Source of the DNA: a virus | Length of the DNA: 64,000 nt | Strand: one strand, 5' to 3' | IMG/VR virus record: IMGVR_UViG_3300026382_000012 | Location: 1-64,000 of that record | Part shown: positions 1 to 64,000 of the stretch, one piece after another | How positions within the stretch are numbered: the stretch's first letter is position 1 | Layout of the letters: each line of letters opens with the position of its first letter | Program-made: the position numbers and the translations under genes | The notes under the pieces: generated by a model | What the model saw: only the letters and a program-made list of their open reading frames with translations | Database searches by the model: none | Told to the model about the DNA's origin: nothing

Positions 1-411
1 GACAAAGAATATTGTTATTTTAGAAAAGGTGATCTATATGCATTAAGTATTGACATTCAGACTGGCGAGATTTCGTTTAAACCAGTTAAATTTATTATGC
101 GTCATAAAATAAATTTAAAAGAGAAAAAACTTTATAAAATTATTGGTAATCCTTACGGTGTTGTATATGTTACAGAAGATCATTCGTTAATAGTAAAACG
201 CGGCGAGAGATTTACTGTTACTACTCCAAGAAATTTACAACCGAATGACAAACTAATTTCATATACATTTGCTACAGACACAACCGAATATATTGATATT
301 AAAGATATCATAGACATCTCAAACGAGTTTAATGACGAGGAAATATATGTATATGACTTGCACGTAGAAGATAATAATACATTTCTAGCAGATAACTTTT
401 TTGTACATAAT
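1..411 (+). other. Mini-intein (C-terminal portion) at polymerase motif C
   Basis: Splicing blocks are visible: the block B signature VTEDHSLIV (T-x-x-H), then block F VYDLHVEDNNTFLADNFF and block G ending VHN, followed by extein Thr. The distance between blocks B and F is about 60 residues, too short for a homing endonuclease, so this is a mini-intein. Its first residue lies upstream of the window. The insertion point is YGD/TDS, a known intein site in family B polymerases. Confidence 0.88.
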
Positions 412-1293
412 ACAGATTCTCTGTTTATTCAGGTTTTTGATAAAAATGAGTTTAAAAAATTAGGTTATGAATTAAAAGCTGATAAAGAAGTAATAGATGA
501 AATAGAGAAGAAATTTGTCAAACCAATATCAGAAAAAATAAATACTGAACTAACGAATTATTGGAATAATAATTTACTTAATAAACTTAATATAGACCCA
601 GAATGGAATACTATTGATTTTAAAACAGAAATTGTAATGGATAAAATATTACTTTTAGGTGTTAAAAAGAGATATGTTTGTCGAATATATAAGGAAGATA
701 AAACATATTATATTCCACCAAAGTTAAAATTTACAGGTATAGAAATAAAAAGAAGCGATAGTTCAAGATTAACAAAATATGCGCTTCAAAAGATAATTGA
801 TATCATTTTTACTTTTGAAGACAAGAAAGAAAGAATACAAAAAACTAAAGAACTTGTATTGGACATTAAGAAGAAATTTGATGATGCTAAGAAGAATTAT
901 GATCTTGAACTAATTGGAATCCCATCGTCATGGGGAATTAAAGAATATGAATCTATCCCTACATATGTATATGGTGCTATGTTATATAACACTTTAATTC
1001 AAGATATATGTAGACCCGGCGTTAAAGGATATAGGATACATATTAAGCTAAATCTACCAAAAATAAAAAAGATAATCCAAGAACTGAAGAATAAATCTAA
1101 ATATCAATTTGATATTAAAACATTTGAGAAAGTTTCAAATAAACTTGATGTAATATTTATTCCACCTGAGTTTAACAGGGAAAAAATAAAACAATTGGAA
1201 AAAGATAAAATTATACAAATAGATTGGGATACGCAGTATAATAAAATCATTAGAGAAAAACTAGAAACATATATTGATATTGTTAAGGATTAA
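1..1293 (+). CDS. Family B DNA polymerase, C-terminal part (motif C and thumb), 5' end outside window
   Basis: The frame is open from base 1, so the gene begins upstream. Residues encoded up to base 411 are the end of an intein. The extein then starts TDSLFIQVF, which is the second half of the polymerase catalytic motif C (YGD/TDS), so the YGD half must lie upstream of the intein. The downstream part has the palm-to-thumb signature KKRYVCRIY followed by KFTGIEIKRSDSSRLTKYAL, then a thumb-like C-terminus (SSWGIKEYESIPTYVYG). Motifs A and B and the exonuclease are absent and lie in the next gene at 1299. The two parts together would make one replicative polymerase. The 3' portion of the protein is thus encoded before the 5' portion, 5 bases apart. 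Identity as PolB is strong; how the parts assemble is inference. Confidence 0.9.
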   Translation, partial: DKEYCYFRKGDLYALSIDIQTGEISFKPVKFIMRHKINLKEKKLYKIIGNPYGVVYVTEDHSLIVKRGERFTVTTPRNLQPNDKLISYTFATDTTEYIDIKDIIDISNEFNDEEIYVYDLHVEDNNTFLADNFFVHNTDSLFIQVFDKNEFKKLGYELKADKEVIDEIEKKFVKPISEKINTELTNYWNNNLLNKLNIDPEWNTIDFKTEIVMDKILLLGVKKRYVCRIYKEDKTYYIPPKLKFTGIEIKRSDSSRLTKYALQKIIDIIFTFEDKKERIQKTKELVLDIKKKFDDAKKNYDLELIGIPSSWGIKEYESIPTYVYGAMLYNTLIQDICRPGVKGYRIHIKLNLPKIKKIIQELKNKSKYQFDIKTFEKVSNKLDVIFIPPEFNREKIKQLEKDKIIQIDWDTQYNKIIREKLETYIDIVKD

Positions 1294-1298
1294 TACCG

Positions 1299-3728
1299 AT
1301 GGATAATAAAGTAAAAAACATACCACCGTATAGATTCTACTTTCTGGATTATAATCCAGAACAACAATTAGCACTTTTTTATTATAAAGAAAGAATAAAT
1401 CAAGATAATTATACTACCGATCAATATATTAAAAAAATATTTTTGGATATTGAAGTATTTACAGAATTTGAGAATAAATTTCCTGAGCCAAAACACGCCG
1501 AAAAACCTATTAATGCTGTTACATTAATAAATGATAAAAGCGATATTGATATTTTATTCTTATTGCATAAAGACATTGTAAATTTTGACAGAGAAAAGAT
1601 AATTGAAAACATTATAAATAACTCAAAAAAAGAATACAATTTTGAAATTAATAATCTTAATATGTATGTGTTTGATGATGAAAGCGATTTAATATATACT
1701 ATGTGGAATATAATTCACAATTATGATCCTGCAATTTTAGTAGGATTTAACTCCGATTACTTTGATTTTCCATATATTGTGAGAAGAACAATTAATTTAT
1801 TTGGATATGAAGACGCGGCGCAATTAATAACTAAATTTAATGAATTTAATATATCAGGATTTAATATTTCAATACCAGATTTTCAATTAGTAGATATTTT
1901 AAAGATGTATAAACCAGGTGAAGGTTTTGGCTTTGGAAAAAATTTAGAAAAATTTAATCTTGATACTGTTGCCGAAGAAGAGTTAGGCGTCAAAAAAGTA
2001 GAACATGAAAATATATCATTAGATGAGTTATACATAAATGATCCGGAAAGATTTATTTATTACAACATGATTGATACATATCTAATTTATATGTTGGATA
2101 AGAAATTAAAACATTTTGACTTATTTAACGCACAACGCAGAATATCTTTCTGCCCTGTTTCAAGAGCATATCATGGTCGCTCCGTTATGGGCGAACAGAT
2201 ACAAACCTATAATATGTTAATTAACGAAAATAAAGTTCCAAGATCTTATCTAGTTAAAGAAAAATACGCAGTTGATGATAATGAAGATGAATTTAAGAAA
2301 TATTCACTTTCACTTTCATACTACGGTGCTTATGTTAGAGATCCAATTAGAGGAATATATGATGGGTTAATTATAGACTTAGACCAATCATTAACAGGTG
2401 ATCAATTAATTGTTATTAAAAGAGACGGTATAGCATTAGAAATACCTATAGGAAAATATGAATACAAGGAAGGTGATGAAACATTAACATTAGATCATAA
2501 TAAAAAGGTTTGTTGGAAAAAAGTAAAAGGCGTTATAAAACACAAAAACAAACATAAGATTTTAAAGATAAAGACTAAATCCGGTAAAATAATTAAAATC
2601 ACCGATAATCATTCTATTTTCATATATAGAAATGATAATATCGAATTAATTAAGGCAAGCGAATTAAAACATGGTGATAAAGTAATAACTATTGTAGGAT
2701 TTGATGAATTGATCAATACAGATAAAATTATTGAAATAGAAGTAATAGAAAAGAAAAAAGCGAGATATGTTTATGATATTTCAGTAGAAGACACTGAAAG
2801 ATTTTTTGCTAGAGATCCAGAATCAAATGGTTATATATTAGTACACAATACTTCAATGTATCCTTCATTGATTAAAATGTATAATATGGAATATAGTACA
2901 TATAAAGCCAAATTATACAATAATACAATATATGGTTTCATTAATGTTTTAAGGAAATTTATTAATAATGAAGATAAGACACTAACAACAGATATTATTG
3001 TTAACGCAATACAAAAACAATTATTACAATACTTGAAAAACCATACTACCAGTTATAAAAATTATTACAAAAAGAATATGTTATACATAACAAATATAAT
3101 TGAAACATTGAAAAATAGCGGATTTACTTTTGAAGAAATAATTTCTAATAAGAATTATTATCTTCTAAAGACAAAATTAGTGCCGTTATTAGAAATTGTT
3201 GAGCTAATACTTTCTGATGAATACAATAATATTATATACGATTATTTATTTATGGAATACACAGATTTCGTTGAAAAATATAGAAATATAAATTTTTACT
3301 TATTAGATAGCCCGACTGATAGTTATTCTCAATTAAAAATATTAAGTTTTGAAGAATTAATAGATGAATATTTAAAGAAGTATATAATCACAATTACTGG
3401 TTGTTTATTTATTAAACATTCAGAAAAGACCGGTTATATTATTCAATTGATAAATAAATTAATGAAAGAAAGAAAGCAATTAAAGAATAAATTAAAAGAA
3501 ATTGACCCTAACACAAAAGAATATGAACTTATGTATCGCACACAGTTAAGTATCAAAGTTCTTCTAAACTCACTATACGGAATTTATGGTTTAACTACAT
3601 ATAGATACAATGAGAAAAATATAGCAAACGCTATTACTATTTCAGGTAGAGTTCTAATTAAAACAGCTCAATATGTTGCAGATAGAACAATACAAGAATT
3701 TAAGAATAACGTTCTATCTTTCAATTAA
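1299..3728 (+). CDS. Family B DNA polymerase, N-terminal part (3'-5' exonuclease, motifs A and B), with mini-intein
   Basis: Replicative polymerase fragment of 809 aa, about 655 aa after intein removal. The exonuclease domain shows ExoI (FLDIEVF near residue 49), ExoII (VGFNSDYFDFPY, 148-159) and ExoIII (YYNMIDTYL, 254-262). Motif A is split: catalytic Asp362-Gln363 precede the intein and TSMYPS follows it. Motif B is KVLLNSLYGIYG near residues 744-755. The protein stops about 50 residues after motif B, just before motif C would be expected; motif C and the thumb are in the gene directly upstream. No sequence between motifs is obviously missing, so a two-subunit polymerase is the simplest reading. 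Confidence 0.92.
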   Translation: MDNKVKNIPPYRFYFLDYNPEQQLALFYYKERINQDNYTTDQYIKKIFLDIEVFTEFENKFPEPKHAEKPINAVTLINDKSDIDILFLLHKDIVNFDREKIIENIINNSKKEYNFEINNLNMYVFDDESDLIYTMWNIIHNYDPAILVGFNSDYFDFPYIVRRTINLFGYEDAAQLITKFNEFNISGFNISIPDFQLVDILKMYKPGEGFGFGKNLEKFNLDTVAEEELGVKKVEHENISLDELYINDPERFIYYNMIDTYLIYMLDKKLKHFDLFNAQRRISFCPVSRAYHGRSVMGEQIQTYNMLINENKVPRSYLVKEKYAVDDNEDEFKKYSLSLSYYGAYVRDPIRGIYDGLIIDLDQSLTGDQLIVIKRDGIALEIPIGKYEYKEGDETLTLDHNKKVCWKKVKGVIKHKNKHKILKIKTKSGKIIKITDNHSIFIYRNDNIELIKASELKHGDKVITIVGFDELINTDKIIEIEVIEKKKARYVYDISVEDTERFFARDPESNGYILVHNTSMYPSLIKMYNMEYSTYKAKLYNNTIYGFINVLRKFINNEDKTLTTDIIVNAIQKQLLQYLKNHTTSYKNYYKKNMLYITNIIETLKNSGFTFEEIISNKNYYLLKTKLVPLLEIVELILSDEYNNIIYDYLFMEYTDFVEKYRNINFYLLDSPTDSYSQLKILSFEELIDEYLKKYIITITGCLFIKHSEKTGYIIQLINKLMKERKQLKNKLKEIDPNTKEYELMYRTQLSIKVLLNSLYGIYGLTTYRYNEKNIANAITISGRVLIKTAQYVADRTIQEFKNNVLSFN
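2388..2849 (+). other. Mini-intein at polymerase motif A
   Basis: 154 residues from Ser364 to Asn517 of the N-terminal polymerase protein. Block A is SLTGDQLIVIKRDG, block B is KITDNHSIFIY (T-x-x-H), block F is YVYDISVEDTERFFA and block G is ILVHN, followed by extein Thr518. There is no endonuclease domain. Splicing would restore DQ-TSMYPS, the catalytic motif A, so the polymerase should be inactive until splicing occurs. Confidence 0.92.
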
Positions 3729-3731
3729 GTA

Positions 3732-3744
3732 ATATAGATATTAT
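3732..3744 (+). promoter_or_regulatory. Candidate phage promoter, ATATAGATATTAT
   Basis: An exact copy of a 13-mer found in at least five intergenic regions here. It lies just after the polymerase stop, about 38 bases before a small ORF. A promoter role is inferred from position and recurrence only. Confidence 0.5.
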
Positions 3745-3782
3745 ATAAGTAGTTTACTACTTATTAATCGAATACAGTAGAC

Positions 3783-3947
3783 ATGATTTTATACGAAATC
3801 CATAACCTACTCGAAGAACAGAAAAGACTAAGCGATAAATATTCAAAAATATTAAGCTATTTACGACCAGTATTTATACATTTGGCAAAGATTATGTATA
3901 TAAAACACGATTTCAATACTTTTAATTATTGGTTAAAAGAAATCTGA
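3783..3947 (+). CDS. Small helical protein, 54 aa, unknown
   Basis: Starts MILYEIHNLLEEQK and ends FNYWLKEI before TGA. The pattern of hydrophobic and charged residues resembles the N-terminal 55 residues of the next gene at 4064 (both have an I-L-x-E-L/I start and a D-x-N-x-W segment), so it looks like a short paralogue or a truncated copy. The ribosome binding site is weak. The 335-base gap between 3728 and 4064 otherwise holds a candidate promoter and a hairpin. Confidence 0.45.
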   Translation: MILYEIHNLLEEQKRLSDKYSKILSYLRPVFIHLAKIMYIKHDFNTFNYWLKEI

Positions 3948-4010
3948 TTTATGTTAAAAAGTATTTCAATAGAAAAAATTGTAAGGCATAATACGGATAT
4001 TACAATTCAA

Positions 4011-4038
4011 GTGCGGGCGTTCTTTTTCTTGTCCGCAC
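4011..4038 (+). terminator. Hairpin with 8-bp GC-rich stem
   Basis: GTGCGGGC at 4011-4018 pairs with GTCCGCAC at 4031-4038 (one G-U pair) around a 12-base pyrimidine-rich loop. It stands out in AT-rich sequence and precedes the next gene by 25 bases. It could be a terminator or a leader structure; no clear U-run follows it. Confidence 0.5.
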
Positions 4039-4063
4039 AAATTACTTAATAGGAGACTCAATA

Positions 4064-4492
4064 TTGACAGTTATATTGCATGAATTATCAAAACAAATAA
4101 AATCATTAAAAAGTAATGAAGGAATATTTGAGAAAATATATGAACATATTTATAAAATTATCTGCTATCAAGATTACTATGATCTAAATAAACATATTCA
4201 TGATTTGAATATATGGATAAATGTTATAAAGAAAGAAGTTGAAAAAAATAAAATCAAGCAAAATAAATTGACTACGTATATAAACAAAGAAATAAATGAT
4301 AAAGTTAGACAACAGATTAGAGACAAAGTAGATAGAAAATATACTATACCGAAGGTAAATAATAATATTAAAACAGTTGATGAATTTTTTGATAGGTTAA
4401 TAATTTCAATGTATAATAACAATACAAGTCAAATTTTGAAGCAACTGAAACAATATGTTGAGGATAATCATGAAAACAGTAGAGTTACTTGA
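4064..4492 (+). CDS. Unknown helical protein, 142 aa
   Basis: TTG start preceded at 7-8 bases by AGGAGA. The protein is lysine-rich and mostly helical, with no cysteine cluster, signal peptide or membrane segment. Its first half resembles the 54-aa product just upstream. Its 3' end overlaps the next gene, so the two are probably translated together. No family recognised. Confidence 0.65.
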   Translation: MTVILHELSKQIKSLKSNEGIFEKIYEHIYKIICYQDYYDLNKHIHDLNIWINVIKKEVEKNKIKQNKLTTYINKEINDKVRQQIRDKVDRKYTIPKVNNNIKTVDEFFDRLIISMYNNNTSQILKQLKQYVEDNHENSRVT

Positions 4493-4883
4493 TAGCTGGA
4501 AAGACAGATTGAAACACAGAATTTATCTTTTATTATTTGGCAGAGATGATTTAGTTGATATTTTATCAGACATTCTCATACAAATAAGAAGTTTTATCGA
4601 ACGGTGCAAATACAGAAACAAAATAGAAATAGAAGAAATGTTTTATGATGAATATTATGATGTATTTAGGAAGTCACTAAGCACATACAAACAGTTGTAC
4701 ATAGATTTAGATGTAAATAGAGATAAGATAATTAAATTAATTAGTAAAAATAAAAGTATTGAAAAAGTAATAAACGAAATTATTGATAATAATAAAAAAT
4801 TAGAGGTTATTTTTAATTTATTGTTAGATAATAAAATAGATGATATTTGGGATACTTTGACTAGTTTGAAAGGAGGCCACTAA
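4470..4883 (+). CDS. Unknown helical protein, about 137 aa
   Basis: The ATG at 4470 (MKTVELLDSW) is chosen because TGAGGA sits 7-8 bases before it; an in-frame ATG at 4455 lies upstream of that site. It overlaps the previous gene by 23 bases and its TAA shares an A with the ATG of the QueD gene, so it sits in an operon. It is helical and charged, of the same type as the preceding gene product. Function unknown. Confidence 0.65.
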   Translation: MKTVELLDSWKDRLKHRIYLLLFGRDDLVDILSDILIQIRSFIERCKYRNKIEIEEMFYDEYYDVFRKSLSTYKQLYIDLDVNRDKIIKLISKNKSIEKVINEIIDNNKKLEVIFNLLLDNKIDDIWDTLTSLKGGH

Positions 4884-5680
4884 TGTACACAATTAAAAAG
4901 AAATTTATGGTTGATCTGGCGCATATTGTGCCGACTCAACAATTTTTTAATCCTAAATATGAATGTAAATGTAGAAATATACATGGACATACCTTCACAA
5001 TCATTCCTATAGTAAAAGCAAAAAAATTAGATAAAAATACCAGAATGGTAATAGATTATACTCTATTTAAGCCATTTAAAGATGTTCTAGATAAATTTTT
5101 TGATCATAAATTTATAATCTCAGATAGAATACCTAACTATGAAAAAGTAGTTGATCTAATAAATCAAGTCAAATCTATATGCAACGGTAATGAAGGCAGA
5201 TATAGTAAAGCAATGATAACATATAAATCTATTACATTAGATAAAATTTTACTTACGAATATAGATAACGTAACTATTGTACATTGGGATAGCACCACGG
5301 CAGAAGATATGTCGCATTTTCTTCAATATATACTAGCAGATGAACTAATTAAAACTTTTGAAATAAGACAAGAAATTAGCATATCAGTAGCAGTTAAAGA
5401 AACACCGAATAGTTTTGCAGTATATAATAAACCATATACAATTGTGCCGAGTATTAGACTTGCATTAAGAAGGATTAATAGATTACCAGAGAAAGAAAAA
5501 ATATATGTTATAATCAATAATTTTATTCCATATGTAAAGAGGAACAATAATTTATATCCATATGTTAAGGATATCATAGATAAGATAGAATTGTTGCGCA
5601 AAAAACATTCGAATCAGAAACACATTTCTATACTAGTTGATAGATTGTTAAATGAAATAAATATGTTGAAAATTACTTAA
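4883..5680 (+). CDS. queD: 6-pyruvoyl-tetrahydropterin synthase / QueD family (6-carboxytetrahydropterin synthase)
   Basis: QueD makes 6-carboxy-5,6,7,8-tetrahydropterin, the second step to preQ0. Zinc ligands are visible at His14 (DLAHIV) and His34/His36 in CRNIHGH, with catalytic Cys30 in the C-x3-HGH arrangement. MVIDYTLFKPFKDVLDKFFDHKFI matches the conserved Asp/His segment, TAEDMSHFL the PTAE-like helix and VKETPNS the substrate-binding Glu loop. At 265 aa it is twice the usual bacterial length, with about 55 extra residues between FDHKFI and TAED and a C-terminal extension of about 80 residues of unknown role. AAAGGAGG precedes the start. QueC and an amidotransferase lie about 11 kb downstream. 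Confidence 0.88.
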   Translation: MYTIKKKFMVDLAHIVPTQQFFNPKYECKCRNIHGHTFTIIPIVKAKKLDKNTRMVIDYTLFKPFKDVLDKFFDHKFIISDRIPNYEKVVDLINQVKSICNGNEGRYSKAMITYKSITLDKILLTNIDNVTIVHWDSTTAEDMSHFLQYILADELIKTFEIRQEISISVAVKETPNSFAVYNKPYTIVPSIRLALRRINRLPEKEKIYVIINNFIPYVKRNNNLYPYVKDIIDKIELLRKKHSNQKHISILVDRLLNEINMLKIT

Positions 5681-5685
5681 CTGTA

Positions 5686-5702
5686 AACTACTTTAAAGGA
5701 GG
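5686..5702 (+). promoter_or_regulatory. Extended RBS element AACTACTTTAAAGGAGG
   Basis: Exact 17-mer starting 5 bases after the queD stop; the AAAGGAGG core is 8 bases from the next ATG. It is one of eight exact copies in the window. Confidence 0.7.
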
Positions 5703-5710
5703 AAATTTAC

Positions 5711-6349
5711 ATGACTCAGGGAAACAATATTGAACTAGAAAGAGCATTTACAGGAAGTTTATCATGCAATATGATAATAAATGGGAATAATATTCAAGGT
5801 GAGGCATTTGGTTATATTATTAAACCGTATTCTAGTGTAACACTTATATTTAGAAGCTCAGATGGTAATAATTTCGCAAATATTTATCTTGATTCTATTC
5901 ATCTAAGATTTATTAAGAATGTATTGGAAACGGGCGCGTTTGTTAATACAATGTTTAAAAAAAGAATAAGTAACAATATAATTCCAATACAATTTGTTTC
6001 CGATGAAAACTTTATTATGTTTACAATAACTGATCAAAGAAATAACTCATCAACAAATGTTGCAATAGCAAAACAAGATGTTGCATCTATTTTAGCACTT
6101 AAAAGTATTGTTGATGAATTATTACATATTATGACATATATAGAACCATATTTTGCTAAACAAAGAGAGCAAAATCAGCAGAATAGTATACAACAAAATA
6201 GCATACAGCAAATAAATAATAATGTAATTAATAGTGCTCCACCTGCTCCGCAACAAACAATACAACCAGTACAAACACAACAAAATACAATAGGCAATAG
6301 TCCTAATCCATTTGTAAATAGTATGAATAATAGTAATGGAGTTATTTAA
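5711..6349 (+). CDS. Unknown protein with Gln/Asn/Pro-rich tail, 212 aa
   Basis: Residues 1-145 look like a beta-rich folded domain. Residues 150-212 are a low-complexity tail dominated by Gln, Asn and Pro with repeated NSIQQ units. A compact domain followed by a disordered tail is seen in single-stranded DNA-binding proteins, but there is no acidic tip and no OB-fold motif I can name, so this is only a possibility. The next gene begins 3 bases after the stop. Confidence 0.7.
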   Translation: MTQGNNIELERAFTGSLSCNMIINGNNIQGEAFGYIIKPYSSVTLIFRSSDGNNFANIYLDSIHLRFIKNVLETGAFVNTMFKKRISNNIIPIQFVSDENFIMFTITDQRNNSSTNVAIAKQDVASILALKSIVDELLHIMTYIEPYFAKQREQNQQNSIQQNSIQQINNNVINSAPPAPQQTIQPVQTQQNTIGNSPNPFVNSMNNSNGVI

Positions 6350-6351
6350 CA

Positions 6352-6771
6352 TTGATAGTAACAGATTTAACATATTATAATTGGTTTGGTTATGATCTAA
6401 CTAATCCAAGGAAATTAGATAAACTAATAAAGAAATTGGAAAGAATTATTAGAATATCACCTGAATATAAATTATGGGCAGATATATGCAGATCAGGTAA
6501 ATATAAATGTCCTAAATGCGGCATTAGTTCTGAACTAATGCCGCTAGAAGTTCATCATACCCCAAAAACATTATATGATATTGTTGATGAAGTATTAAAT
6601 AAACATATAGAAAATGATGATATATTAGAATTGTATCCAACAGATATTGTAAAAGAAGTATTATTATTACACTTAGAAAATAAAGTATCATATGAGGTAT
6701 TGTGTAAATCCTGTCATGAAATAGAACATAATAAAAGAAAACTTCAAGAATCAACAAAAATACCTGATTGA
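6352..6771 (+). CDS. HNH-endonuclease-like zinc protein
   Basis: 139 aa with CPKCG near residue 50, EVHHTPKTLYDIV, then CKSCHEIEHNKRK near the C-terminus. This C-x2-C / HH / C-x2-C-H-x3-H layout is typical of HNH nuclease domains. The HH would be the catalytic start and the cysteines would hold a structural zinc. The start is TTG, with GGAG 9 bases upstream inside the preceding gene's end. It may be a free-standing nuclease; homing cannot be judged from sequence. Confidence 0.7.
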   Translation: MIVTDLTYYNWFGYDLTNPRKLDKLIKKLERIIRISPEYKLWADICRSGKYKCPKCGISSELMPLEVHHTPKTLYDIVDEVLNKHIENDDILELYPTDIVKEVLLLHLENKVSYEVLCKSCHEIEHNKRKLQESTKIPD

Positions 6772-6774
6772 TTT

Positions 6775-6793
6775 TGGTGGGTTTCGCCCACCA
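6775..6793 (+). terminator. Hairpin TGGTGGG / CCCACCA
   Basis: Perfect 7-bp stem with a 5-base loop (TTTCG), starting 3 bases after the HNH-like gene. No long U-run follows, so it may be an RNA-stabilising hairpin rather than a full terminator. Confidence 0.6.
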
Positions 6794-6825
6794 TATTTAA
6801 ACTAGCAAACAAGAGGAGTGCACTG

Positions 6826-7152
6826 ATGGAGAATACATACTTTTTTATAATTGCTTTATTAATCTATTTCTTTATTGATAAAATATTAGAAGTATTTGAG
6901 GAAAAATATAATTCTGATACTAACTTAACAGTAGCAGATGCAACTAATATAATTATCTTAATTGCTTCGCCTATAATTAAAAATCTTAAAAATGATAAAA
7001 GTAAAACAACAAAAGAAATACTAACGGAAACATATGCGTCGGTTATAAAAATGGTAGATATCAAAAAATATAAGAAATCGTTAGGACTAACTGATGAAGG
7101 ATTAAGAACATTTATTTCATCTATCATACTTGAACTTTATAATCAAACATAA
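6826..7152 (+). CDS. Small protein with N-terminal membrane segment, 108 aa
   Basis: Residues 4-20 (TYFFIIALLIYFFIDKI) form a hydrophobic segment that could anchor the protein. The rest is a charged helical domain containing LIASPIIKNLK. AGAGGAG sits 8 bases before the ATG. Family not recognised. Confidence 0.65.
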   Translation: MENTYFFIIALLIYFFIDKILEVFEEKYNSDTNLTVADATNIIILIASPIIKNLKNDKSKTTKEILTETYASVIKMVDIKKYKKSLGLTDEGLRTFISSIILELYNQT

Positions 7153-7227
7153 AAGATTTTTACTTTTATCAGATTATAGTACTAAAAAGAACTCAGGAAA
7201 CGTAAAATTTAAAAATTAGGAAAACAA

Positions 7228-7240
7228 ATATAGATATTAT
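7228..7240 (+). promoter_or_regulatory. Candidate phage promoter, ATATAGATATTAT
   Basis: Exact 13-mer in the 118-base gap after the membrane-protein gene, 30 bases before the ATG of a 31-aa ORF and the phosphoribosyltransferase. Nothing else is seen in this gap. Confidence 0.55.
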
Positions 7241-7270
7241 ATTCGTAAGAACTCTTTTTGAGGAGTAGGC

Positions 7271-7366
7271 ATGATAATAGCAGCGATAGTTTTAGCTATG
7301 GGCAGTTACCCATGGCTAAAAGAACTTTTTAAAGAAAAAATTGAAACTATAGTTTATTTAAGGTAG
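7271..7366 (+). CDS. Very small hydrophobic peptide, 31 aa
   Basis: MIIAAIVLAMGSYPWLKELF, then a charged end. GAGGAG is 5 bases before the ATG and the next gene follows 13 bases after the stop. The first 12 residues are hydrophobic, so a membrane peptide is possible. Supported only by the good ribosome site and its position between a promoter motif and a gene. Confidence 0.45.
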   Translation: MIIAAIVLAMGSYPWLKELFKEKIETIVYLR

Positions 7367-7379
7367 AAGGAGTTTAAAA

Positions 7380-7919
7380 ATGGATAAATATGAAAAAGTT
7401 AATTTTTCAATAAATGAAATTATTGATGAAATTAAAGAAGAATTTAAAAAGAATAATCATGATATTTTAATTGTATTGCCTATAATGACGGGCGTGATGC
7501 AATTCACAGTTGAATTATTGAAAAATATCAACGGAATAGAAAACAATATAAACCATATTATATATCCAGTTGTAATTAAGTCATATTATGCTAATAAACA
7601 GAAGAAATCTCCTACTATTAAATATTTTGAGGATATTGAGTTTGTGAGAGACGTTAAGAAATTTAATAACCCTATGATTATGATAGTCGATGATATAATA
7701 GATACGGGCGAAACAGTTGAATTTTTAACAAAATACATTAAGGAACTTACTGATAATAAAATCTATATTTGTTCGCTAATTTGGAAATCAAATAAATCCA
7801 AAATAAAACCTAATTTTTATTGTATTGAAGATAGATATGATAGATGGTGGGTAGGATTTGGAATGGATGATAATAATATGAATAGATTTACGAAAGAATT
7901 ATATTTTCTAACTAATTAG
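7380..7919 (+). CDS. Phosphoribosyltransferase (hypoxanthine/guanine type)
   Basis: 179 aa with the PRPP-binding loop MIMIVDDIIDTGETVEF near residues 99-115 (two acidic residues, then DTGET), the hallmark of type I phosphoribosyltransferases. VLPIMTGVMQFTVELL near residue 32 and DRWWVGFGMD near residue 160 match the hypoxanthine-guanine subfamily. It would salvage a purine base with PRPP. Next to a 7-deazaguanine pathway it might act on a modified base, but that is speculation. AAGGAG precedes the ATG. Confidence 0.85.
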   Translation: MDKYEKVNFSINEIIDEIKEEFKKNNHDILIVLPIMTGVMQFTVELLKNINGIENNINHIIYPVVIKSYYANKQKKSPTIKYFEDIEFVRDVKKFNNPMIMIVDDIIDTGETVEFLTKYIKELTDNKIYICSLIWKSNKSKIKPNFYCIEDRYDRWWVGFGMDDNNMNRFTKELYFLTN

Positions 7920-7940
7920 TCGTGATTTAGTGAGGCAAAT

Positions 7941-8321
7941 ATGAAGAAGTTAATTTGCCCAATCTGTAACAAAATGGTTGATTCGTTTTATATAGATTAT
8001 CGTGAAGCACAATATTGTTCTGTTTTATATCATGATGGTTATATTGACTGGGATAGTAAAGATATTGACGATACATATATTGAACTTATCACGTTAAGAT
8101 GTTCTAATTGTTTTATGTCATTTTCGGATGAATACTATAATATAGAAGAAGCAAAAAAATCTATTAAAGACTTTGAAATAGAATTAGATGCGAATAATAA
8201 TATTGTAAAAATAGGTGAAAGCGCAAAAATAATCTTACATAAACTAGCGCGTAAAAATAATATAGAAATAACAAATGATGAAGAATTAAACAATTTCTTT
8301 AAAATGTACTATAATTTATAA
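7941..8321 (+). CDS. Zinc-ribbon protein, 126 aa
   Basis: CPIC near residue 6 and CSNC near residue 55 form a split zinc ribbon, followed by an acidic helical tail. The gene at 13586 has the same plan (CPDC ... CPNC, then a segment ending xIxIGExAKxxL in both), so the two are paralogues. Function unknown. Its stop codon lies inside the extended RBS of the next gene. Confidence 0.7.
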   Translation: MKKLICPICNKMVDSFYIDYREAQYCSVLYHDGYIDWDSKDIDDTYIELITLRCSNCFMSFSDEYYNIEEAKKSIKDFEIELDANNNIVKIGESAKIILHKLARKNNIEITNDEELNNFFKMYYNL

Positions 8322-8337
8322 ACTACTTTAAAGGAGG
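8321..8337 (+). promoter_or_regulatory. Extended RBS element AACTACTTTAAAGGAGG
   Basis: Exact 17-mer overlapping the last base of the zinc-ribbon gene. It decides the next start: the TTG at 8338 touches AAAGGAGG directly, whereas the ATG at 8344 is 6 bases away. Confidence 0.7.
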
Positions 8338-8343
8338 TTGTTT

Positions 8344-9735
8344 ATGCAAAACACTAAAGTAAAAGTAAAACATATTGTAGATTATCTTAATGAACATGTT
8401 ATATCTCAGGATGACGCAAAAAGGCAATTAGCAATACTTATTAAGAATAAAGCAAGATATGAAAATATTAAAGAAGAAGATTGGAAGAAAAATATTACTC
8501 CATTTAATGCATTAATTATCGGCCCTACTGGTTCTGGTAAAACAGAACTATTTAGAAAATTGGCAGAATATTTAAATGTAGCATTTTGTAAAGTGGATAT
8601 TTCGGGTTATACTAGATCTGGATATGTTGGCAAGGATGTAGAAGATATTATTAATGTTCATTTATATGAGGCCGCTAAGAGAAAGGCAATAGAAGAATTA
8701 AAAGAAGAGTTAAGAGAAGATATAGAAAATAAGATTATTAAAGAACTGGCAGCTGCATATATAGAAAAACATAAAGATAAATTTACAAACAATAATGCTC
8801 ATAACACAATAGTAGGTTCCATGTTATTTACAGCAGATTCTGAAGATATTGAAAATGTTTTAAATAATATAAAAGAAATAGAAAAACGCATTAAACTTAG
8901 AGATCCCGATATTTTGAAAGAAGAAGTAACTGTAATCAGACAAGTATATAATTTACCTAAAAATGCTATTGTTCCACCGCAGATGAAAGATCAGTTTAGG
9001 GAAGAAAAAGCATTCACAGATACAATTGAAAATCTTCTTAAAGAGCTATTTGAGATTGATATACAGGAAATGGTTAAAGATAGTTCTAAACTAAGAAATA
9101 AGATTAAGGAATTGATGGAAAATGGAATTGTATTCATTGATGAAATTGATAAAATTGCAGGTAAAGATAATACTAGAATTGATACATCAGGAGTCCAAAA
9201 AGAGCTTCTTACATTGGTAGAAGGAACTACAGTTCAAACCGAGATCGGCCCAATTAACACAGATCATATTCTATTTATCGCAGCAGGTGCATTTCATACA
9301 GCAAAACCCTCTGATCTTCTTCCCGAATTATTGGGTAGATTTCCGGTTAGAATTGTATTAAAGAAACTCACAAAAGAAGATCTTAGAAGAATTCTTATCG
9401 AGCCAAAATATGCTATAATTAAGAAAGTTCAAAAGCTTTATGAAACAGATAACATCAAAATAGAATTTACAGATGATGCAATTGATGAAATTGCTGATAT
9501 TGCATGTCAACTTAATACAGAAGACGAAGATCTAGGCGCGAGAAGATTACATACCATTGTACATATGTTACTTGAAGACATAGATTTTGAAATTGAAGAA
9601 GGAAAGCTAGATAAAGAAAATATAGTTATAGATAAAGAATACGTAAGGAATAAGTACCAAGAAAAAGATAAGAAAATTAAAGAATCACTTGAATATCTTG
9701 AAGATAAGACAAGAAAAGTCGGGTTTGTTGTTTAA
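8344..9735 (+). CDS. hslU: HslU-type AAA+ unfoldase
   Basis: 463 aa, close to the usual HslU length of about 443. Walker A is IIGPTGSGKTELF near residue 60, with the pore-loop segment SGYTRSGYVGKDVEDII after it. A charged insertion (I domain) spans about residues 100-235. Walker B is GIVFIDEIDKIAG near residue 260, followed by GVQKELLTLVEGTTV, AKPSDLLPELLGRFPVRI and LGARRLHTIVHMLLED, which follow HslU rather than ClpX. There is no zinc domain. It should unfold substrates using ATP; HslU normally pairs with HslV, which is not seen here, while ClpP lies 4.6 kb downstream. The C-terminus ends in hydrophobic VGFVV. Confidence 0.88.
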   Translation: MQNTKVKVKHIVDYLNEHVISQDDAKRQLAILIKNKARYENIKEEDWKKNITPFNALIIGPTGSGKTELFRKLAEYLNVAFCKVDISGYTRSGYVGKDVEDIINVHLYEAAKRKAIEELKEELREDIENKIIKELAAAYIEKHKDKFTNNNAHNTIVGSMLFTADSEDIENVLNNIKEIEKRIKLRDPDILKEEVTVIRQVYNLPKNAIVPPQMKDQFREEKAFTDTIENLLKELFEIDIQEMVKDSSKLRNKIKELMENGIVFIDEIDKIAGKDNTRIDTSGVQKELLTLVEGTTVQTEIGPINTDHILFIAAGAFHTAKPSDLLPELLGRFPVRIVLKKLTKEDLRRILIEPKYAIIKKVQKLYETDNIKIEFTDDAIDEIADIACQLNTEDEDLGARRLHTIVHMLLEDIDFEIEEGKLDKENIVIDKEYVRNKYQEKDKKIKESLEYLEDKTRKVGFVV

Positions 9736-9756
9736 ACTACTTTAAGGGAGGCATTA

Positions 9757-10038
9757 ATGGAGCTATTCCTAGTTATAGACAATACAATATCAAATATTTT
9801 TAATAAATGCATAGTCGGAGTAATGGATATATATTATGTACTTGATTATATTCAAGAGAGAATAAATGACTTTGAAGATTATATTTTAGATGATGAAGAT
9901 TTTATTATGCCCGATTTTGATGAATTAGAAAATGAACTAAGAAATATGCCATTTGGCGATGATATTTGTATTAGATTACCAGGAACCGATGATTATATTG
10001 ATATAATAAAAGTACCTGTGTATAAAGATCAAGATTAA
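9757..10038 (+). CDS. Acidic small protein, 93 aa
   Basis: Strongly acidic, with a run of Asp/Glu around residues 38-62 and few basic residues, giving a DNA-mimic-like composition. An AACTACTTTAAGGGAGG variant precedes the ATG by 5 bases. No family recognised; an anti-restriction DNA mimic is conceivable but unsupported beyond charge. Confidence 0.6.
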   Translation: MELFLVIDNTISNIFNKCIVGVMDIYYVLDYIQERINDFEDYILDDEDFIMPDFDELENELRNMPFGDDICIRLPGTDDYIDIIKVPVYKDQD

Positions 10039-10056
10039 ACTTTGAAGTGAGAAAAT

Positions 10057-10566
10057 ATGGCAACTATAATTAAAACTAAAGACGTTAATTTTAAATCAAT
10101 AGATATTAATTTAACAGCTGAAGAAAGTATTAAACTATATAACCGTATTAAAAAATATTTAGTGAGAGTAATTAAAATAATATATGGCTCCACTACTATT
10201 AAAAGACCATTTATATTATATGACGGCACAAAATCTTTTGAGCATAATCTAATTTATAATATTCTAAAATCAACTTCTAATAGATCTTATAGATTTAATT
10301 GCTATTCAATGATTTCAGCATTCTATGGTGAACTGAACTGGGTGAAAGTCAAACCATATTTTAAATTAATGAAAAAACTTATACGAGAATTTAATAAAAG
10401 AAAAGATATACATATAGAAATTAGAGGTTATCGTGTATATATACTTTACAAAAGCAAAATGATAAATGAATACATATCATACGGACAACAAGAATATGAA
10501 TATTTAACTGAAGATATTGTTGATGAAGTTGTTAACAGAATTAAATTAACGATTTTATCTAAATAA
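10057..10566 (+). CDS. Unknown protein, 169 aa
   Basis: Basic alpha/beta protein without cysteine pairs, signal peptide or membrane segment. Alternating helix and strand segments suggest a compact fold. The ribosome site GAAGTGAG is moderate. No recognisable motif. Confidence 0.65.
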   Translation: MATIIKTKDVNFKSIDINLTAEESIKLYNRIKKYLVRVIKIIYGSTTIKRPFILYDGTKSFEHNLIYNILKSTSNRSYRFNCYSMISAFYGELNWVKVKPYFKLMKKLIREFNKRKDIHIEIRGYRVYILYKSKMINEYISYGQQEYEYLTEDIVDEVVNRIKLTILSK

Positions 10567-10599
10567 TCCATACATAAAACTACTTCAAAGGAGGTTAAC

Positions 10600-11802
10600 A
10601 TGATTCAAATGTCGGTTTCTAAGTTTATTAACGTTTATCTTCCTGTTATTGTAAAATATGATTTTGATGTTATTCCTGTCATGGTTGGAAATCCTGGCAT
10701 ATCAAAAACAGCTCAATTGCATCAGCTTTGTGAAAGAATGAATTGGGGTTTGGTACCCGTGCATCTTGCCCTCCGACCAATTGAATCATTGTCAGGTTTA
10801 CCTGAAATCAAAAGATTTGATAATGAATTACATACGGAATGGTCTATGCCAGAAATTATTTCCAAAGCAAATGAATTGGCCAAAAAACATGAAAAAGTTA
10901 TACTATTCTTTGATGATATACATCTTGCTGATAAATCGAGACAAGCATACTTCTTCGAATTAGCGTCCGAAAGGGCGCTGCAAGGACATAAATTAGCAGA
11001 TAATGTTAGAATTGTTTGTGCCGGGAACCCTACTGCAAAGGCCGGCGCAAAAACATTTCTAACAGCAATTATTAACAGATTTACATTTATAGACGTTGGT
11101 ATTACATTAAAAGATTGGCAAGATTGGGTGCTAGATAATACCAATAAATATGCTAAGTTTAATGCTAATATTAATGAGAAAGACATCGAAAGAGTTAGAT
11201 CATATAAAATACATCCGATGGTATTAGGTTTCCTTATGGATAATGATGCAAAACTATCTGAAGGTGAAAATACTTCGCCATTTGCATCTCCAAGATCTTG
11301 GTATTTTATGTCAGAATGGGTGAAAATTTTCGAATTACTATATGGAAATACAAATAATTGGAATGATGATGTTATTTCTGATTTTAGCAATATAGCTAAA
11401 GGTACTATAGGTGCATCGATTGCTACAGAATTTGTCACATTTATTAAATATACGTATGATATTGATATTGAGAAAATTATGAAAGATCCTAAAGAACTAC
11501 TTAAAATACAGGATAAAGAGAAAAGAATTGCCGCATATACACTTACATTGGCTAGGCTAGCAGACCCTAAGAACAGAAAATACTGTGTTAGATTTATAGA
11601 CTTTGCATATTATATCCTTGGAAATAATGGAAAAGCAAAACATTTCGCCACAATTGCAATTTCTGTACTAAAGAATCAGATTATTCCAGCTGCATCGAAA
11701 ACAGTATTTGAAAATGATTATCTGCCGCCTTACGATGGCAGAGGATATAAAGAATTCTTCGATATTCTTACAGAAATTATTAACGATCTTAAATTTGTAT
11801 AA
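10600..11802 (+). CDS. MoxR-like AAA+ ATPase
   Basis: 400 aa. Walker A is GNPGISKT (residues 30-37), Walker B VILFFDDIHLAD near residue 105, sensor 1 IVCAGNPTAKAG near residue 140. The segment RPIESLSGLPEI and an ATPase core at the very N-terminus match MoxR/DUF-type ATPases found beside VWA proteins. It is followed 48 bases later by such a partner, so together they probably form a chaperone-like pair for assembly or metal insertion. A variant extended RBS (AACTACTTCAAAGGAGG) precedes it. Confidence 0.82.
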   Translation: MIQMSVSKFINVYLPVIVKYDFDVIPVMVGNPGISKTAQLHQLCERMNWGLVPVHLALRPIESLSGLPEIKRFDNELHTEWSMPEIISKANELAKKHEKVILFFDDIHLADKSRQAYFFELASERALQGHKLADNVRIVCAGNPTAKAGAKTFLTAIINRFTFIDVGITLKDWQDWVLDNTNKYAKFNANINEKDIERVRSYKIHPMVLGFLMDNDAKLSEGENTSPFASPRSWYFMSEWVKIFELLYGNTNNWNDDVISDFSNIAKGTIGASIATEFVTFIKYTYDIDIEKIMKDPKELLKIQDKEKRIAAYTLTLARLADPKNRKYCVRFIDFAYYILGNNGKAKHFATIAISVLKNQIIPAASKTVFENDYLPPYDGRGYKEFFDILTEIINDLKFV

Positions 11803-11806
11803 ACTG

Positions 11807-11828
11807 ATTGGGGCGGTCGCGCCCCAAT
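11807..11828 (+). terminator. Hairpin ATTGGGGC / GCCCCAAT
   Basis: Perfect 8-bp stem with a 6-base loop directly after the MoxR-like gene and before the RBS of its VWA partner. Without a U-run it may set the ratio of the two products rather than end transcription fully. Confidence 0.55.
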
Positions 11829-11829
11829 T

Positions 11830-11846
11830 AACTACTTTAAAGGAGG
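11830..11846 (+). promoter_or_regulatory. Extended RBS element AACTACTTTAAAGGAGG
   Basis: Exact 17-mer, 4 bases before the ATG of the VWA gene and directly after the GC-rich hairpin. Confidence 0.65.
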
Positions 11847-11850
11847 CATA

Positions 11851-13377
11851 ATGGAAAAGAAAAAACTAACAAATGAAGATTGGTCAACAATAGTAACAAA
11901 CCTAATATACTTCGATAAAAATAGCGTATTATATCCATTTCTTAGGGCTCTACAAGGGTTTATTTTAATGCTAGAACATGATATTGAAATTTCCGATGAG
12001 AAAGAAATCTCTGACTTATATATCGAATATAATAATGGCAATATTATTGTCAAAGGAACTTTAGCTGAAATTTCTGATAAGAATGAGAGAATTAAACAAT
12101 GGACATTTGATGTGGCACATACAATATTTATGTATATAAATAGACAGCCGCAAAGAGGAAAAAATAAAATCGCGCAGTTATGGTTTAAATCGCTATGTAA
12201 ATTAAATAACGATTTATATGGTTTGTCATATCCGAAAATATATTATAAATTGTTTGAAGATGCTGACACGATTATAAACAAAGTAAAAGAAAAAGTAAAG
12301 AATTATAGCTATTCTGAGGAAGAAAATTATAAAATTTTAAAATCTATGCATAAATCATTTAATAATTCATTAAATAATTTTCTACAAGAACTATCACAAG
12401 TTATACAACAATTGAATCAAATGATGTCATCTACCAATAGTAGAAGCACAAAATCTAAACTAACAAACCTCAAGAATAAATTAGAAAAGATTCGTGATGA
12501 TCTTACAAATAAGGGATATGCAGACAATAATGATATTGAACAATCCAAAGATTTAAATAATTCAACACCTAATAAAACGTTAAAGAAAAAAATTGATGAT
12601 CTTTTAAATAAGTTACAAAAATCCGAGTTTAACAGTAAAAATATACCAATTAATTGGTATGAAAATTCAGCTAATGATGAACAAGGAAATGAGAATAGTG
12701 ATAAAGTAACTAATATTATACATAGATCGTTAAGAGCTTCATTTGAAAAATTGAAAGGAGAATTGCCTGGGCATATTATTGATAAGTTAAGAAAATTATT
12801 AAAGATAGAACTTGATTGGAGTGAAATTCTATCGCGCGCTTTAAATACATTTTTAGAAAAATCACAAGCTAAAAAATGGAACTATCCAAACATCTATTAT
12901 AGACACATTAGATACTTACCATCAGATGATTTTGAAGAATCAATACATAACATAACATGTTTTGTAGATACTTCTGGATCTATGTCTGATGAAGAACTAG
13001 AGAAAATTTTTGGTATCATATACGATCTTATAGAGAAAAATAATATCAAAACGATTACCATTATACAACATGACTATGAATTACAACATTATGAATTAAT
13101 CGATGCAGAAGACATTGCCGATGAAAAAGATTTACTGAATAAAATTAAAATATATGGTAGAGGTGGCACATCTCATATAAGACCTTGGAAGAAATTCGAA
13201 GAATTAATGGAAATGGAAGAACTACCATTTCCAGATTTGGTAATATTTATGTCAGATTTCTTTTCAGATTTTGAAGAGTTGTATAACGAAATTAAAAATG
13301 ATTATGAATGTTTCTGTATTACAACAGATAAGAAACCAGCAATTAACGATAAATCAAGAATTATTAAGATTAGATAA
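11851..13377 (+). CDS. VWA-domain protein of the putative metallopeptidase (DUF2201-like) family
   Basis: 508 aa. The C-terminal third has a von Willebrand A fold with the MIDAS motif CFVDTSGSMSDEELEKIFG (D373, S375, S377), a Thr in RGGTSHIRPW and Asp in FPDLVIFMSDFFSDF. The middle (about residues 165-280) is a charged, helical, low-complexity segment. The N-terminal domain does not show HExxH, so peptidase activity is unproven. It is the usual partner of the MoxR-like ATPase upstream. Confidence 0.8.
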   Translation: MEKKKLTNEDWSTIVTNLIYFDKNSVLYPFLRALQGFILMLEHDIEISDEKEISDLYIEYNNGNIIVKGTLAEISDKNERIKQWTFDVAHTIFMYINRQPQRGKNKIAQLWFKSLCKLNNDLYGLSYPKIYYKLFEDADTIINKVKEKVKNYSYSEEENYKILKSMHKSFNNSLNNFLQELSQVIQQLNQMMSSTNSRSTKSKLTNLKNKLEKIRDDLTNKGYADNNDIEQSKDLNNSTPNKTLKKKIDDLLNKLQKSEFNSKNIPINWYENSANDEQGNENSDKVTNIIHRSLRASFEKLKGELPGHIIDKLRKLLKIELDWSEILSRALNTFLEKSQAKKWNYPNIYYRHIRYLPSDDFEESIHNITCFVDTSGSMSDEELEKIFGIIYDLIEKNNIKTITIIQHDYELQHYELIDAEDIADEKDLLNKIKIYGRGGTSHIRPWKKFEELMEMEELPFPDLVIFMSDFFSDFEELYNEIKNDYECFCITTDKKPAINDKSRIIKIR

Positions 13378-13393
13378 GTTATTTGGTGCTTAA

Positions 13394-13546
13394 AGTCTTA
13401 GAGCAAGAAAGAGAGATAATCAGATATTTAAATGGTTTAAAGAAGTTTTAGTTCAAACTGACGCGATGGTCGTAATCCCTGGTACTTTGCAAGGAGGATT
13501 TAAAGTAAAATTCAGAGACGATCTAGTCCAGAAATGTAGATATTAA
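13394..13546 (+). pseudogene. Possible gene remnant between the VWA and zinc-ribbon genes
   Basis: A 50-codon open frame ends in VIPGTLQGGFKVKFRDDL and a TAA and looks protein-like, but has no proper start codon apart from an internal ATG. The sequence GAGCAAGAAAGAGAGATAATC just upstream resembles the leader of the next gene (AACAAGAAAGAGAGGTAACC), as if a start region was duplicated and then lost its ATG. Otherwise the 208-base gap holds nothing I recognise. Confidence 0.3.
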
Positions 13547-13585
13547 TGTTTTGTTATTAGTTAGAAACAAGAAAGAGAGGTAACC

Positions 13586-14005
13586 ATGAAGAAAAGATAT
13601 TTTGTCTGCCCAGATTGTGGTTTAGTAGATAATGTAGAAATGCACGGTTATACAATTACCACTTTTTACATAAGATTTTCTGGAAATGATTATGATTGGG
13701 ATGCATATGAAGAAGATTCAAGTAATAATAGTATGAATATACATACTATTTTATGTCCTAATTGCTATAATGAAATAGCCGAAGGTCTAGACATAGCATC
13801 AGATGATTATGATACAATCTATAAATATCAAATTATTGTAGATACCAAAAATAATAAAATTGAAATAGGCGAATTTGCAAAAGAATTATTAATTGAATAC
13901 GTAACTAATAATGTATTTTTACCTGAAGAATTTAGTAACAAAAATGAATTTACAGATGAAGATCTGGTAAACATAGTTAAATTAATTTTGCTAGAAGAAA
14001 AATAA
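13586..14005 (+). CDS. Zinc-ribbon protein, 139 aa, paralogue of the protein at 7941
   Basis: CPDC near residue 8 and CPNC near residue 57, then an acidic helical region. The spacing and the IEIGEFAKELL segment match the 126-aa protein at 7941. AGAGAGG lies 5 bases before the ATG. Its stop is inside the next gene's extended RBS. Function unknown. Confidence 0.7.
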   Translation: MKKRYFVCPDCGLVDNVEMHGYTITTFYIRFSGNDYDWDAYEEDSSNNSMNIHTILCPNCYNEIAEGLDIASDDYDTIYKYQIIVDTKNNKIEIGEFAKELLIEYVTNNVFLPEEFSNKNEFTDEDLVNIVKLILLEEK

Positions 14006-14025
14006 CTACTTTAAAGGAGGGTTTC

Positions 14026-14352
14026 ATGTCTACGCCTTGTAAAATTGTTTTGAAAAAAGATAATCGTAAATATATTACTTATTATTCTTCGGACGGCTAT
14101 CCAAATGAAATATTACCTATGTTAATAAATCTAAACGAATTAGAGCCAGACGAATATCCGGTATACGATGAACACAATGATCCATATTTTGATTTTGATT
14201 TTCTTTATGTAATAGAAGACGATAAAATCAAAGTATTTAATCCAAATGTAGCAGATGCTATTTACGATAGAAGTACTGGTGGATTAATAGAACTAATTCC
14301 ATATGATGATGACGATGAGTATGTAGAATCAATATATCCGAAAAAAGTATAA
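14026..14352 (+). CDS. Acidic protein, 108 aa, unknown
   Basis: Begins MSTPCKIVLKKDNRKYITYY, with beta-strand-like alternation, then an acidic stretch ending DDDDEYVESIYPKKV. Exact extended RBS AACTACTTTAAAGGAGG at 14004-14020. It sits 30 bases before clpP and could be co-expressed with it. No family recognised. Confidence 0.65.
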   Translation: MSTPCKIVLKKDNRKYITYYSSDGYPNEILPMLINLNELEPDEYPVYDEHNDPYFDFDFLYVIEDDKIKVFNPNVADAIYDRSTGGLIELIPYDDDDEYVESIYPKKV

Positions 14353-14382
14353 TCTGCTTAATAAAAAGTAAAGGAGGAATTC

Positions 14383-14961
14383 TTGGTACCCATAGTAATA
14401 GAACAGAGCAACGGTTATGAAAGAGCATACGATATTTATTCTAGATTGCTAAAAGATAGAATAGTTTTTATCGGCACGCCCATAGATGATACAGTAGCAA
14501 ATACAGTTATAGCTCAATTGCTATTTCTAGAATCACAAAAAGATGATGAAGATATTTATCTTTATATAAATAGCCCTGGTGGTGTTGTTACTGCCGGGCT
14601 TGCTATATACGATACTATGCAATTTATTAAACCAGACGTAGTAACTATTTGTATTGGACAAGCTGCTAGTATGGCAGCAGTATTATTAGCAGCAGGAACA
14701 AAAGGCAAAAGATTTTCATTACCGCATTCAAGAATAATGATACATCAACCGATTGGCGGCATACAAGGACAAGCTACAGACATAGAAATACATGCTAAAG
14801 AAATTTTAAGAATTAAACAAACATTAAATGAAATACTTTCCAAACATACAAATCAGCCTATTGAAAAAATAGAACAAGATACAGATAGAGATAATTTTAT
14901 GACTGCTGAAGAAGCATTAAAGTATGGTATAATTGATAAAATTATTGAAAAAAAATCTTAG
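14383..14961 (+). CDS. clpP: ClpP serine protease
   Basis: 192 aa, the normal ClpP length. The catalytic triad is Ser96 (GQAASMAA), His121 (MIHQP) and Asp170 (DTDRD), with the same spacing as in bacterial Clp[13 protein letters not shown] is the oxyanion/handle segment. TTG start with AAAGGAGG 4 bases upstream. The tetradecamer needs an AAA+ partner; the only candidate in this window is the HslU-type ATPase, unless it uses the host ClpX/ClpC. Phage ClpP-like proteins also serve as prohead proteases, but a separate gp21-type protease is present at 61397. Confidence 0.93.
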
Positions 14962-14996
14962 TTTTTCTAAAAAACTACTTTCAAGGAGGTACTGAT

Positions 14997-15386
14997 ATGA
15001 ACAAAGAAATAATTAAAGAAAAAGCTGAATATGTGTTGAAAACTTCAGTTGAAGTACTCAAAAAACATTATGTAAATATTCTTATTTATCTCGTTCCAGT
15101 TTTAGTATTTGTATATCTTCAATTGAAGATTAATTGGTTTATAGTTAGTTTAATTATTCCAGTATTTGCGTATTTCACAAAAAGGACAGATATTAGCAGA
15201 ATTCTAGTTGTTTCTTATCTTGCAGCGTATTTTAGTTATTGGTTGCTTGGTTATCAAATGTCTGCTGCGTTTCAAACAAACCAAGCAAGTAATCTAGTAT
15301 TGGATTTAATTATGGTGTTTATTTATACATCTGCATTGGAATTATTTAATGCTTGGATCGATTCAAAAAGAAAAGATAGGGAATAG
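14997..15386 (+). CDS. Integral membrane protein, 129 aa
   Basis: Hydrophobic segments near residues 25-42 (VNILIYLVPVLVFVYLQL), 46-63, 70-88 and 100-115 suggest three to four membrane passes, with charged ends (SKRKDRE). RBS variant AACTACTTTCAAGGAGG. The next gene encodes an exported protein, so both may act at the envelope. A holin is possible, but nothing specific supports it. Confidence 0.65.
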   Translation: MNKEIIKEKAEYVLKTSVEVLKKHYVNILIYLVPVLVFVYLQLKINWFIVSLIIPVFAYFTKRTDISRILVVSYLAAYFSYWLLGYQMSAAFQTNQASNLVLDLIMVFIYTSALELFNAWIDSKRKDRE

Positions 15387-15482
15387 ATTAAATATTATCC
15401 CAAAAATACTAGTTTAAAAACTAATACGCAGACTTGTATTTATAGCTGACTTAGTCTATGCTCTTATTTTTTTATCAAATTT

Positions 15483-15495
15483 ATATAGATATTAT
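15483..15495 (+). promoter_or_regulatory. Candidate phage promoter, ATATAGATATTAT
   Basis: Exact 13-mer in a 156-base gap, 47 bases before the exported-protein ATG. The rest of this gap contains no gene I can support. Confidence 0.55.
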
Positions 15496-15542
15496 TAAAT
15501 AAGCAAATATTTTTGTTAAACCACTTTAAAGGAGGAAGAATC

Positions 15543-16025
15543 ATGAAAAGATTGGTTGTCTTATTAGTAATGATTTTATTTTCTGTGATTAATGTAAATG
15601 CAGCAGATGAAAGAGCAATTAATGCATGTGTTAATTTCACTAAAACAACGTATATAGACTTAATAACACAATACATTAAAGATTATAGAAGATACTTGTA
15701 TGAAAGTATTGGATTTGTATCTACAGCACCCATTTATAAAGATTTAAATATAGTTCTGAATAGTACTAAAAAAGACGATTTAAAAATTGATATTGGTGAT
15801 AAATATAGCAGTGATATAGATCTATGGTTATGTTGTGTTGATTTCCATATTGGAAGATTTGTGAAAATGCTGCCTACATACAAAGAATGCGTTAAAGAAG
15901 CGGGTAGAACATGTGAAATTGTGACAGAAAGATGGTTAAAAGGACAAACAGGATTACATTTTTGTGGATATGTAGATCTAGAAGGAAATCCGGGAACTGG
16001 ACATTATAATTATTTTGAGTGGTAA
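15543..16025 (+). CDS. Exported protein with signal peptide and cysteines, 160 aa
   Basis: MKRLVVLLVMILFSVINVNA is a classic signal peptide with cleavage likely after NVNA. The mature part has seven cysteines (for example LWLCCVDFHIG and HFCGYVDLEG) and could form disulfides outside the cytoplasm. The ATG at 15543 is chosen over an upstream TTG because AAAGGAGG (15528-15535) lies 7 bases before it. A role at the cell surface, such as superinfection exclusion, is plausible but not shown. Confidence 0.72.
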   Translation: MKRLVVLLVMILFSVINVNAADERAINACVNFTKTTYIDLITQYIKDYRRYLYESIGFVSTAPIYKDLNIVLNSTKKDDLKIDIGDKYSSDIDLWLCCVDFHIGRFVKMLPTYKECVKEAGRTCEIVTERWLKGQTGLHFCGYVDLEGNPGTGHYNYFEW

Positions 16026-16052
16026 ATAAAAAAAGAGAGAGAGGTTATGAAA

Positions 16053-16811
16053 ATGTCAAAGAAAGTTGCGATTGTTTATTCGGGCGGATTAGATTCTTTA
16101 GTAACAGCACATTTATATCATTCATTACAATATGATGTAACATTAATACATTATACATATGGCCAATATGCACAGAATTTTGAATTAGAATATACTAAAA
16201 AATATGCTGATTATATCAAGGCAAAATTAGAAATCATAGATGCCAAAAAAATATTTGAACCGTTTAGTGAAATATCTACATTATTAAATAAAGAAAGAAA
16301 TGAAGATGAATTAAGAGAAGCAGAATCTGATAGTAACTATGTTCCTATGAGAAATTTGATATTGATTTCTTATTCGGCCGCTATTTGTGAAAAATTAGGA
16401 ATAAATAAATTAGCATATGGTGCTAATGTAACTGAATCAGGAAATTATCCAGATAATTCAGTTAGATTTTTTGAGAATTTAAAATCTACATTAAAAACAT
16501 CTGGCAAACAAGGATTTAAGTTAGAATTGCGGGCGCCGTTAATAAATTTAACTAAAACAGAAATAGTTAAATTAGGTTATTATTTCGATGCTCCGTTTGA
16601 GCTATCATTATCATGTTATTATCCAACTGAGGATGGTAAACATTGTGGTAAATGTGGTTCATGTTTATTAAGAATTAATGCATTTAAAAGAGCTAATATA
16701 AAAGATCCTGCTATGAATGATATAGATGATGAAACTAAAGAATTAAAATATATTGACAAATTACAGTTAAAAGAAGAAGTAGAAAGACTTCTTAAATATA
16801 TCGAAGTTTAA
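16053..16811 (+). CDS. queC: QueC, 7-cyano-7-deazaguanine (preQ0) synthase
   Basis: Converts 7-carboxy-7-deazaguanine to preQ0 with ATP and ammonia. The PP-loop SGGLDSLVTAHLY is at the N-terminus, SNYVPMRN(L) near residue 95, and the zinc site at the C-terminus is LSCYYP followed by HCGKCGSC (four Cys). The ATG at 16053 is 8 bases from GAGAGG and gives a normal QueC start; an ATG at 16047 is only 2 bases from it. Its stop overlaps the next ATG. QueD is 11 kb upstream and a class II amidotransferase 0.7 kb downstream. Confidence 0.93.
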   Translation: MSKKVAIVYSGGLDSLVTAHLYHSLQYDVTLIHYTYGQYAQNFELEYTKKYADYIKAKLEIIDAKKIFEPFSEISTLLNKERNEDELREAESDSNYVPMRNLILISYSAAICEKLGINKLAYGANVTESGNYPDNSVRFFENLKSTLKTSGKQGFKLELRAPLINLTKTEIVKLGYYFDAPFELSLSCYYPTEDGKHCGKCGSCLLRINAFKRANIKDPAMNDIDDETKELKYIDKLQLKEEVERLLKYIEV

Positions 16812-17155
16812 TGGAGTTTAATGTGATCTCTAAACGATATTGTTTTATTAAATCAATAGTATTTTATTGTCCTAAATGTAAAAAGATTTACGAATATAAA
16901 ACCGTTCGGTATGAATTACCTGGCTTGATATCTGTGAAACATACGATATCAAACACAGTTAGAAGATCAGAAATTATTTCTTTCAATGCCGAAAAGAAAA
17001 CAATTATTCTTAAATCCGAAGAAAGTTATATCATAGATGATACTGGTATTCTATTACAACCAATATGTCCAAAATGTAAAACAAATTCAGAAAAAAATAT
17101 TATAATTGCAATGAATGATGAAACTTTTCAATATATTCTAAAAGAACTACTTTAA
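16811..17155 (+). CDS. Zinc-ribbon protein, 114 aa
   Basis: FYCPKCKKIYEY near residue 20 and ICPKCKTN near residue 90 would hold one zinc. The start overlaps the queC stop (TAATG), so the two are translationally coupled. It ends KELL, which forms part of the next gene's extended RBS. Function unknown; coupling to queC may mean a role with 7-deazaguanine enzymes. Confidence 0.65.
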   Translation: MEFNVISKRYCFIKSIVFYCPKCKKIYEYKTVRYELPGLISVKHTISNTVRRSEIISFNAEKKTIILKSEESYIIDDTGILLQPICPKCKTNSEKNIIIAMNDETFQYILKELL

Positions 17156-17168
17156 AGGAAGGTATAAA

Positions 17169-17540
17169 ATGTATGCTGCGCTTTTAGTCACACCCGATGG
17201 TGACTATGTAATCACATACGAATCTAAAACAAAAGATGAAGTTATAGAAAAACTAATCAATCGCGGCAGTAATTGGCATTTTTATCCAATTGAATTTATT
17301 AAATATCCATTTAATCCAAATGGATATATTGTTGATCATCCCTATGGTACACTAGGCTGGCCAGATAGGAAAATAAAAATTAAGAAAGTATTAGATGCTT
17401 TTAAAAAAGCATCTAAATTTTTAGAAGAAAATAATCTTGAGATAAATGATCTTAACGATTACATTGAGCTTGTTGCTGGGTTTCTAAACAAAAGGAGAGT
17501 TAGTAATGTGTACAATAATCGGTGCGAAAATAGACGTTAA
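17169..17540 (+). CDS. Unknown protein, 123 aa
   Basis: Starts MYAALLVTPDGDYVITYESK, alpha/beta in appearance, with aromatic WHFYPIEFIKYPFNPNGY in the middle. It overlaps the amidotransferase gene by 35 bases in another frame. The RBS is a variant extended element (AACTACTTTAAAGGAAGG). No family recognised. Confidence 0.6.
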   Translation: MYAALLVTPDGDYVITYESKTKDEVIEKLINRGSNWHFYPIEFIKYPFNPNGYIVDHPYGTLGWPDRKIKIKKVLDAFKKASKFLEENNLEINDLNDYIELVAGFLNKRRVSNVYNNRCENRR

Positions 17541-18237
17541 AAATATAACAGTCAATGAACTAAACTACATTTCTGATTATATTAAAAATAATATATCAGT
17601 TAGAGGTAGAGATGGTTATGGATTAGAGATTATAACTGATAATATATACATGGATGAATATAGTATAAAAACAAAATCATATATAGAATTTAAGAATCAT
17701 TTCACACGTGTATTAGATTATGCTATAAATGATACAAATGAATATTTAACAATATTAACACAATCTAGAGCAATTCCTGAAACTGAAGATAATGTAAATA
17801 TAAACGAATATCAGCCTATAGTCTCTAGCAAACAGAAATTTATAGTATGTCATAATGGATTGATTTATAATGATAAAGAACTCGCGGCGCAATATAAACT
17901 AAAAATCAACTATGACTCACAAATAATTCCTGAACTATTAGGAATTAATTTTTCAAAATTCAAAGACTCTAGTACTAGATTAATCGATACCTTAGCCAAC
18001 ACATATAAAGAATTAAAAGGATCCTTTTCATGTATTATAGGCATTTGTAATGAAAACAAAGATTTATTTAAAAGAAGTATATCGTTTATGGTAAATTACC
18101 AACCTTTATATTATATCAAAGGCTGCAATTTTATAATATTCACTAATATTAAAACAGTGGATTGTATTGAAATAGAACCATATAGTGTGGGATTTTATGA
18201 TTTGAGAAATAAAAAATTAATTACAAATCAATTATAA
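17506..18237 (+). CDS. Class II glutamine amidotransferase (Ntn-hydrolase)
   Basis: 243 aa consisting of the amidotransferase domain alone. The nucleophile is Cys2 (MCTIIG), followed by RGRDGYGLEI, SRAIPETE near residue 89, QPI near residue 104 and CHNGLIYND near residue 117, the standard class II glutaminase motifs of the PurF/AsnB/GlmS group. It would release ammonia from glutamine. In known systems such a domain is fused to QueC (Gat-QueC) and converts preQ0 to the archaeosine-type amidine. Its place close to queC suggests a split version of the same. AAAGGAGAG precedes the ATG. Confidence 0.82.
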   Translation: MCTIIGAKIDVKNITVNELNYISDYIKNNISVRGRDGYGLEIITDNIYMDEYSIKTKSYIEFKNHFTRVLDYAINDTNEYLTILTQSRAIPETEDNVNINEYQPIVSSKQKFIVCHNGLIYNDKELAAQYKLKINYDSQIIPELLGINFSKFKDSSTRLIDTLANTYKELKGSFSCIIGICNENKDLFKRSISFMVNYQPLYYIKGCNFIIFTNIKTVDCIEIEPYSVGFYDLRNKKLITNQL

Positions 18238-18278
18238 ACATTGTTCTCAAGAAACCAAATCAATTGGAAGCGGAATAA

Positions 18279-19577
18279 ATGTTTGAGTACAAGGAATTTA
18301 TTAATCTAACACCTAAGCAAAAAGTTAAATATTTAGAAAATTGCATTAAAGAAAATAGTTTATTTGAAGAAATCCTAGTTAGAGTGTTTAATTCGAATTA
18401 TCATTACGGCGCGCGTTATACTAAAAAAGAAATAAATAACCTATTAAACATTTGCCAACAGATAAATCAAAATAACAATAACTGTGATTATCAGAAGATA
18501 TTAAATATTCTTGATAAACTCTTGTCTATTAGACAAGGTAATAGAAAAGAGTTCATAAAAGAACTAGTACTAAATAAAAAAATAAATATCAATGAGTTAT
18601 TTCTATTACTATCAATTTTAAATAAAGACATACAAATCGGTAGAAAACAAGCAAGAAAAATTTCTAATAAAATCGAATACTATCCATTTCAACTAGCAGA
18701 AAAATATTCGAATTCGTTAAGTAAAAAATACAATAAATTATATGCTCAATATAAACTTGATGGACTAAGATTTATCTACATACCAAAATTAAATATATTT
18801 GTTACGAGAAATCAAAATATATTAACCAGTAAAACCAATCCAAATTTAGAATATATAGAAGATAACTTTGAAAAACTAAGAAAAGTTATAAGAAATTTAG
18901 ATGACGTAGTTTTTGATGGCGAGATTTATTGTATAGATTGGAACACTACATCTACTATAGTAAAATCTGAAAAAGATAAGATTACAGATAATAACATTAT
19001 TAGGCATTTGAAATTTAACATATTTGATATAATACCGGCCGATGATTATTTAAATTACAATCCGCATAAAGATATTGTTTCGGAAATAGAATATCATAGA
19101 AGATGCAACGCACTTAATAAATTAAAAGACAAAATTAAAAACATTAGTCACATTAACATACTTGAAACATTTGAAATCAATAATGAAAACGATCTAAATA
19201 AATTATTTAACGAAGCAGTTAATAAATACGGTTATGAAGGTTTGATGATTAAAATACCAGAAGAATACTATTATGATAAGAGAGTTAAAGCTTGGACTAA
19301 ATTAAAACCAGAAAAAGAAATAGATTGTGAAATAATTGATGCTATAGAAGGCGATGGAAGACATATAGGAAAACTCGGCGCGCTATTATGTAAACACAAA
19401 GATAAAATCTTCAAAGTGGGTTCTGGCTTTACAGATGAAGACAGAGAACATCTATGGCACAATAAAGATAAACTAATTGGCAGAATAGTAGAAATAAACT
19501 ATCAAGAATTAACAAAAGACGGCATACCAAGATTTCCAATTTTTAAGCGAATTAGATGGGACAAAACATCTCAATAA
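18279..19577 (+). CDS. ATP-dependent DNA ligase
   Basis: 432 aa. The adenylation motif is QYKLDGLRF with Lys159 as the AMP-accepting residue; motif III is VFDGEIYCID, motif IV YGYEGLMIKI and motif V KAWTKLKPEKEIDCEI. A C-terminal OB-fold domain ends with FPIFKRIRWD. It seals nicks during phage replication or repair. GGAAGCGGA precedes the ATG. Confidence 0.92.
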   Translation: MFEYKEFINLTPKQKVKYLENCIKENSLFEEILVRVFNSNYHYGARYTKKEINNLLNICQQINQNNNNCDYQKILNILDKLLSIRQGNRKEFIKELVLNKKININELFLLLSILNKDIQIGRKQARKISNKIEYYPFQLAEKYSNSLSKKYNKLYAQYKLDGLRFIYIPKLNIFVTRNQNILTSKTNPNLEYIEDNFEKLRKVIRNLDDVVFDGEIYCIDWNTTSTIVKSEKDKITDNNIIRHLKFNIFDIIPADDYLNYNPHKDIVSEIEYHRRCNALNKLKDKIKNISHINILETFEINNENDLNKLFNEAVNKYGYEGLMIKIPEEYYYDKRVKAWTKLKPEKEIDCEIIDAIEGDGRHIGKLGALLCKHKDKIFKVGSGFTDEDREHLWHNKDKLIGRIVEINYQELTKDGIPRFPIFKRIRWDKTSQ

Positions 19578-19587
19578 GGAGTGTAAA

Positions 19588-20445
19588 ATGAATTACGAAT
19601 TGTTTTCCCAAATACTTAAAAAGAACATACAAAAATATGTTAAAGAAAATATAGGGAGCGATCGCGCTCCGTATTTCTATAACGAAACACCACAATATCA
19701 TGATGATAATACATTAGTATATTCCATTAAAAATTGCGATGCATATATACAATTAAGAATCAATAAACAATTACCCACAAAATACGACAGAACAGTATTA
19801 TATGAAGCTATAGAAAAGATAACTTACTTAATTTCTAGAATGCTATATGATAGATTTTTCTACGGTTATGAAATAGTTATTAAAAATCCATATTTTATAA
19901 CAGTTTATAATTATGCACATACTGCAATATTAAATATAAAATTAGATGGTAGAATTTATAAACTCAATGATGATGCTAATTTCTTAAATACATATTTAAC
20001 TGAAATAAAATCATTTTTTGATGTAAGTGCTAGATGTACTGCGGCCAGACATCTACTCAGAGAATATTTATACGAAGATACTGATTACATGTATTATATC
20101 GCGCCGATGGCATCAAATTTTTGTTGTATCACTTTCAATAGAAAAAATACTATACTTGATAATAAAATTAGCATAAGAAACATAATTGAAATAGTTATAC
20201 CCGAAATAATTAAAAATGCAAGTATTGAAATGGCATTCATTAATCAAGACATTTGTATACATATAAACATGGTAGGCAGAATAACAACTACAAAAATTAA
20301 ACATAATGCATTTGAAATCAATCTAGAAAATCTTAGAGAATTATTAATCTTACTGATTGAATACACTAAACGAACGTCAGATAGAGAAATAATAACTATT
20401 GAAAATGAAACGGATATAAATAAATTGAAAGTGCAATTGTTTTAA
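19588..20445 (+). CDS. Unknown protein, 285 aa, first of a small-protein series
   Basis: Alpha/beta protein rich in Ile, Asn, Lys and Tyr, without Cys pairs, membrane segment or known catalytic motif. The C-terminus ends INKLKVQLF, similar to the short hydrophobic endings of many later genes (LKLF, MQLL, LQIL). AAGGAG precedes the ATG, 10 bases after the ligase stop. It looks like a member of the diverged family that fills 19.6-23.4 and 39.1-58.3 kb. Confidence 0.65.
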   Translation: MNYELFSQILKKNIQKYVKENIGSDRAPYFYNETPQYHDDNTLVYSIKNCDAYIQLRINKQLPTKYDRTVLYEAIEKITYLISRMLYDRFFYGYEIVIKNPYFITVYNYAHTAILNIKLDGRIYKLNDDANFLNTYLTEIKSFFDVSARCTAARHLLREYLYEDTDYMYYIAPMASNFCCITFNRKNTILDNKISIRNIIEIVIPEIIKNASIEMAFINQDICIHINMVGRITTTKIKHNAFEINLENLRELLILLIEYTKRTSDREIITIENETDINKLKVQLF

Positions 20446-20472
20446 ACAAAAAGTTTACTGGGTAGTTTAAGA

Positions 20473-21162
20473 ATGCGTATAATTAAATACAGTGGTAGTA
20501 ATAAAGTAGAAATAAGAGCTGAAAGTTCTCCTGGTATAATATATCCGTTTCCGAAAGATTTAAAGAAGATTATAGATTTTATTGGGAAGATACAATTGTC
20601 TGAGTTTCATGTTGATAGTTTAGAACTATCAATAAATCCATTACGAATTATTATTTCAGGTACATTTCGAACAATAATTTTTAGTAAATTAGATACTTCT
20701 TTATCCTTAAATAACTCTATAAAAGAAATTATCATGTGGTTGTTAAATAATTTTAATACCTCACATATAAGAAAATTGGAAATAACAGAAACTGCAGATT
20801 CTGTTTTAATTACTTCTGGTAGTTTTACATATACATTGGTTACTAGTATTGCATTTCATAAATTAATGAATAAGCTATGTATTTATAAAGATTTGATTCT
20901 ATATAATCTTAATGACGAAGAAATGAACATTGTAAAAAATCAGTTTGATAAGTACACAAAAATAATATGCGAACTAAAATATCCTATCGTTGTGCATAAA
21001 GTGGATCAGGAAAATATAACTATAACTAAATACGCTAAACAACGAAAGACAATAAAGAATATACACGAATTAGACCTAATTCCTTTTATAATAGAAACGA
21101 ATATTCTAGATGATGAGTTAGAGAGATCTATATGCCAATTTATTAAGATGCAACTACTTTAA
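20473..21162 (+). CDS. Unknown protein, 229 aa, small-protein family
   Basis: The C-terminal 70 residues follow the pattern seen in many genes here: a beta hairpin (YPIVVHKVDQENITITKYA), a helix, then a hydrophobic end IKMQLL. The last codons and stop are part of the next gene's RBS. The ribosome site before its own ATG is weak. Confidence 0.65.
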   Translation: MRIIKYSGSNKVEIRAESSPGIIYPFPKDLKKIIDFIGKIQLSEFHVDSLELSINPLRIIISGTFRTIIFSKLDTSLSLNNSIKEIIMWLLNNFNTSHIRKLEITETADSVLITSGSFTYTLVTSIAFHKLMNKLCIYKDLILYNLNDEEMNIVKNQFDKYTKIICELKYPIVVHKVDQENITITKYAKQRKTIKNIHELDLIPFIIETNILDDELERSICQFIKMQLL

Positions 21163-21173
21163 AGGAGGTTAGA

Positions 21174-22091
21174 ATGAAAATGTTCAATACAATAGAAGAG
21201 TTTTTTGAAGAATACTTTCCTGAATATGATGTGTCATATAACATTAATAAAATGTTTCTAACAAAAATGTATTATCCTTATTCTATTTATGTTAAATCTA
21301 AAGATGAAAGAAATTATTCTATTAGATTTGCTAATATATGCATTAAAATTGATCTAGATAGAGGCATTGATAAGGAGCAAGAGCAGCTAATTGATAACAT
21401 AAAACATGTATATGATGATGTGCTTGTTAATAATACGCGCCGTTTTATATCAGTAGATATAGGCAACCTCAGATTAATCACCTCAGTGATATTTGATTTT
21501 AAAACTAAACGATTTGAGTCAGTTATTTATGACATTTCCAATCTCGATACATTTTTTACCAATTCATTTCTGTATAAAGTATTAAAAAGAATTGAAGGGA
21601 GTAATAATCAATATGAGACTTTACAAGAGATTTATAATAAATATTTTGCCGAAAGACATAAATATATTGATAAAGTAATAGAGCATTTCTATATTACAAG
21701 ATGTATTAAAAAGGATACAAATGAACCAAAACCATATATAATAATTGAAAATATAACTTTCGATAATGTAATTAATTTTCAGAAATATTTGCGCTGGAAT
21801 AAAGTCACAACGAAACATTTTAAACAGCTTAAAAAATATTTTACATTCTATTTTATAAATAGAGTAGTTTCATATTTTAATATGATGGCTAGAAAATTTG
21901 ATTTGCCGGTTATCAAAATAAGTGAATTAAATACTAGCAATATATCAGGCGAAATTAACGATAGAGATTTAAAAGCATGTCTAAATATGCTAAAAATAAA
22001 CATTAACATAAGCAGAATAATTGAAAATAGAAATAAAAATAATAAAAATGTAATCGACGAAATAGAGAAATATATACCAATTGTATTGTAA
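21174..22091 (+). CDS. Unknown protein, 305 aa
   Basis: Starts MKMFNTIEEFFEEYFPEYDV. Rich in aromatic residues and lysine, with no motif I can name. Exact extended RBS at 21152-21168, 5 bases before the ATG. It probably belongs with the neighbouring unrecognised proteins, but the resemblance is weak. Confidence 0.65.
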   Translation: MKMFNTIEEFFEEYFPEYDVSYNINKMFLTKMYYPYSIYVKSKDERNYSIRFANICIKIDLDRGIDKEQEQLIDNIKHVYDDVLVNNTRRFISVDIGNLRLITSVIFDFKTKRFESVIYDISNLDTFFTNSFLYKVLKRIEGSNNQYETLQEIYNKYFAERHKYIDKVIEHFYITRCIKKDTNEPKPYIIIENITFDNVINFQKYLRWNKVTTKHFKQLKKYFTFYFINRVVSYFNMMARKFDLPVIKISELNTSNISGEINDRDLKACLNMLKININISRIIENRNKNNKNVIDEIEKYIPIVL

Positions 22092-22107
22092 AACTACTTT
22101 AAAGGAG
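22092..22107 (+). promoter_or_regulatory. Extended RBS element that decides a GTG start
   Basis: AACTACTTTAAAGGAG, 16 of 17 consensus bases. The only start at the right distance is GTG at 22114, 6 bases away; the frame also contains an ATG at 22081, upstream of the RBS and inside the previous gene. Confidence 0.65.
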
Positions 22108-22113
22108 ACGGAA

Positions 22114-22593
22114 GTGCAAGTAAAATTCGACGTGTTTGTTAAAGGAGATCAAGTACATGTATATCCTTATATCGAATTCGAGAAGAAGTTATTATTTATC
22201 AAATATAAACAAAGATACGATTTGTTAGAAAGCGATAATATAGATAGCAACTATATGTATATGCCGGCTGATGTTATAGAAAAAATTACTAATAATCGTA
22301 ACGATATTCTTAAAATAAACGCACTGAATATCGAATTCTTAAATATAGAATTAGATTTATATAGATTTTGGCATAGTAATAAAAATAGTTTATCTACAAC
22401 AATCCGCGCGGATATTCCTATAGAAACAAATGTTAAGCAGATAAGCAAAGATATAAAGAAGATAAAAAAGTATATAACCAAATGGTTCAACAAACAATTA
22501 GATAGATTACATAAAAGATATCAAGATGAATTGGAAAAGGAAGATTATATTAAAAAATTTGAGGATGCTTTGAAGAAAGCAATTAAAGAATAA
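22114..22593 (+). CDS. Unknown protein, 159 aa
   Basis: GTG start giving MQVKFDVFVKGDQVHVYPYI. It has an N-terminal beta-rich part and a strongly helical, charged C-terminal half (residues 105-159) that could form a coiled coil. The 103-base gap after it contains TATAGATAGTGT, a diverged form of the candidate promoter. Function unknown. Confidence 0.6.
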   Translation: MQVKFDVFVKGDQVHVYPYIEFEKKLLFIKYKQRYDLLESDNIDSNYMYMPADVIEKITNNRNDILKINALNIEFLNIELDLYRFWHSNKNSLSTTIRADIPIETNVKQISKDIKKIKKYITKWFNKQLDRLHKRYQDELEKEDYIKKFEDALKKAIKE

Positions 22594-22696
22594 AATAATT
22601 GGGATATAAAACAATTTAAATTATAGATAGTGTAACTATTAAAAACATTACCTAGTATTCTTATGGTATATTCAAACAACTTAAAGGAAGCGCAAG

Positions 22697-23404
22697 ATGA
22701 AGCTAACTATAAAACTTGATATTAACGGTATACATATACATGGTGATATAGGATTAATGAAACAATTAAATAACGATTTATATAAATATGTTAATAGCAT
22801 TATAAATAATAAATACTCTTTCGGCACAATAGTAGAAATATATGATAGTACATTCAAAGTAAGTTATAAAAAGTTCTCGATATTTAGTGTATACAGAAAT
22901 GTAGAAGACTTTAGTAACAAAATAAATAGATATTTGTCTATACTAAATACACTAGCATATATTAATATTGTTAAAAATAACAGCAACATTGAAGATATTG
23001 AATTTGATCTGTTAGATAAAGTTGTTAGAATCAATAATAATAATGACGCTCAAATTCAAATAGAAGATTTAACAAAAGAAAGTATAATTATAAGATATTT
23101 TCATAATTTAATTTTAATTTATGAAGATAACAAATATGATTTGCATAAAATTACAGAATATATAAATGAGCTTTATTCATCTGTACATAAAAATATTTAT
23201 TCAAAATATTTAACCATAATCTCGGAACAAGAAAACGCAATATTTGAGATATTAACTCTTAATGTTGAAGATTTAACTTATAGAAAATATAGATTGGTCG
23301 ATAACATATACGATGCAGTTATACATGGTATTTTAGGTGTATTATTTAACGATAATAAAATATTAAAAGAATTAGCGAATTTGCATAAATTGAAACTATT
23401 TTAA
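22697..23404 (+). CDS. Unknown protein, 235 aa, small-protein family
   Basis: Begins MKLTIKLDINGIHIHGDIG and ends LHKLKLF. It shows the same strand-hairpin-helix C-terminal layout as its neighbours (FEILTLNVEDLTYRKYRL then helix). AAAGGAAG lies 8 bases before the ATG. Its last codons plus stop form the AACTATTTTAAAGGAGG element of the next gene. Confidence 0.65.
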   Translation: MKLTIKLDINGIHIHGDIGLMKQLNNDLYKYVNSIINNKYSFGTIVEIYDSTFKVSYKKFSIFSVYRNVEDFSNKINRYLSILNTLAYINIVKNNSNIEDIEFDLLDKVVRINNNNDAQIQIEDLTKESIIIRYFHNLILIYEDNKYDLHKITEYINELYSSVHKNIYSKYLTIISEQENAIFEILTLNVEDLTYRKYRLVDNIYDAVIHGILGVLFNDNKILKELANLHKLKLF

Positions 23405-23420
23405 AGGAGGTAATTAAATC

Positions 23421-24143
23421 ATGAAGTGTTTGGAATGTAAAGGTGATTTAAAACTATACGGTGCCGCTGCTAGAAAATCACATAATAAATATTACTTAAC
23501 ATCCCTATGCTATATTTGTGAAAACTGCAATAAAATGAACATTTTTTCAACTAGACCAAAAATCATACCGAATTTAGATATTAACTTAATTTACATACCT
23601 TTTATGAAAGAGTTAGATCATATTAAAATATTGTTTCCTGCTAACAGAATTATTATACATGGTATTGATAAAAAAGATAAAGAGATTACTGTGCCTATGG
23701 CGTATGACACAAAAAATTTAGTCAATATTATCAATAACTTTAATCTTAATGATTTAGATTTGCAATATATCGACCCAGAATATAAATGTCTCAATTGTGG
23801 GTCAAGAGAACACAGAATTAATGGAATTAATATAAATATTTCTAAGAATTTTACAATTACACGGGCGATAATTAAATGTTCTAAATGTAAACAATCAAAA
23901 ACATATAATTTTTATGATTCACCTATTCAAATACCACATATAGATATTATTAAGCAGAAGTACGAAAAATATGTTTCAAAATTAGATAAATATTGTATTT
24001 ATTTATCAAATATGGGAAATGTAATATTATATGGACAAGATATAAATACAAGTTATAGACTGAGATATATCTTATACAAGTATAATAGAGATGAATACAA
24101 CAATATTTTATTGCAAATTTATAGGCGCATAAAACTACTTTAA
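23421..24143 (+). CDS. Double zinc-ribbon protein, 240 aa
   Basis: Two four-cysteine ribbons: CLEC with CENC near residues 3-36, and CLNC with CSKC near residues 118-155. Between and after them are alpha/beta segments like those of the neighbouring proteins, so this may be a family member that gained zinc ribbons. It ends RIKLL, with the stop inside the next RBS. Function unknown; nucleic-acid binding is possible. Confidence 0.65.
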   Translation: MKCLECKGDLKLYGAAARKSHNKYYLTSLCYICENCNKMNIFSTRPKIIPNLDINLIYIPFMKELDHIKILFPANRIIIHGIDKKDKEITVPMAYDTKNLVNIINNFNLNDLDLQYIDPEYKCLNCGSREHRINGININISKNFTITRAIIKCSKCKQSKTYNFYDSPIQIPHIDIIKQKYEKYVSKLDKYCIYLSNMGNVILYGQDINTSYRLRYILYKYNRDEYNNILLQIYRRIKLL

Positions 24144-24153
24144 AGGAGGCACA

Positions 24154-24843
24154 ATGAAAAAAATCGACGTAGAAGAAGTTTTTATTGCGATAATTTTATG
24201 CGGTGTAATGTTATTTGCATCTGTAATATTCATATCAGTATCAATTAATGAACAAAAAGTCACAAGATGTAAAGTAAAGGAAATAGAAACTAAAATTAGC
24301 AAAATAGAAGATATTGATAGAAGAATTAAAGATATCAATAAGAAAATTGATAATGTTGAAAAGAAGGTAGATAGCATAAATAAAAAGATTGATAAGTTTA
24401 ATCATATTGCTAATAATATAGCTGCGATAATTAAACATGTTAATAATAAAATCGATAATAAAACCGCAAATATAATAGCATATAATATTATAGAGGCATC
24501 TCTCAAATATAAAGTGCCTATTGAATATATAATTTCTGTTATGTGGGTTGAATCTCATTTCAACCCACATGCTTATAATAAGAGAACTAAATGTATCGGT
24601 TTAATGCAAGTAAATCCAAATATTTGGATATCAAACAATGAATTAAGTATTTTACTATACGGCATAAGAACTAATATTATGGTAGGTACATATATATTAA
24701 GATATTATTATGATAACTATGGTAACTGGAAAGATGCTATTATAGCATATTATGGTATGTCAACATATGCAAAGGAATATTATGTTAAAAAAGTATTATG
24801 GAAAGTGAAATGGGTAAAAAAGAAATTAGTTCAAAAAAGTTAA
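24154..24843 (+). CDS. Membrane-anchored lytic transglycosylase (SLT domain)
   Basis: 229 aa. Residues 9-31 are a membrane segment (FIAIILCGVMLFASVIFISV), residues 40-100 a long lysine/isoleucine coiled coil, and the C-terminal half an SLT domain with catalytic Glu in VMWVESHFNPHAYN, then CIGLMQVNP and AIIAYYGMSTYA. It would cleave peptidoglycan from the outer face of the membrane, either for lysis or at an envelope site; the membrane anchor and early-type position favour a host-envelope role. Exact extended RBS at 24133-24149. Confidence 0.85.
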   Translation: MKKIDVEEVFIAIILCGVMLFASVIFISVSINEQKVTRCKVKEIETKISKIEDIDRRIKDINKKIDNVEKKVDSINKKIDKFNHIANNIAAIIKHVNNKIDNKTANIIAYNIIEASLKYKVPIEYIISVMWVESHFNPHAYNKRTKCIGLMQVNPNIWISNNELSILLYGIRTNIMVGTYILRYYYDNYGNWKDAIIAYYGMSTYAKEYYVKKVLWKVKWVKKKLVQKS

Positions 24844-24865
24844 TACTACCTTAAAGGAGGCCAGA

Positions 24866-25738
24866 ATGATCAAACTAGATAGAGAAATAGTTTTTAGAAA
24901 ACTTAAAGAACTTCCTACACTTTCTAAAGTTGAAATAGGTTGGGGGTTATGTTCTAAACAACCAGATATAACAATTAATGGTAAACTATATGAAATTCCT
25001 CGGGATTTACATAAAGAACTTTATTCATCTGAATCGCCAATTAGTATAGGTAATGGAAGATATTTACTATCCTATAAAAAATGTTTAAAGATTCGAAAAT
25101 TTGTTATAGTAGATAAAAAATTAAGCAACTGGAAATATATAGGTGAGTTATCACATATATCTTCATGGGGGCGTGATATAAATGATGAAGTATTTGACTG
25201 TCATATTCAACATTTATTTCTATTTCTAAATTTGGAAAGAAGACACGGTGATGTACTTCTAATTGATAACAATATTCTTGTTATAAACGATTGTGCGAAA
25301 TTTCGTATATTTTATCCAGAAATAGTAAATCTGAAAGATTTACTTTATAATAAATTTCCGCCACCTCCAAATGATGGTAAATTAGTATTTAAGGAAATTA
25401 CTATTCAACCCCCTAAAAAACTTTTAAACAAATGGATACAACAAGTATGTAATACACATGGTATAATGCCAGAAAATTGGAAGAAATATGGTAGAATAGT
25501 TAGAAAAGTACAAAGAAAAGCAGAATTATATGCTGCATGGAAATTATTAAGAAAAGGTAAACAAGTATATCTTCCTAGTCATATAGTTTATTACGATGAT
25601 GAAGCTAATTTGCATACATATTGTTTAGTAGGAACTCCAGCTATAAGAGGAGTATTTATTGCTGAAAAAGAAGATTATATTTTCGATATCTTCTCTACGA
25701 AAGAACCTGTTTATAAAATAAAAACTTCAGTGCTCTAA
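24866..25738 (+). CDS. Unknown protein, 290 aa
   Basis: Contains KEIPRDLHKELY-like and PPPPNDGKLVFKEITIQPPKK segments, a basic helical region near 205-235 and scattered Trp residues. It does not resemble the small-protein family and I recognise no motif. RBS variant TACTACCTTAAAGGAGG. Directly after its stop comes AACTACTTTA, the first part of an extended RBS element, followed by IS607-element sequence. Confidence 0.65.
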   Translation: MIKLDREIVFRKLKELPTLSKVEIGWGLCSKQPDITINGKLYEIPRDLHKELYSSESPISIGNGRYLLSYKKCLKIRKFVIVDKKLSNWKYIGELSHISSWGRDINDEVFDCHIQHLFLFLNLERRHGDVLLIDNNILVINDCAKFRIFYPEIVNLKDLLYNKFPPPPNDGKLVFKEITIQPPKKLLNKWIQQVCNTHGIMPENWKKYGRIVRKVQRKAELYAAWKLLRKGKQVYLPSHIVYYDDEANLHTYCLVGTPAIRGVFIAEKEDYIFDIFSTKEPVYKIKTSVL

Positions 25739-25749
25739 CTACTTTATGC

Positions 25750-25863
25750 TCCTCCATTCCTACTTAAACTTATTAAAAATTAAGTAGGAATTTTGGAGCA
25801 CGGAGATTCATAAAGAACCTCATTACTACCCACTATCCCTTTAGATAGGGATTCGTGGGATAC
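25750..25863 (-). ncRNA. Predicted omega RNA scaffold of TnpB element 1
   Basis: On the minus strand, a nested stem (TCCCACGAATCCC ... GGGATAGTGGG) is followed by TAGTAATG and a long hairpin GCTCC...ATTCCTACTTAA / TTAAGTAGGAATGGAGGAGC at the element end. The order and TAGTAATG match element 2. It overlaps the TnpB 3' end. The guide would start just beyond the hairpin, in flanking DNA. Confidence 0.6.
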
Positions 25864-27240
25864 CTTTAAAAGTAGGTTATATAATGAACTCTGAATATCA
25901 GACATAAATATTCTTATAGGTCTCGCTAACTTATCCAGCCAAATATTAAAAGGCAAACAATTAACTATATCCTTTCTGACTTTCTTAATGATGTTCAAAG
26001 CGCCGTTGCAATCGGCATTCCAGATTTTATTAAGTTTTAAATCTTTGAAAAGACCTCTTTTTATTCTCTTGCCGTTATAAGATTCTTTCTTTGATGGTTG
26101 TTCAGTTAAAGCTGAACATTTAGATGTATAAGATTCATCTACTTCCACAACTTTAATACCGAATTTCTCACATTTGTATTTTAATTGCTCAATTAACATT
26201 CTAAAAGGCAAATAAACAAAATTTTGATTTGTTCTATCACCCAAATTAATTTCTTGTTTACTTTCAATTGCAGATTTACCTATTATAACATGCTTAATAC
26301 CAAATAATAGAAATAAGGTAACTAATTTGGATGTAATTTGATGGAACATACTTTTAATTCTTCTTGCTCTATAACGTTCTAATTTACGCCTCAATATTTT
26401 ATTTTCTCTTGATTGTAACTCAGCTTTGATTTTATTATACCATTGATTAAACGACTTAAACTCTTTACCATTAATTATTAATGACTTAAATTCTGGATGA
26501 TTGGAAACAATAGTCATGAGATTATCTAGTCCTAAATCTATACCAGCTACATATTTATCGTTCTTTATATTAGATAATTTAGGAATGTGTATTTTATATA
26601 CTACCTGTATGTAATAGTCGTCTAATTTCTTAACAACTCTCACAGAAGTGATTTTTTCCTCAAAATATTTAGGTAATTTGATTTTAATATTGGATTTTTT
26701 TGAATTTAATTTTAGTTGTATTACTCTACCTTTAGCTGATTCTATAATTTTAAATACTAAACTGCTAAATTCAATAGAGCAATTATTGACTCTTTCTATT
26801 TTCTTTGGTATTGGTGGTTTTGGCGGTGATTTAAATTTTGTTGGGTCTTTCTTATATTCATGAATAGCGGCGAAATATGATTTATAATTATTTGCTATTT
26901 CTTTGATTAATGCTTGAAATAAAGCATTGCCTAAATATTCTTTAATATTCTTTAGTTGTATATACAATTGTTTGTTTATACTGTCTGTTAATAATTCAGT
27001 TTCATATTGTTTCTTGAGTGAGATTTTCTTACTATAATCGCCACGGTTATAAATTTTACCAGTAAATAGTAAATTAAGATTTTGCAATGTTATACCTATT
27101 TTGACAAAAAATTTAAAATTTCTATTGATTAATAAATAAAACATATTCTTTGCATGGACATATGTCTTACATAACTTCATAACTTTCTTCTTTCTATCAC
27201 CTCGAATTCTGATTTCCAGAATATGGTTGATTGTCTTCAC
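25780..27240 (-). CDS. tnpB: TnpB RNA-guided nuclease (element 1)
   Basis: 486 aa. RuvC-I Asp is in GIDLGLDNLMTIVSN and RuvC-III Asp in NADCNGALNIIKK. The canonical RuvC-II Glu position reads HVIIGKSAIES (Gly), while an E-x-YTS motif (VDESYTSKCSAL) follows, as in TnpBs with a rearranged catalytic Glu. The usual four-Cys zinc finger is missing and replaced by GKRIKRGLFKD. GTG start, overlapping the recombinase frame. Reading frame intact although the partner recombinase is dead. The last about 25 residues are translated from the omega RNA region. Confidence 0.88.
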   Translation of the reverse strand: MKTINHILEIRIRGDRKKKVMKLCKTYVHAKNMFYLLINRNFKFFVKIGITLQNLNLLFTGKIYNRGDYSKKISLKKQYETELLTDSINKQLYIQLKNIKEYLGNALFQALIKEIANNYKSYFAAIHEYKKDPTKFKSPPKPPIPKKIERVNNCSIEFSSLVFKIIESAKGRVIQLKLNSKKSNIKIKLPKYFEEKITSVRVVKKLDDYYIQVVYKIHIPKLSNIKNDKYVAGIDLGLDNLMTIVSNHPEFKSLIINGKEFKSFNQWYNKIKAELQSRENKILRRKLERYRARRIKSMFHQITSKLVTLFLLFGIKHVIIGKSAIESKQEINLGDRTNQNFVYLPFRMLIEQLKYKCEKFGIKVVEVDESYTSKCSALTEQPSKKESYNGKRIKRGLFKDLKLNKIWNADCNGALNIIKKVRKDIVNCLPFNIWLDKLARPIRIFMSDIQSSLYNLLLKVSHESLSKGIVGSNEVLYESPCSKIPT

Positions 27241-27843
27241 CTAATAACTCCTTTGCTTTCTGCTCTAATTCAGAAATTTTTTATAACTTCGCGCACCATA
27301 TAATTTCATAGCGTAATAATGAATAAGATGAACTAATTCTTCAATTATATCTTTTGTAGTATCATCATGATTATCAATCTGTGATATGACTATAAGTTCT
27401 ACATCATGTAATTCACATAGTCTTTGTACTAGATCAAATCCAATTCTCGTAAGTCTATCTTTCGAAGCTATTATAACTTTATCTACAAGTTCATAACTTA
27501 TTAGTTTAATTAATTCGGAAAATCCCTTTCTATTAAAATTAACAGATGAACCTACATCTGTTATAATTTTGATTTTTCTAATGGTATTCCTAATTTATGA
27601 CAAAATTGTTCGCAAAATTGAACCTGATTTTCTAAATGTTTTCTGTGACTTAGTCGAAACTCTAGCATATATAATTGTATGTTTAGTTTGTAATTTGCCA
27701 AGCTGGTATAACTTACGAAGATGTTGTTCTGTATACCTTCTATGACCGCCTGGAGTGCGTTATGGCTGTAATAAATCATCGTATTTTCGCAATGTAGATA
27801 TACTTAAACCTGTTAACTTACTAAATTCCTCCAAAGTATACAT
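27197..27843 (-). pseudogene. tnpA: Decayed IS607 serine recombinase (element 1)
   Basis: The minus-strand start reads MYTLEEFSKLTGLSISTLRK, the MerR-type helix-turn-helix of IS607 TnpA. A TAA then replaces a Leu codon before RTPGGHRR. The catalytic segment ARVSTKSQK is followed by a frameshift; LENQVQFCEQFCHKLG continues in another frame, and a further shift precedes TDVGSSVNFNRKGF and SKDRLTRIGFDLV. The element 3 protein provides the intact template. At least one stop and two frameshifts are visible, so no active enzyme. Confidence 0.85.
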
Positions 27844-27956
27844 GATTCCTACTCCTTATTAATTTTTATAGTAGATTTTACTATCTTCTAATAGATTATT
27901 CACTATTTTTTTGTCTATTAATAGTACTGTTTTGTACTACATATAAGCAAAAATAA

Positions 27957-27995
27957 AAATACCTGGGGCGTATAAAAATACAACCCCAGGTATTT
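27957..27995 (-). terminator. Terminator after the tail-tube gene
   Basis: A 12-bp perfect stem (AAATACCTGGGG / CCCCAGGTATTT) with a 15-base loop, 10 bases beyond the stop of the last tail gene. On the minus strand it is followed by ATTTTTATTTTTGC, a good U-run. Confidence 0.8.
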
Positions 27996-28004
27996 ATTAA
28001 TTTA

Positions 28005-28790
28005 TTAGCTACCTATCGGCGATACATTATCGGTAACATTAAGCAGATTAGCTATAAGATCATCAGCGCCAATTGAAGATTTATTATCAGACGCAAATTT
28101 ATTAAGGAAATCTGCAGCTAATTGTTTTAAATCAGGTTTATAATCATCTGTTAATGGATATCCATCAAATCTATATGTATATGTCATTACAACTTCAGAT
28201 TGACCTGCAAGGTCATCATCTAGTGCATTTGATTGATCGTCTTGCGGTACTATACCTGGATACGCCCAAACATTTTCTATATGTTTAGGTGTAAATGTAG
28301 AAAATGCATTACCAGTTGTATATCTATTCATCGCGCCGATAGGCTTTGTTTTAATTACTATCATATTTCCTTTATATTCTTTAGGAGTAAATTCATTTAG
28401 TGCAGACATGCCTGTATATGGATCAAATAACATATTAATCCATTTACTATGAATTCTCCATATTGGAGAATCTTGGTAATCATAATATGTTACAGAGATA
28501 TCTCTGGAAAATGTAGAACCTGCGGCGTAAGAATGTTGTACGCCGCCCATAGCATTAAGATCAATCAAATTAAGTGTTTTCGAATGCGGTGTAAAATTAG
28601 TAGCTGTAGCTGAAATCCATTTTCTAGCAAATTCTCTTTCCTGATCATTAAAAATACCATCAGGAAGATCTATAATAACAAAGAAATATCCTTTTATTTT
28701 TGGATGTATTGCAGATTTACCTATATTAGCTCTTGTAATTACATCTGGACTATTAGTACCAATTACATTAATAAGTTCATCATATGCCAT
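28005..28790 (-). CDS. Probable tail tube protein
   Basis: 261 aa beta-rich protein directly downstream of the tail sheath, the position of gp19 in T4. It contains NAMGGVQHSYAAGSTFSRDISVTYYDYQDSPIWRIHS-type strands (shown in part) and DPYTGMSALNEF, consistent with a tube fold with a central strand-loop insertion. The C-terminal 50 residues are helical (LADFLNKFASDNK). AGGAG is 9 bases from the ATG. Identity rests on position and general appearance more than on a diagnostic motif. Confidence 0.7.
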   Translation of the reverse strand: MAYDELINVIGTNSPDVITRANIGKSAIHPKIKGYFFVIIDLPDGIFNDQEREFARKWISATATNFTPHSKTLNLIDLNAMGGVQHSYAAGSTFSRDISVTYYDYQDSPIWRIHSKWINMLFDPYTGMSALNEFTPKEYKGNMIVIKTKPIGAMNRYTTGNAFSTFTPKHIENVWAYPGIVPQDDQSNALDDDLAGQSEVVMTYTYRFDGYPLTDDYKPDLKQLAADFLNKFASDNKSSIGADDLIANLLNVTDNVSPIGS

Positions 28791-28827
28791 GATTCGTGGC
28801 TCCTAATTTTAAAATTATTAAGGAATA

Positions 28828-28850
28828 GGGCGGGAATATTATTCCCGCCC
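28828..28850 (-). terminator. Hairpin between tail sheath and tube genes
   Basis: Perfect 10-bp stem GGGCGGGAAT / ATTCCCGCCC with a 3-base loop in the 76-base gap. Without a U-run on the minus strand it may act as a partial terminator or RNA stabiliser so that the tube message is in excess. Confidence 0.6.
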
Positions 28851-28866
28851 GAAATACAAAATTAAA

Positions 28867-30783
28867 TTATCTAACCTTTAAGGATACAACGATAAATTCA
28901 ATAGCTCTAATGAATTTAACATCAAGATCAATATATAATGTACTACTTGTATCATCAAATCTTACATTTAATTTATATTCTTTAATTGCTTCTTTTGTGA
29001 ATAACGGGCCGCCTTCTAACCATTGTTTGAGATAATTATTAACTCTTCTATATGCTTCTTTAATTACATTAGTAGTAGCTTTTCTTTGTAGTAGATCTTT
29101 AAGTATTTTTGGTATCTCTTTTCTAAATGTATGTATAACTTTTACAACATGCGCGCGCTGTAATATAGAAAGTCTCTTATAAGTAGTGAATTGTGTTGGT
29201 ATATAAGTACCATCAGGTTCTTTAATAGTTGGGTTGATCTGCCTATTGGTTAATTCATTAGCTTGGGCAAATATAGGAGAATAACTTAACTCAATAGGAT
29301 CCTGAATAAATGCTTTAAACATAGCAACGGGTTCAGCAATACCTTGAGTATTATCTACATTTAGATGACATTCAAGAGCATGATATGTGGGCGGGAACCA
29401 AACAGTTTTACCTGTATAAGGATCAGTCATTTTTCTATATTGGGAATATAACATAACATTGTATGTGGCATATGGTACATCATTTAATCTAGATTCAATA
29501 TCTTGAGTATATTTAGTATTAAACGGCATAGAAATTAAACCTAATACATCCTCTCTTACATCACAGAATTCTCTCATTGCAGCCTTAACTGTGAGAGGAT
29601 ATCCTGGATCTACTACATAATCGATTGGATAATATTGATATTGTGTATCTAGTAATTTAACACAATCTTCAGAATAAGTACCATTGAATACAGATGTTAA
29701 TAATTTATTTGCGACGCTCCAATCCAATTTACCAAATGAATCAAATAGAGATCCATCGGAACCGTTTTCGAAGTTAATCTGATCAGAGAAAGATTCTACT
29801 ACTAATTTTCTTGCATAAAGAGCTTCTACATCATTAGCACCGGCGCCATATAGAGATTTAACTTTATCTTCATTTGCAATTACTCTGATAAATTCAGAAT
29901 CTTCATTTATTCTAGTAACAATGTATAATTCTCTACCTGTAGTAGGATGTCTTACTGTATTGCCTGCAATTTTGTTTACTAAAGATGCAGTAATGGGGCC
30001 TTCTAATAATTTAACAGAACCATCTTCTTGTTCTTCATAAACATATATATCAACAAACATATATGGGAATAATGGATCACCTTTCTCATCTACATACATT
30101 TGTTCTAAAGTTGTATTTCTTACAAAAGATATTTTGATTTTGTTATAGAATTCGCCGCGACCAATTGGATAGAAAGTAAATACAGAATCATTAAATCCAG
30201 GATCACCTTTTAGTTCTTCTACTGAATTGGCATTAGATACAGAATCTAAAGTAACAACAGGTACTTTATGTACAATCGCGCCTGTATTAACACTTACAGG
30301 CTTATCTAATGTAATAGTATTACTAGAAGTATCAATATTAACAACAGTATATACATTGTTAATATCTTTATTAAAGAATATCTTATCATTTATAGAAATT
30401 TTAGATACATCATCTAATTCAATATCAGTAGCATCTGTATAATTGTTCTGTACTACAGGATTGGGCGAATAATCATTAATATTAACAGAAATTCTTTTAT
30501 TAGCTAATGTTGCATCATCAGGCAATACTCTAATGAGATATACCTTATTAGTATATAGAGATGCTTTTAATGCAAAATGCAAACCAAATCCATATTTCTC
30601 AGGATCTGGTTTTCCATAAACTCTTTCAATTTGAGTAGGAGAACTCATTAATTCTATTGTTTTATCCGGGCCTTTTGGAGATAAAATTGGTATGAATACT
30701 ACTCTATCGCCCGAGAAATTTGGTTCTACATAAGATACATCTTGAACATAGAATTGTATTTGGGGCATAGTTGTTAAAGACAT
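28867..30783 (-). CDS. Tail sheath protein
   Basis: 638 aa contractile sheath subunit. The N-terminus MPQIQFYVQDVSYVEP, followed by VVFIPILSPKGPDKTIELMSSP and YGKPDPEKYGFGLHFALKA, matches phage tail sheath proteins (beta-tape-measure-like arm, then SPxGP and the GxxDP segment). The C-terminal 60 residues (LNVRFDDTSSTLYIDLDVKFIRAIEFI) form the final strand that links subunits. The ATG at 30783 has AAGGAG 7-8 bases before it; an ATG 24 bases upstream has no such site. Confidence 0.93.
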   Translation of the reverse strand: MSLTTMPQIQFYVQDVSYVEPNFSGDRVVFIPILSPKGPDKTIELMSSPTQIERVYGKPDPEKYGFGLHFALKASLYTNKVYLIRVLPDDATLANKRISVNINDYSPNPVVQNNYTDATDIELDDVSKISINDKIFFNKDINNVYTVVNIDTSSNTITLDKPVSVNTGAIVHKVPVVTLDSVSNANSVEELKGDPGFNDSVFTFYPIGRGEFYNKIKISFVRNTTLEQMYVDEKGDPLFPYMFVDIYVYEEQEDGSVKLLEGPITASLVNKIAGNTVRHPTTGRELYIVTRINEDSEFIRVIANEDKVKSLYGAGANDVEALYARKLVVESFSDQINFENGSDGSLFDSFGKLDWSVANKLLTSVFNGTYSEDCVKLLDTQYQYYPIDYVVDPGYPLTVKAAMREFCDVREDVLGLISMPFNTKYTQDIESRLNDVPYATYNVMLYSQYRKMTDPYTGKTVWFPPTYHALECHLNVDNTQGIAEPVAMFKAFIQDPIELSYSPIFAQANELTNRQINPTIKEPDGTYIPTQFTTYKRLSILQRAHVVKVIHTFRKEIPKILKDLLQRKATTNVIKEAYRRVNNYLKQWLEGGPLFTKEAIKEYKLNVRFDDTSSTLYIDLDVKFIRAIEFIVVSLKVR

Positions 30784-30841
30784 GTCTAACTTCTCCTTCT
30801 TATACACAAAAAGATCAAAAAATAAGAATGGAAATTATTCT

Positions 30842-31315
30842 TTATTTATCAGGTTTATAATAGTATTTTTTGAAATATCGATATATTAATTTTGATGCTT
30901 CATCAAAAGTAAAACCGGTTAGGTTGTATTTAGTTACAACATAAGATGCAAATATTTCTAAATATTTATTAACTTGTTCGTCTGAAGTGAACTTTCTTCT
31001 AATACAAGCTAGTTGTTCTCCATACGCCTCACACTCAAATTCAAATGTTTTTCTTTCAGACCATTTAGTTATACACCTGGGTAGAAATTTAAAGTATTTT
31101 AGCCATCTACCTAAAATATATTTTATAGGATTATTCCAAAATTGTTTTGAGTGTCTTATTTCATGCTGTATTAAACAATCATCATGACTATAATCTGGTC
31201 TAATAAAGTTAATAAATCCGATATTATAACCACTAAATCTTTTAGGAATAAAATCATCTGTAAATATAACAATTATAGGAAAGATCTTCTTATATAACTT
31301 ACAGAAGAATGACAT
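30842..31315 (-). CDS. HExxH-containing putative zinc metallopeptidase
   Basis: 157 aa. His51-Glu-Ile-Arg-His55 (IQHEIRHSKQFW) is a canonical HExxH zinc-binding motif, and FEFECEAYGEQ (residues 91-101) offers a third, acidic ligand about 40 residues on. The surrounding sequence is basic. It lies inside the tail gene block between a structural protein and the sheath, so it may be a tail-associated peptidase or a maturation enzyme. The arrangement recalls small SprT/M48-like domains, but I cannot assign a family. Confidence 0.65.
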   Translation of the reverse strand: MSFFCKLYKKIFPIIVIFTDDFIPKRFSGYNIGFINFIRPDYSHDDCLIQHEIRHSKQFWNNPIKYILGRWLKYFKFLPRCITKWSERKTFEFECEAYGEQLACIRRKFTSDEQVNKYLEIFASYVVTKYNLTGFTFDEASKLIYRYFKKYYYKPDK

Positions 31316-31357
31316 TTTTTATATCCGCCCGCAATTATTTATTATAAAACAAATAAA

Positions 31358-31984
31358 TTAGAATAATAAATACCATTCTATTCTAACTTTATCAGATGGA
31401 TCTATATATTTACCAGAAAAGCATACATGTGCAAATATACCTTTAACTTGATTATTAGAGTTATCTACATAGAAAAGGGCTGCTTCTGATAATAGAAATG
31501 TAGATGTTAGATTATCATCTGATTTAGAAGGATTGACAACTAATGTTACTTTTGCAGTTGTATAAGAATTGGTTGTAGAATCTTTTATTATTTCTATTCC
31601 GCCGCCGTCTAGTGTTATTGGTTTTGCGGCGTATTCGATTGTATTACCTTGTTGATCTACATATGATAGATAGTTTGTATTATTTTTAGCAAGTTGTATG
31701 CCTTTATAGATAGAATAGTCGTTATCAAGCGGGCCAACTAAAGCTGTTAGATTATCTGATTCAGTTCCACCTGAGCCGATGCCAAAATGTGTAATATTAT
31801 AAGATCTTAAATCAGATGACGCACCAGTTGATACATTTAATACCTTTTGAACAGCAAATTCTCTACCTTTATATACTACTAGATTATGTGTAGATTCTAC
31901 TAATTCATCATTAACAAATAAATTAACCATATTAACTTTGTCTTTTAACTTTTTATTCTCAAAGATTGGTATTATCTTTTCCAT
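31358..31984 (-). CDS. Probable structural (tail or fibre-associated) protein
   Basis: 208 aa, beta-rich, Thr/Ser/Asn-rich and low in Lys compared with the accessory genes. FGIGSGGTESDN and STFLLSEAALFYVDN are typical of phage fibre or baseplate-decorating domains. AGGAGC precedes the ATG by 5 bases. Position among baseplate genes supports a virion role. Confidence 0.65.
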   Translation of the reverse strand: MEKIIPIFENKKLKDKVNMVNLFVNDELVESTHNLVVYKGREFAVQKVLNVSTGASSDLRSYNITHFGIGSGGTESDNLTALVGPLDNDYSIYKGIQLAKNNTNYLSYVDQQGNTIEYAAKPITLDGGGIEIIKDSTTNSYTTAKVTLVVNPSKSDDNLTSTFLLSEAALFYVDNSNNQVKGIFAHVCFSGKYIDPSDKVRIEWYLLF

Positions 31985-31998
31985 GACTGCTCCTAGTT

Positions 31999-33768
31999 CT
32001 AATTTATCATTATATTAACATAATCATTGATCATTATACGCGGCGATTTATCAACTACTATATCCTGACTCTTGACATCATTATTATAAAACTCTAGTTG
32101 ATCTTGGTGTATTTTCTTATATCTAATACTATCAAGTTCATCAAATATACTAATGCTATTAGATTTAGTTAAATCTATTTCTAATGTAGAAATATCGTAA
32201 ATAATGTTTCTTATTCTAATTAACATATGCAATATCAAAGTTTTAATATATTCAATTGGTGTATCATCTTTATTTTCTATTTTTTGATAAATTGTATCAA
32301 GATGATCATCTATGTTTAAATTATCTTTTTTAGAGAAAGTATTATATAGACATGAAATATCAAGAATATGTTGTAGTGATTTATTTAGAATAGATAAAAT
32401 TGTTTTTTTGTCATATCTAATCGGCGCGTTATCAATATTCTGTTTTGTAATATATATAGATTTAACAAAAGATTCAATATATAGATTTGTGAGTTTATCA
32501 TTAATAGTCAATAGTATATAATCAACAATTTCACTTAAAATCAATATATTTACGGGCTTATAATAGTTGATAAATTGATATGAAATCCTTTCTTCAATTG
32601 GTATTTGTTCTGCAAATAAGTAGTTCTTGATAAAAATATCAATGTATGGCACGTTATAGAAATTTATACTAATAGATTTTTTTGTTTTTATTATTAGGCT
32701 ATATAAATCGTATTCTTTATTCGTAGAATTGTTATATACACTATTTAGATACTGTATTAATGCTGGGTATTTTGCATATAGATAAGATTGTAAGTCTATA
32801 AAATCATATTCTGTCGGCTGCGGGTGTGTTAATTGTGTGAACTTTTGCTTTATGTATTGTTTAAATTTATCATATGTAGATTTATCCTTAATTTTATTGT
32901 ATTTAGATATTACTGTTTCTATTTCTGAGAATGATATTGTATTATTCTCGGCGCTATATTGTACTTCTACAATTGAAGGTTGATTTATAGTTAATTTAGA
33001 AATATTTTTAAATAGAGCTACTATGTAATAGTAGATTCTAATTATATCTTCAAATTGAACCTCAAATGTTTTATCGTAATATAAGATAACTTTTCTGCTC
33101 TTTAAATAATTAAATATTATCTGCGAAATTATCTCATTCATTAATGATATTGTTTGTTGGTTATTTGAAACGATTAATAAAATATTAGTTTTTTGAGGGG
33201 ATACTGCGTTATTATTACGAAATTGTGTTAGCCACTCATTTTTTGTTATTAATAATTCAGGAATACTATTGTATGCAGTATCATATGATATAATGGAATA
33301 TTTACTTTCTAAACTTGCTGGAGGTTTGATAATCCATTCAGGAACTAAATAAACATCATCTAAGTCTTTATTATAAACAAGATTTAATTCCGCAATATAA
33401 ATATCTTCGTCAAATAAATCTACTATATCTTTAATAAATTTAATAGTTGATTGGTCTGATAAAAATAATTGTAGTGATTTTAGTATTTTTTGAATATCTA
33501 CTATTGATAGTTTGTTAATTAAATGTTCTGGTATGCCGTAAGTTAGTAATATTTTTTTAGATAAATCTATTGATGAAGTAAAATCATGAAAACTTAGTAT
33601 TTCATCTAACTCTTTTGGAATATCCTCATATAAGTCCTTTAATAAATGATTCTTAATTATATCGAGAATAATAGATGTTATCAGAATATCATTATTATTA
33701 AAGTTGTTTAAATTAGTTTGGATTTGATTTATAAGCTCATTAATTTTATCTTTATCTATGGTTGCCAT
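31999..33768 (-). CDS. Large baseplate or tail protein, 589 aa
   Basis: Helical, with many charged and hydrophobic repeats but no catalytic motif. It overlaps the upstream gene by 13 bases, so the two are co-translated. In T4-like genomes proteins of this size in this place include wedge components such as gp6-gp8, but I see no sequence signature that decides. The end at 31999 is followed 15 bases later by the next structural gene. Confidence 0.65.
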   Translation of the reverse strand: MATIDKDKINELINQIQTNLNNFNNNDILITSIILDIIKNHLLKDLYEDIPKELDEILSFHDFTSSIDLSKKILLTYGIPEHLINKLSIVDIQKILKSLQLFLSDQSTIKFIKDIVDLFDEDIYIAELNLVYNKDLDDVYLVPEWIIKPPASLESKYSIISYDTAYNSIPELLITKNEWLTQFRNNNAVSPQKTNILLIVSNNQQTISLMNEIISQIIFNYLKSRKVILYYDKTFEVQFEDIIRIYYYIVALFKNISKLTINQPSIVEVQYSAENNTISFSEIETVISKYNKIKDKSTYDKFKQYIKQKFTQLTHPQPTEYDFIDLQSYLYAKYPALIQYLNSVYNNSTNKEYDLYSLIIKTKKSISINFYNVPYIDIFIKNYLFAEQIPIEERISYQFINYYKPVNILILSEIVDYILLTINDKLTNLYIESFVKSIYITKQNIDNAPIRYDKKTILSILNKSLQHILDISCLYNTFSKKDNLNIDDHLDTIYQKIENKDDTPIEYIKTLILHMLIRIRNIIYDISTLEIDLTKSNSISIFDELDSIRYKKIHQDQLEFYNNDVKSQDIVVDKSPRIMINDYVNIMIN

Positions 33769-34787
33769 TTTAGTTTATCCAACAAATATAATAAAACGAT
33801 TATCTTTTCTAAATCAGAACTATAACTATTAATGTTAAAAGTATTATTTGATACGGATTCATCAATTAAAGCATAATCTACATTGACTGGGCTTATTGAT
33901 TCTTGAAAATATTGATTGTTTTGATAGTAATTCAAATCGCCGCCCGTGTTATTTAAATTATTATAGTCCTTAACAAAAATATTCTTAGGTTTAGGTAAAT
34001 GTTTATAACCAAATGGCATATAAATATCTAAATGATGAAATTTCTTATTTGCTTTAGATATTGCATCGTATATCCATTTATTGATTTCGTAAAAGACATA
34101 TTTATTATCATTATATGTTATCTGAAGTAATTCGTCTGAAGTTAATAATGTTTTTAAATACTGTTTATATTGTGTATTAATTATGTTAACAATTTTTGTT
34201 TTTAGCGAGTAATCCTCTAATGGTATATATTCTTCTTTCGCATAATCATAGATATATCTATTATTAATATTTAAAGAAGCTAGAATATTATCTGGGTTGG
34301 AAGTATCAAGTTCAGTTAAAACAGGCGCGGGTTCTAAATCTAATTCATATACAGGCAAATCATTAAAATTATTTAACGGTACTCTAAAATTAGTTACTCT
34401 ATATAATACTAGTTTTTGATCATTAGGTGTGTAAAATTGGACTAAATCACCAATATATACTTTTGGTATAGTGTATATTTGGATGTTAAAAATAGTTGAA
34501 AATCTAGAGAAATCTTTATCTTGTTCATTTGATGTCATATTAATGATAGGTGAAGTGTAAAATGCGGGCGTGAATTCATAAACATCAAATACAATACCTG
34601 TTAAATTCTTTCTGTATTTATCAAAAGTTAACAGTGCATCTTCATCATATGTAGACTTATCCAAATTAATATTTAGATATCTAATAGGTATACTTGTTGT
34701 TTTAGCGTTCAAATAATATTTTGATATTCTAAGATATTCCTGGTATATATTTAAAACTTCTAATGGATAATTGTACATATTATACAT
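33756..34787 (-). CDS. Baseplate-module protein, 343 aa
   Basis: Mixed alpha/beta protein with YIGDLVQFYTPNDQKLVLYRVTNF near residues 115-140, resembling a small beta barrel such as those in baseplate proteins. There are no Cys pairs and no catalytic motif. It lies between gp25-like and the 589-aa gene, so a wedge role is likely by context only. Confidence 0.65.
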   Translation of the reverse strand: MYNMYNYPLEVLNIYQEYLRISKYYLNAKTTSIPIRYLNINLDKSTYDEDALLTFDKYRKNLTGIVFDVYEFTPAFYTSPIINMTSNEQDKDFSRFSTIFNIQIYTIPKVYIGDLVQFYTPNDQKLVLYRVTNFRVPLNNFNDLPVYELDLEPAPVLTELDTSNPDNILASLNINNRYIYDYAKEEYIPLEDYSLKTKIVNIINTQYKQYLKTLLTSDELLQITYNDNKYVFYEINKWIYDAISKANKKFHHLDIYMPFGYKHLPKPKNIFVKDYNNLNNTGGDLNYYQNNQYFQESISPVNVDYALIDESVSNNTFNINSYSSDLEKIIVLLYLLDKLKWQP

Positions 34788-34826
34788 AACTTTTCTCTTT
34801 AAATGTTTAACATTAATTAAAAATAG

Positions 34827-35357
34827 TTAGAATGCTAAACTGATTACTGTGGTTTCAACATCAACTGTAAGCTCTATTAATATTGTTACTGTCGCGCGAT
34901 CATACTGTTCTAAATTTTGAATTGTTATTTTATTAACTTTAACGTAAACACCAAATAAATCTTGAATTTGAGATATTAAATCTGTTATTTCACTATTTAT
35001 CGCTAATTGAACTATAGAAGTATTTCTTGTTTGTAGTTTTTCGTGTAGAGTAGTTCCGAATTCCGGATCAAATGGATATGTACCTTTTCTTATCCTAAAA
35101 AAATTAGTTATATAGTTTCTAACAGCTTCTTTTATATCTGTTATATGTTTTAAATCATATTCACCACACGCCAGAGAAATATCATGTACATTTGATAAAC
35201 TATTATTTGTTTTTAATATAGTATTATTTAGATACTCATAAATAATCTCTCTTAAATTTAACGGCAAACTATCTACTTCTATTTTATCTTGAATTCTTAT
35301 AGATAATGGTAACTGGTTTAAGATTGAAATAGGTAATTTCTTTGTTTCAATAATCAT
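34827..35357 (-). CDS. Baseplate wedge protein, gp25/W-like
   Basis: 176 aa. Residues about 72-120 contain DIKEAVRNYITNFFRIRKG, then YPFDPEFGTTLHEKL, the conserved GPW/gp25 signature (I/V-R-x-x-I, R-x-G-x-x-P-x-x-P-x-F-G). The fold is lysozyme-like in shape but works as a structural initiator of the sheath in the baseplate. The N-terminal 70 residues are an extra segment compared with short members. TTACCT-type spacing upstream gives AGGTAACC as a moderate ribosome site. Confidence 0.85.
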   Translation of the reverse strand: MIIETKKLPISILNQLPLSIRIQDKIEVDSLPLNLREIIYEYLNNTILKTNNSLSNVHDISLACGEYDLKHITDIKEAVRNYITNFFRIRKGTYPFDPEFGTTLHEKLQTRNTSIVQLAINSEITDLISQIQDLFGVYVKVNKITIQNLEQYDRATVTILIELTVDVETTVISLAF

Positions 35358-35384
35358 GATTGGTTACCTGTTGATTATAAAAAA

Positions 35385-36431
35385 TTAAAGTATTTTTTGC
35401 ATTTGATGCATTTTCTGTTTTTGTATTTTAGTTTTCTGTTTAAATGAATCAATAAGCGTTTTACTTAACTTTTCAAAAACAGGATAAGGCAGGTTAATAA
35501 ATTCATTAAATGATGTAAAATGATTTTCTGATACTGTATATAATGTTTCAAATAGACTAATATACTCATTTAGATATGATTCTTGTTTAGTTTTATGTTC
35601 AGTAATATTAATAAATTCTAATAGTGGTGATAATGATAATAGTATTGTGTTTTTACAATGAGGGCATTTTAATTCGTATCTATAATTAGGGCAGTATACT
35701 TTAATATTATTTTGGTAGAAAAATAAAAGTTGATTATAGATATTAGCGGGCAAATTAACAATTAACTCATATATTTCATCAGGCTTATCTAGTATTTCAT
35801 TTTTATTAGAATCATTATCCGTAGTCAATATAATCTGTTTTGTGTGTAATGTTAATTCAGTATGTATATCTAAAATAGATCCATATTTCTCTATATTATA
35901 GTTTATTGTTTCGGTAGTCAATCCGCGCACTTTTATAAGATATGTATATATATTTGGTATAAACATTATGAATTTAATGCTAGTTTGATTATCTATTTTA
36001 TATTCAAAATTGAAGTCGTATTCGAAATATGGTTTATTTTTATTCCATATTTTAATATTCTTTAGACTAATAAATTCTTTCAAGGAAATATCATATTTAA
36101 AGTTATTCTCGCAAATGGGGCATTTAATTGGTTTTTCATATGAATCATTTGTTTCGTATGTGCATAACGTATAAGTATATGCTATAGACTCTATTTCGTA
36201 ATATGAGACATAATATAAGAAATTTTCAAATGTTGAGAAATATTCTTTAAATTGCACAGGAATCAGATTAAAATTTTGATAGAATTTATGTAAAATAAAC
36301 TGTAATTTCATTGAGAATGATAAATTATTTGCCGACCTTATCTCAATTAGATCTTTTATTTTTAAAGATGGGGCGCCTATTTCGGCCCCCAATATATTAA
36401 AGATAACAGTAGACGTATTATATTCTAGCAT
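35385..36431 (-). CDS. Zinc-ribbon baseplate-module protein A, 348 aa
   Basis: Two CxxC pairs: CPICENNF near residue 98 and CPHCKNTIL near residue 258. The gene at 36464 has the same spacing (CPYC ... CPEC), so the two are paralogues. Each pair of knuckles could complete one zinc site. The place upstream of gp25 suggests hub or baseplate assembly factors, comparable in location to T4 gp26/gp51, but this is inference. Confidence 0.65.
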   Translation of the reverse strand: MLEYNTSTVIFNILGAEIGAPSLKIKDLIEIRSANNLSFSMKLQFILHKFYQNFNLIPVQFKEYFSTFENFLYYVSYYEIESIAYTYTLCTYETNDSYEKPIKCPICENNFKYDISLKEFISLKNIKIWNKNKPYFEYDFNFEYKIDNQTSIKFIMFIPNIYTYLIKVRGLTTETINYNIEKYGSILDIHTELTLHTKQIILTTDNDSNKNEILDKPDEIYELIVNLPANIYNQLLFFYQNNIKVYCPNYRYELKCPHCKNTILLSLSPLLEFINITEHKTKQESYLNEYISLFETLYTVSENHFTSFNEFINLPYPVFEKLSKTLIDSFKQKTKIQKQKMHQMQKIL

Positions 36432-36463
36432 ATTAAATTACCTACATATTACTTACGATCTAT

Positions 36464-37372
36464 TTACATTAATACTCTTGTGATGAATTCAAAAATCGGA
36501 TGATAGAATATTTCCGTTTCTTTTTCACATTCTGGGCATTTAATCTTATATGCATAGTTAGGAATATATTTAGTAAATTCATCATTAAATCTATTTAATA
36601 CTTCTTCAATAATATTTTCGGGCAAAGATTCTAATACAATTTTAATATCATACATATTATCAAGTATGGTTTTATTTTCACCTTCGGGTTTATCTTTCTC
36701 AATAATTTCCATTGTATTGGTAATAAACAAACATCTTTCTACATTAGATGATGTTAATGTATATAATGGCAAATTGGTTCTTTCATTAACTGACGTTTCA
36801 TTCAAAATCTTTTTAGAAATTGCTATTTCATGATAAAGCGTTGCGATTTTAGTATTAAAAACAATATCAATATTATCATCAAGTTGTAGGCTAATAGTAT
36901 AAACATAATCAGTAAACGGTTTTTCTTTATCCCATGTTTTAGAAGTATTTTCAAAATTGGAATATGGTAATTTATCTATTTTATTAGTCGCCTCGCAATA
37001 TGGACATACAAATTCATAATCCTTCATATATTCAAATGTAGCTATATTCAATGCATGGAATAACGCAATAACATCAAATATAGATTCTGATTTTAAAAAT
37101 TTTTCAAATGTGATTATCTTGCTTTCATCTTCCTCGTTAACATTTTTACCTTCTAGTATATGGCTATATATAGTGAAATATAATTTTTCAGTAATTTTAG
37201 ATTCGGGCTTTCTAGGATTGATTATCTGTTTTAATTCTTGCTCATCTTTACCTTTCAATGGAGTAATGGTATATTCATGTAAAGATATTGGTGTCTTAAT
37301 TTTAGTATTTTTTGATTCAATTGATTTGTTAATGATGTTTAATACGCGCGATACTTTACCAATAGAAGACAT
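36464..37372 (-). CDS. Zinc-ribbon baseplate-module protein B, 302 aa
   Basis: CPYCEATNKI near residue 124 and CPECEKETEIFYHP near residue 284, with IxVLESLPENIIEEVLNRFN between them. The matching block in the 348-aa neighbour reads YELIVNLPANIYNQLLFFYQ followed by NYRYELKCPHC, a clear paralogue relation. AGGAGG lies 7 bases before the ATG. It is the first gene of the minus-strand tail operon. Confidence 0.65.
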   Translation of the reverse strand: MSSIGKVSRVLNIINKSIESKNTKIKTPISLHEYTITPLKGKDEQELKQIINPRKPESKITEKLYFTIYSHILEGKNVNEEDESKIITFEKFLKSESIFDVIALFHALNIATFEYMKDYEFVCPYCEATNKIDKLPYSNFENTSKTWDKEKPFTDYVYTISLQLDDNIDIVFNTKIATLYHEIAISKKILNETSVNERTNLPLYTLTSSNVERCLFITNTMEIIEKDKPEGENKTILDNMYDIKIVLESLPENIIEEVLNRFNDEFTKYIPNYAYKIKCPECEKETEIFYHPIFEFITRVLM

Positions 37373-37415
37373 AAATTACCTCCTAATATATACAAGTTAG
37401 TTTTTTAATTTATTC

Positions 37416-37428
37416 ATATAGATATTAT
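37416..37428 (+). promoter_or_regulatory. Candidate phage promoter, ATATAGATATTAT
   Basis: Exact 13-mer in the 86-base divergent region between the minus-strand tail operon and a plus-strand gene, 30 bases before that gene's ATG. Confidence 0.55.
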
Positions 37429-37458
37429 AATTAGAACCATTTTATTGGAGGTTAGATA

Positions 37459-37836
37459 ATGTACAAATATATTATACTTTGGTATTACGACCCAGAAACA
37501 GGAAAACCTGTTTTTAGAGCAGGTGTTGAAATCAATATGGATAAATATGAAACTGGCCTCAATAAATTAAAATTATATACATTACAATTCGGTCAAAATA
37601 TGCATGAATTATTATCTGATGAATCAATAAAAGAAACTTTATTAAGTGATAAAGACATTAAATATGTTATTGATATAACAGAAACATTAATAATGCTTAA
37701 ACTAATAAAAACCATTCAATGCACAAAAGAAACAATATTCGATGTAGATGAGTCATTAGGAAAAAATTGGAAAGAGATGATGCAAGAAAACTTTGAATAC
37801 TTTTACAATTTATTATCTAAATATGAAAATCTTTAG
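37459..37836 (+). CDS. Unknown protein, 125 aa
   Basis: Starts MYKYIILWYYDPETGKPVFRAGVEINMDKYE, then is helical. It is a lone plus-strand gene between minus-strand genes with its own promoter motif and GGAGG 7 bases before the ATG. Family not recognised. Confidence 0.65.
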   Translation: MYKYIILWYYDPETGKPVFRAGVEINMDKYETGLNKLKLYTLQFGQNMHELLSDESIKETLLSDKDIKYVIDITETLIMLKLIKTIQCTKETIFDVDESLGKNWKEMMQENFEYFYNLLSKYENL

Positions 37837-37862
37837 TATATAACTATAGCTATAACCTTAAA

Positions 37863-39110
37863 TTAACAATACAATTCATAAAGAAATGTTCGACCGTATT
37901 TTTTATTGACACCAAAAAATGTCTGTGATGGTTTTGAGATTAGATTTTTATTGAAAGAATATTCATCTATGCCTTTTAATGAACCATTAACTATTATGCC
38001 ACCTAAAGGTCTATTAATAGTTAATGGTTGATGAAAATGCCCAATACAAACATAATGCACAGGCATATTATAAGAAGATAGCATTAGTTCTTGTTTATTA
38101 GTATAATCTCTTAACATACCGTAATATGGTATAGAATTCCAAATCCTAATATTATCGCCGTGACTGAATACTATATTATGATCTTGAATTGTGACGAAAA
38201 TAAAGTTAGATTTAGGTATAAAGGATTTAAATTTGGGCTTATTAGGAATTTTATCCTGATTAAATAATATTGAAATTTCTCTTTCGGTTATTTTATAAAC
38301 TAAATAATCATAGGAAGATGATGGATCTTTATATTCTTTTTTCTTTGTGGTACGCCCATGGTTTCCAGGAACACCATAGAAATAAATTTCATCAAAATAA
38401 TTGGATATGGTTAGAATAAATGAAGTTAATAATGTAGATGTATATAATATTTGATCTGCTATATTTAATGAATTAGTTTTATCTAATTCATCATGTAGAT
38501 TATTACCAGATATCATATCACCTAAACAAACAATATGAATTCTTTTAATAGTTGAAATATTTCTATGAAGCATAGTTAATTCTATTATTTTATTTGTTAT
38601 TTTTTCTAATCTTTCGCGCGCGATTTCCTCATTATACTCATTTAAATATCCAACTACTTCAGGATTAACAGTTTCACCTATATGCCAATCAGATAATAAT
38701 ATTACTACATCTTCTTCATCTTTATTAATATCAATATCTATATTTTTTGTATTGCTTATATAGATATTATTATTTTGAATATGAAATGGCTCTATTTGTT
38801 GTATATATTTCTCAATATTATTATTGATAAGGTTTAAAATATCATCATTATGTGATTTCTGTTTAGCTAGATTATTATATTTAGTTAATAATGATTTGTA
38901 TTTGGATTCGTAATTTTTATATTTGGAATATATTTCCTCAAATGTACCGTTATACTCTTTAAATAAATTTGCTAATTGACGTACTAGCTTAGCATAATAT
39001 ATTGATATATTATACTGTTTAGAAATTTTATGTGCGCCGATATGTTTATTAGTTTGTTGTTCTTTTTTATAAATCTCAGTAGCAATATGGTATAATTCGT
39101 TGATGTTCAT
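37863..39110 (-). CDS. Calcineurin-like metallophosphoesterase with N-terminal helix-turn-helix
   Basis: 415 aa. Metal-binding motifs appear in order: LLSDWHIGE (D141, H143), LGDMISGNNLH, GVPGNHGR, VFSHGD and IGHFHQP, the full set of the calcineurin-like superfamily. Residues 1-60 contain a helix-turn-helix-like stretch (GAHKISKQYNISIYYAKLVRQ), followed by a coiled coil to about residue 105. Such phage enzymes act as nucleases or phosphatases on nucleic acids; a DNA processing role is likely. It is minus-strand, convergent with the small gene at 37459, and overlaps no other gene. Confidence 0.85.
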   Translation of the reverse strand: MNINELYHIATEIYKKEQQTNKHIGAHKISKQYNISIYYAKLVRQLANLFKEYNGTFEEIYSKYKNYESKYKSLLTKYNNLAKQKSHNDDILNLINNNIEKYIQQIEPFHIQNNNIYISNTKNIDIDINKDEEDVVILLSDWHIGETVNPEVVGYLNEYNEEIARERLEKITNKIIELTMLHRNISTIKRIHIVCLGDMISGNNLHDELDKTNSLNIADQILYTSTLLTSFILTISNYFDEIYFYGVPGNHGRTTKKKEYKDPSSSYDYLVYKITEREISILFNQDKIPNKPKFKSFIPKSNFIFVTIQDHNIVFSHGDNIRIWNSIPYYGMLRDYTNKQELMLSSYNMPVHYVCIGHFHQPLTINRPLGGIIVNGSLKGIDEYSFNKNLISKPSQTFFGVNKKYGRTFLYELYC

Positions 39111-39123
39111 ATATAAACTCCTA

Positions 39124-39139
39124 AACTACTTTAAAGGAG
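39124..39139 (+). promoter_or_regulatory. Extended RBS element opening the accessory block
   Basis: AACTACTTTAAAGGAG just after the divergent phosphoesterase start. It fixes the next start at ATG 39145, 5 bases away, rather than at an ATG at 39100 inside the opposite gene. Confidence 0.6.
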
Positions 39140-39144
39140 ACATA

Positions 39145-39906
39145 ATGGTTAAGTTTTGTTGTAAGAAAAACGAAAAGTTTATGCTGTCAGAACATGAAGT
39201 AATAAACCTAATTAACAAATATATTCATAATATGGTTGTATATATATTAAAGGCAACTATAGATTTTGATAGAATGGTTACACTAGAATTTGTTATGGAT
39301 AATAAGTATTTATCAAATACAGTAATAGTTAATATTAATATGTTAATTGATAAAGAGACGATAAATTCTAAAGATGTATATAATACAATAGAGAAATCCC
39401 TATATAAAATTACGCGGTTTGATTTTGAACATATTTATGATAGAATAAATGTTCAAGACTATGGTTTAAAGATTGATGAGTTTTTTATTCCGAATGATGT
39501 ATTTAGTCTTATTGACTTTAATTCAAAATTTTACGTCAATGAAAGTATATATTCTATGTTATTGGTGCCGCCGCAATATATAGACGATTTTATAACAGAA
39601 TCGGAAATAGACGATATACATGATAATCTTATCTTATTGATAGATGAGATCGAAGATGTAATTGACGTTTGGAAATATCCTATTACTATTGTTTTATCCG
39701 GACATAATACTTACATATGCAGCAATACATTACGTATTGAAAAAATACCAATCTCTACACATAAGCTAAAAGATATATTATCTAACAAAGAATGGAATGA
39801 AGAGAAATTTAAATTAGTTGATTTCTTACTTAAACATCTGTATGGATTATATGATAAAGATATAAGAGATGTGGCCATGAATAAGTTAAAACTGCAAATA
39901 CTATAG
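39145..39906 (+). CDS. Unknown protein, 253 aa, small-protein family
   Basis: MVKFCCKKNEKF start; the C-terminal part has the family layout (YPITIVLSGHNTYICSNTLRI hairpin, helices, hydrophobic end LKLQIL). It is the first gene of the plus-strand accessory block and is divergent from the phosphoesterase. No catalytic motif is seen. Confidence 0.62.
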   Translation: MVKFCCKKNEKFMLSEHEVINLINKYIHNMVVYILKATIDFDRMVTLEFVMDNKYLSNTVIVNINMLIDKETINSKDVYNTIEKSLYKITRFDFEHIYDRINVQDYGLKIDEFFIPNDVFSLIDFNSKFYVNESIYSMLLVPPQYIDDFITESEIDDIHDNLILLIDEIEDVIDVWKYPITIVLSGHNTYICSNTLRIEKIPISTHKLKDILSNKEWNEEKFKLVDFLLKHLYGLYDKDIRDVAMNKLKLQIL

Positions 39907-39927
39907 AACTACTTAAAGAGAGGAGCG

Positions 39928-40416
39928 ATGTTAGTTTATGCAACAATTAATAAAAAATATTCCACGTTTATAGAATCTAGAAAAATGAAAAAATTTATAG
40001 ACAAAATTATTGATTTATTCAATAACAATGTATGCATTAACCTTACTGCATACGGATTTATAGACATCGAAATTTACAGAATATTAACTAGAGATAAAGA
40101 TAAAGAGAAGTTATTAATATTGGATATTGAGTTAAAACATATATTTAGTTTCATTTTAGAAATGACTAATACTCAAGAAAATTGGAATAAGCTATTTAAG
40201 CTGACTAAAAATCCTACCAAGATAGTTAAATACGAATACATCTATAAAAGATTATCTAAAGAATCTCAATTTATTTATTTTGATTCAGAATTGTTGAAAT
40301 TATTTGATCGCCCTATACCATTATTCAACTTAGAAATATTAGAATTATTCGATCGCGCAGTTTCATTAAATGAAATAAAACAAAACATAAATAAAGCGAG
40401 AAAAACATGTACGTAG
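39928..40416 (+). CDS. Unknown protein, 162 aa
   Basis: Short helical protein with LTAYGFIDIEIYRILTRDKDK near residue 40. A repeated motif, LLKLFDRPIPLFNLEILELFDRAVSL, appears at the C-terminus, where the LFDR unit occurs twice. It overlaps the next gene by 10 bases. The RBS is a variant element (AACTACTTAAAGAGAGGAG). Confidence 0.6.
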   Translation: MLVYATINKKYSTFIESRKMKKFIDKIIDLFNNNVCINLTAYGFIDIEIYRILTRDKDKEKLLILDIELKHIFSFILEMTNTQENWNKLFKLTKNPTKIVKYEYIYKRLSKESQFIYFDSELLKLFDRPIPLFNLEILELFDRAVSLNEIKQNINKARKTCT

Positions 40417-41159
40417 TAAAGACAAGAAACGATACTTATATTTTAGAAACTAAAAAAGAATTATTATCATTTCTAAAAAAGAACATAAGTAGATTTGAAT
40501 ATATTACAATTGAATATTTATTCGGCATTATGCTAGAAATACTTAATAACACCATAAATTCAGAAGTAATTGATATTTTGTTAAAAATGAGTGAATATAG
40601 CGCAGTAAATAATATTGCATTATATCGTAATAATGAATTGGCTATCAATAATTTAGTTTTTGAAAAATGGAGTATTGATAGTCTCCGCAAGCTTCTTAAA
40701 TATCTTAAACTCGATTACTATGATCCAAAAAAGATTTTTCAACTTGATTGGAAATTTATATTTAGAGATTTGAAAGATCTACTTAATTTCTTAGAGGATT
40801 CATATCTATGTGTTTCAAATACTAATAATAATCATTACATAATCGATCTAAGAAAACATATATCTGAAGATAGTATAATTAGTGTAAATAGTGATACATT
40901 CAAAATTCAAGAAATTGTCTATGGTGAAAAATGGAAAATTATACTCGATGAATTTGGTACGGAGTATTTTTATATAATCGGCGGGCGCGATGATTTTCTA
41001 AACAAAATATCAACACTCCTATGTTCTATACAAAAATTTAATCTAGATATAGTTAAAAAACATATTATTAAATATCTAGCAAAGCAACAAAAAAATACAT
41101 TTACAATTGATATTCTTGATGAGCTTAGTAACTATATTAATATTGTTATGAAATTCTAA
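40407..41159 (+). CDS. Unknown protein, 250 aa, small-protein family
   Basis: Starts MYVVKTRNDTYILETKKELLSFL, a pattern (short hairpin then helix) shared with the 41491 and 42331 products. It has helical middle segments and a W-rich central part (FEKWSIDSL, LDWKFIFRDL). It ends NIVMKF next to the RBS of a membrane-protein gene. Function unknown. Confidence 0.62.
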   Translation: MYVVKTRNDTYILETKKELLSFLKKNISRFEYITIEYLFGIMLEILNNTINSEVIDILLKMSEYSAVNNIALYRNNELAINNLVFEKWSIDSLRKLLKYLKLDYYDPKKIFQLDWKFIFRDLKDLLNFLEDSYLCVSNTNNNHYIIDLRKHISEDSIISVNSDTFKIQEIVYGEKWKIILDEFGTEYFYIIGGRDDFLNKISTLLCSIQKFNLDIVKKHIIKYLAKQQKNTFTIDILDELSNYINIVMKF

Positions 41160-41181
41160 CTACTTTAAAGGGGGCGTAAAA

Positions 41182-41481
41182 ATGATTACAGCGTTTATTG
41201 AATTGTTTATTATTGTCAACCTTATCTCATTCGTAGTAACACTTATATTAGAAATAATAGATTACTTACAAAAAGATAAAACAGATAAAGAAGCAATTAA
41301 ATTTGATGAAATTATGAAATATACAGCTAATATTACTAGATGTATTAGTTTTAATAACGAAATTTTAAATAGCATATTAAGAGGTATTGCTGTATTTGTG
41401 TGTCTCTTAATTACGCCCGGAATACTAATTGGTAGTAAATTGGCTAATGCAGTTTACAATAATATGAGTAAAACCAAATAG
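41182..41481 (+). CDS. Small membrane protein, 99 aa
   Basis: Two hydrophobic segments, near residues 4-24 (AFIELFIIVNLISFVVTLIL) and 67-86 (GIAVFVCLLITPGILIGSKL), separated by a charged linker. Probably a two-pass inner-membrane protein; no family recognised. RBS variant AACTACTTTAAAGGGGG. Confidence 0.62.
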   Translation: MITAFIELFIIVNLISFVVTLILEIIDYLQKDKTDKEAIKFDEIMKYTANITRCISFNNEILNSILRGIAVFVCLLITPGILIGSKLANAVYNNMSKTK

Positions 41482-41490
41482 GAACACGGT

Positions 41491-42300
41491 ATGTTCGTCA
41501 TAAATAATTTAGATAATTTAATAATAGAGACAAATAACAAACATGCATTATTAAAAATATTAAATAAAATTTTTAATTCTGATTCGATTATTATTAAAGA
41601 TAAAAAGAGAAGATACTACATAAATAATGTTAATCATAAAACTATTAAAGTACTAGAAAAAATATTGGATATCAGATTTAATTTTGAGAACGATATTGAT
41701 ATTTTGGAGATTACAGATAATCTTACATTATTGAAGATAAATCCCATTTGTAATTTTATCATTGATAATTACTTTATAAACAATTTCGATAAAATTTCAA
41801 ATGAAGATATAACCAATTGTCTAAATAATATTGTTAATAGTCAATATGTAACGCCGACGATTTACATTAAAGACATAGTAAAATATACTAGAATAGAAAA
41901 TAAATTAATTGGTAAAAAAGATTATAGCAAAGACTTATATGTAATTTATACAACAAATGATCCCGATATTCTTACATTCATTATAAAATGCATCACAAAA
42001 CATCACCTGAATATAGAAGAATTTATATTTGATCATTATGTATATGCAAATAAAATAATCTTTACAAAATCTATTTTCGAATATTACATCAAACGAGATA
42101 AAAATAATATGCTGAGGCTTCTAAAATACCCAAATATCATTAAACGATACAATAACCAAAAATTTGTGATTAAGATGCGTGATATATTTCCAGTTATGCT
42201 TTTTAATACTATTATGCCGCCGCAATATTGTATAGGAATAATAGATAGCAAAGAAAAATATACAGAAATTATTAACTACTTAAACATAAGTCGTCTATAA
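41491..42300 (+). CDS. Unknown protein, 269 aa, paralogue of the next gene
   Basis: Shares with the 42331 product the blocks SQYVTPTIYIKDI (there ESYVTPVIYISDI), EEFIFDHYVYANKIIF (EEFIFNHYVYLNGIIF) and PPQYCIGIIDSKEKY (PLKYTIGIIDNMEKY). The pair is a tandem duplication. There is no cofactor or catalytic motif; conserved aromatic and acidic residues suggest a binding protein. Confidence 0.66.
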   Translation: MFVINNLDNLIIETNNKHALLKILNKIFNSDSIIIKDKKRRYYINNVNHKTIKVLEKILDIRFNFENDIDILEITDNLTLLKINPICNFIIDNYFINNFDKISNEDITNCLNNIVNSQYVTPTIYIKDIVKYTRIENKLIGKKDYSKDLYVIYTTNDPDILTFIIKCITKHHLNIEEFIFDHYVYANKIIFTKSIFEYYIKRDKNNMLRLLKYPNIIKRYNNQKFVIKMRDIFPVMLFNTIMPPQYCIGIIDSKEKYTEIINYLNISRL

Positions 42301-42330
42301 AATCTAAAAACTACTTCAAAGGAGTACGAA

Positions 42331-43194
42331 ATGTACCAAATAATTACAACTAACGGAAAACAAACAAACTGCATAGCCATTGAAAATAAAGAAGATTTAT
42401 ATAAATTACTACATACCTTAACAATTAGTTCATATCAAATAAAAGACTTAAAACAAAATATAACATGTTACATCTGCAATGTTAATGTAGTTAAAACAGA
42501 TTACACAATCAAAATATTAGATAAAATATTTCAAGATACCAAGTTAAGTAGTAAATATAAACTATTCAGACTAGGACATGTCGATCAATATACATTTCTT
42601 GATATTATAGATGAAAAGTATAGTCATGAATATATATGCACAATAGACAGTTTGTATAATTGGAAAATGAGATTTATTATCGATGAAGAATTCTTTAATA
42701 AGGATACAATAGCAGAATATATTTACAAAATAGATGAAGAATCCTATGTAACACCAGTCATTTATATTAGCGATATAGAAAAATATATTGACTCCAGCAG
42801 TAAAATGGTATTAGATGATAAAGTTATATACGCCGCTAATAATATCAGCATTATTAAAAATTTGATAAAATTAAAATATGATAAAGTTAAGCGGCTTTAC
42901 TTGGAAGAATTCATATTTAATCATTATGTATATTTGAACGGGATAATATTTGCTAAAGATTTCTTTGAAGATATCATAATAAATGAAAATGCGCTAGATG
43001 ATCTAAAGATGATATTAACTTGTGCTAAAGATATTAAGAAATACTTTGATCAAAATAATATAGTTGTTACTACTAATATCGCGCCGGTTTTCTTCTTTTC
43101 AGCACTTAAACCACTAAAATATACTATTGGTATAATAGATAACATGGAAAAATATAATCAGTTAATCAATCACGCAAAACTAAGAATGCTATAA
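42331..43194 (+). CDS. Unknown protein, 287 aa, paralogue of the previous gene
   Basis: Aligns along most of its length with the 41491 product and has about 18 extra residues. Begins MYQIITTNGKQTNCIAIENKEDLYKLL, a hairpin-helix start like that of the 40407 product. RBS variant AACTACTTCAAAGGAG. It is followed by a 157-base gap holding a candidate promoter and otherwise no supported gene. Confidence 0.66.
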   Translation: MYQIITTNGKQTNCIAIENKEDLYKLLHTLTISSYQIKDLKQNITCYICNVNVVKTDYTIKILDKIFQDTKLSSKYKLFRLGHVDQYTFLDIIDEKYSHEYICTIDSLYNWKMRFIIDEEFFNKDTIAEYIYKIDEESYVTPVIYISDIEKYIDSSSKMVLDDKVIYAANNISIIKNLIKLKYDKVKRLYLEEFIFNHYVYLNGIIFAKDFFEDIIINENALDDLKMILTCAKDIKKYFDQNNIVVTTNIAPVFFFSALKPLKYTIGIIDNMEKYNQLINHAKLRML

Positions 43195-43209
43195 AATTAT
43201 CCAGCTTTC

Positions 43210-43222
43210 ATATAGATATTAT
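43210..43222 (+). promoter_or_regulatory. Candidate phage promoter, ATATAGATATTAT
   Basis: Exact 13-mer, 129 bases before the ATG at 43352, giving the longest leader among the copies. The leader also holds a GGGAGG followed by an 8-codon TTG ORF, possibly a leader peptide. Confidence 0.5.
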
Positions 43223-43351
43223 TTAGAAAAAATATAAGGGAGGTCACGTTGGCAGGTATAATCTTCTTGAGGTAAATTGTGACTGTCTATAAACAATAAA
43301 TGTTATATCTTATCCTATCTTATTTTTACAAACTACTTTAAGGAGGTTAAA

Positions 43352-43879
43352 ATGAAAAAGTACAAGGTTTTGATTGAGTTTAACAGGTATAATGAAGAAG
43401 GCAAATTTGAAGGGCATTCCAATAAATTACTTATTGTGGAAGCAAATGATATTGATGAAATTGATGAAGATTTTATTAGAGAAAATCTTGGATTTGAATT
43501 TGATTTTGATATAGTTATAGTATGCGAATATGATAAATATACTGATGATGAAATTTATGATATTTATTTCGATTTGTGTATGTGTACAAGATTTTATGAG
43601 AAATATGATAAGCCGATTGTTTATAAGAAAAATTCAATTGGATATTATTTGAAACCGGGTGCGTTAAAGAATATAGAGCCCGATATGATTATCATATATG
43701 TTAATGATAGAATTAAGATAGTCAATCCAAATATGACGTTCTCTGAATTGGATAGATATATTCAAAAGAAATTCAATGATGAAATGAAAGATATTAAAAT
43801 CTATTACGTATTCAATAAAAATGTTGAGTCTGATGATGATATTATATGTATTGATGAATGGGCTAGATATGTAAATTAA
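43352..43879 (+). CDS. Acidic protein, 175 aa, unknown
   Basis: Very rich in Asp and Glu (for example EANDIDEIDEDFIREN and VESDDDIICIDEW), with tyrosine-rich strands. It shares style with the 14026 product, where VIEDDKIKVFNPN parallels the YVNDRIKIVNPN segment here, so the two are probably related. AACTACTTTAAGGAGG lies 5 bases before the ATG. A nucleic-acid mimic is possible. Confidence 0.65.
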   Translation: MKKYKVLIEFNRYNEEGKFEGHSNKLLIVEANDIDEIDEDFIRENLGFEFDFDIVIVCEYDKYTDDEIYDIYFDLCMCTRFYEKYDKPIVYKKNSIGYYLKPGALKNIEPDMIIIYVNDRIKIVNPNMTFSELDRYIQKKFNDEMKDIKIYYVFNKNVESDDDIICIDEWARYVN

Positions 43880-43880
43880 T

Positions 43881-43897
43881 TGGGGTTTCGTGCCCCA
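43881..43897 (+). terminator. Hairpin TGGGG / CCCCA
   Basis: 5-bp stem with a 7-base loop (TTTCGTG) directly after the 43352 gene, followed by TTTCTTTCTT. A plausible intrinsic terminator ending this unit before the next promoter-like site at 43926. Confidence 0.6.
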
Positions 43898-43925
43898 TTT
43901 CTTTCTTAATATTTTTAGAGGATAG

Positions 43926-43938
43926 ATATAGATATTGT
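43926..43938 (+). promoter_or_regulatory. Promoter-like 13-mer variant, ATATAGATATTGT
   Basis: Differs from the consensus by one base. It lies only 14 bases before the ATG at 43953, so the leader would be very short; it may be a weak or inactive copy. Confidence 0.35.
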
Positions 43939-43952
43939 TGGAAGGTGATAGA

Positions 43953-44714
43953 ATGACGAACAAACTTTCATTACTAAACGATAATTTATTCTTTAATAAT
44001 AATCAAATAGTCAAATCACAAAACCAAATATATGGCATTATTAAATTATTAGAATCAGTGCCCGGGGAAGTTATCCTACCAAATAAAAAATACATTAAAC
44101 TAATAAACACTATATATGGATATCATTATAAAACTAACTTAGATGTTGATGATCTAATAGAGCTAAGTGATTACATCGAATATAAAGCAAAAATGACTTC
44201 CTTATTAGAAACAATTGAATGCTATCCTAACATCATTTTTACACCAAATAATGTTATTATTAATCTAGAATATAACGAATCGATAGCATTTACAATAAAA
44301 ATTAGTCATTATTCAAATAAATCTAATAAATTAAATGTTATTCTTGAGGATGAACGTTTCGATGAATTTAGATGCAATTATTATAACATAAATATATATT
44401 GCTCATATCTAAACTATGAAATCGGCAAAGAATATTCTAGAAAAATTTATTCTAAGTTTAAAATATTAATTAATGCTTTTGAAGATCTAGATATCAGAAT
44501 TTCTGTATTATTATCAAAATCAATATTCTATGTACTAATTAAACATTTTGATGTAATAGGTTCGTTTGCGAGAGTTTTTGAATATGGTGATTTAGAAAAT
44601 AATAACTTTGAGCATAAGATGATTGAAATGTTGAGCGGGATAAAAAACAAAGATATTAAAGAATTAATTACAAATACGGCACGATTAAAACATCTTCAAT
44701 TAAAGCATTTTTAA
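43953..44714 (+). CDS. Unknown protein, 253 aa, small-protein family
   Basis: MTNKLSLLNDNLFFNNNQ start at ATG 43953, with GGAAGGTGAT before it; an upstream TTG at 43935 lies in the promoter-like site. Two strand-rich halves, then a helical end LKHLQLKHF. The last codons CATTTTTAAAGGAA form the next gene's ribosome site, a diverged version of the extended element. Confidence 0.62.
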   Translation: MTNKLSLLNDNLFFNNNQIVKSQNQIYGIIKLLESVPGEVILPNKKYIKLINTIYGYHYKTNLDVDDLIELSDYIEYKAKMTSLLETIECYPNIIFTPNNVIINLEYNESIAFTIKISHYSNKSNKLNVILEDERFDEFRCNYYNINIYCSYLNYEIGKEYSRKIYSKFKILINAFEDLDIRISVLLSKSIFYVLIKHFDVIGSFARVFEYGDLENNNFEHKMIEMLSGIKNKDIKELITNTARLKHLQLKHF

Positions 44715-44723
44715 AGGAATATC

Positions 44724-45377
44724 ATGCCAGGAATAATCAAAGTTTTAGAAATAACTAAAAAGAAAAATCGAATACAAAGAACACTAACAGAATTAATAGT
44801 TCCAAATAAATTAATACTTGCAAATACTAGAGGTATAGCATTATTAGATAAAACAGATAATGATGAACAATTAGAAATAAATTATATTCATATTCTTCAT
44901 TATAATATTCAGGAACTAATGAAATACTTTATAGAAAATTCAAGGAAATTATCACATTTATTAAATCTTATAAAATTATTTATAGAAACTAACTGTTGCT
45001 TAACAATATGCCATAAAAAGAACAGCCCTATAAAAATTGATTTTTCTGTATATAATAGTACGTTAATATTTTCAAGCTATAAAGAATTAAATAATTTCAT
45101 TAAAAATAATGTATTTTATGAAAATATAGAACCAAGTTCCATTAATTTAATTACTTTCGAAGGTAAAAAAAATAGGCTAAATGAAATAAGAAATAAGTTG
45201 GCTAAAATAATTAATATATTAGATCTTGACATATTATACATGACTAATAAGTATGAATTAATAGATATTGATTATAGAACAGATGAAGAAATCATTAATA
45301 TGTTTTTATGGTATCTGCATATAAACGGTAAACAATATGATACTATTAAAAATTTAATTACGTTAGAACATTTTTAA
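44724..45377 (+). CDS. Unknown protein, 217 aa, small-protein family
   Basis: Begins MPGIIKVLEITKKKNR. It has the family-type C-terminal hairpin (LDILYMTNKYELIDIDYRT), then a helix and the end LITLEHF. The ending and the RBS of the next gene (CATTTTTAAAGGAAA) duplicate those of the preceding gene, suggesting that neighbouring genes arose by duplication. No motif of known function. Confidence 0.62.
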   Translation: MPGIIKVLEITKKKNRIQRTLTELIVPNKLILANTRGIALLDKTDNDEQLEINYIHILHYNIQELMKYFIENSRKLSHLLNLIKLFIETNCCLTICHKKNSPIKIDFSVYNSTLIFSSYKELNNFIKNNVFYENIEPSSINLITFEGKKNRLNEIRNKLAKIINILDLDILYMTNKYELIDIDYRTDEEIINMFLWYLHINGKQYDTIKNLITLEHF

Positions 45378-45389
45378 AGGAAATTTATT

Positions 45390-45845
45390 ATGTGGAAAGA
45401 AGTAATAACGGCCGGCGTAATTTTGGATAAAAAATTGCAAAAATTTAAAGAACTACATAATAAACTATCCTACATAACAAAGTACGATATTGATGAATTA
45501 TATATATGCACTAAAAATTGTTCATTTATAGTTTCTAAATTTAAAAATTATTATTTTAGATTATTTATTCTTGACTCGGAAAATTTTGATTATGCAACAT
45601 TAGAACATTTATGGGATACTACAATGCATATTATCAGAAATAAGTTTAGAAATATAAAAAATGTGTACTATATCAATTTTAAGTATACAATAAATAATGT
45701 AGATATCGAAATTATGACTAAAAGAAATCACAATATAATTTACTTAAACAACATACATAACAAACATAGTAGTTTACATTTTATCTGTGATAAAAATGAT
45801 GAAATAATAAACCTCTTGTTTGCTAGTTTTTATAAATCTATCTAA
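45390..45845 (+). CDS. Unknown protein, 151 aa, truncated paralogue of the 48264 product
   Basis: Aligns with the first about 140 residues of the 212-aa product at 48264 (MWKEVITAGVILDKK versus MLKEVIAGDFILDE; LEHLWDTTMHIIRNKF versus INRLWNTTAGIIKKYF) and then ends in FASFYKSI just before IS607 element 2. The last residues may come from the left end of the element, which would mean the insertion cut off about 60 residues. Confidence 0.6.
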   Translation: MWKEVITAGVILDKKLQKFKELHNKLSYITKYDIDELYICTKNCSFIVSKFKNYYFRLFILDSENFDYATLEHLWDTTMHIIRNKFRNIKNVYYINFKYTINNVDIEIMTKRNHNIIYLNNIHNKHSSLHFICDKNDEIINLLFASFYKSI

Positions 45846-45877
45846 CGAAATTTAATTAATGCTAAGGAGGATTTATC

Positions 45878-46522
45878 ATGTCTAATAAATACTACACAAC
45901 TAAGGAATTTATGCAAATTACCAAAATACCGAAATCTACTCTTTATAAGTATATAAAAGAAGGTAAAATAACACCTTATAAATTACCAAATAAACAATAT
46001 AGATTTACAGATGAACACATAGAACAAATATTAAATATACATAAAAATATAGCTGATAATCATATGAAACTTAATATTATTTATGCGAGAGTTTCAAGTC
46101 AAACGCAGAAAAAATATATACAAAATCAAATTAAGTACTGCAAAGAATTTTGTATAAAGAACGGAATAATTATTAATGATATTATATACGATATTTCATC
46201 CTCATTTAATTTTAATCGGCCCGGATTATTAAAAATCTTAAAATTATTAAAAGAAAATAAAATCAATAATTTAATAGTATACAGTAAAGATCGTTTAACA
46301 AGATTAGCTTTTGATTTGTTTGATAATCTATTCAAAATATATAATGCGAATATAATTGTAATTGACAATTCAGATATTCCTATAGATGAATTAGATAGAA
46401 AAGATTTAATTGACGAGTTAGTATCATTTATTCATTATATAACTTCTAAAATATATGGAAAACGAAAATATACTAAAAGCAAATTGAAGGAGATAATCAA
46501 TGAAGAAATTAAGAAGAGTTAA
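45878..46522 (+). CDS. tnpA: IS607-family serine recombinase TnpA (element 2)
   Basis: 214 aa. N-terminal MerR-type helix-turn-helix (YTTKEFMQITKIPKSTLYKY), then the resolvase fold with catalytic Ser in IIYARVSSQTQ, and the conserved VYSKDRLTRLAFDLFDNLF arginine helix. The C-terminus is basic (GKRKYTKSKLKEI). AAGGAGG is 7 bases before the ATG. It overlaps tnpB by 23 bases, as in element 3. All core residues are present, so it is probably active. Confidence 0.9.
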   Translation: MSNKYYTTKEFMQITKIPKSTLYKYIKEGKITPYKLPNKQYRFTDEHIEQILNIHKNIADNHMKLNIIYARVSSQTQKKYIQNQIKYCKEFCIKNGIIINDIIYDISSSFNFNRPGLLKILKLLKENKINNLIVYSKDRLTRLAFDLFDNLFKIYNANIIVIDNSDIPIDELDRKDLIDELVSFIHYITSKIYGKRKYTKSKLKEIINEEIKKS

Positions 46523-47816
46523 GCAAATTTTTAAAACAAAGAAATCGCTATATCATAAAGTTGAAAAAATTATGTGTTCATTTAACATAATTAAAAATGA
46601 AATGTATAATCTTGTTAATTATTATTATGATAAAACAGGTGATATTAAACCTTTTATAACTGGTAGAAATTTATATTACATAATTACTGGAAATAAAACA
46701 CTACCATATCATGATCAAAACATACAACAAATATTAAACAATATACGAAATGCACAAATAATAAATCAAAAAGTAAAAACTGATATTATTAATATTGCAT
46801 GTGAAATAATTAGGCGCGAATTGAAATCTGTCGTAGGTAAATGGAAGAAAGGTCAAAAGGCTTCCTTGCCAAAACAAAAGAATTTTAATGATTTATTTAC
46901 GTATTCATTAGAAATACCAAAACGAATGATTAAGGATTTAAGAAAAAGAAAGAGAAAACCTGAAAATGCAATATTAATTACTATTCAAAAAGGCATTTAT
47001 ATTAAACTTAAAATTGATAAAAAATTTCCAAATATTAATTGCATAACAATTATCTGGAAAAGAGATATTGGTGTATACTTTAATATTATTTATGAAATAA
47101 ATCAAGAAGATATTGCATTAAATAAAGATAATTGGATATCAATTGATTTAGGAATTAATAACTTCGCATCAATAGTTTCAAATCATATAGATTCTATTAT
47201 TATCTCAGGCAAAAATTTGAAATCTTTTAATCAATGGTATAACAAATTATATGCTAAATTACAAACAAAAGGTAATGATAAATTGAGAAGAATATTAACT
47301 GATTATCGTAAACGAAGAATTAAGATGTTTTATCATAATACTGCAAATAAGATTATAGATATCTGTTTGGATAATAATATAGGTAAAATTATAATAGGCA
47401 ATCCAACTACATTGTTTCAGAAAAAATCTAAATATTCTAAGAAATCAAACCAAAATATTAGAATGGTAAATTTAGGAAAATTTATTAATATTTTAAGATA
47501 TAAATGCGAACAATTTGGTATAGAATTTCATATTGTATCTGAAAATTATACATCTGTTTTGTCATCAATTACCGAAAATATCACAACATTTACATATGAA
47601 TATCTAAAATCGATATATAGCAAACTCAAGAAAAATCGTATTAAAAGAGGTCTTTTTAAAGACCATAAAATTAATAAAGTTTTTAATGCAGATTTAAATG
47701 GCGCATTAAATATAGCTAAACAAATAATAACAAATTTACATAAATTAATTCAAGAACAATTAGATATATACATTGATAAAATTTCTAGGGCAAATAAATT
47801 AGTAATATATTTTTAA
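46500..47816 (+). CDS. tnpB: TnpB RNA-guided nuclease (element 2)
   Basis: 438 aa. RuvC-I Asp in WISIDLGINNFASIVSN, RuvC-III Asp in FNADLNGALNIAK. The canonical RuvC-II Glu site reads KIIIGNPTTLF (Gly), while E-x-YTS is kept (SENYTSVLSS). No zinc-finger cysteines; IKRGLFKDHKINK occupies that place. It is the shortest and most diverged of the three TnpBs here, and its stop precedes the RNA scaffold without overlap. Confidence 0.87.
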   Translation: MKKLRRVKQIFKTKKSLYHKVEKIMCSFNIIKNEMYNLVNYYYDKTGDIKPFITGRNLYYIITGNKTLPYHDQNIQQILNNIRNAQIINQKVKTDIINIACEIIRRELKSVVGKWKKGQKASLPKQKNFNDLFTYSLEIPKRMIKDLRKRKRKPENAILITIQKGIYIKLKIDKKFPNINCITIIWKRDIGVYFNIIYEINQEDIALNKDNWISIDLGINNFASIVSNHIDSIIISGKNLKSFNQWYNKLYAKLQTKGNDKLRRILTDYRKRRIKMFYHNTANKIIDICLDNNIGKIIIGNPTTLFQKKSKYSKKSNQNIRMVNLGKFINILRYKCEQFGIEFHIVSENYTSVLSSITENITTFTYEYLKSIYSKLKKNRIKRGLFKDHKINKVFNADLNGALNIAKQIITNLHKLIQEQLDIYIDKISRANKLVIYF

Positions 47817-47920
47817 CAAGTATTCCGTGAGTCCTTTAATAGGATAGCGGATAGTAATGCCTAGTATTGGTTAATTATAACCAATACTAGAGACACCTAG
47901 TTAGGAATTAAAGAACTAGG
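47817..47920 (+). ncRNA. Predicted omega RNA scaffold of TnpB element 2
   Basis: TCCGTGAGTCCTTTAATAGGATAGCGGA forms a nested stem followed by TAGTAATG, then two hairpins: CCTAGTATTGG/CCAATACTAG and CACCTAGTT/AACTAGGT(A). The order is the same as in element 1. The guide would begin after GG at 47920. Confidence 0.6.
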
Positions 47921-47921
47921 T

Positions 47922-48206
47922 ACACTTATTGTTAATCACAATGATCCTGATATATTAAAAATAGTTGAAGAAATAACTGAAAAGTACATAGAACCATACT
48001 TAATCAAACTTTTTAATTCAACAAATACAGAAAAATTTGGCTTTTTGGTTGATTCAAAGAATTATATTGATTATTATTTTATCGCGCGCGGTAAAATATT
48101 TGATGATTTCTACCGCGCTATTTATGAATTATCAAATATCAAAAACATCTTAAATATTAAATTTGAGGAGTTTAAAAATTTTCTGAAATTAATCCCTTTA
48201 ATCTAA
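47922..48206 (+). pseudogene. C-terminal fragment of a small-family gene, cut by element 2
   Basis: An open frame of 94 codons runs from the element end to TAA with no usable start. It begins TLIVNHNDPDILKIVEE, resembling TTNDPDILTFII in the 41491 product and PQIVCNNDDESKQI in the 48264 product, and ends FKNFLKLIPLI. Since it overlaps in alignment with the end of the 45390 product, it is probably the rest of another family member that lost its 5' part. Confidence 0.6.
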
Positions 48207-48263
48207 AATTAATATATTGAATCAATTTTTCAATTGTAAAGCAACAAATTACGGGCATGGTGT

Positions 48264-48902
48264 ATGTTAAAGGAAGTAATCGCGGGCGATTTTATACTAG
48301 ACGAAATAAATAAAAAAGAACTACAAAATCTAGAATTTAAGATAACACAAATTACAGCAATATACGACATAAACAAATATCATATCAAATCTAACGACTG
48401 TAAATTTATTATTACAAAAATTGATTTAAATAGTATTAGACTATTTGTTCAGTCTGATGCTGACTATAAAATGATAAATCGGTTATGGAATACAACTGCT
48501 GGAATTATTAAAAAGTATTTTTGGGATATCTGCAATGTAGAAAGTCTCAAGATAGAGTATTTATTAAATGGTGCGCGTATTGAACTTTCATTTAAAAGTA
48601 AACTTAAACTTACAATAGATAATGTATACGAGAAATGCGCTGAGCCTCAAATTGTATGTAATAATGATGATGAATCAAAACAAATATGCAAAAAACTCCT
48701 TGATAAATTTCCACAAATCAATTTTATTATACAATCAGACAATGATGTATTTTACTTTTATTGGAAAAACGCCGGGTGGTTTTACATAGATAGAACTAGT
48801 TTATGCAATAATATAAGTGCTATATATTATAGCATGTTATCTGATATGCGCGCAGAAATTGTAGAAGAGGTAATAAACTATGCTTCAATCCTGCTATTAT
48901 AG
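48264..48902 (+). CDS. Unknown protein, 212 aa, full-length paralogue of the 45390 product
   Basis: MLKEVIAGDFILDEINKKELQ start; the C-terminus has YFYWKNAGWFYIDRTSL and ends INYASILLL. It provides the intact version of the gene truncated at 45390. The ribosome site is weak (AAATTACGGGCATGG). The last 23 bases overlap the start of a gene fragment at 48880. Confidence 0.62.
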   Translation: MLKEVIAGDFILDEINKKELQNLEFKITQITAIYDINKYHIKSNDCKFIITKIDLNSIRLFVQSDADYKMINRLWNTTAGIIKKYFWDICNVESLKIEYLLNGARIELSFKSKLKLTIDNVYEKCAEPQIVCNNDDESKQICKKLLDKFPQINFIIQSDNDVFYFYWKNAGWFYIDRTSLCNNISAIYYSMLSDMRAEIVEEVINYASILLL

Positions 48903-48995
48903 TACTTATCAAAACCCACATATTGTCGCTAAGTATATAAATTTAAGATCAGATCCTACTACTTTTGTCAGCCATAATAATATGATCAAAATACC
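48880..48995 (+). pseudogene. N-terminal fragment of a 57480-type gene, cut by element 3
   Basis: ATG at 48880 with GAAGAGG 9 bases upstream. The reading MLQSCYYSTYQNPHIVAKYI aligns with MFSAIVHKLPYFPHAKLYSC, the start of the 57480 product (Pro13-His14 in both). The frame runs into the end of IS607 element 3. The matching C-terminal part is at 51205. Confidence 0.5.
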
Positions 48996-49103
48996 ATCCA
49001 TCCTCCTAATCTCCTACTCAATAATAATCTAACATAATACTTTGAGTAGGATTTCGGAGGACAAAGTAACTACCGTCCCAGGCCCTATATCAGGTTCCTG
49101 GTT
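48996..49103 (-). ncRNA. Predicted omega RNA scaffold of TnpB element 3
   Basis: Minus strand: nested stem CCAGGAACCTGATATAGG / CCTGG, GGTAGTTAC, then the hairpin TCCTCCGAAATCCTACTCAA / TTGAGTAGGAGATTAGGAGGA at the element end. It overlaps the last codons of TnpB. The guide would read TATTTTGATC and onward, into the interrupted gene. Confidence 0.6.
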
Positions 49104-50485
49104 GCTTTTAATTCATTAACAATAAGTGAAATATTAGATTGTGTTAAAGTTGTTATATTAAACTTAATTGGATTTGCTAATTTAATTAATTTTAGTTTAT
49201 CAGAAAAATTTTTAAATGCGTTTTTATAAACGCATCTGATTATGTTAAATGCACCATTAATATCAGCATTCCATATTTTATTGATTTTAGGATCGAAATA
49301 AGAACCTCTGCCGTATTTACGATATATATGTTTTTCATATATTTTATTAGTAATTGCAGATTTAGCACTAGTGTAATACTCTTCAACTATAGTTACTTTA
49401 ATACCATATTTTTCACCTTTATATTTCAATTGATTTATTAAAACCGAAAATGGTATTGAATAAAAATTCTGGTTATTTCTACTGCCAAGATTAATATTTT
49501 GTTTAGCAGAAGGCAAATCACCTATTATTATTTCATTTATTCCGTATTGTTTACATATTTGAATAATTTTATTTGTAATCTGATGAAATACACTCTTAAT
49601 TCTTCTATTTCTATATGCAAATAATTTGCGATACATATAAATTAAGTCTTTCTTTTTATCTTTATCAGTTTCCAAATCTATTTTACTTCGTAATTTGGCT
49701 AAATGTTTATTTGCCCACTGATTGAAAGATTTAATTTCATTACCGGAAATTATAAAACTTTTTAAATTAGGATTATTACTTATTGCAGAAATCAAATTAC
49801 TAATACCTAAATCTATACCTAATTTGTAATTTCCAGTAACATTTTCAAATTCTGATAAATCAACTTCATAATAAATATCCAAATAAATATCAGTTAAAGA
49901 CATTCTAATACCAAATGTTTTTATATTATTTGGATCTATATACTTTAGTTTACTAAATTTGATATTAAAATGTAGATTTTTATCTTTTGTAGGTTTAATC
50001 AAATAAGTATTATCATCAATAAGTTTGAATTGCCTATGACAAAGTATATAATTTACATTGATTATTTTATCAAGCTTTTTAGGACGAGGTATACCAGGTT
50101 TATTTTCTATTTTACCATTTTTATACTTTTTAAGCAATGCAAAATAACTTTTATATTCTTTATCTACTTGTTTATTGGTAGCTTGGAAAAAATCACTGCC
50201 ATTATGTTTGTAAATATTTTGGATATTATTTATAATATTTATTAGTGATGAATCTAATTGAATTAACTGATCGATTAACTCTTTATCTCTACAATTTGCA
50301 ATCTTATCTCGTTGTTTTAAATCGAGATATTTAGATGTTAATTCAAAATATTTATTTATAAGTATGTAAAGTAAGTTTTTAAGATGTTGAAATCTTAATA
50401 AAGAAGAGCGGGCGATCTTTTTCTTATCACCCCGCAATCTAACAGATAAAACATACTTAACTTTCTTTTTCTTCAATTCCGACAT
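49085..50485 (-). CDS. tnpB: TnpB RNA-guided nuclease (element 3)
   Basis: 466 aa. RuvC-I Asp in LGIDLGISNLISAISN, RuvC-III Asp in WNADINGAFNIIR. The canonical RuvC-II site is EIIIGDLPSAKQNI, where Gly again stands in place of Glu; E-x-YTS is kept (VEEYYTSAKSA). The zinc-finger cysteines are absent. N-terminal RLRGDKKKIARSSLLRFQHL resembles RIRGDRKKKVMKLCKTYVHA of element 1, so these two are closest relatives. It overlaps tnpA by 29 bases. Confidence 0.88.
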   Translation of the reverse strand: MSELKKKKVKYVLSVRLRGDKKKIARSSLLRFQHLKNLLYILINKYFELTSKYLDLKQRDKIANCRDKELIDQLIQLDSSLINIINNIQNIYKHNGSDFFQATNKQVDKEYKSYFALLKKYKNGKIENKPGIPRPKKLDKIINVNYILCHRQFKLIDDNTYLIKPTKDKNLHFNIKFSKLKYIDPNNIKTFGIRMSLTDIYLDIYYEVDLSEFENVTGNYKLGIDLGISNLISAISNNPNLKSFIISGNEIKSFNQWANKHLAKLRSKIDLETDKDKKKDLIYMYRKLFAYRNRRIKSVFHQITNKIIQICKQYGINEIIIGDLPSAKQNINLGSRNNQNFYSIPFSVLINQLKYKGEKYGIKVTIVEEYYTSAKSAITNKIYEKHIYRKYGRGSYFDPKINKIWNADINGAFNIIRCVYKNAFKNFSDKLKLIKLANPIKFNITTLTQSNISLIVNELKATRNLI

Positions 50486-51095
50486 CTTTTAATACCTCAT
50501 CTTTTAATTTTTTAATTTTTCTATAATTTCGTGTACCGTAAATCTTCATAGCATAAAGATGTATTATACGTACTAATTCTTCTACAATATCTTGTACTCT
50601 GTCATATTTAATACTATCTTGATTTATAACTACCAATTCAATACCTAATATATCAAATAATGTTTTAAATAAATCAAAACCAATTCTAGCTAATCTGTCT
50701 TTATCAGCAATAACAATTCTTTTCGGTTTATAAATATAACATGTTTTTAGTAATTCTTTTAATCCTTTTCTATTAAAATTAACAGATGAACCAATATCTT
50801 TAATTATTTTAGATATTTGCCAACCATTAGCAATGCAATATTTTTCACAATATTCAATTTGATTTTCTAGATTATTCTTTTGTTTAGTTGTTGAAACTCT
50901 ACAATAAATAATTGTATCGTAATTTTCTGATATATCTTTCTTTATTTTACCTAATTTATATAGTGTTTTTAAATGTTCATCTGTATATCTTCTTTTGCCA
51001 CCAGGCGTACGCAATGGATTAAGAATATTATCATAACGACGCAAAGTTGAAATGCTTAGACCAGTTAATTTAGAAAATTCTTTTATATTATACAT
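50457..51095 (-). CDS. tnpA: IS607-family serine recombinase TnpA (element 3)
   Basis: 212 aa. MerR-type helix-turn-helix (IKEFSKLTGLSISTLRRYD), RTPGGKRRYTDEHL wing, catalytic Ser in YCRVSTTKQK, then DIGSSVNFNRKGLKELL and ADKDRLARIGFDLFKTLF. AGGAGG lies 6 bases before the ATG. It shows no lesion and serves as the template for recognising the decayed copy in element 1. Confidence 0.9.
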   Translation of the reverse strand: MYNIKEFSKLTGLSISTLRRYDNILNPLRTPGGKRRYTDEHLKTLYKLGKIKKDISENYDTIIYCRVSTTKQKNNLENQIEYCEKYCIANGWQISKIIKDIGSSVNFNRKGLKELLKTCYIYKPKRIVIADKDRLARIGFDLFKTLFDILGIELVVINQDSIKYDRVQDIVEELVRIIHLYAMKIYGTRNYRKIKKLKDEVLKDVGIEEKES

Positions 51096-51204
51096 TTATT
51101 ACCTCCTATTTCACTATTCAAAATACTACTCATTATTATATCGTAATATAGATTATATAACTAATGAGTAGATTTAACACAATAAATACCATTATGAAAA
51201 TTCA

Positions 51205-51693
51205 TTGCCGCTATTTATTGATCTATTAAATTTGCGCAGGGGTTTTGAGTATCAAACATTTGTAAATAACCTAGAAATACTTATAACTTATAAAATAAAC
51301 TTTAACGATATGGTTTTATATCTAGATGAAATTAATACATCAATTGATATTAATGGATCAACTCCGCGCAATATATTTTCGAATCTAGATTTTGAAAAGA
51401 TAAAAATAAGTAAAAATATAACTTGGATTAGATACAACAATACAAACGAAAATATTGATAAAGATTTGATAATGAAGATACTAAATGCTATTAGAACATT
51501 AAGTAAATCTACTGTTTTTTACATACTAACATTTAATAACATGTTACTATTCAATGAAGATGCTCTCGATTATTATGAGATAAAAGAACATATTAATACG
51601 CCTAATTTTCTTAACTACATAGCAAGTAATATAAATGACATCCAGATATTTGATGAAGATTTAGTTAACTTTCTAAACGTGAAGAGGCTATGA
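51205..51693 (+). CDS. Truncated paralogue of the 57480 product (C-terminal 160 aa)
   Basis: The frame is coding-like back to about 51184 (Y-E-N-S-L-P), then meets element 3. YENSLPLFIDLLNLRRGF aligns without gaps to YQKAIPDISDVLKIARGL of the 57480 product, and the ends match (NYIASNINDIQIFDEDLVNFLNVKRL-type; NFLNVK versus NFMNIK). A TTG at 51205 could start a short product but has no ribosome site, so the gene is probably broken. Its stop overlaps the next ATG. Confidence 0.55.
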   Translation: MPLFIDLLNLRRGFEYQTFVNNLEILITYKINFNDMVLYLDEINTSIDINGSTPRNIFSNLDFEKIKISKNITWIRYNNTNENIDKDLIMKILNAIRTLSKSTVFYILTFNNMLLFNEDALDYYEIKEHINTPNFLNYIASNINDIQIFDEDLVNFLNVKRL

Positions 51694-52397
51694 TGCATAT
51701 TGAATCAATAAGCTTGGATAATGCAGATAAACTATTACTAATTGCCGAAAGTAAGAAATATCTACTTTCAGCAGAGATAATAGAAAAATTAAAAAAGATA
51801 CGCAGAAAAATACATATTGATCTAAACATAATTGATAGAGATAAAAATAGTTCATATATGTATATTGAAAATAACAAAGAACTAATGGTTGTATATATGT
51901 TTAACGAAAATATCAAAGAAGAGTTATTTAACGAATTTGTGAATAAGAAACTTGATTTCGCTCTATTATTATTTGATGAGGATGATAAATATTCTGACTT
52001 TTTTAAATTTATTAGTTCTATTAAGAATTATGTTAGAATTATTGATTTTATTGATTCTTATTCTGATGGGTATAATGTTAATATTTATTTTGATAAATAT
52101 ATTCCTGTTGTGCTGTCTTCTAATAATTTAGAAAAATTTAGATTTTATCGAACCGCTCGCGGATTTTACTTTATAAAAGAACACCTTTCCGAATATGAAG
52201 AACTAGAAGAAATTTTTAAATCATTTAAATATACATATATCGTAATCGATAAAATAATTACGATATATGATAGAAATAACTTTATCATGTCCATAAATAT
52301 CTTATCTGAAGATTTTTACGAAGTCAAATGCCTATTATATAATGATATGCTTGACCCTTCGGAAGTCGAAAATTATGTAAGGTTCGAAAATGTCTAG
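51690..52397 (+). CDS. Unknown protein, 235 aa, family type A
   Basis: The C-terminal part (YTYIVIDKIITIYDRNNFIMS, then helices) lines up with NHYFLVIDNILLIYNDSLDIL of the 54401 and 56018 products, marking a diverged type A copy. It is translationally coupled on both sides (overlaps at 51690-51693 and 52390-52397). Acidic middle part LFDEDDKYSDFFKF. Confidence 0.63.
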   Translation: MMHIESISLDNADKLLLIAESKKYLLSAEIIEKLKKIRRKIHIDLNIIDRDKNSSYMYIENNKELMVVYMFNENIKEELFNEFVNKKLDFALLLFDEDDKYSDFFKFISSIKNYVRIIDFIDSYSDGYNVNIYFDKYIPVVLSSNNLEKFRFYRTARGFYFIKEHLSEYEELEEIFKSFKYTYIVIDKIITIYDRNNFIMSINILSEDFYEVKCLLYNDMLDPSEVENYVRFENV

Positions 52398-53088
52398 TTC
52401 TAATAATTACTACCTCATTATAAACGAAAGCATTATGTACAATAAATTTACAGATACAATTATAAAAATAAATATAAACAGGCTTTTTAAACCAATACCT
52501 GCGTATAATGAATATAGAACATATATGAAAGTTTTTGAATTATCAGGAGATGAAAAATTATTTACGTTTGAAATCGATAACATTGCCATTTTGAAGATAT
52601 ATGTTAAAGAAAAAGATAATTTAGTTAATACCGTCAATAAATGGTTGAATAAAACTGAAATAAATAATTTATTTGAAATGTTTTGTAATATAAAAACAAA
52701 TGTTGAAGCGCATTATGATATTAACAATAATATTAAGACTATTAATATCAATAATCAGTTATATTTTGAACTTCCTTTTAATATAAAAATTAAGAAACTA
52801 GTCGAGCATTTACCAATATATGTCATCAACAAAAAGAATAATACCATTATAAGAAAAATACAGAATTTATTCTACGAATTAAGTCGAAACTCGCGCCTAA
52901 GACACATCAATAATAATTTTATATTACTATGCTATAAAGATAAGATATATTATATTTGGGGCGATACTATTATAGAATACACAGAACAAACCAAGCAAGA
53001 TATAATATATGATGTTTTATATAAAATTTTGAATCTGAAAATAGAAAAGAATGCATTTATTAATCTTATGAAATTAACTAGATTCTAA
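52390..53088 (+). CDS. Unknown protein, 232 aa, family type B
   Basis: Ends with CYKDKIYYIWGDTIIEYTEQ, then DVLYKILNLKIEKNAFINLMK, which matches FESRIFFVLNNYIREIKDEL and KKMFNLKINDEEHTSLLKLM of the 55059 product. The A-B order with the preceding gene is the same as in the two later modules. Hairpin-helix start SNNYYLIINESIMYNKFTD. Confidence 0.63.
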   Translation: MSSSNNYYLIINESIMYNKFTDTIIKININRLFKPIPAYNEYRTYMKVFELSGDEKLFTFEIDNIAILKIYVKEKDNLVNTVNKWLNKTEINNLFEMFCNIKTNVEAHYDINNNIKTININNQLYFELPFNIKIKKLVEHLPIYVINKKNNTIIRKIQNLFYELSRNSRLRHINNNFILLCYKDKIYYIWGDTIIEYTEQTKQDIIYDVLYKILNLKIEKNAFINLMKLTRF

Positions 53089-53107
53089 CCTAACAAAAGA
53101 GGTTATG

Positions 53108-53689
53108 ATGTATACTTACCTAATAGCCACGCCATTGTATACGATAAATTACTATTCAGAAAATAAAAAGAAAGATCTAAAAGAAATCGAAGAAACATAT
53201 TATAAACTAGTTAAAAAGAGTATCGAATTTTATAAGAAAATTTATAACACAAATAGTGATTTAAAAATTGAAAATAGAAATGTGTCTTATCGTGAAAACT
53301 TTTGTTTAAATCTTAATGCATTATTAACATTAAGAAAATTAAACGGCGCGCGTATTGTAAGAGCTTTCTTTAGTACATCTTATACCTTATATGGAGTAAA
53401 AGTTAAATTATCAGATAAATATCTAGAAGAATTAATAAACGAAATCAGATACCTTATAAACATAATAAATAAAACATACAAACAATACAGAAAAAATATT
53501 TCAATTTCACATGTTGATATTATATATGTTTTTAAAGCAGAAAATGAAATCTATAAAAAATTGAGGTTAGAATTACTAAATAACCGCGCAATATCAAAAG
53601 AGATAACCAACTTAAATATTTCTGATAGGCAAGCAGTAGAAATAGCAATAAAGGAGCTGTTTAATAAGGTTCTACTTACAAAACTTTAA
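53108..53689 (+). CDS. Unknown protein, 193 aa
   Basis: The ATG at 53108 is preferred over 53105 because it is 5-6 bases from AAGAGG. Helical, with YRENFCLNLNALLTLRKLNGARIVRAFFS in the middle. It differs from the A and B types and has no close relative in the window. It ends KVLLTKL. Confidence 0.58.
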   Translation: MYTYLIATPLYTINYYSENKKKDLKEIEETYYKLVKKSIEFYKKIYNTNSDLKIENRNVSYRENFCLNLNALLTLRKLNGARIVRAFFSTSYTLYGVKVKLSDKYLEELINEIRYLINIINKTYKQYRKNISISHVDIIYVFKAENEIYKKLRLELLNNRAISKEITNLNISDRQAVEIAIKELFNKVLLTKL

Positions 53690-53710
53690 TACGGAAAAGA
53701 GAGGTATTAT

Positions 53711-54388
53711 ATGTTAAAATTTATTGAGAGTATATGGCTCTCAACAAAGTTATTCTTTAGCAAAGCAGATTGTTATTTTATCAATAACAAAAAAGGATAT
53801 ATTAAAGTTAAAACACGCCCGATACATTTTATATATAAAAATGAAAATTACAATTTTGCCATTATACATATTCCATTTGAAGAAATAAAGATACTATATA
53901 TCCCAGATAGAACTTTATTGCTAAATTTTAGTAACGAAACTGAGTTACATCATTGGATAAATACCGTTTTGCAATTAGTTGAAGATGAGATAATTTTGGA
54001 AGATCATTTTAATTCTTCTCTTACTATTGGGCATATAGAATATTGTAAAACTGCACCGATTGATGAGATATTAAGCAATTTTAAATTTGAAGAGCATGAA
54101 CTTAATAAAACTGACAATACTATTAATATTGTCGCGCACCATAATGAAAACTTAGACGATATAATAACATTTATAATTAATACTCTAAGAAACATATCAA
54201 ATAGTATCTCAATTATTAATGATATATATGTAATAATTGGTTATGGCCAGATAACAATCAAATACGGTAAAAGAAAATTAACAAAATTGATAGAAAAGAT
54301 TAAAGATACTGATATTTATATGTTGTTCATTAACGATATTAAGTTAATAGAATTAATTAAAAATCATAATCTATTAAAGAAGTTATAG
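53711..54388 (+). CDS. Unknown protein, 225 aa, small-protein family
   Basis: Has the type A-like C-terminus: ISIINDIYVIIGYGQITIKYG hairpin, helix and the end NHNLLKKL. The N-terminal half is beta-rich with RPIHFIYKNENYNFAIIHIPFEE. GAGAGG precedes the ATG. A further diverged member between two A-B modules. Confidence 0.6.
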   Translation: MLKFIESIWLSTKLFFSKADCYFINNKKGYIKVKTRPIHFIYKNENYNFAIIHIPFEEIKILYIPDRTLLLNFSNETELHHWINTVLQLVEDEIILEDHFNSSLTIGHIEYCKTAPIDEILSNFKFEEHELNKTDNTINIVAHHNENLDDIITFIINTLRNISNSISIINDIYVIIGYGQITIKYGKRKLTKLIEKIKDTDIYMLFINDIKLIELIKNHNLLKKL

Positions 54389-54400
54389 AAAGAAACTGTA

Positions 54401-55081
54401 ATGTGGGAAGCAGAAACCTTTTATACATACACAGTAGCTTATAATATTAATAAAAATGTAAACATTAAAAAAGAACATTTAATTAAATTTATAGAATTAG
54501 TAGAATATTTTTCGGAAACTATAAACTTATATATAAGAGCATTCTATAAAACTCTAGTAACAGTAAAATACGATGGTTTAGTTATTAAACTGATATTCGA
54601 TAAAAATATGACACAAAGAGAATATGATGAATTAATTGATAAATTAGATAAAATTACGCCTCAAGAATTAAGAAATTTCTTTCACAATCAAATTACAAAA
54701 AATGTAGTTGAATACATAGAAATATTAGATTACGAATCAATCAAAATAGTATTTAAAAACTTAACTACTTATATTTTAAGTATTGATGACATAAATAACT
54801 TTAAAGAGGGATATCGTCCGGAAAAATCCGTATTTTTGTTAAATAAGAGAAATCCGAATAATACTGAAATAATCAAAATAGTAGATAGGTTATCAAAATT
54901 ATTTAATCATTATTTCTTAGTAATCGATAATATATTACTTATATATAACGATAGTTTAGATATATTAAAGATAATTACCCCTATTGACAAAATAAAAATT
55001 AATGATATAATTAGTCAGTTGACTTTTGAAAAGTTTACTCTAGAGGAACTGAATAATTATGAAAAACTCCGTGCGCTTTAA
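54401..55081 (+). CDS. Unknown protein, 226 aa, type A copy 2
   Basis: About half of its residues are identical to the 56018 product (KEHLIKFIELVEYFSETINLYIR versus REHLTKFIELVEHFSGTINLYIR segments). Overlaps the following type B gene by 23 bases. The conserved core includes a helix-strand N-terminus and the VIDNILLIYND hairpin. No known motif. Confidence 0.66.
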   Translation: MWEAETFYTYTVAYNINKNVNIKKEHLIKFIELVEYFSETINLYIRAFYKTLVTVKYDGLVIKLIFDKNMTQREYDELIDKLDKITPQELRNFFHNQITKNVVEYIEILDYESIKIVFKNLTTYILSIDDINNFKEGYRPEKSVFLLNKRNPNNTEIIKIVDRLSKLFNHYFLVIDNILLIYNDSLDILKIITPIDKIKINDIISQLTFEKFTLEELNNYEKLRAL

Positions 55082-55808
55082 ACAAACATTATATATAATT
55101 TTAGATAAAGAAAATCTATTAATATACGATAAAGATAAGATACTAAAAATCAATATAAAAGAAATCGAAATCGATGAAATATCTTATTTTAAAAAACACA
55201 TCCTGAAATTATCATACAATAATAAAATATATTACGAATTTGAGTTTAGTAATTATAGAAATAATAGACAAAAAAAATTATCAATAGAGTATTGTACGAA
55301 TAATGATAATATTGTAGATGTTGTTAATAAAATAATGAACAAAAAATCCATAATACCATTTATGTATTATATAGCAAATGCAAAAATAGATAACTTAAAT
55401 GTTATTATATCTGAAGACAATGATAATATAATCGAAATTAATGGAATCACTTTACGTGCACCGCGCATTAAAACATCATATGATATAAGTTATTTTGCGT
55501 CGTCAACGTACATTCGTTATTTATGTATAAATACATATTCTGATAAAATACACAATAAATTGGGAGAGATATCGAAAAAAATAATAGATAAAATAAGTAA
55601 TTTAAACATTCATAGTCCAATATTTACAATAGATTTTGATTATATAGTTTTTGAGAGCAGAATATTCTTCGTATTAAATAATTATATACGAGAAATAAAG
55701 GATGAATTAGATATACAAGAAATAATATTAATGTTTATGAAGAAAATGTTTAACTTAAAAATAAATGATGAAGAGCATACATCATTACTTAAACTAATGA
55801 TGCAATAA
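55059..55808 (+). CDS. Unknown protein, 249 aa, type B copy 2
   Basis: Close to the 56692 product: YTILDKENLLxxD start, YFKKHILKxSYNNKIxYEF, YYTNNDNIVxVVNxIMN and DYIVFExxIFFVLxxYIREIK are shared. Alpha/beta with a regular strand pattern. It begins inside the preceding gene. Function unknown; sequence drift without stops suggests both copies are maintained by selection. Confidence 0.66.
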   Translation: MKNSVRFKQTLYIILDKENLLIYDKDKILKINIKEIEIDEISYFKKHILKLSYNNKIYYEFEFSNYRNNRQKKLSIEYCTNNDNIVDVVNKIMNKKSIIPFMYYIANAKIDNLNVIISEDNDNIIEINGITLRAPRIKTSYDISYFASSTYIRYLCINTYSDKIHNKLGEISKKIIDKISNLNIHSPIFTIDFDYIVFESRIFFVLNNYIREIKDELDIQEIILMFMKKMFNLKINDEEHTSLLKLMMQ

Positions 55809-55830
55809 ACTACTTTAAAGGAGGTAAACG

Positions 55831-56005
55831 ATGGAAAAGAAAGTTAAGTATATTGTTAAAAAGAGTTGTACTAGGTCGTACATGATACGGTGATAAAGGT
55901 GTTTATAAAATGGAAACAAATAGACTATATGACACATACGAAGAAAAATTATTAGAAATTATCAAAGAAACCCCAAATCAAGATGGTCTACTAAAGAAAT
56001 TGTAG
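55831..56005 (+). pseudogene. Small frameshifted gene between the two A-B modules
   Basis: An exact extended RBS (55808-55824) leads to ATG 55831 and MEKKVKYIVKKSCTRSYMIR, then TGA. In another frame YGDKGVYKMETNRLYDTYEE continues to QDGLLKKL and TAG at 56005. A single indel would join them into a protein of about 58 aa. Alternatively they are two tiny genes (ATG 55910 starts the second). This is all the 209-base gap contains. Confidence 0.4.
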
Positions 56006-56017
56006 GGAGAAGTTGCA

Positions 56018-56689
56018 ATGTGGAAAGTAGAAGCTTTTCATTCATATATAGTGGCTTACGACATTAATGAAAATATAAATGTAAAAAGAGAACATTTAAC
56101 TAAATTTATAGAATTAGTAGAACATTTCTCAGGAACTATAAATTTATATATAAGATTATTCTACAAATTTTTAGTGTTGATAAAATGTGACGACTCAATT
56201 ATTAAAATAATGTTTGATACTAGTATAACGCAAAATGAATACAATGAATTAATCGATAAATTAGATAAAATCACGCACCGACTAAAAGAAATAGGAAATT
56301 TCTTCCATAATCCAGTCACAAAAAATATGGTCGGATATATAGAGATATTAGACTATAGATCAATCAAAATAGTATTTAAAAATTCAACTACTTATATCCT
56401 AAATATTGATGATATAAATAACTTTAAGGAAAAAGTAATACATAAAAAATCTATATTATTACTGAATAAGAATAATCCAAATAATGTTAAAATAATTAAA
56501 ACAATAGATAAATTATCGAAATTATTTAATCATTACTTCTTAGTAATCGATAATATGTTACTTATATATAACAATAGTCTAGATGCGTTAATAACAGTTA
56601 TCTCTATTGATAAAGTAGAGATTGACGATGTGATTAAACAATTAACTTTTGGATTATTTACCTCAAAGAACCTCAAAGGAGTTAAGTAG
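56018..56689 (+). CDS. Unknown protein, 223 aa, type A copy 3
   Basis: MWKVEAFHSYIVAYDINENINV start, paralogue of the 54401 product (MWEAETFYTYTVAYNINKNVNI). The end is shortened and altered (FGLFTSKNLKGVK) and contains the ribosome site of the next gene (CTCAAAGGAG). GGGAGAAG precedes the ATG. Confidence 0.66.
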   Translation: MWKVEAFHSYIVAYDINENINVKREHLTKFIELVEHFSGTINLYIRLFYKFLVLIKCDDSIIKIMFDTSITQNEYNELIDKLDKITHRLKEIGNFFHNPVTKNMVGYIEILDYRSIKIVFKNSTTYILNIDDINNFKEKVIHKKSILLLNKNNPNNVKIIKTIDKLSKLFNHYFLVIDNMLLIYNNSLDALITVISIDKVEIDDVIKQLTFGLFTSKNLKGVK

Positions 56690-56691
56690 CT

Positions 56692-57453
56692 ATGAAAACC
56701 GCACGCCTATACACAATATTAGATAAGGAAAATCTACTAGTAAATGATAGTAACGAAATACTAAAAATTAATATAGAAGAAATAGTTGATGAAATGGGTT
56801 ATTTCAAGAAACATATTTTAAAATCATCATATAATAATAAAATATGTTACGAATTTAAATTTAACGAGTATGGAAATAGTAGACCGAAGAAATTATCAAT
56901 AAAATATTATACAAATAATGACAATATTGTAGAAGTTGTCAATGAAATAATGAACGAAAAATCTATAGTAGCATTTATATATTACATAGTTAATGCAAAA
57001 ATAGACAAACTAAATGTTACTATATCTGAAGATAATGGAGTCATAATTAAAACCAACGAAATAACTTTACACGCGCCGCATATCAAAGCATTATGCAATA
57101 CAAATCATTCTATTTTGTCATTTGCATTGCCATCAACATTTATAGCAAACACACATATTTGTAGTCTATGTATGAATACAAATTTTAGTAAGGCATATAA
57201 TAAATCAGACAAAATAACAAGAAAAATAACGGATAAAATAAACAGTTTAAATATACACAAACTAACATTTACAATAAGCTTTGACTATATAGTTTTTGAA
57301 GATAAAATATTCTTCGTATTACATGACTATATACGAGAAATAAAAAATGACGCGGATATACAGGAAATAGCATTGTTATATATAAAGAAAATGCTTAACT
57401 TAAAAATAACTGATGAGGAATACGCCACATTGTTTAAATTATTGATGTTGTAA
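56692..57453 (+). CDS. Unknown protein, 253 aa, type B copy 3
   Basis: Paralogue of the 55059 product, with a short insertion (SFALPSTFIANTHIC region near residue 140). It ends LFKLLML, with the stop 1-3 bases from an exact extended RBS (57453-57469). Two Cys residues near 157-161 (ICSLC) form a CxxC that the other copy lacks. Confidence 0.66.
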   Translation: MKTARLYTILDKENLLVNDSNEILKINIEEIVDEMGYFKKHILKSSYNNKICYEFKFNEYGNSRPKKLSIKYYTNNDNIVEVVNEIMNEKSIVAFIYYIVNAKIDKLNVTISEDNGVIIKTNEITLHAPHIKALCNTNHSILSFALPSTFIANTHICSLCMNTNFSKAYNKSDKITRKITDKINSLNIHKLTFTISFDYIVFEDKIFFVLHDYIREIKNDADIQEIALLYIKKMLNLKITDEEYATLFKLLML

Positions 57454-57479
57454 ACTACTTTAAAGGAGGTTAGAATAAA

Positions 57480-58289
57480 GTGTTTAGTGCAATCGTACAT
57501 AAATTACCTTACTTTCCTCACGCTAAATTATACAGTTGTGTAATAACTGAAGATAATAAGCTTATTTATAGCGGACTTATATATTCGCCACATGAAATAT
57601 TAAAAAACATATCCAATAAAATATTCAAAGATGTTCTTGAATATCTAGTAACATCTGGATATATAATTGATTGGGATAGTACTATTATTAAATTTGATCC
57701 TTTGCGAGAAGATATCTTTATTGACATGTCTAGATTATCAATACTTGGTTTTAGTAGAATTAAAAATATGACCATTTCTACTAAACTGGAAGTATACCAA
57801 AAAGCGATACCTGACATATCTGATGTTTTAAAAATCGCTAGAGGACTTTCTTATGTATCATTTGCATCATTGGAGGATATTTTAATATACATATCACAAG
57901 GCAATTCTAATTACATAAATATAGAAATAAGCAATACTGCTAGTACTATTGAAACTAAAAATTCGCGCGAATATTTTTCACAATTAAAATTCGAAAAAAT
58001 TGAAACAGATAAGTTTTCATGGATAAAATATAACGATAGTACTATTAAAAAAGAATTGATATTGAAAGTAATAAGTATAATAAATACATTGATAAGAGCC
58101 GATGTAAAACCAAATATATTAACAATAAGTGATTTATTAGTAACATCCGGCGGTTATGTATTTAATAAATACGAACTGGAAGAACGGATAGGATCATCAG
58201 ATATGTTTAATTATATAGCCAGTAAGATAGATCATATAGAAGTTTTCGACGACGAATTAATCAACTTTATGAATATAAAGAAATACTAA
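57480..58289 (+). CDS. Unknown protein, 269 aa, intact version of the gene split by element 3
   Basis: GTG start (MFSAIVHKLPYFPHAKLYSC), 10 bases from AAAGGAGG. The C-terminal 160 residues align without large gaps to the 51205 product. Last gene of the accessory block; a terminator hairpin follows. No catalytic motif is recognised. Confidence 0.64.
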   Translation: MFSAIVHKLPYFPHAKLYSCVITEDNKLIYSGLIYSPHEILKNISNKIFKDVLEYLVTSGYIIDWDSTIIKFDPLREDIFIDMSRLSILGFSRIKNMTISTKLEVYQKAIPDISDVLKIARGLSYVSFASLEDILIYISQGNSNYINIEISNTASTIETKNSREYFSQLKFEKIETDKFSWIKYNDSTIKKELILKVISIINTLIRADVKPNILTISDLLVTSGGYVFNKYELEERIGSSDMFNYIASKIDHIEVFDDELINFMNIKKY

Positions 58290-58343
58290 TTAATGGTAGC
58301 TATAAATAGTACAAATATGAACTATACTAAAATAAAAAAATTT

Positions 58344-58370
58344 TGGGTGGGATAATAATTCGCCCACCCA
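58344..58370. terminator. Bidirectional terminator between accessory block and head module
   Basis: TGGGTGGG / CCCACCCA, an 8-bp perfect stem with an 11-base loop, between convergent genes. AAAATAAAAAAATTT on its left gives a strong U-run for minus-strand transcripts. Confidence 0.78.
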
Positions 58371-58373
58371 ATA

Positions 58374-59195
58374 CTATGCAATTAATTCACTAAACAGAAA
58401 TCTATATCTTTCTATGCCACTTTCAGCGAAAATTATATCTTTTATTTCGCTTTCTTTAACTACATCTTTTATATTTTTGATGACGTTAAAATTATATTCA
58501 TTAATCCAATTTATAACTTCTGATGTTACATATACTTTATTGTCTACTAATAACCTATTTATTGATATTACTTCGATTACAGTTAATTCCATTGCTTGTG
58601 TAAGAATTCTTGAATATTCTTCTATATAACTATTAAAATCACCGTTATCTTTAGGATATTTTATTTTTGTTAGTACTATGTCTTTAAATTTATAGTAAAG
58701 TTTTTCGTGTGCTTGTATGAAATATTTAATAATTTTCTTTTGAAAATCATTATCAAGTTGCTGGCATATCTTTTGTAATATTGTTGTGTATTTATCTTTA
58801 TAATAATCTAGAATTAATTCAACTATGCGTTTAAATTGCGCGCATTCGTTATTTCTTTTTCTGATAATAAACATGTATTTCATTAAATCTGAAATTGTTT
58901 GTATTGACTCGCGCCATACTCTAAATTTAACATCTAAAATATAATGACAAATGTAATCGAAATCAAAATTAGCATTTTCTATTAAACTTATAAACATAGA
59001 ATGATTATATTCAAATTTAGAAATATTATTACTAGTAGTTATAGATAACTTAATAAATCTTGAAAATTCTCTTTCGTCAATTAGTTCTATAAAGAAGTCA
59101 TCGTAATTATTTACTAATTTAACTAATCTGCTGCATTCGTTACGATAAGGACATTTATTACATATATCATTTTTTAGAAGAATTTCTCTCAGCAT
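58374..59195 (-). CDS. Unknown protein with N-terminal cysteine cluster, 273 aa
   Basis: CNKCPYRNECSRLV at residues 12-25 (C-x2-C-x5-C) could bind zinc or an iron-sulfur cluster together with a later Cys (CHYIL near residue 84). The rest is helical. It is the last gene of the minus-strand head operon and overlaps nothing; a head-module location suggests a virion or morphogenesis role, but no family is recognised. Confidence 0.62.
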   Translation of the reverse strand: MLREILLKNDICNKCPYRNECSRLVKLVNNYDDFFIELIDEREFSRFIKLSITTSNNISKFEYNHSMFISLIENANFDFDYICHYILDVKFRVWRESIQTISDLMKYMFIIRKRNNECAQFKRIVELILDYYKDKYTTILQKICQQLDNDFQKKIIKYFIQAHEKLYYKFKDIVLTKIKYPKDNGDFNSYIEEYSRILTQAMELTVIEVISINRLLVDNKVYVTSEVINWINEYNFNVIKNIKDVVKESEIKDIIFAESGIERYRFLFSELIA

Positions 59196-59244
59196 ATTCT
59201 AAAACCCTATATGGAATAAAGTTTAATTAAATACTATTTAAAAA

Positions 59245-59742
59245 CTAAAATGATACATCTCTCTTGGTATTGATAGTTTTGACACTATCATCAATTGATA
59301 TTAATTTATTTTTAATATGTTCTAACTCTTTAGTAATAGCTTTAGTTTCAGATGTCAACTTTACTATTTCTAATAATAATTCGGGAATTTTTTCGCGATG
59401 AAAATTAGAATCGTCATTAATTTTCCTAAGAATTGACTTAATATTTTCTTCTATGTATTCTATACGTACATTTAATTTCTCTATTTCGTTTAATATATTT
59501 GTTATATCGCGGCCGGTATTACTAATAACCACTTGTTTATTTACATTCTGTGTTGTTGGCTGCGGTGATTTTTTAGTACTCATATTAGAATTCTTACCCA
59601 TAAGTGTAAGAAAAAAATCTTTATTTTGGACAATCACAATTACTAATAGAGCAATAATAAAAAGTATCAAAACAAATTCTAAATTTGTCAATGTCTTTAA
59701 TTTGTATGCGATAGCATCTGCAATAGAATCCGTCCATGCCAT
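59245..59742 (-). CDS. Membrane-anchored coiled-coil protein, 165 aa
   Basis: A hydrophobic segment at residues 19-38 (LEFVLILFIIALLVIVIVQN) is followed by a Ser/Thr/Gln linker and a predicted coiled coil (about 85-155). The architecture resembles spanin or membrane-tether proteins. It lies directly after the capsid gene and its terminator. Function unknown. Confidence 0.65.
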   Translation of the reverse strand: MAWTDSIADAIAYKLKTLTNLEFVLILFIIALLVIVIVQNKDFFLTLMGKNSNMSTKKSPQPTTQNVNKQVVISNTGRDITNILNEIEKLNVRIEYIEENIKSILRKINDDSNFHREKIPELLLEIVKLTSETKAITKELEHIKNKLISIDDSVKTINTKRDVSF

Positions 59743-59782
59743 TATAGTTCCTTTTGATACTGATATAATACAAAAAATTAAA

Positions 59783-59810
59783 TGCCTCCGGGATTATAAT
59801 CCCGGAGGCA
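59783..59810 (-). terminator. Strong terminator after the major capsid gene
   Basis: 12-bp perfect stem (TGCCTCCGGGAT / ATCCCGGAGGCA) with a 4-base loop, followed on the minus strand by TTTAATTTTTTG. The strongest intrinsic terminator seen in the window, consistent with a highly expressed capsid gene. Confidence 0.85.
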
Positions 59811-59817
59811 TCAATAA

Positions 59818-61344
59818 TTAAACATATGGATTATTAACAACTTTAACTACACCAAGTTTTCTAGGATCTACAACTTCTACAGCAGTTCTAGACTTGAGAT
59901 ATTGCTTTGTAACGCCATTTACATCAGACTTATGGATATAGAGCGGTTTATAAACAACATCAACAAGAGCAGCGGCGGATTTATTATTTGCCTTATAAAC
60001 TACATAAATCTTTCCTTCTTCAACAGAATCAGATTTAAATATTGTGAACTTAGTAAATTGAAGTGCGGAAGCAGCAGGTCCTAATTTTCCTTGTCCTTGT
60101 GTATTCATTTGAGCGGTAGCGAAAGACTGAAGAGCTTCTAGTGTAATTGCTGTCTTCCTATCTGTAACAAGATATTGAGGTGTTACGTGCGCATTCTTCT
60201 CGATAGAAGAAGCAACAGCAAGAATCTTAGGTACTACGAGAGAGAATACATCTGCAATATTAGCAGGTGTGAGATAAGTAGGAATAGAAGAGTAATCTAT
60301 AGTAGCAGTATTACCATATTTAGCCATATCAGGCTCAGAAAGTTTAAGAAGATCTGCTACATCTGCATCTTTATTTAATTGGAATTGGAGTTTAACAACT
60401 TCCATAATGGAAGCAAGAAGATCTATGTTATAAATATCTTTAAAGTCTTGAACTTCTTCATCAATTAGTTCGATGAAGAATGTATTATCTTCATCGAGTT
60501 GAAGTTTGAGTTCATCTTCTACGTTGAGTTTAATTTTAACTTTTCCTTTATCGGCGCCGTATACGTTAATTCTACATTCTACAGTTGCATTTTGGAAGTC
60601 AATAGTATCAGAAGAATCAGTTATAATGTTTTTAGAAAGTACGATTTCGCCGGTTTCGAAGTTTACATTACCTGTAACAATTACATTAACAGTTTTACCG
60701 TCACCGGCAGCAGTAAATTGAGCTTCACCATAGAAGTTACCGGAGAAGTCTGCTCTGATAACTACAGGAAGATTTACTGTAGTAGTACTAGAACCATCAT
60801 TATCTGTGAGAGTTAGTTTAGTAATAGCAAAGTATCTTTGATTAATTTTTGCTTTATCAGTTATAGAAAGTAGAGAGAAGAGATTTGTTTTACCTTCGCT
60901 AATAGTTTCAACTATTTTATTAGGCCTTACAGCGGTAGAAGAAGGAAGTTCTACTTTATCAAGAACTGTGCCGTCGATTTTTATAACTTCACCGACAACA
61001 GATTTTCTTGGAATAGCAACTCTTTTCTGAGAAGTAGTAAATACAGTTAGAAGTTTAGAAATAAGAGGTGTTTGATATACATCTGCGAGTATTGGGAAGT
61101 ACATAATCGCCCAAGCTCTTCCTTCACCAGTTAAGAGATCGCCGGATTCTTGAAGAACTTCTCTTTCCCTATAAGCTACTGTTTTAAATGCTTCTCTAGC
61201 ATCTTTATCTTCAATAGCTTCAGAAAGTGCAGTGATAAAATCTTTAAATGCAGTATTATCTTTTAGAAATCCTACAGGATCAGATTCAATAAGAGATCTG
61301 TTTTGTTTAACATAAGAATCATACTGTTCCAATATTAAAGCCAT
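59818..61344 (-). CDS. Major capsid protein (T4 gp23-like)
   Basis: 508 aa. The N-terminal 60 residues are charged and helical and could form a cleaved or scaffold-facing part. RAWAIMYFPILADVYQTPLISKLLTVFTTSQ matches the gp23-type core (shown in part here: DVYQTPLISKL). A domain with beta repeats (about 170-270) may be a surface insertion. GGAG lies 7-9 bases before the ATG. Codon use is richer in G and C than in the accessory genes, as expected for a highly expressed protein. The prohead protease is immediately upstream. Confidence 0.85.
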   Translation of the reverse strand: MALILEQYDSYVKQNRSLIESDPVGFLKDNTAFKDFITALSEAIEDKDAREAFKTVAYREREVLQESGDLLTGEGRAWAIMYFPILADVYQTPLISKLLTVFTTSQKRVAIPRKSVVGEVIKIDGTVLDKVELPSSTAVRPNKIVETISEGKTNLFSLLSITDKAKINQRYFAITKLTLTDNDGSSTTTVNLPVVIRADFSGNFYGEAQFTAAGDGKTVNVIVTGNVNFETGEIVLSKNIITDSSDTIDFQNATVECRINVYGADKGKVKIKLNVEDELKLQLDEDNTFFIELIDEEVQDFKDIYNIDLLASIMEVVKLQFQLNKDADVADLLKLSEPDMAKYGNTATIDYSSIPTYLTPANIADVFSLVVPKILAVASSIEKNAHVTPQYLVTDRKTAITLEALQSFATAQMNTQGQGKLGPAASALQFTKFTIFKSDSVEEGKIYVVYKANNKSAAALVDVVYKPLYIHKSDVNGVTKQYLKSRTAVEVVDPRKLGVVKVVNNPYV

Positions 61345-61396
61345 GTCTAATTACTCCTTTTTTGTTTAATAAATTTTTAAAATAATACAACATTAT

Positions 61397-63100
61397 TTAC
61401 TTAAAATCATAGAAAATATGCTCAAAGAAAATAGCATCTAATATATCATTAGATGCTAAATTAAGAGATTCCTTAATTTCATTATAGTATTCTTTTAATA
61501 GATGGTTTAATAAAATATCTAGCTCATATTCAGAAATAATATCATTTTCGCTTAAAATACTATTTTCATTATATTTCTGATCTTCTAAGTATAATTCCTC
61601 TAATATAGAAGGTATTGAGTTTAGTTCTTGAATACATTCTTCTAGAGATTTATTATAGTTATTTATTACTAAATTATCTATGTTGGTTAGATAAGATTCA
61701 ATTTCATTTAAGTAGTAGTTTAATTGATAGTCTAAATCATCAATAGTAGTAGTTCCATATTCAAAATCATCGTCTGTAATATAATCATCAATATTAGTAG
61801 TAGTGTTAATATTAGACTCTAGTAGGGAGCAATTATTGATATTATTATTTGAAAGATCTTCTAAATCAAAATAATCTTCTAAAACTAGAATGTCTTTAGA
61901 TTCATTTAATTTACGCGCCGCGATATTGTATATAGATTCAAATAACTCATCTATCTTATCTTCCATATTATCATCATTTAATATTTGCTCTAATAAATCT
62001 AAATCATTTTCAAAGGATTTTTCAATTGCATTATTTAATTGAATTGTAGGATCAATATCCATAGTATCTTCATATTCTGCATTATCATCATTAATTATAT
62101 CATTAGTATTTTTGCTTGTTAATAGAACTGGATCTGTAATAGGATTTAGAAATGGTTTATAATTATTGGTTGATTGCATAGATAGTTTTATGGCGCGCCC
62201 GAATCCTACTAACGGATAAAATTCACAATTAGAATCTGCATTTGTTAATTTAGCATATCTATTTCTACCTATAATAACTTTAACTAAATCATCTAATGAT
62301 TTAGTTACACATTGATTATTATTACAAATAGTAACTTTATTGTTTTCTGGGTCGATAGAAATAGTATATGCTTGTATATTTATATCATCAAAATTCTGTA
62401 GTGAAGATAAATCATCTTCATTTAAATCGTTAATAATCGCCCCGATTGGTAAATAAATAGTCTGTTTTGTTTTATTATCTTCTACAGAAGCATTTTCTAT
62501 CAATAATTCATTACTATCTAGTTTAAATAGATTGATATCTTCATTTAAGAATTCTAGAATTCTTGCATTAGAGTGTGAAGGATTTGATACTACATCATAA
62601 GTTATAGCTTTTATATCATCGCCTACTATTACTGTGCCGTCTGGACCGGGCATTACAGGCCCAAATGCCCTTAATGAAAAACCTATATTTACACCATCTT
62701 TAATTAAACCATATAAATCTAGCCCTTTCTGATTTGTTAGTGTTTCACATTCAGCAATTACATATTTACCATCAAATTGTATATCTCTAATTAGGCAACA
62801 AACCTCTGAAAGTCTTATTTGTGCGGCTCTTCTTTTTAAAATATCTTGATCTTTAGTATTAACCCAAGGGTGATCTAATTCAGATAATAATTCTCTATTT
62901 TTTGCTTTTGGTTGTAGTTGTTGAACTACTTTTTCAAGAACAGATTTAGGATATATTCTCTTGTTTTGGTTGGGCGTATCAGCTTCTTGGAGAATTGTTT
63001 TGAATATTAATTTGTATTTATTATCGCCTACTTTTTTATCTTGTATGATTACAGGCTTCTCTGCAGGCGTATAAGCTTCTTCAATTATAAATTTAAGCAT
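61397..63100 (-). CDS. Prohead core protease (T4 gp21-like) with long acidic extension
   Basis: 567 aa. The protease domain (residues 1-210) shows NKRIYPKSVLEKVV, SELDHP with His77, and NIGFSLRAFG with Ser142, followed by AITYDVVSNPSH, typical of the S80 prohead protease family. ATG 63100 is chosen because GAGGT precedes it and its codon overlaps the upstream gene's stop; an ATG 30 bases upstream lacks a site. Residues about 220-567 form a very acidic, Asn/Asp/Leu-rich extension not present in T4 gp21; it may be a fused scaffold. Confidence 0.85.
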   Translation of the reverse strand: MLKFIIEEAYTPAEKPVIIQDKKVGDNKYKLIFKTILQEADTPNQNKRIYPKSVLEKVVQQLQPKAKNRELLSELDHPWVNTKDQDILKRRAAQIRLSEVCCLIRDIQFDGKYVIAECETLTNQKGLDLYGLIKDGVNIGFSLRAFGPVMPGPDGTVIVGDDIKAITYDVVSNPSHSNARILEFLNEDINLFKLDSNELLIENASVEDNKTKQTIYLPIGAIINDLNEDDLSSLQNFDDINIQAYTISIDPENNKVTICNNNQCVTKSLDDLVKVIIGRNRYAKLTNADSNCEFYPLVGFGRAIKLSMQSTNNYKPFLNPITDPVLLTSKNTNDIINDDNAEYEDTMDIDPTIQLNNAIEKSFENDLDLLEQILNDDNMEDKIDELFESIYNIAARKLNESKDILVLEDYFDLEDLSNNNINNCSLLESNINTTTNIDDYITDDDFEYGTTTIDDLDYQLNYYLNEIESYLTNIDNLVINNYNKSLEECIQELNSIPSILEELYLEDQKYNENSILSENDIISEYELDILLNHLLKEYYNEIKESLNLASNDILDAIFFEHIFYDFK

Positions 63101-63434
63101 TGTTTTCAACCTCAGTCTTCTTTTTAACAAATTGTCCTAACTTTGTTAATGTATTTATAATGTCGTCATATATAGCTAATACATCATTGGTTGTTAATGC
63201 ATGTAACGCGGGTTTTATATCTTCAATAATATTAATTACATATTGAATATTGGGATATTTATCAACATAATTTGTTAATGTCTCTTTTATTTTTTCAATT
63301 TGATTTATAACGGTATATTTTAGTATATAATCAGATAGTAAAGATAAAGTCTGATTAGATGTTAATTCGGGATTTTCTTCTTGTTGAATATTTTCAGATT
63401 CTATATCATTCTGTTCATATAGGAGGTAATACAT
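63093..63434 (-). CDS. Small head-module protein, 113 aa
   Basis: Helical, acidic at the N-terminus (SENIQQEENPEL), ending KKKTEVENNA, and overlapping the protease start by 8 bases. Located between portal and protease, where T4-like phages carry small prohead core proteins. No sequence motif decides its identity. TAGGAGG lies before the ATG. Confidence 0.63.
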   Translation of the reverse strand: MYYLLYEQNDIESENIQQEENPELTSNQTLSLLSDYILKYTVINQIEKIKETLTNYVDKYPNIQYVINIIEDIKPALHALTTNDVLAIYDDIINTLTKLGQFVKKKTEVENNA

Positions 63435-63459
63435 TTCAGTGCTCTCGTATTAAAATTTA

Positions 63460-64000
63460 CTAGAACGGACTATTATTTTGATTATTCGGCGGCATATTTT
63501 GTGTTGTTATTTGTTGTAATTCATTTCTCTTATAGTCATCATTGGTTTTAAGAAATTCATCCCAATCAATAGTAGGTATAAATTTCTTGAGGAATTTAAT
63601 TATATCAATATTTTGGCCATCGGGTGTTGAAGATAACAACTGTAAAGTATTAGACATTGAAACAAATACTGCATCAAGATATTGTAGTTGTAACATAACT
63701 GGTTGATTTAAGACTGCTTTAGCTATATCACTAGGTAATATTAAATTACTATCGGAATTCAAATATGTTTCTTTATTCACAACTAAGTATATCTTATTGA
63801 TTAATTCATTTATCTTATCAATGAATTGTTGTTGATAACTAGATATAGTCTCGGCCCATATTATATTAGCAGTTACTAATTGTTCTCTTAATTCTACAGT
63901 ATCAACTAAACCTAAATATGGACTAGGTACCTTAGATAAGGATATAATTTCACTTTTCAGAAAATCTAAATCCTGTATATCTACAGTTGGATCGCCTGTT
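63460..64000 (-). CDS. Portal protein (T4 gp20-like), C-terminal part; 5' end outside window
   Basis: The minus-strand frame is open from the window edge to TAG at 63460, about 180 residues. DIQDLDFLKSEIISLSKVP followed by SPYLGLVD matches the portal segment after the stem, where a structural element reads D-x-x-x-x-x-x-x-L-x-x-x-L-x-V-P-x-S. A long helix (ANIIWAETISSYQQQFIDKI) and an Asn/Gln/Pro tail follow. The GTG at 63780 is internal and not the true start. Position ahead of protease and capsid genes supports the call. Confidence 0.75.
   Translation of the reverse strand, partial: TGDPTVDIQDLDFLKSEIISLSKVPSPYLGLVDTVELREQLVTANIIWAETISSYQQQFIDKINELINKIYLVVNKETYLNSDSNLILPSDIAKAVLNQPVMLQLQYLDAVFVSMSNTLQLLSSTPDGQNIDIIKFLKKFIPTIDWDEFLKTNDDYKRNELQQITTQNMPPNNQNNSPF

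What the first reader, a model, noticed from the sequence alone, without database searches (positions are those of the whole stretch)
1..3728. Split family B DNA polymerase with reversed gene order
The upstream gene encodes the C-terminal part (TDS half of motif C, thumb) and the gene 5 bases downstream encodes the N-terminal part (exonuclease, motifs A and B). The N-terminal protein stops just before motif C would be expected. Split polymerases are known, but usually with the parts in protein order. Here the order is inverted, which fits either a two-subunit enzyme or a circularly permuted arrangement.
Basis: partly seen in the sequence, partly recalled or inferred. Interest (0 to 1): 0.75.

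Follow-up and report, generated by a model that had tools for sequence, protein, structure and literature searches.

The report
Two-piece phage DNA polymerase, pieces swapped
A deep-branching T4-type phage appears to build its replicative DNA polymerase from two separately encoded proteins, listed in the genome back to front, each with a self-removing insert (intein) sitting on one of the two active-site motifs; the parts are of known kinds, but I found this arrangement in no other phage examined.

Summary
Gene 1 (1-1293, open at the contig edge) carries TDS of motif C, palm and thumb. Gene 2 (1299-3728) carries exonuclease, motif A, fingers and motif B, and stops about 10-14 residues before motif C. 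Both belong to the T4 gp43 family.

Gene 1's "half motif C" is the end of an intein (HN|TDS) whose first ~23-37 residues lie off the contig. Gene 2 has a complete 154-residue mini-intein at motif A (DLDQ|S...HN|TSMYPS).

Best explanation: a two-subunit polymerase. Each precursor splices in cis, then the two chains assemble one active site. Gene 2 has no N-intein piece, so it cannot trans-splice to gene 1.

Of 246 other T4-type PolB loci, 207 are one frame and 39 split; none is C-first. A clade of 28 loci is split at the same place; the tree rejects common ancestry of that split with ours (p 0.0008, long-branch caveat). Both ends meeting at the swapped junction are unusually short.

Gene 1's start is off the contig and no near relative was found, so a complete first polymerase is not excluded. 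New variant of a known kind.

The parts
1..411 (+). Intein at motif C (137 residues seen; about 23-37 N-terminal residues lie upstream of the contig), insertion site D|TDS, blocks TEDHS, VYDLHVED and FFVHN present
   Evidence: Pfam Intein_splicing 23-155 and TIGR01443; solved phage PolB intein 9hth_A, E 2.6e-11; alignment with SCTP-2, CC_R7
412..1293 (+). C-subunit extein: TDS of motif C, palm, thumb (293 residues), stop at 1291-1293
   Evidence: DNA_pol_B, phrog_262 573-837; Foldseek match to RB69 gp43
1285..1289 (+). Shine-Dalgarno-like AAGGA for gene 2, inside the end of gene 1
   Evidence: sequence
1299..2387 (+). N-subunit: short N-terminal lead, 3'-5' exonuclease, palm up to DLDQ of motif A
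   Evidence: DNA_pol_B_exo1, phrog_262 105-399; RB69 and T4 gp43 in PDB
2388..2849 (+). Complete mini-intein (154 residues) at motif A, DLDQ|SLTGD...LVHN|TSMYPS
   Evidence: Intein_splicing, TIGR01445, TIGR01443 over cut-off; alignment
2850..3728 (+). N-subunit, second part: rest of motif A, long fingers region, motif B (NSLYG, about 3567-3581); ends SFN* before motif C
   Evidence: DNA_pol_B 98-204; alignment

Best explanation
A two-subunit, T4 gp43-type family B DNA polymerase encoded C-subunit first. Gene 1 probably starts roughly 100-200 bases upstream of base 1 and encodes a short lead-in with the Asp of motif C, a cis-splicing mini-intein, then TDS, palm and thumb. Gene 2 encodes exonuclease, motif A with its own cis-splicing mini-intein, fingers and motif B. 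After both inteins remove themselves, the two chains assemble non-covalently into one polymerase whose active site takes one catalytic Asp from each chain. Shown: domains, inteins and their visible catalytic residues, split site, order, single copies in the contig. Inferred: start of gene 1, splicing, assembly, activity. Speculative: that the order arose by tandem duplication and loss of complementary halves, or by moving the C gene.
For: Both genes match one enzyme family in complementary stretches without overlap. Only one N part and one C part in 85.8 kb. Gene 2 has intact exonuclease, motif A and motif B columns but no motif C, so it needs a partner. It ends in the same loop where a clade of 28 loci is naturally divided into two genes, whose C gene starts about 25 residues before TDS. 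Close spacing and a ribosome-binding site for gene 2 in the end of gene 1. Split gp43A and gp43B of phage 25 are reported to co-purify and polymerise (PMC2988022).
Against: The start of gene 1 is not visible, so a complete polymerase there is not excluded. No near relative shares the order. Both ends at the junction are shorter than in relatives, which could also mean decay. Splicing and assembly were not tested; the N-chain model is poor outside the exonuclease.
Confidence: 0.7

Rival explanations
1. Gene 1 is the end of a complete intein-bearing polymerase and gene 2 is an additional, partial copy that lost motif C and thumb.
For: Gene 1's frame is open at base 1. Gene duplication happens in this genome: two neighbouring genes at 54401-55808 are repeated at 56018-57453, 67% and 63% identical.
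Against: Gene 2 keeps conserved exonuclease, motif A and motif B columns and a complete intein, and ends at a natural division point. No second N part or remnant in the contig.
Confidence: 0.13
2. Trans-splicing: the motif C intein is split and gene 1 starts inside it, its N-intein piece being on another gene, as in the fractured polymerase genes of Aes516, F379, VPALA and MIJ3.
For: Split inteins at motif C are common in T4-type phages (PMC6892783).
Against: Gene 2 ends without any N-intein piece and none is found elsewhere in the contig. The intein frame of gene 1 reaches base 1, far upstream of where those inteins are divided.
Confidence: 0.06
3. Assembly artefact or decayed locus: the C gene and N gene are not neighbours in the real genome, or the locus is a rearranged remnant.
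For: Gene 1 sits at a contig edge; the order is unique in the survey; both facing ends are short.
Against: The ribosome-binding site of gene 2 lies in the end of gene 1; no repeat beyond background at the junction; even composition; long intact frames.
Confidence: 0.09
4. A circularly permuted single-chain polymerase made from both frames.
For: Gene order is that of a permutation.
Against: Stop codon, different frames and a separate ribosome-binding site at the junction.
Confidence: 0.02

Closest known systems
Split gp43A/gp43B of Aeromonas phages 25 and 44RR (Petrov et al. 2010, as reviewed in PMC2988022)
   Same: T4-type polymerase in two genes; the phage 25 chains are reported to co-purify and polymerise without being joined
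   Different: Genes named in protein order; an untranslated spacer or homing endonuclease lies between; the related Aes516 gp43A ends in the fingers region, before motif B
Aes516 gp43A/B1/B2, F379, VPALA and MIJ3 split-intein polymerases (fractured genes)
   Same: T4-type polymerase divided at motif C, with inteins of related sequence
   Different: They carry N-intein and C-intein on the two halves, in protein order, and (VPALA, F379, MIJ3) genes in between; insertion site after DTDS in Aes516, F379 and VPALA
Salicola phage SCTP-2 polymerase
   Same: Intein at the same place, D|TDS
   Different: One polymerase gene, cis intein, no split
Two-gene polymerases of an IMG/VR clade (L132-L176, found here)
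   Same: Divided in the same loop between motif B and motif C
   Different: Protein order, no inteins seen at motifs A and C, full-length ends; tree rejects a shared origin of the split
Archaeal split PolB of Methanobacteriales and Nanoarchaeum equitans (PMC4104785)
   Same: Family B polymerase in two genes, connected with inteins
   Different: Cellular PolB3; in N. equitans the halves are non-adjacent and could be trans-spliced

Membership tests
T4 gp43-type family B DNA polymerase | Exonuclease, palm motifs A, B, C and thumb of the gp43 family | tested here: met
   phrog_262 covers both genes in complementary parts; RB69 and T4 gp43 in PDB
T4 gp43-type family B DNA polymerase | N-terminal domain before the exonuclease and clamp-binding tail after the thumb | tested here: not met
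   At most 18 residues before the exonuclease model start against at least 68 in 205 loci; tail 15 against a median of 28; no separate N-terminal domain in the contig. These are accessory parts, and gene 1's start is unseen
Two-subunit (split) polymerase | Complementary chains in separate frames, no complete copy | tested here: inconclusive
   Met for all visible sequence; gene 1's start lies beyond the contig edge
Intein (class 1) | N-terminal nucleophile, TxxH block, C-terminal HN followed by Thr, Ser or Cys | tested here: met
   Motif A intein: S...TDNH...VHN|T. Motif C intein: TEDH and VHN|T seen, first residue off the contig
Split-intein fractured gene | N-intein piece at the end of the N-terminal protein | tested here: not met
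   Gene 2 ends without intein; none elsewhere in the contig
Two-subunit (split) polymerase | Chains assemble into an active enzyme | not testable with these tools
   needs expression; no two-chain modelling tool

The most novel reading that the evidence does not exclude
The locus passed through a tandem duplication followed by complementary loss: gene 1 kept motif C and thumb (perhaps with the missing N-terminal domain at its unseen start), gene 2 kept exonuclease to motif B. The result is a gene-permuted two-chain polymerase in which each chain must remove an intein from its own catalytic motif before one active site can form.
Probability: 0.15. Interest if true: 0.6.

Novelty: new variant of a known kind. 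Interest (0 to 1): 0.42.

Why it matters
It suggests that the T4-type polymerase has been cut in the loop between motifs B and C more than once (here and in a separate viral clade), marking a natural division point of the enzyme. It is the only case in this survey where the halves are adjacent but in reverse order. With one intein on motif A in one chain and one on motif C in the other, activity would need two separate splicing events plus assembly, a natural test of how inteins persist in essential enzymes.

Tried and rejected
Near relatives that would show the sequence upstream of base 1: single-protein scans of IMG/VR with both halves and the terminase found nothing; alignment-based scans found only distant loci (about 22-31%, short motif B stretches up to 38%); GTDB genomes gave three distant hits. 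Closing the circle with the contig's right end: it is an unrelated minus-strand gene. Motif C or N-intein in other frames after gene 2, a second polymerase copy, a separate N-terminal domain: none. Known RNA families in the window: none. AlphaFold of gene 2 was good for the exonuclease only, probably because the intein upsets the alignment, so it was not used further. The first quick tree placed ours beside CC_R7 with support 0.28 and was not used.

Full report
OBSERVATION. The window is bases 1-64000 of an 85,766-bp IMG/VR virus record, and base 1 is the edge of that record. Gene 1 is open at base 1 and ends at 1293. Gene 2 runs from ATG 1299 to the stop at 3728. Gene 1 matches the palm-thumb part of family B polymerase (Pfam DNA_pol_B 264-356; PHROG 262 positions 573-837). 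Gene 2 matches the exonuclease and the palm-fingers part up to motif B (PHROG 262 positions 105-399, and PHROG 1918). No other piece of polymerase lies in the contig.

Residues 1-137 of gene 1 are an intein: Pfam Intein_splicing positions 23-155, the intein C-terminal model TIGR01443, and a solved phage polymerase intein, 9hth_A, at E 2.6e-11. By its letters 9hth_A looks like the Aes516 intein (compared by eye). Our intein ends FFVHN and is followed by TDS, so the insertion site is D|TDS, as in Salicola phage SCTP-2. Compared with other inteins, about 23-37 N-terminal residues are off the contig. Gene 2 carries a second, complete intein of 154 residues at motif A: DLDQ|SLTGD...LVHN|TSMYPS (residues 364-517, bases 2388-2849). 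It scores above the curated cut-offs of both intein end models and of Intein_splicing, and its length leaves no room for an endonuclease domain. The two inteins are 27% identical.

SPLIT SITE. In the alignment gene 2 ends 10-14 residues before the Asp of motif C, in the loop between the helix that follows motif B and the motif C strand. It has no N-intein at its end, and neither motif C nor intein sequence follows in any frame. So gene 1 and gene 2 cannot be joined by a split intein as in Aes516, F379, VPALA or MIJ3 (PMC6892783). The intein frame of gene 1 reaches base 1, well upstream of the point where those inteins are divided.

COMPARISON. Loci were gathered with alignment-based scans of IMG/VR, one of GTDB genomes, and named phages. 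Polymerase parts were placed in order with two profile models. Of 246 loci with both parts, 207 have one frame and 39 are split; all 39 run N then C. Some of the splits may be sequencing errors or introns, and loci of one clade are not independent, so these are counts, not rates. Twenty-eight of the 39 are split at the same place as ours and lie in one clade (L132-L176; the tree used a sample of them). In the ten of them read in detail the C gene begins about 25 residues before TDS (for example MKHIEDTPWWICDPEDTNYVAYSDTDS) and the N gene ends near ...NRHINKVIKNEIEL*. In some of them another gene lies between the halves, such as a GIY-YIG nuclease or a PLP-dependent enzyme, so there the halves behave as separate cistrons. 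In an IQ-TREE tree ours is a very long branch (2.6-2.7 changes per column). A clade of ours plus that group is rejected (AU p 0.0008, log-likelihood difference 25.9). With so long a branch this is good but not final evidence that the same cut arose twice.

THE JUNCTION. A Shine-Dalgarno-like AAGGA (1285-1289) for gene 2 lies in the last codons of gene 1; the frames differ and a stop intervenes, so no permuted single chain is made. Repeats around the junction are of background length and composition is even, which speaks against a chimera. The two ends that meet here are unusually short. Ours has at most 18 residues of open frame before the start of the exonuclease model, against at least 68 in 205 loci. 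Gene 1 has 15 residues past a fixed point of the thumb model, against a median of 28; the only two others that short among 239 frames run off contig ends, and the rest have at least 24. The missing N-terminal domain is not elsewhere in the contig (best 8.6 bits, against 18-59 bits for left-out controls). This would fit a recombination that joined a C-terminal part to an N-terminal part and trimmed both. Tandem duplication does occur in this genome: two neighbouring genes at 54401-55808 are repeated at 56018-57453, 67% and 63% identical. The origin remains speculative.

MECHANISM. Each precursor would splice in cis, giving ...DLDQTSMYPS... in the N chain and ...DTDS... in the C chain. The chains would then build the palm together, one catalytic Asp from each. 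Split gp43A and gp43B of phage 25 are reported to co-purify and polymerise (PMC2988022), so assembly without joining the halves is plausible. Splicing, assembly and activity are inferred here. The C-half model (mean pLDDT 59; about 65-94 over residues 141-300) matches RB69 gp43 in Foldseek. The N-half model is only good for the exonuclease.

LIMITS. The start of gene 1 is not in the record and no close relative was found. If gene 1 turns out to be a complete polymerase, gene 2 is an extra partial copy; I give that 0.13.

VERDICT. A real and uncommon arrangement of known parts: new variant of a known kind, interest 0.42.

Noticed in passing
L132-L176 (28 IMG/VR loci): A clade of T4-type phages whose polymerase is two genes cut between motif B and motif C, with differing genes between the halves in some (GIY-YIG nuclease in L146, PLP-dependent enzyme in L159).
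   Followed up: partly
window 54401-57453: Two neighbouring genes repeated in tandem (67% and 63% identical proteins), unknown function.
   Followed up: partly
window 25780-27240, 45878-47816, 49085-51095: Three TnpB-like genes, two of them next to an IS607-type serine recombinase with MerR-like domain.
   Followed up: no
window 4883-5680 and 16047-16811: QueD-like (PTPS) and QueC genes, suggesting 7-deazaguanine modification of DNA or nucleotides; QueC also lies near the polymerase in Campylobacter phage CC_R7.
   Followed up: no
window 4011-4038: Strong hairpin GUGCGGGCG...UGUCCGCAC downstream of the polymerase genes (z -4.9), no known RNA family.
   Followed up: partly
L016 (VPALA) and L017 (F379): Polymerases divided by split inteins at motif C that the public records list only as separate DNA polymerase and hypothetical genes.
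   Followed up: partly
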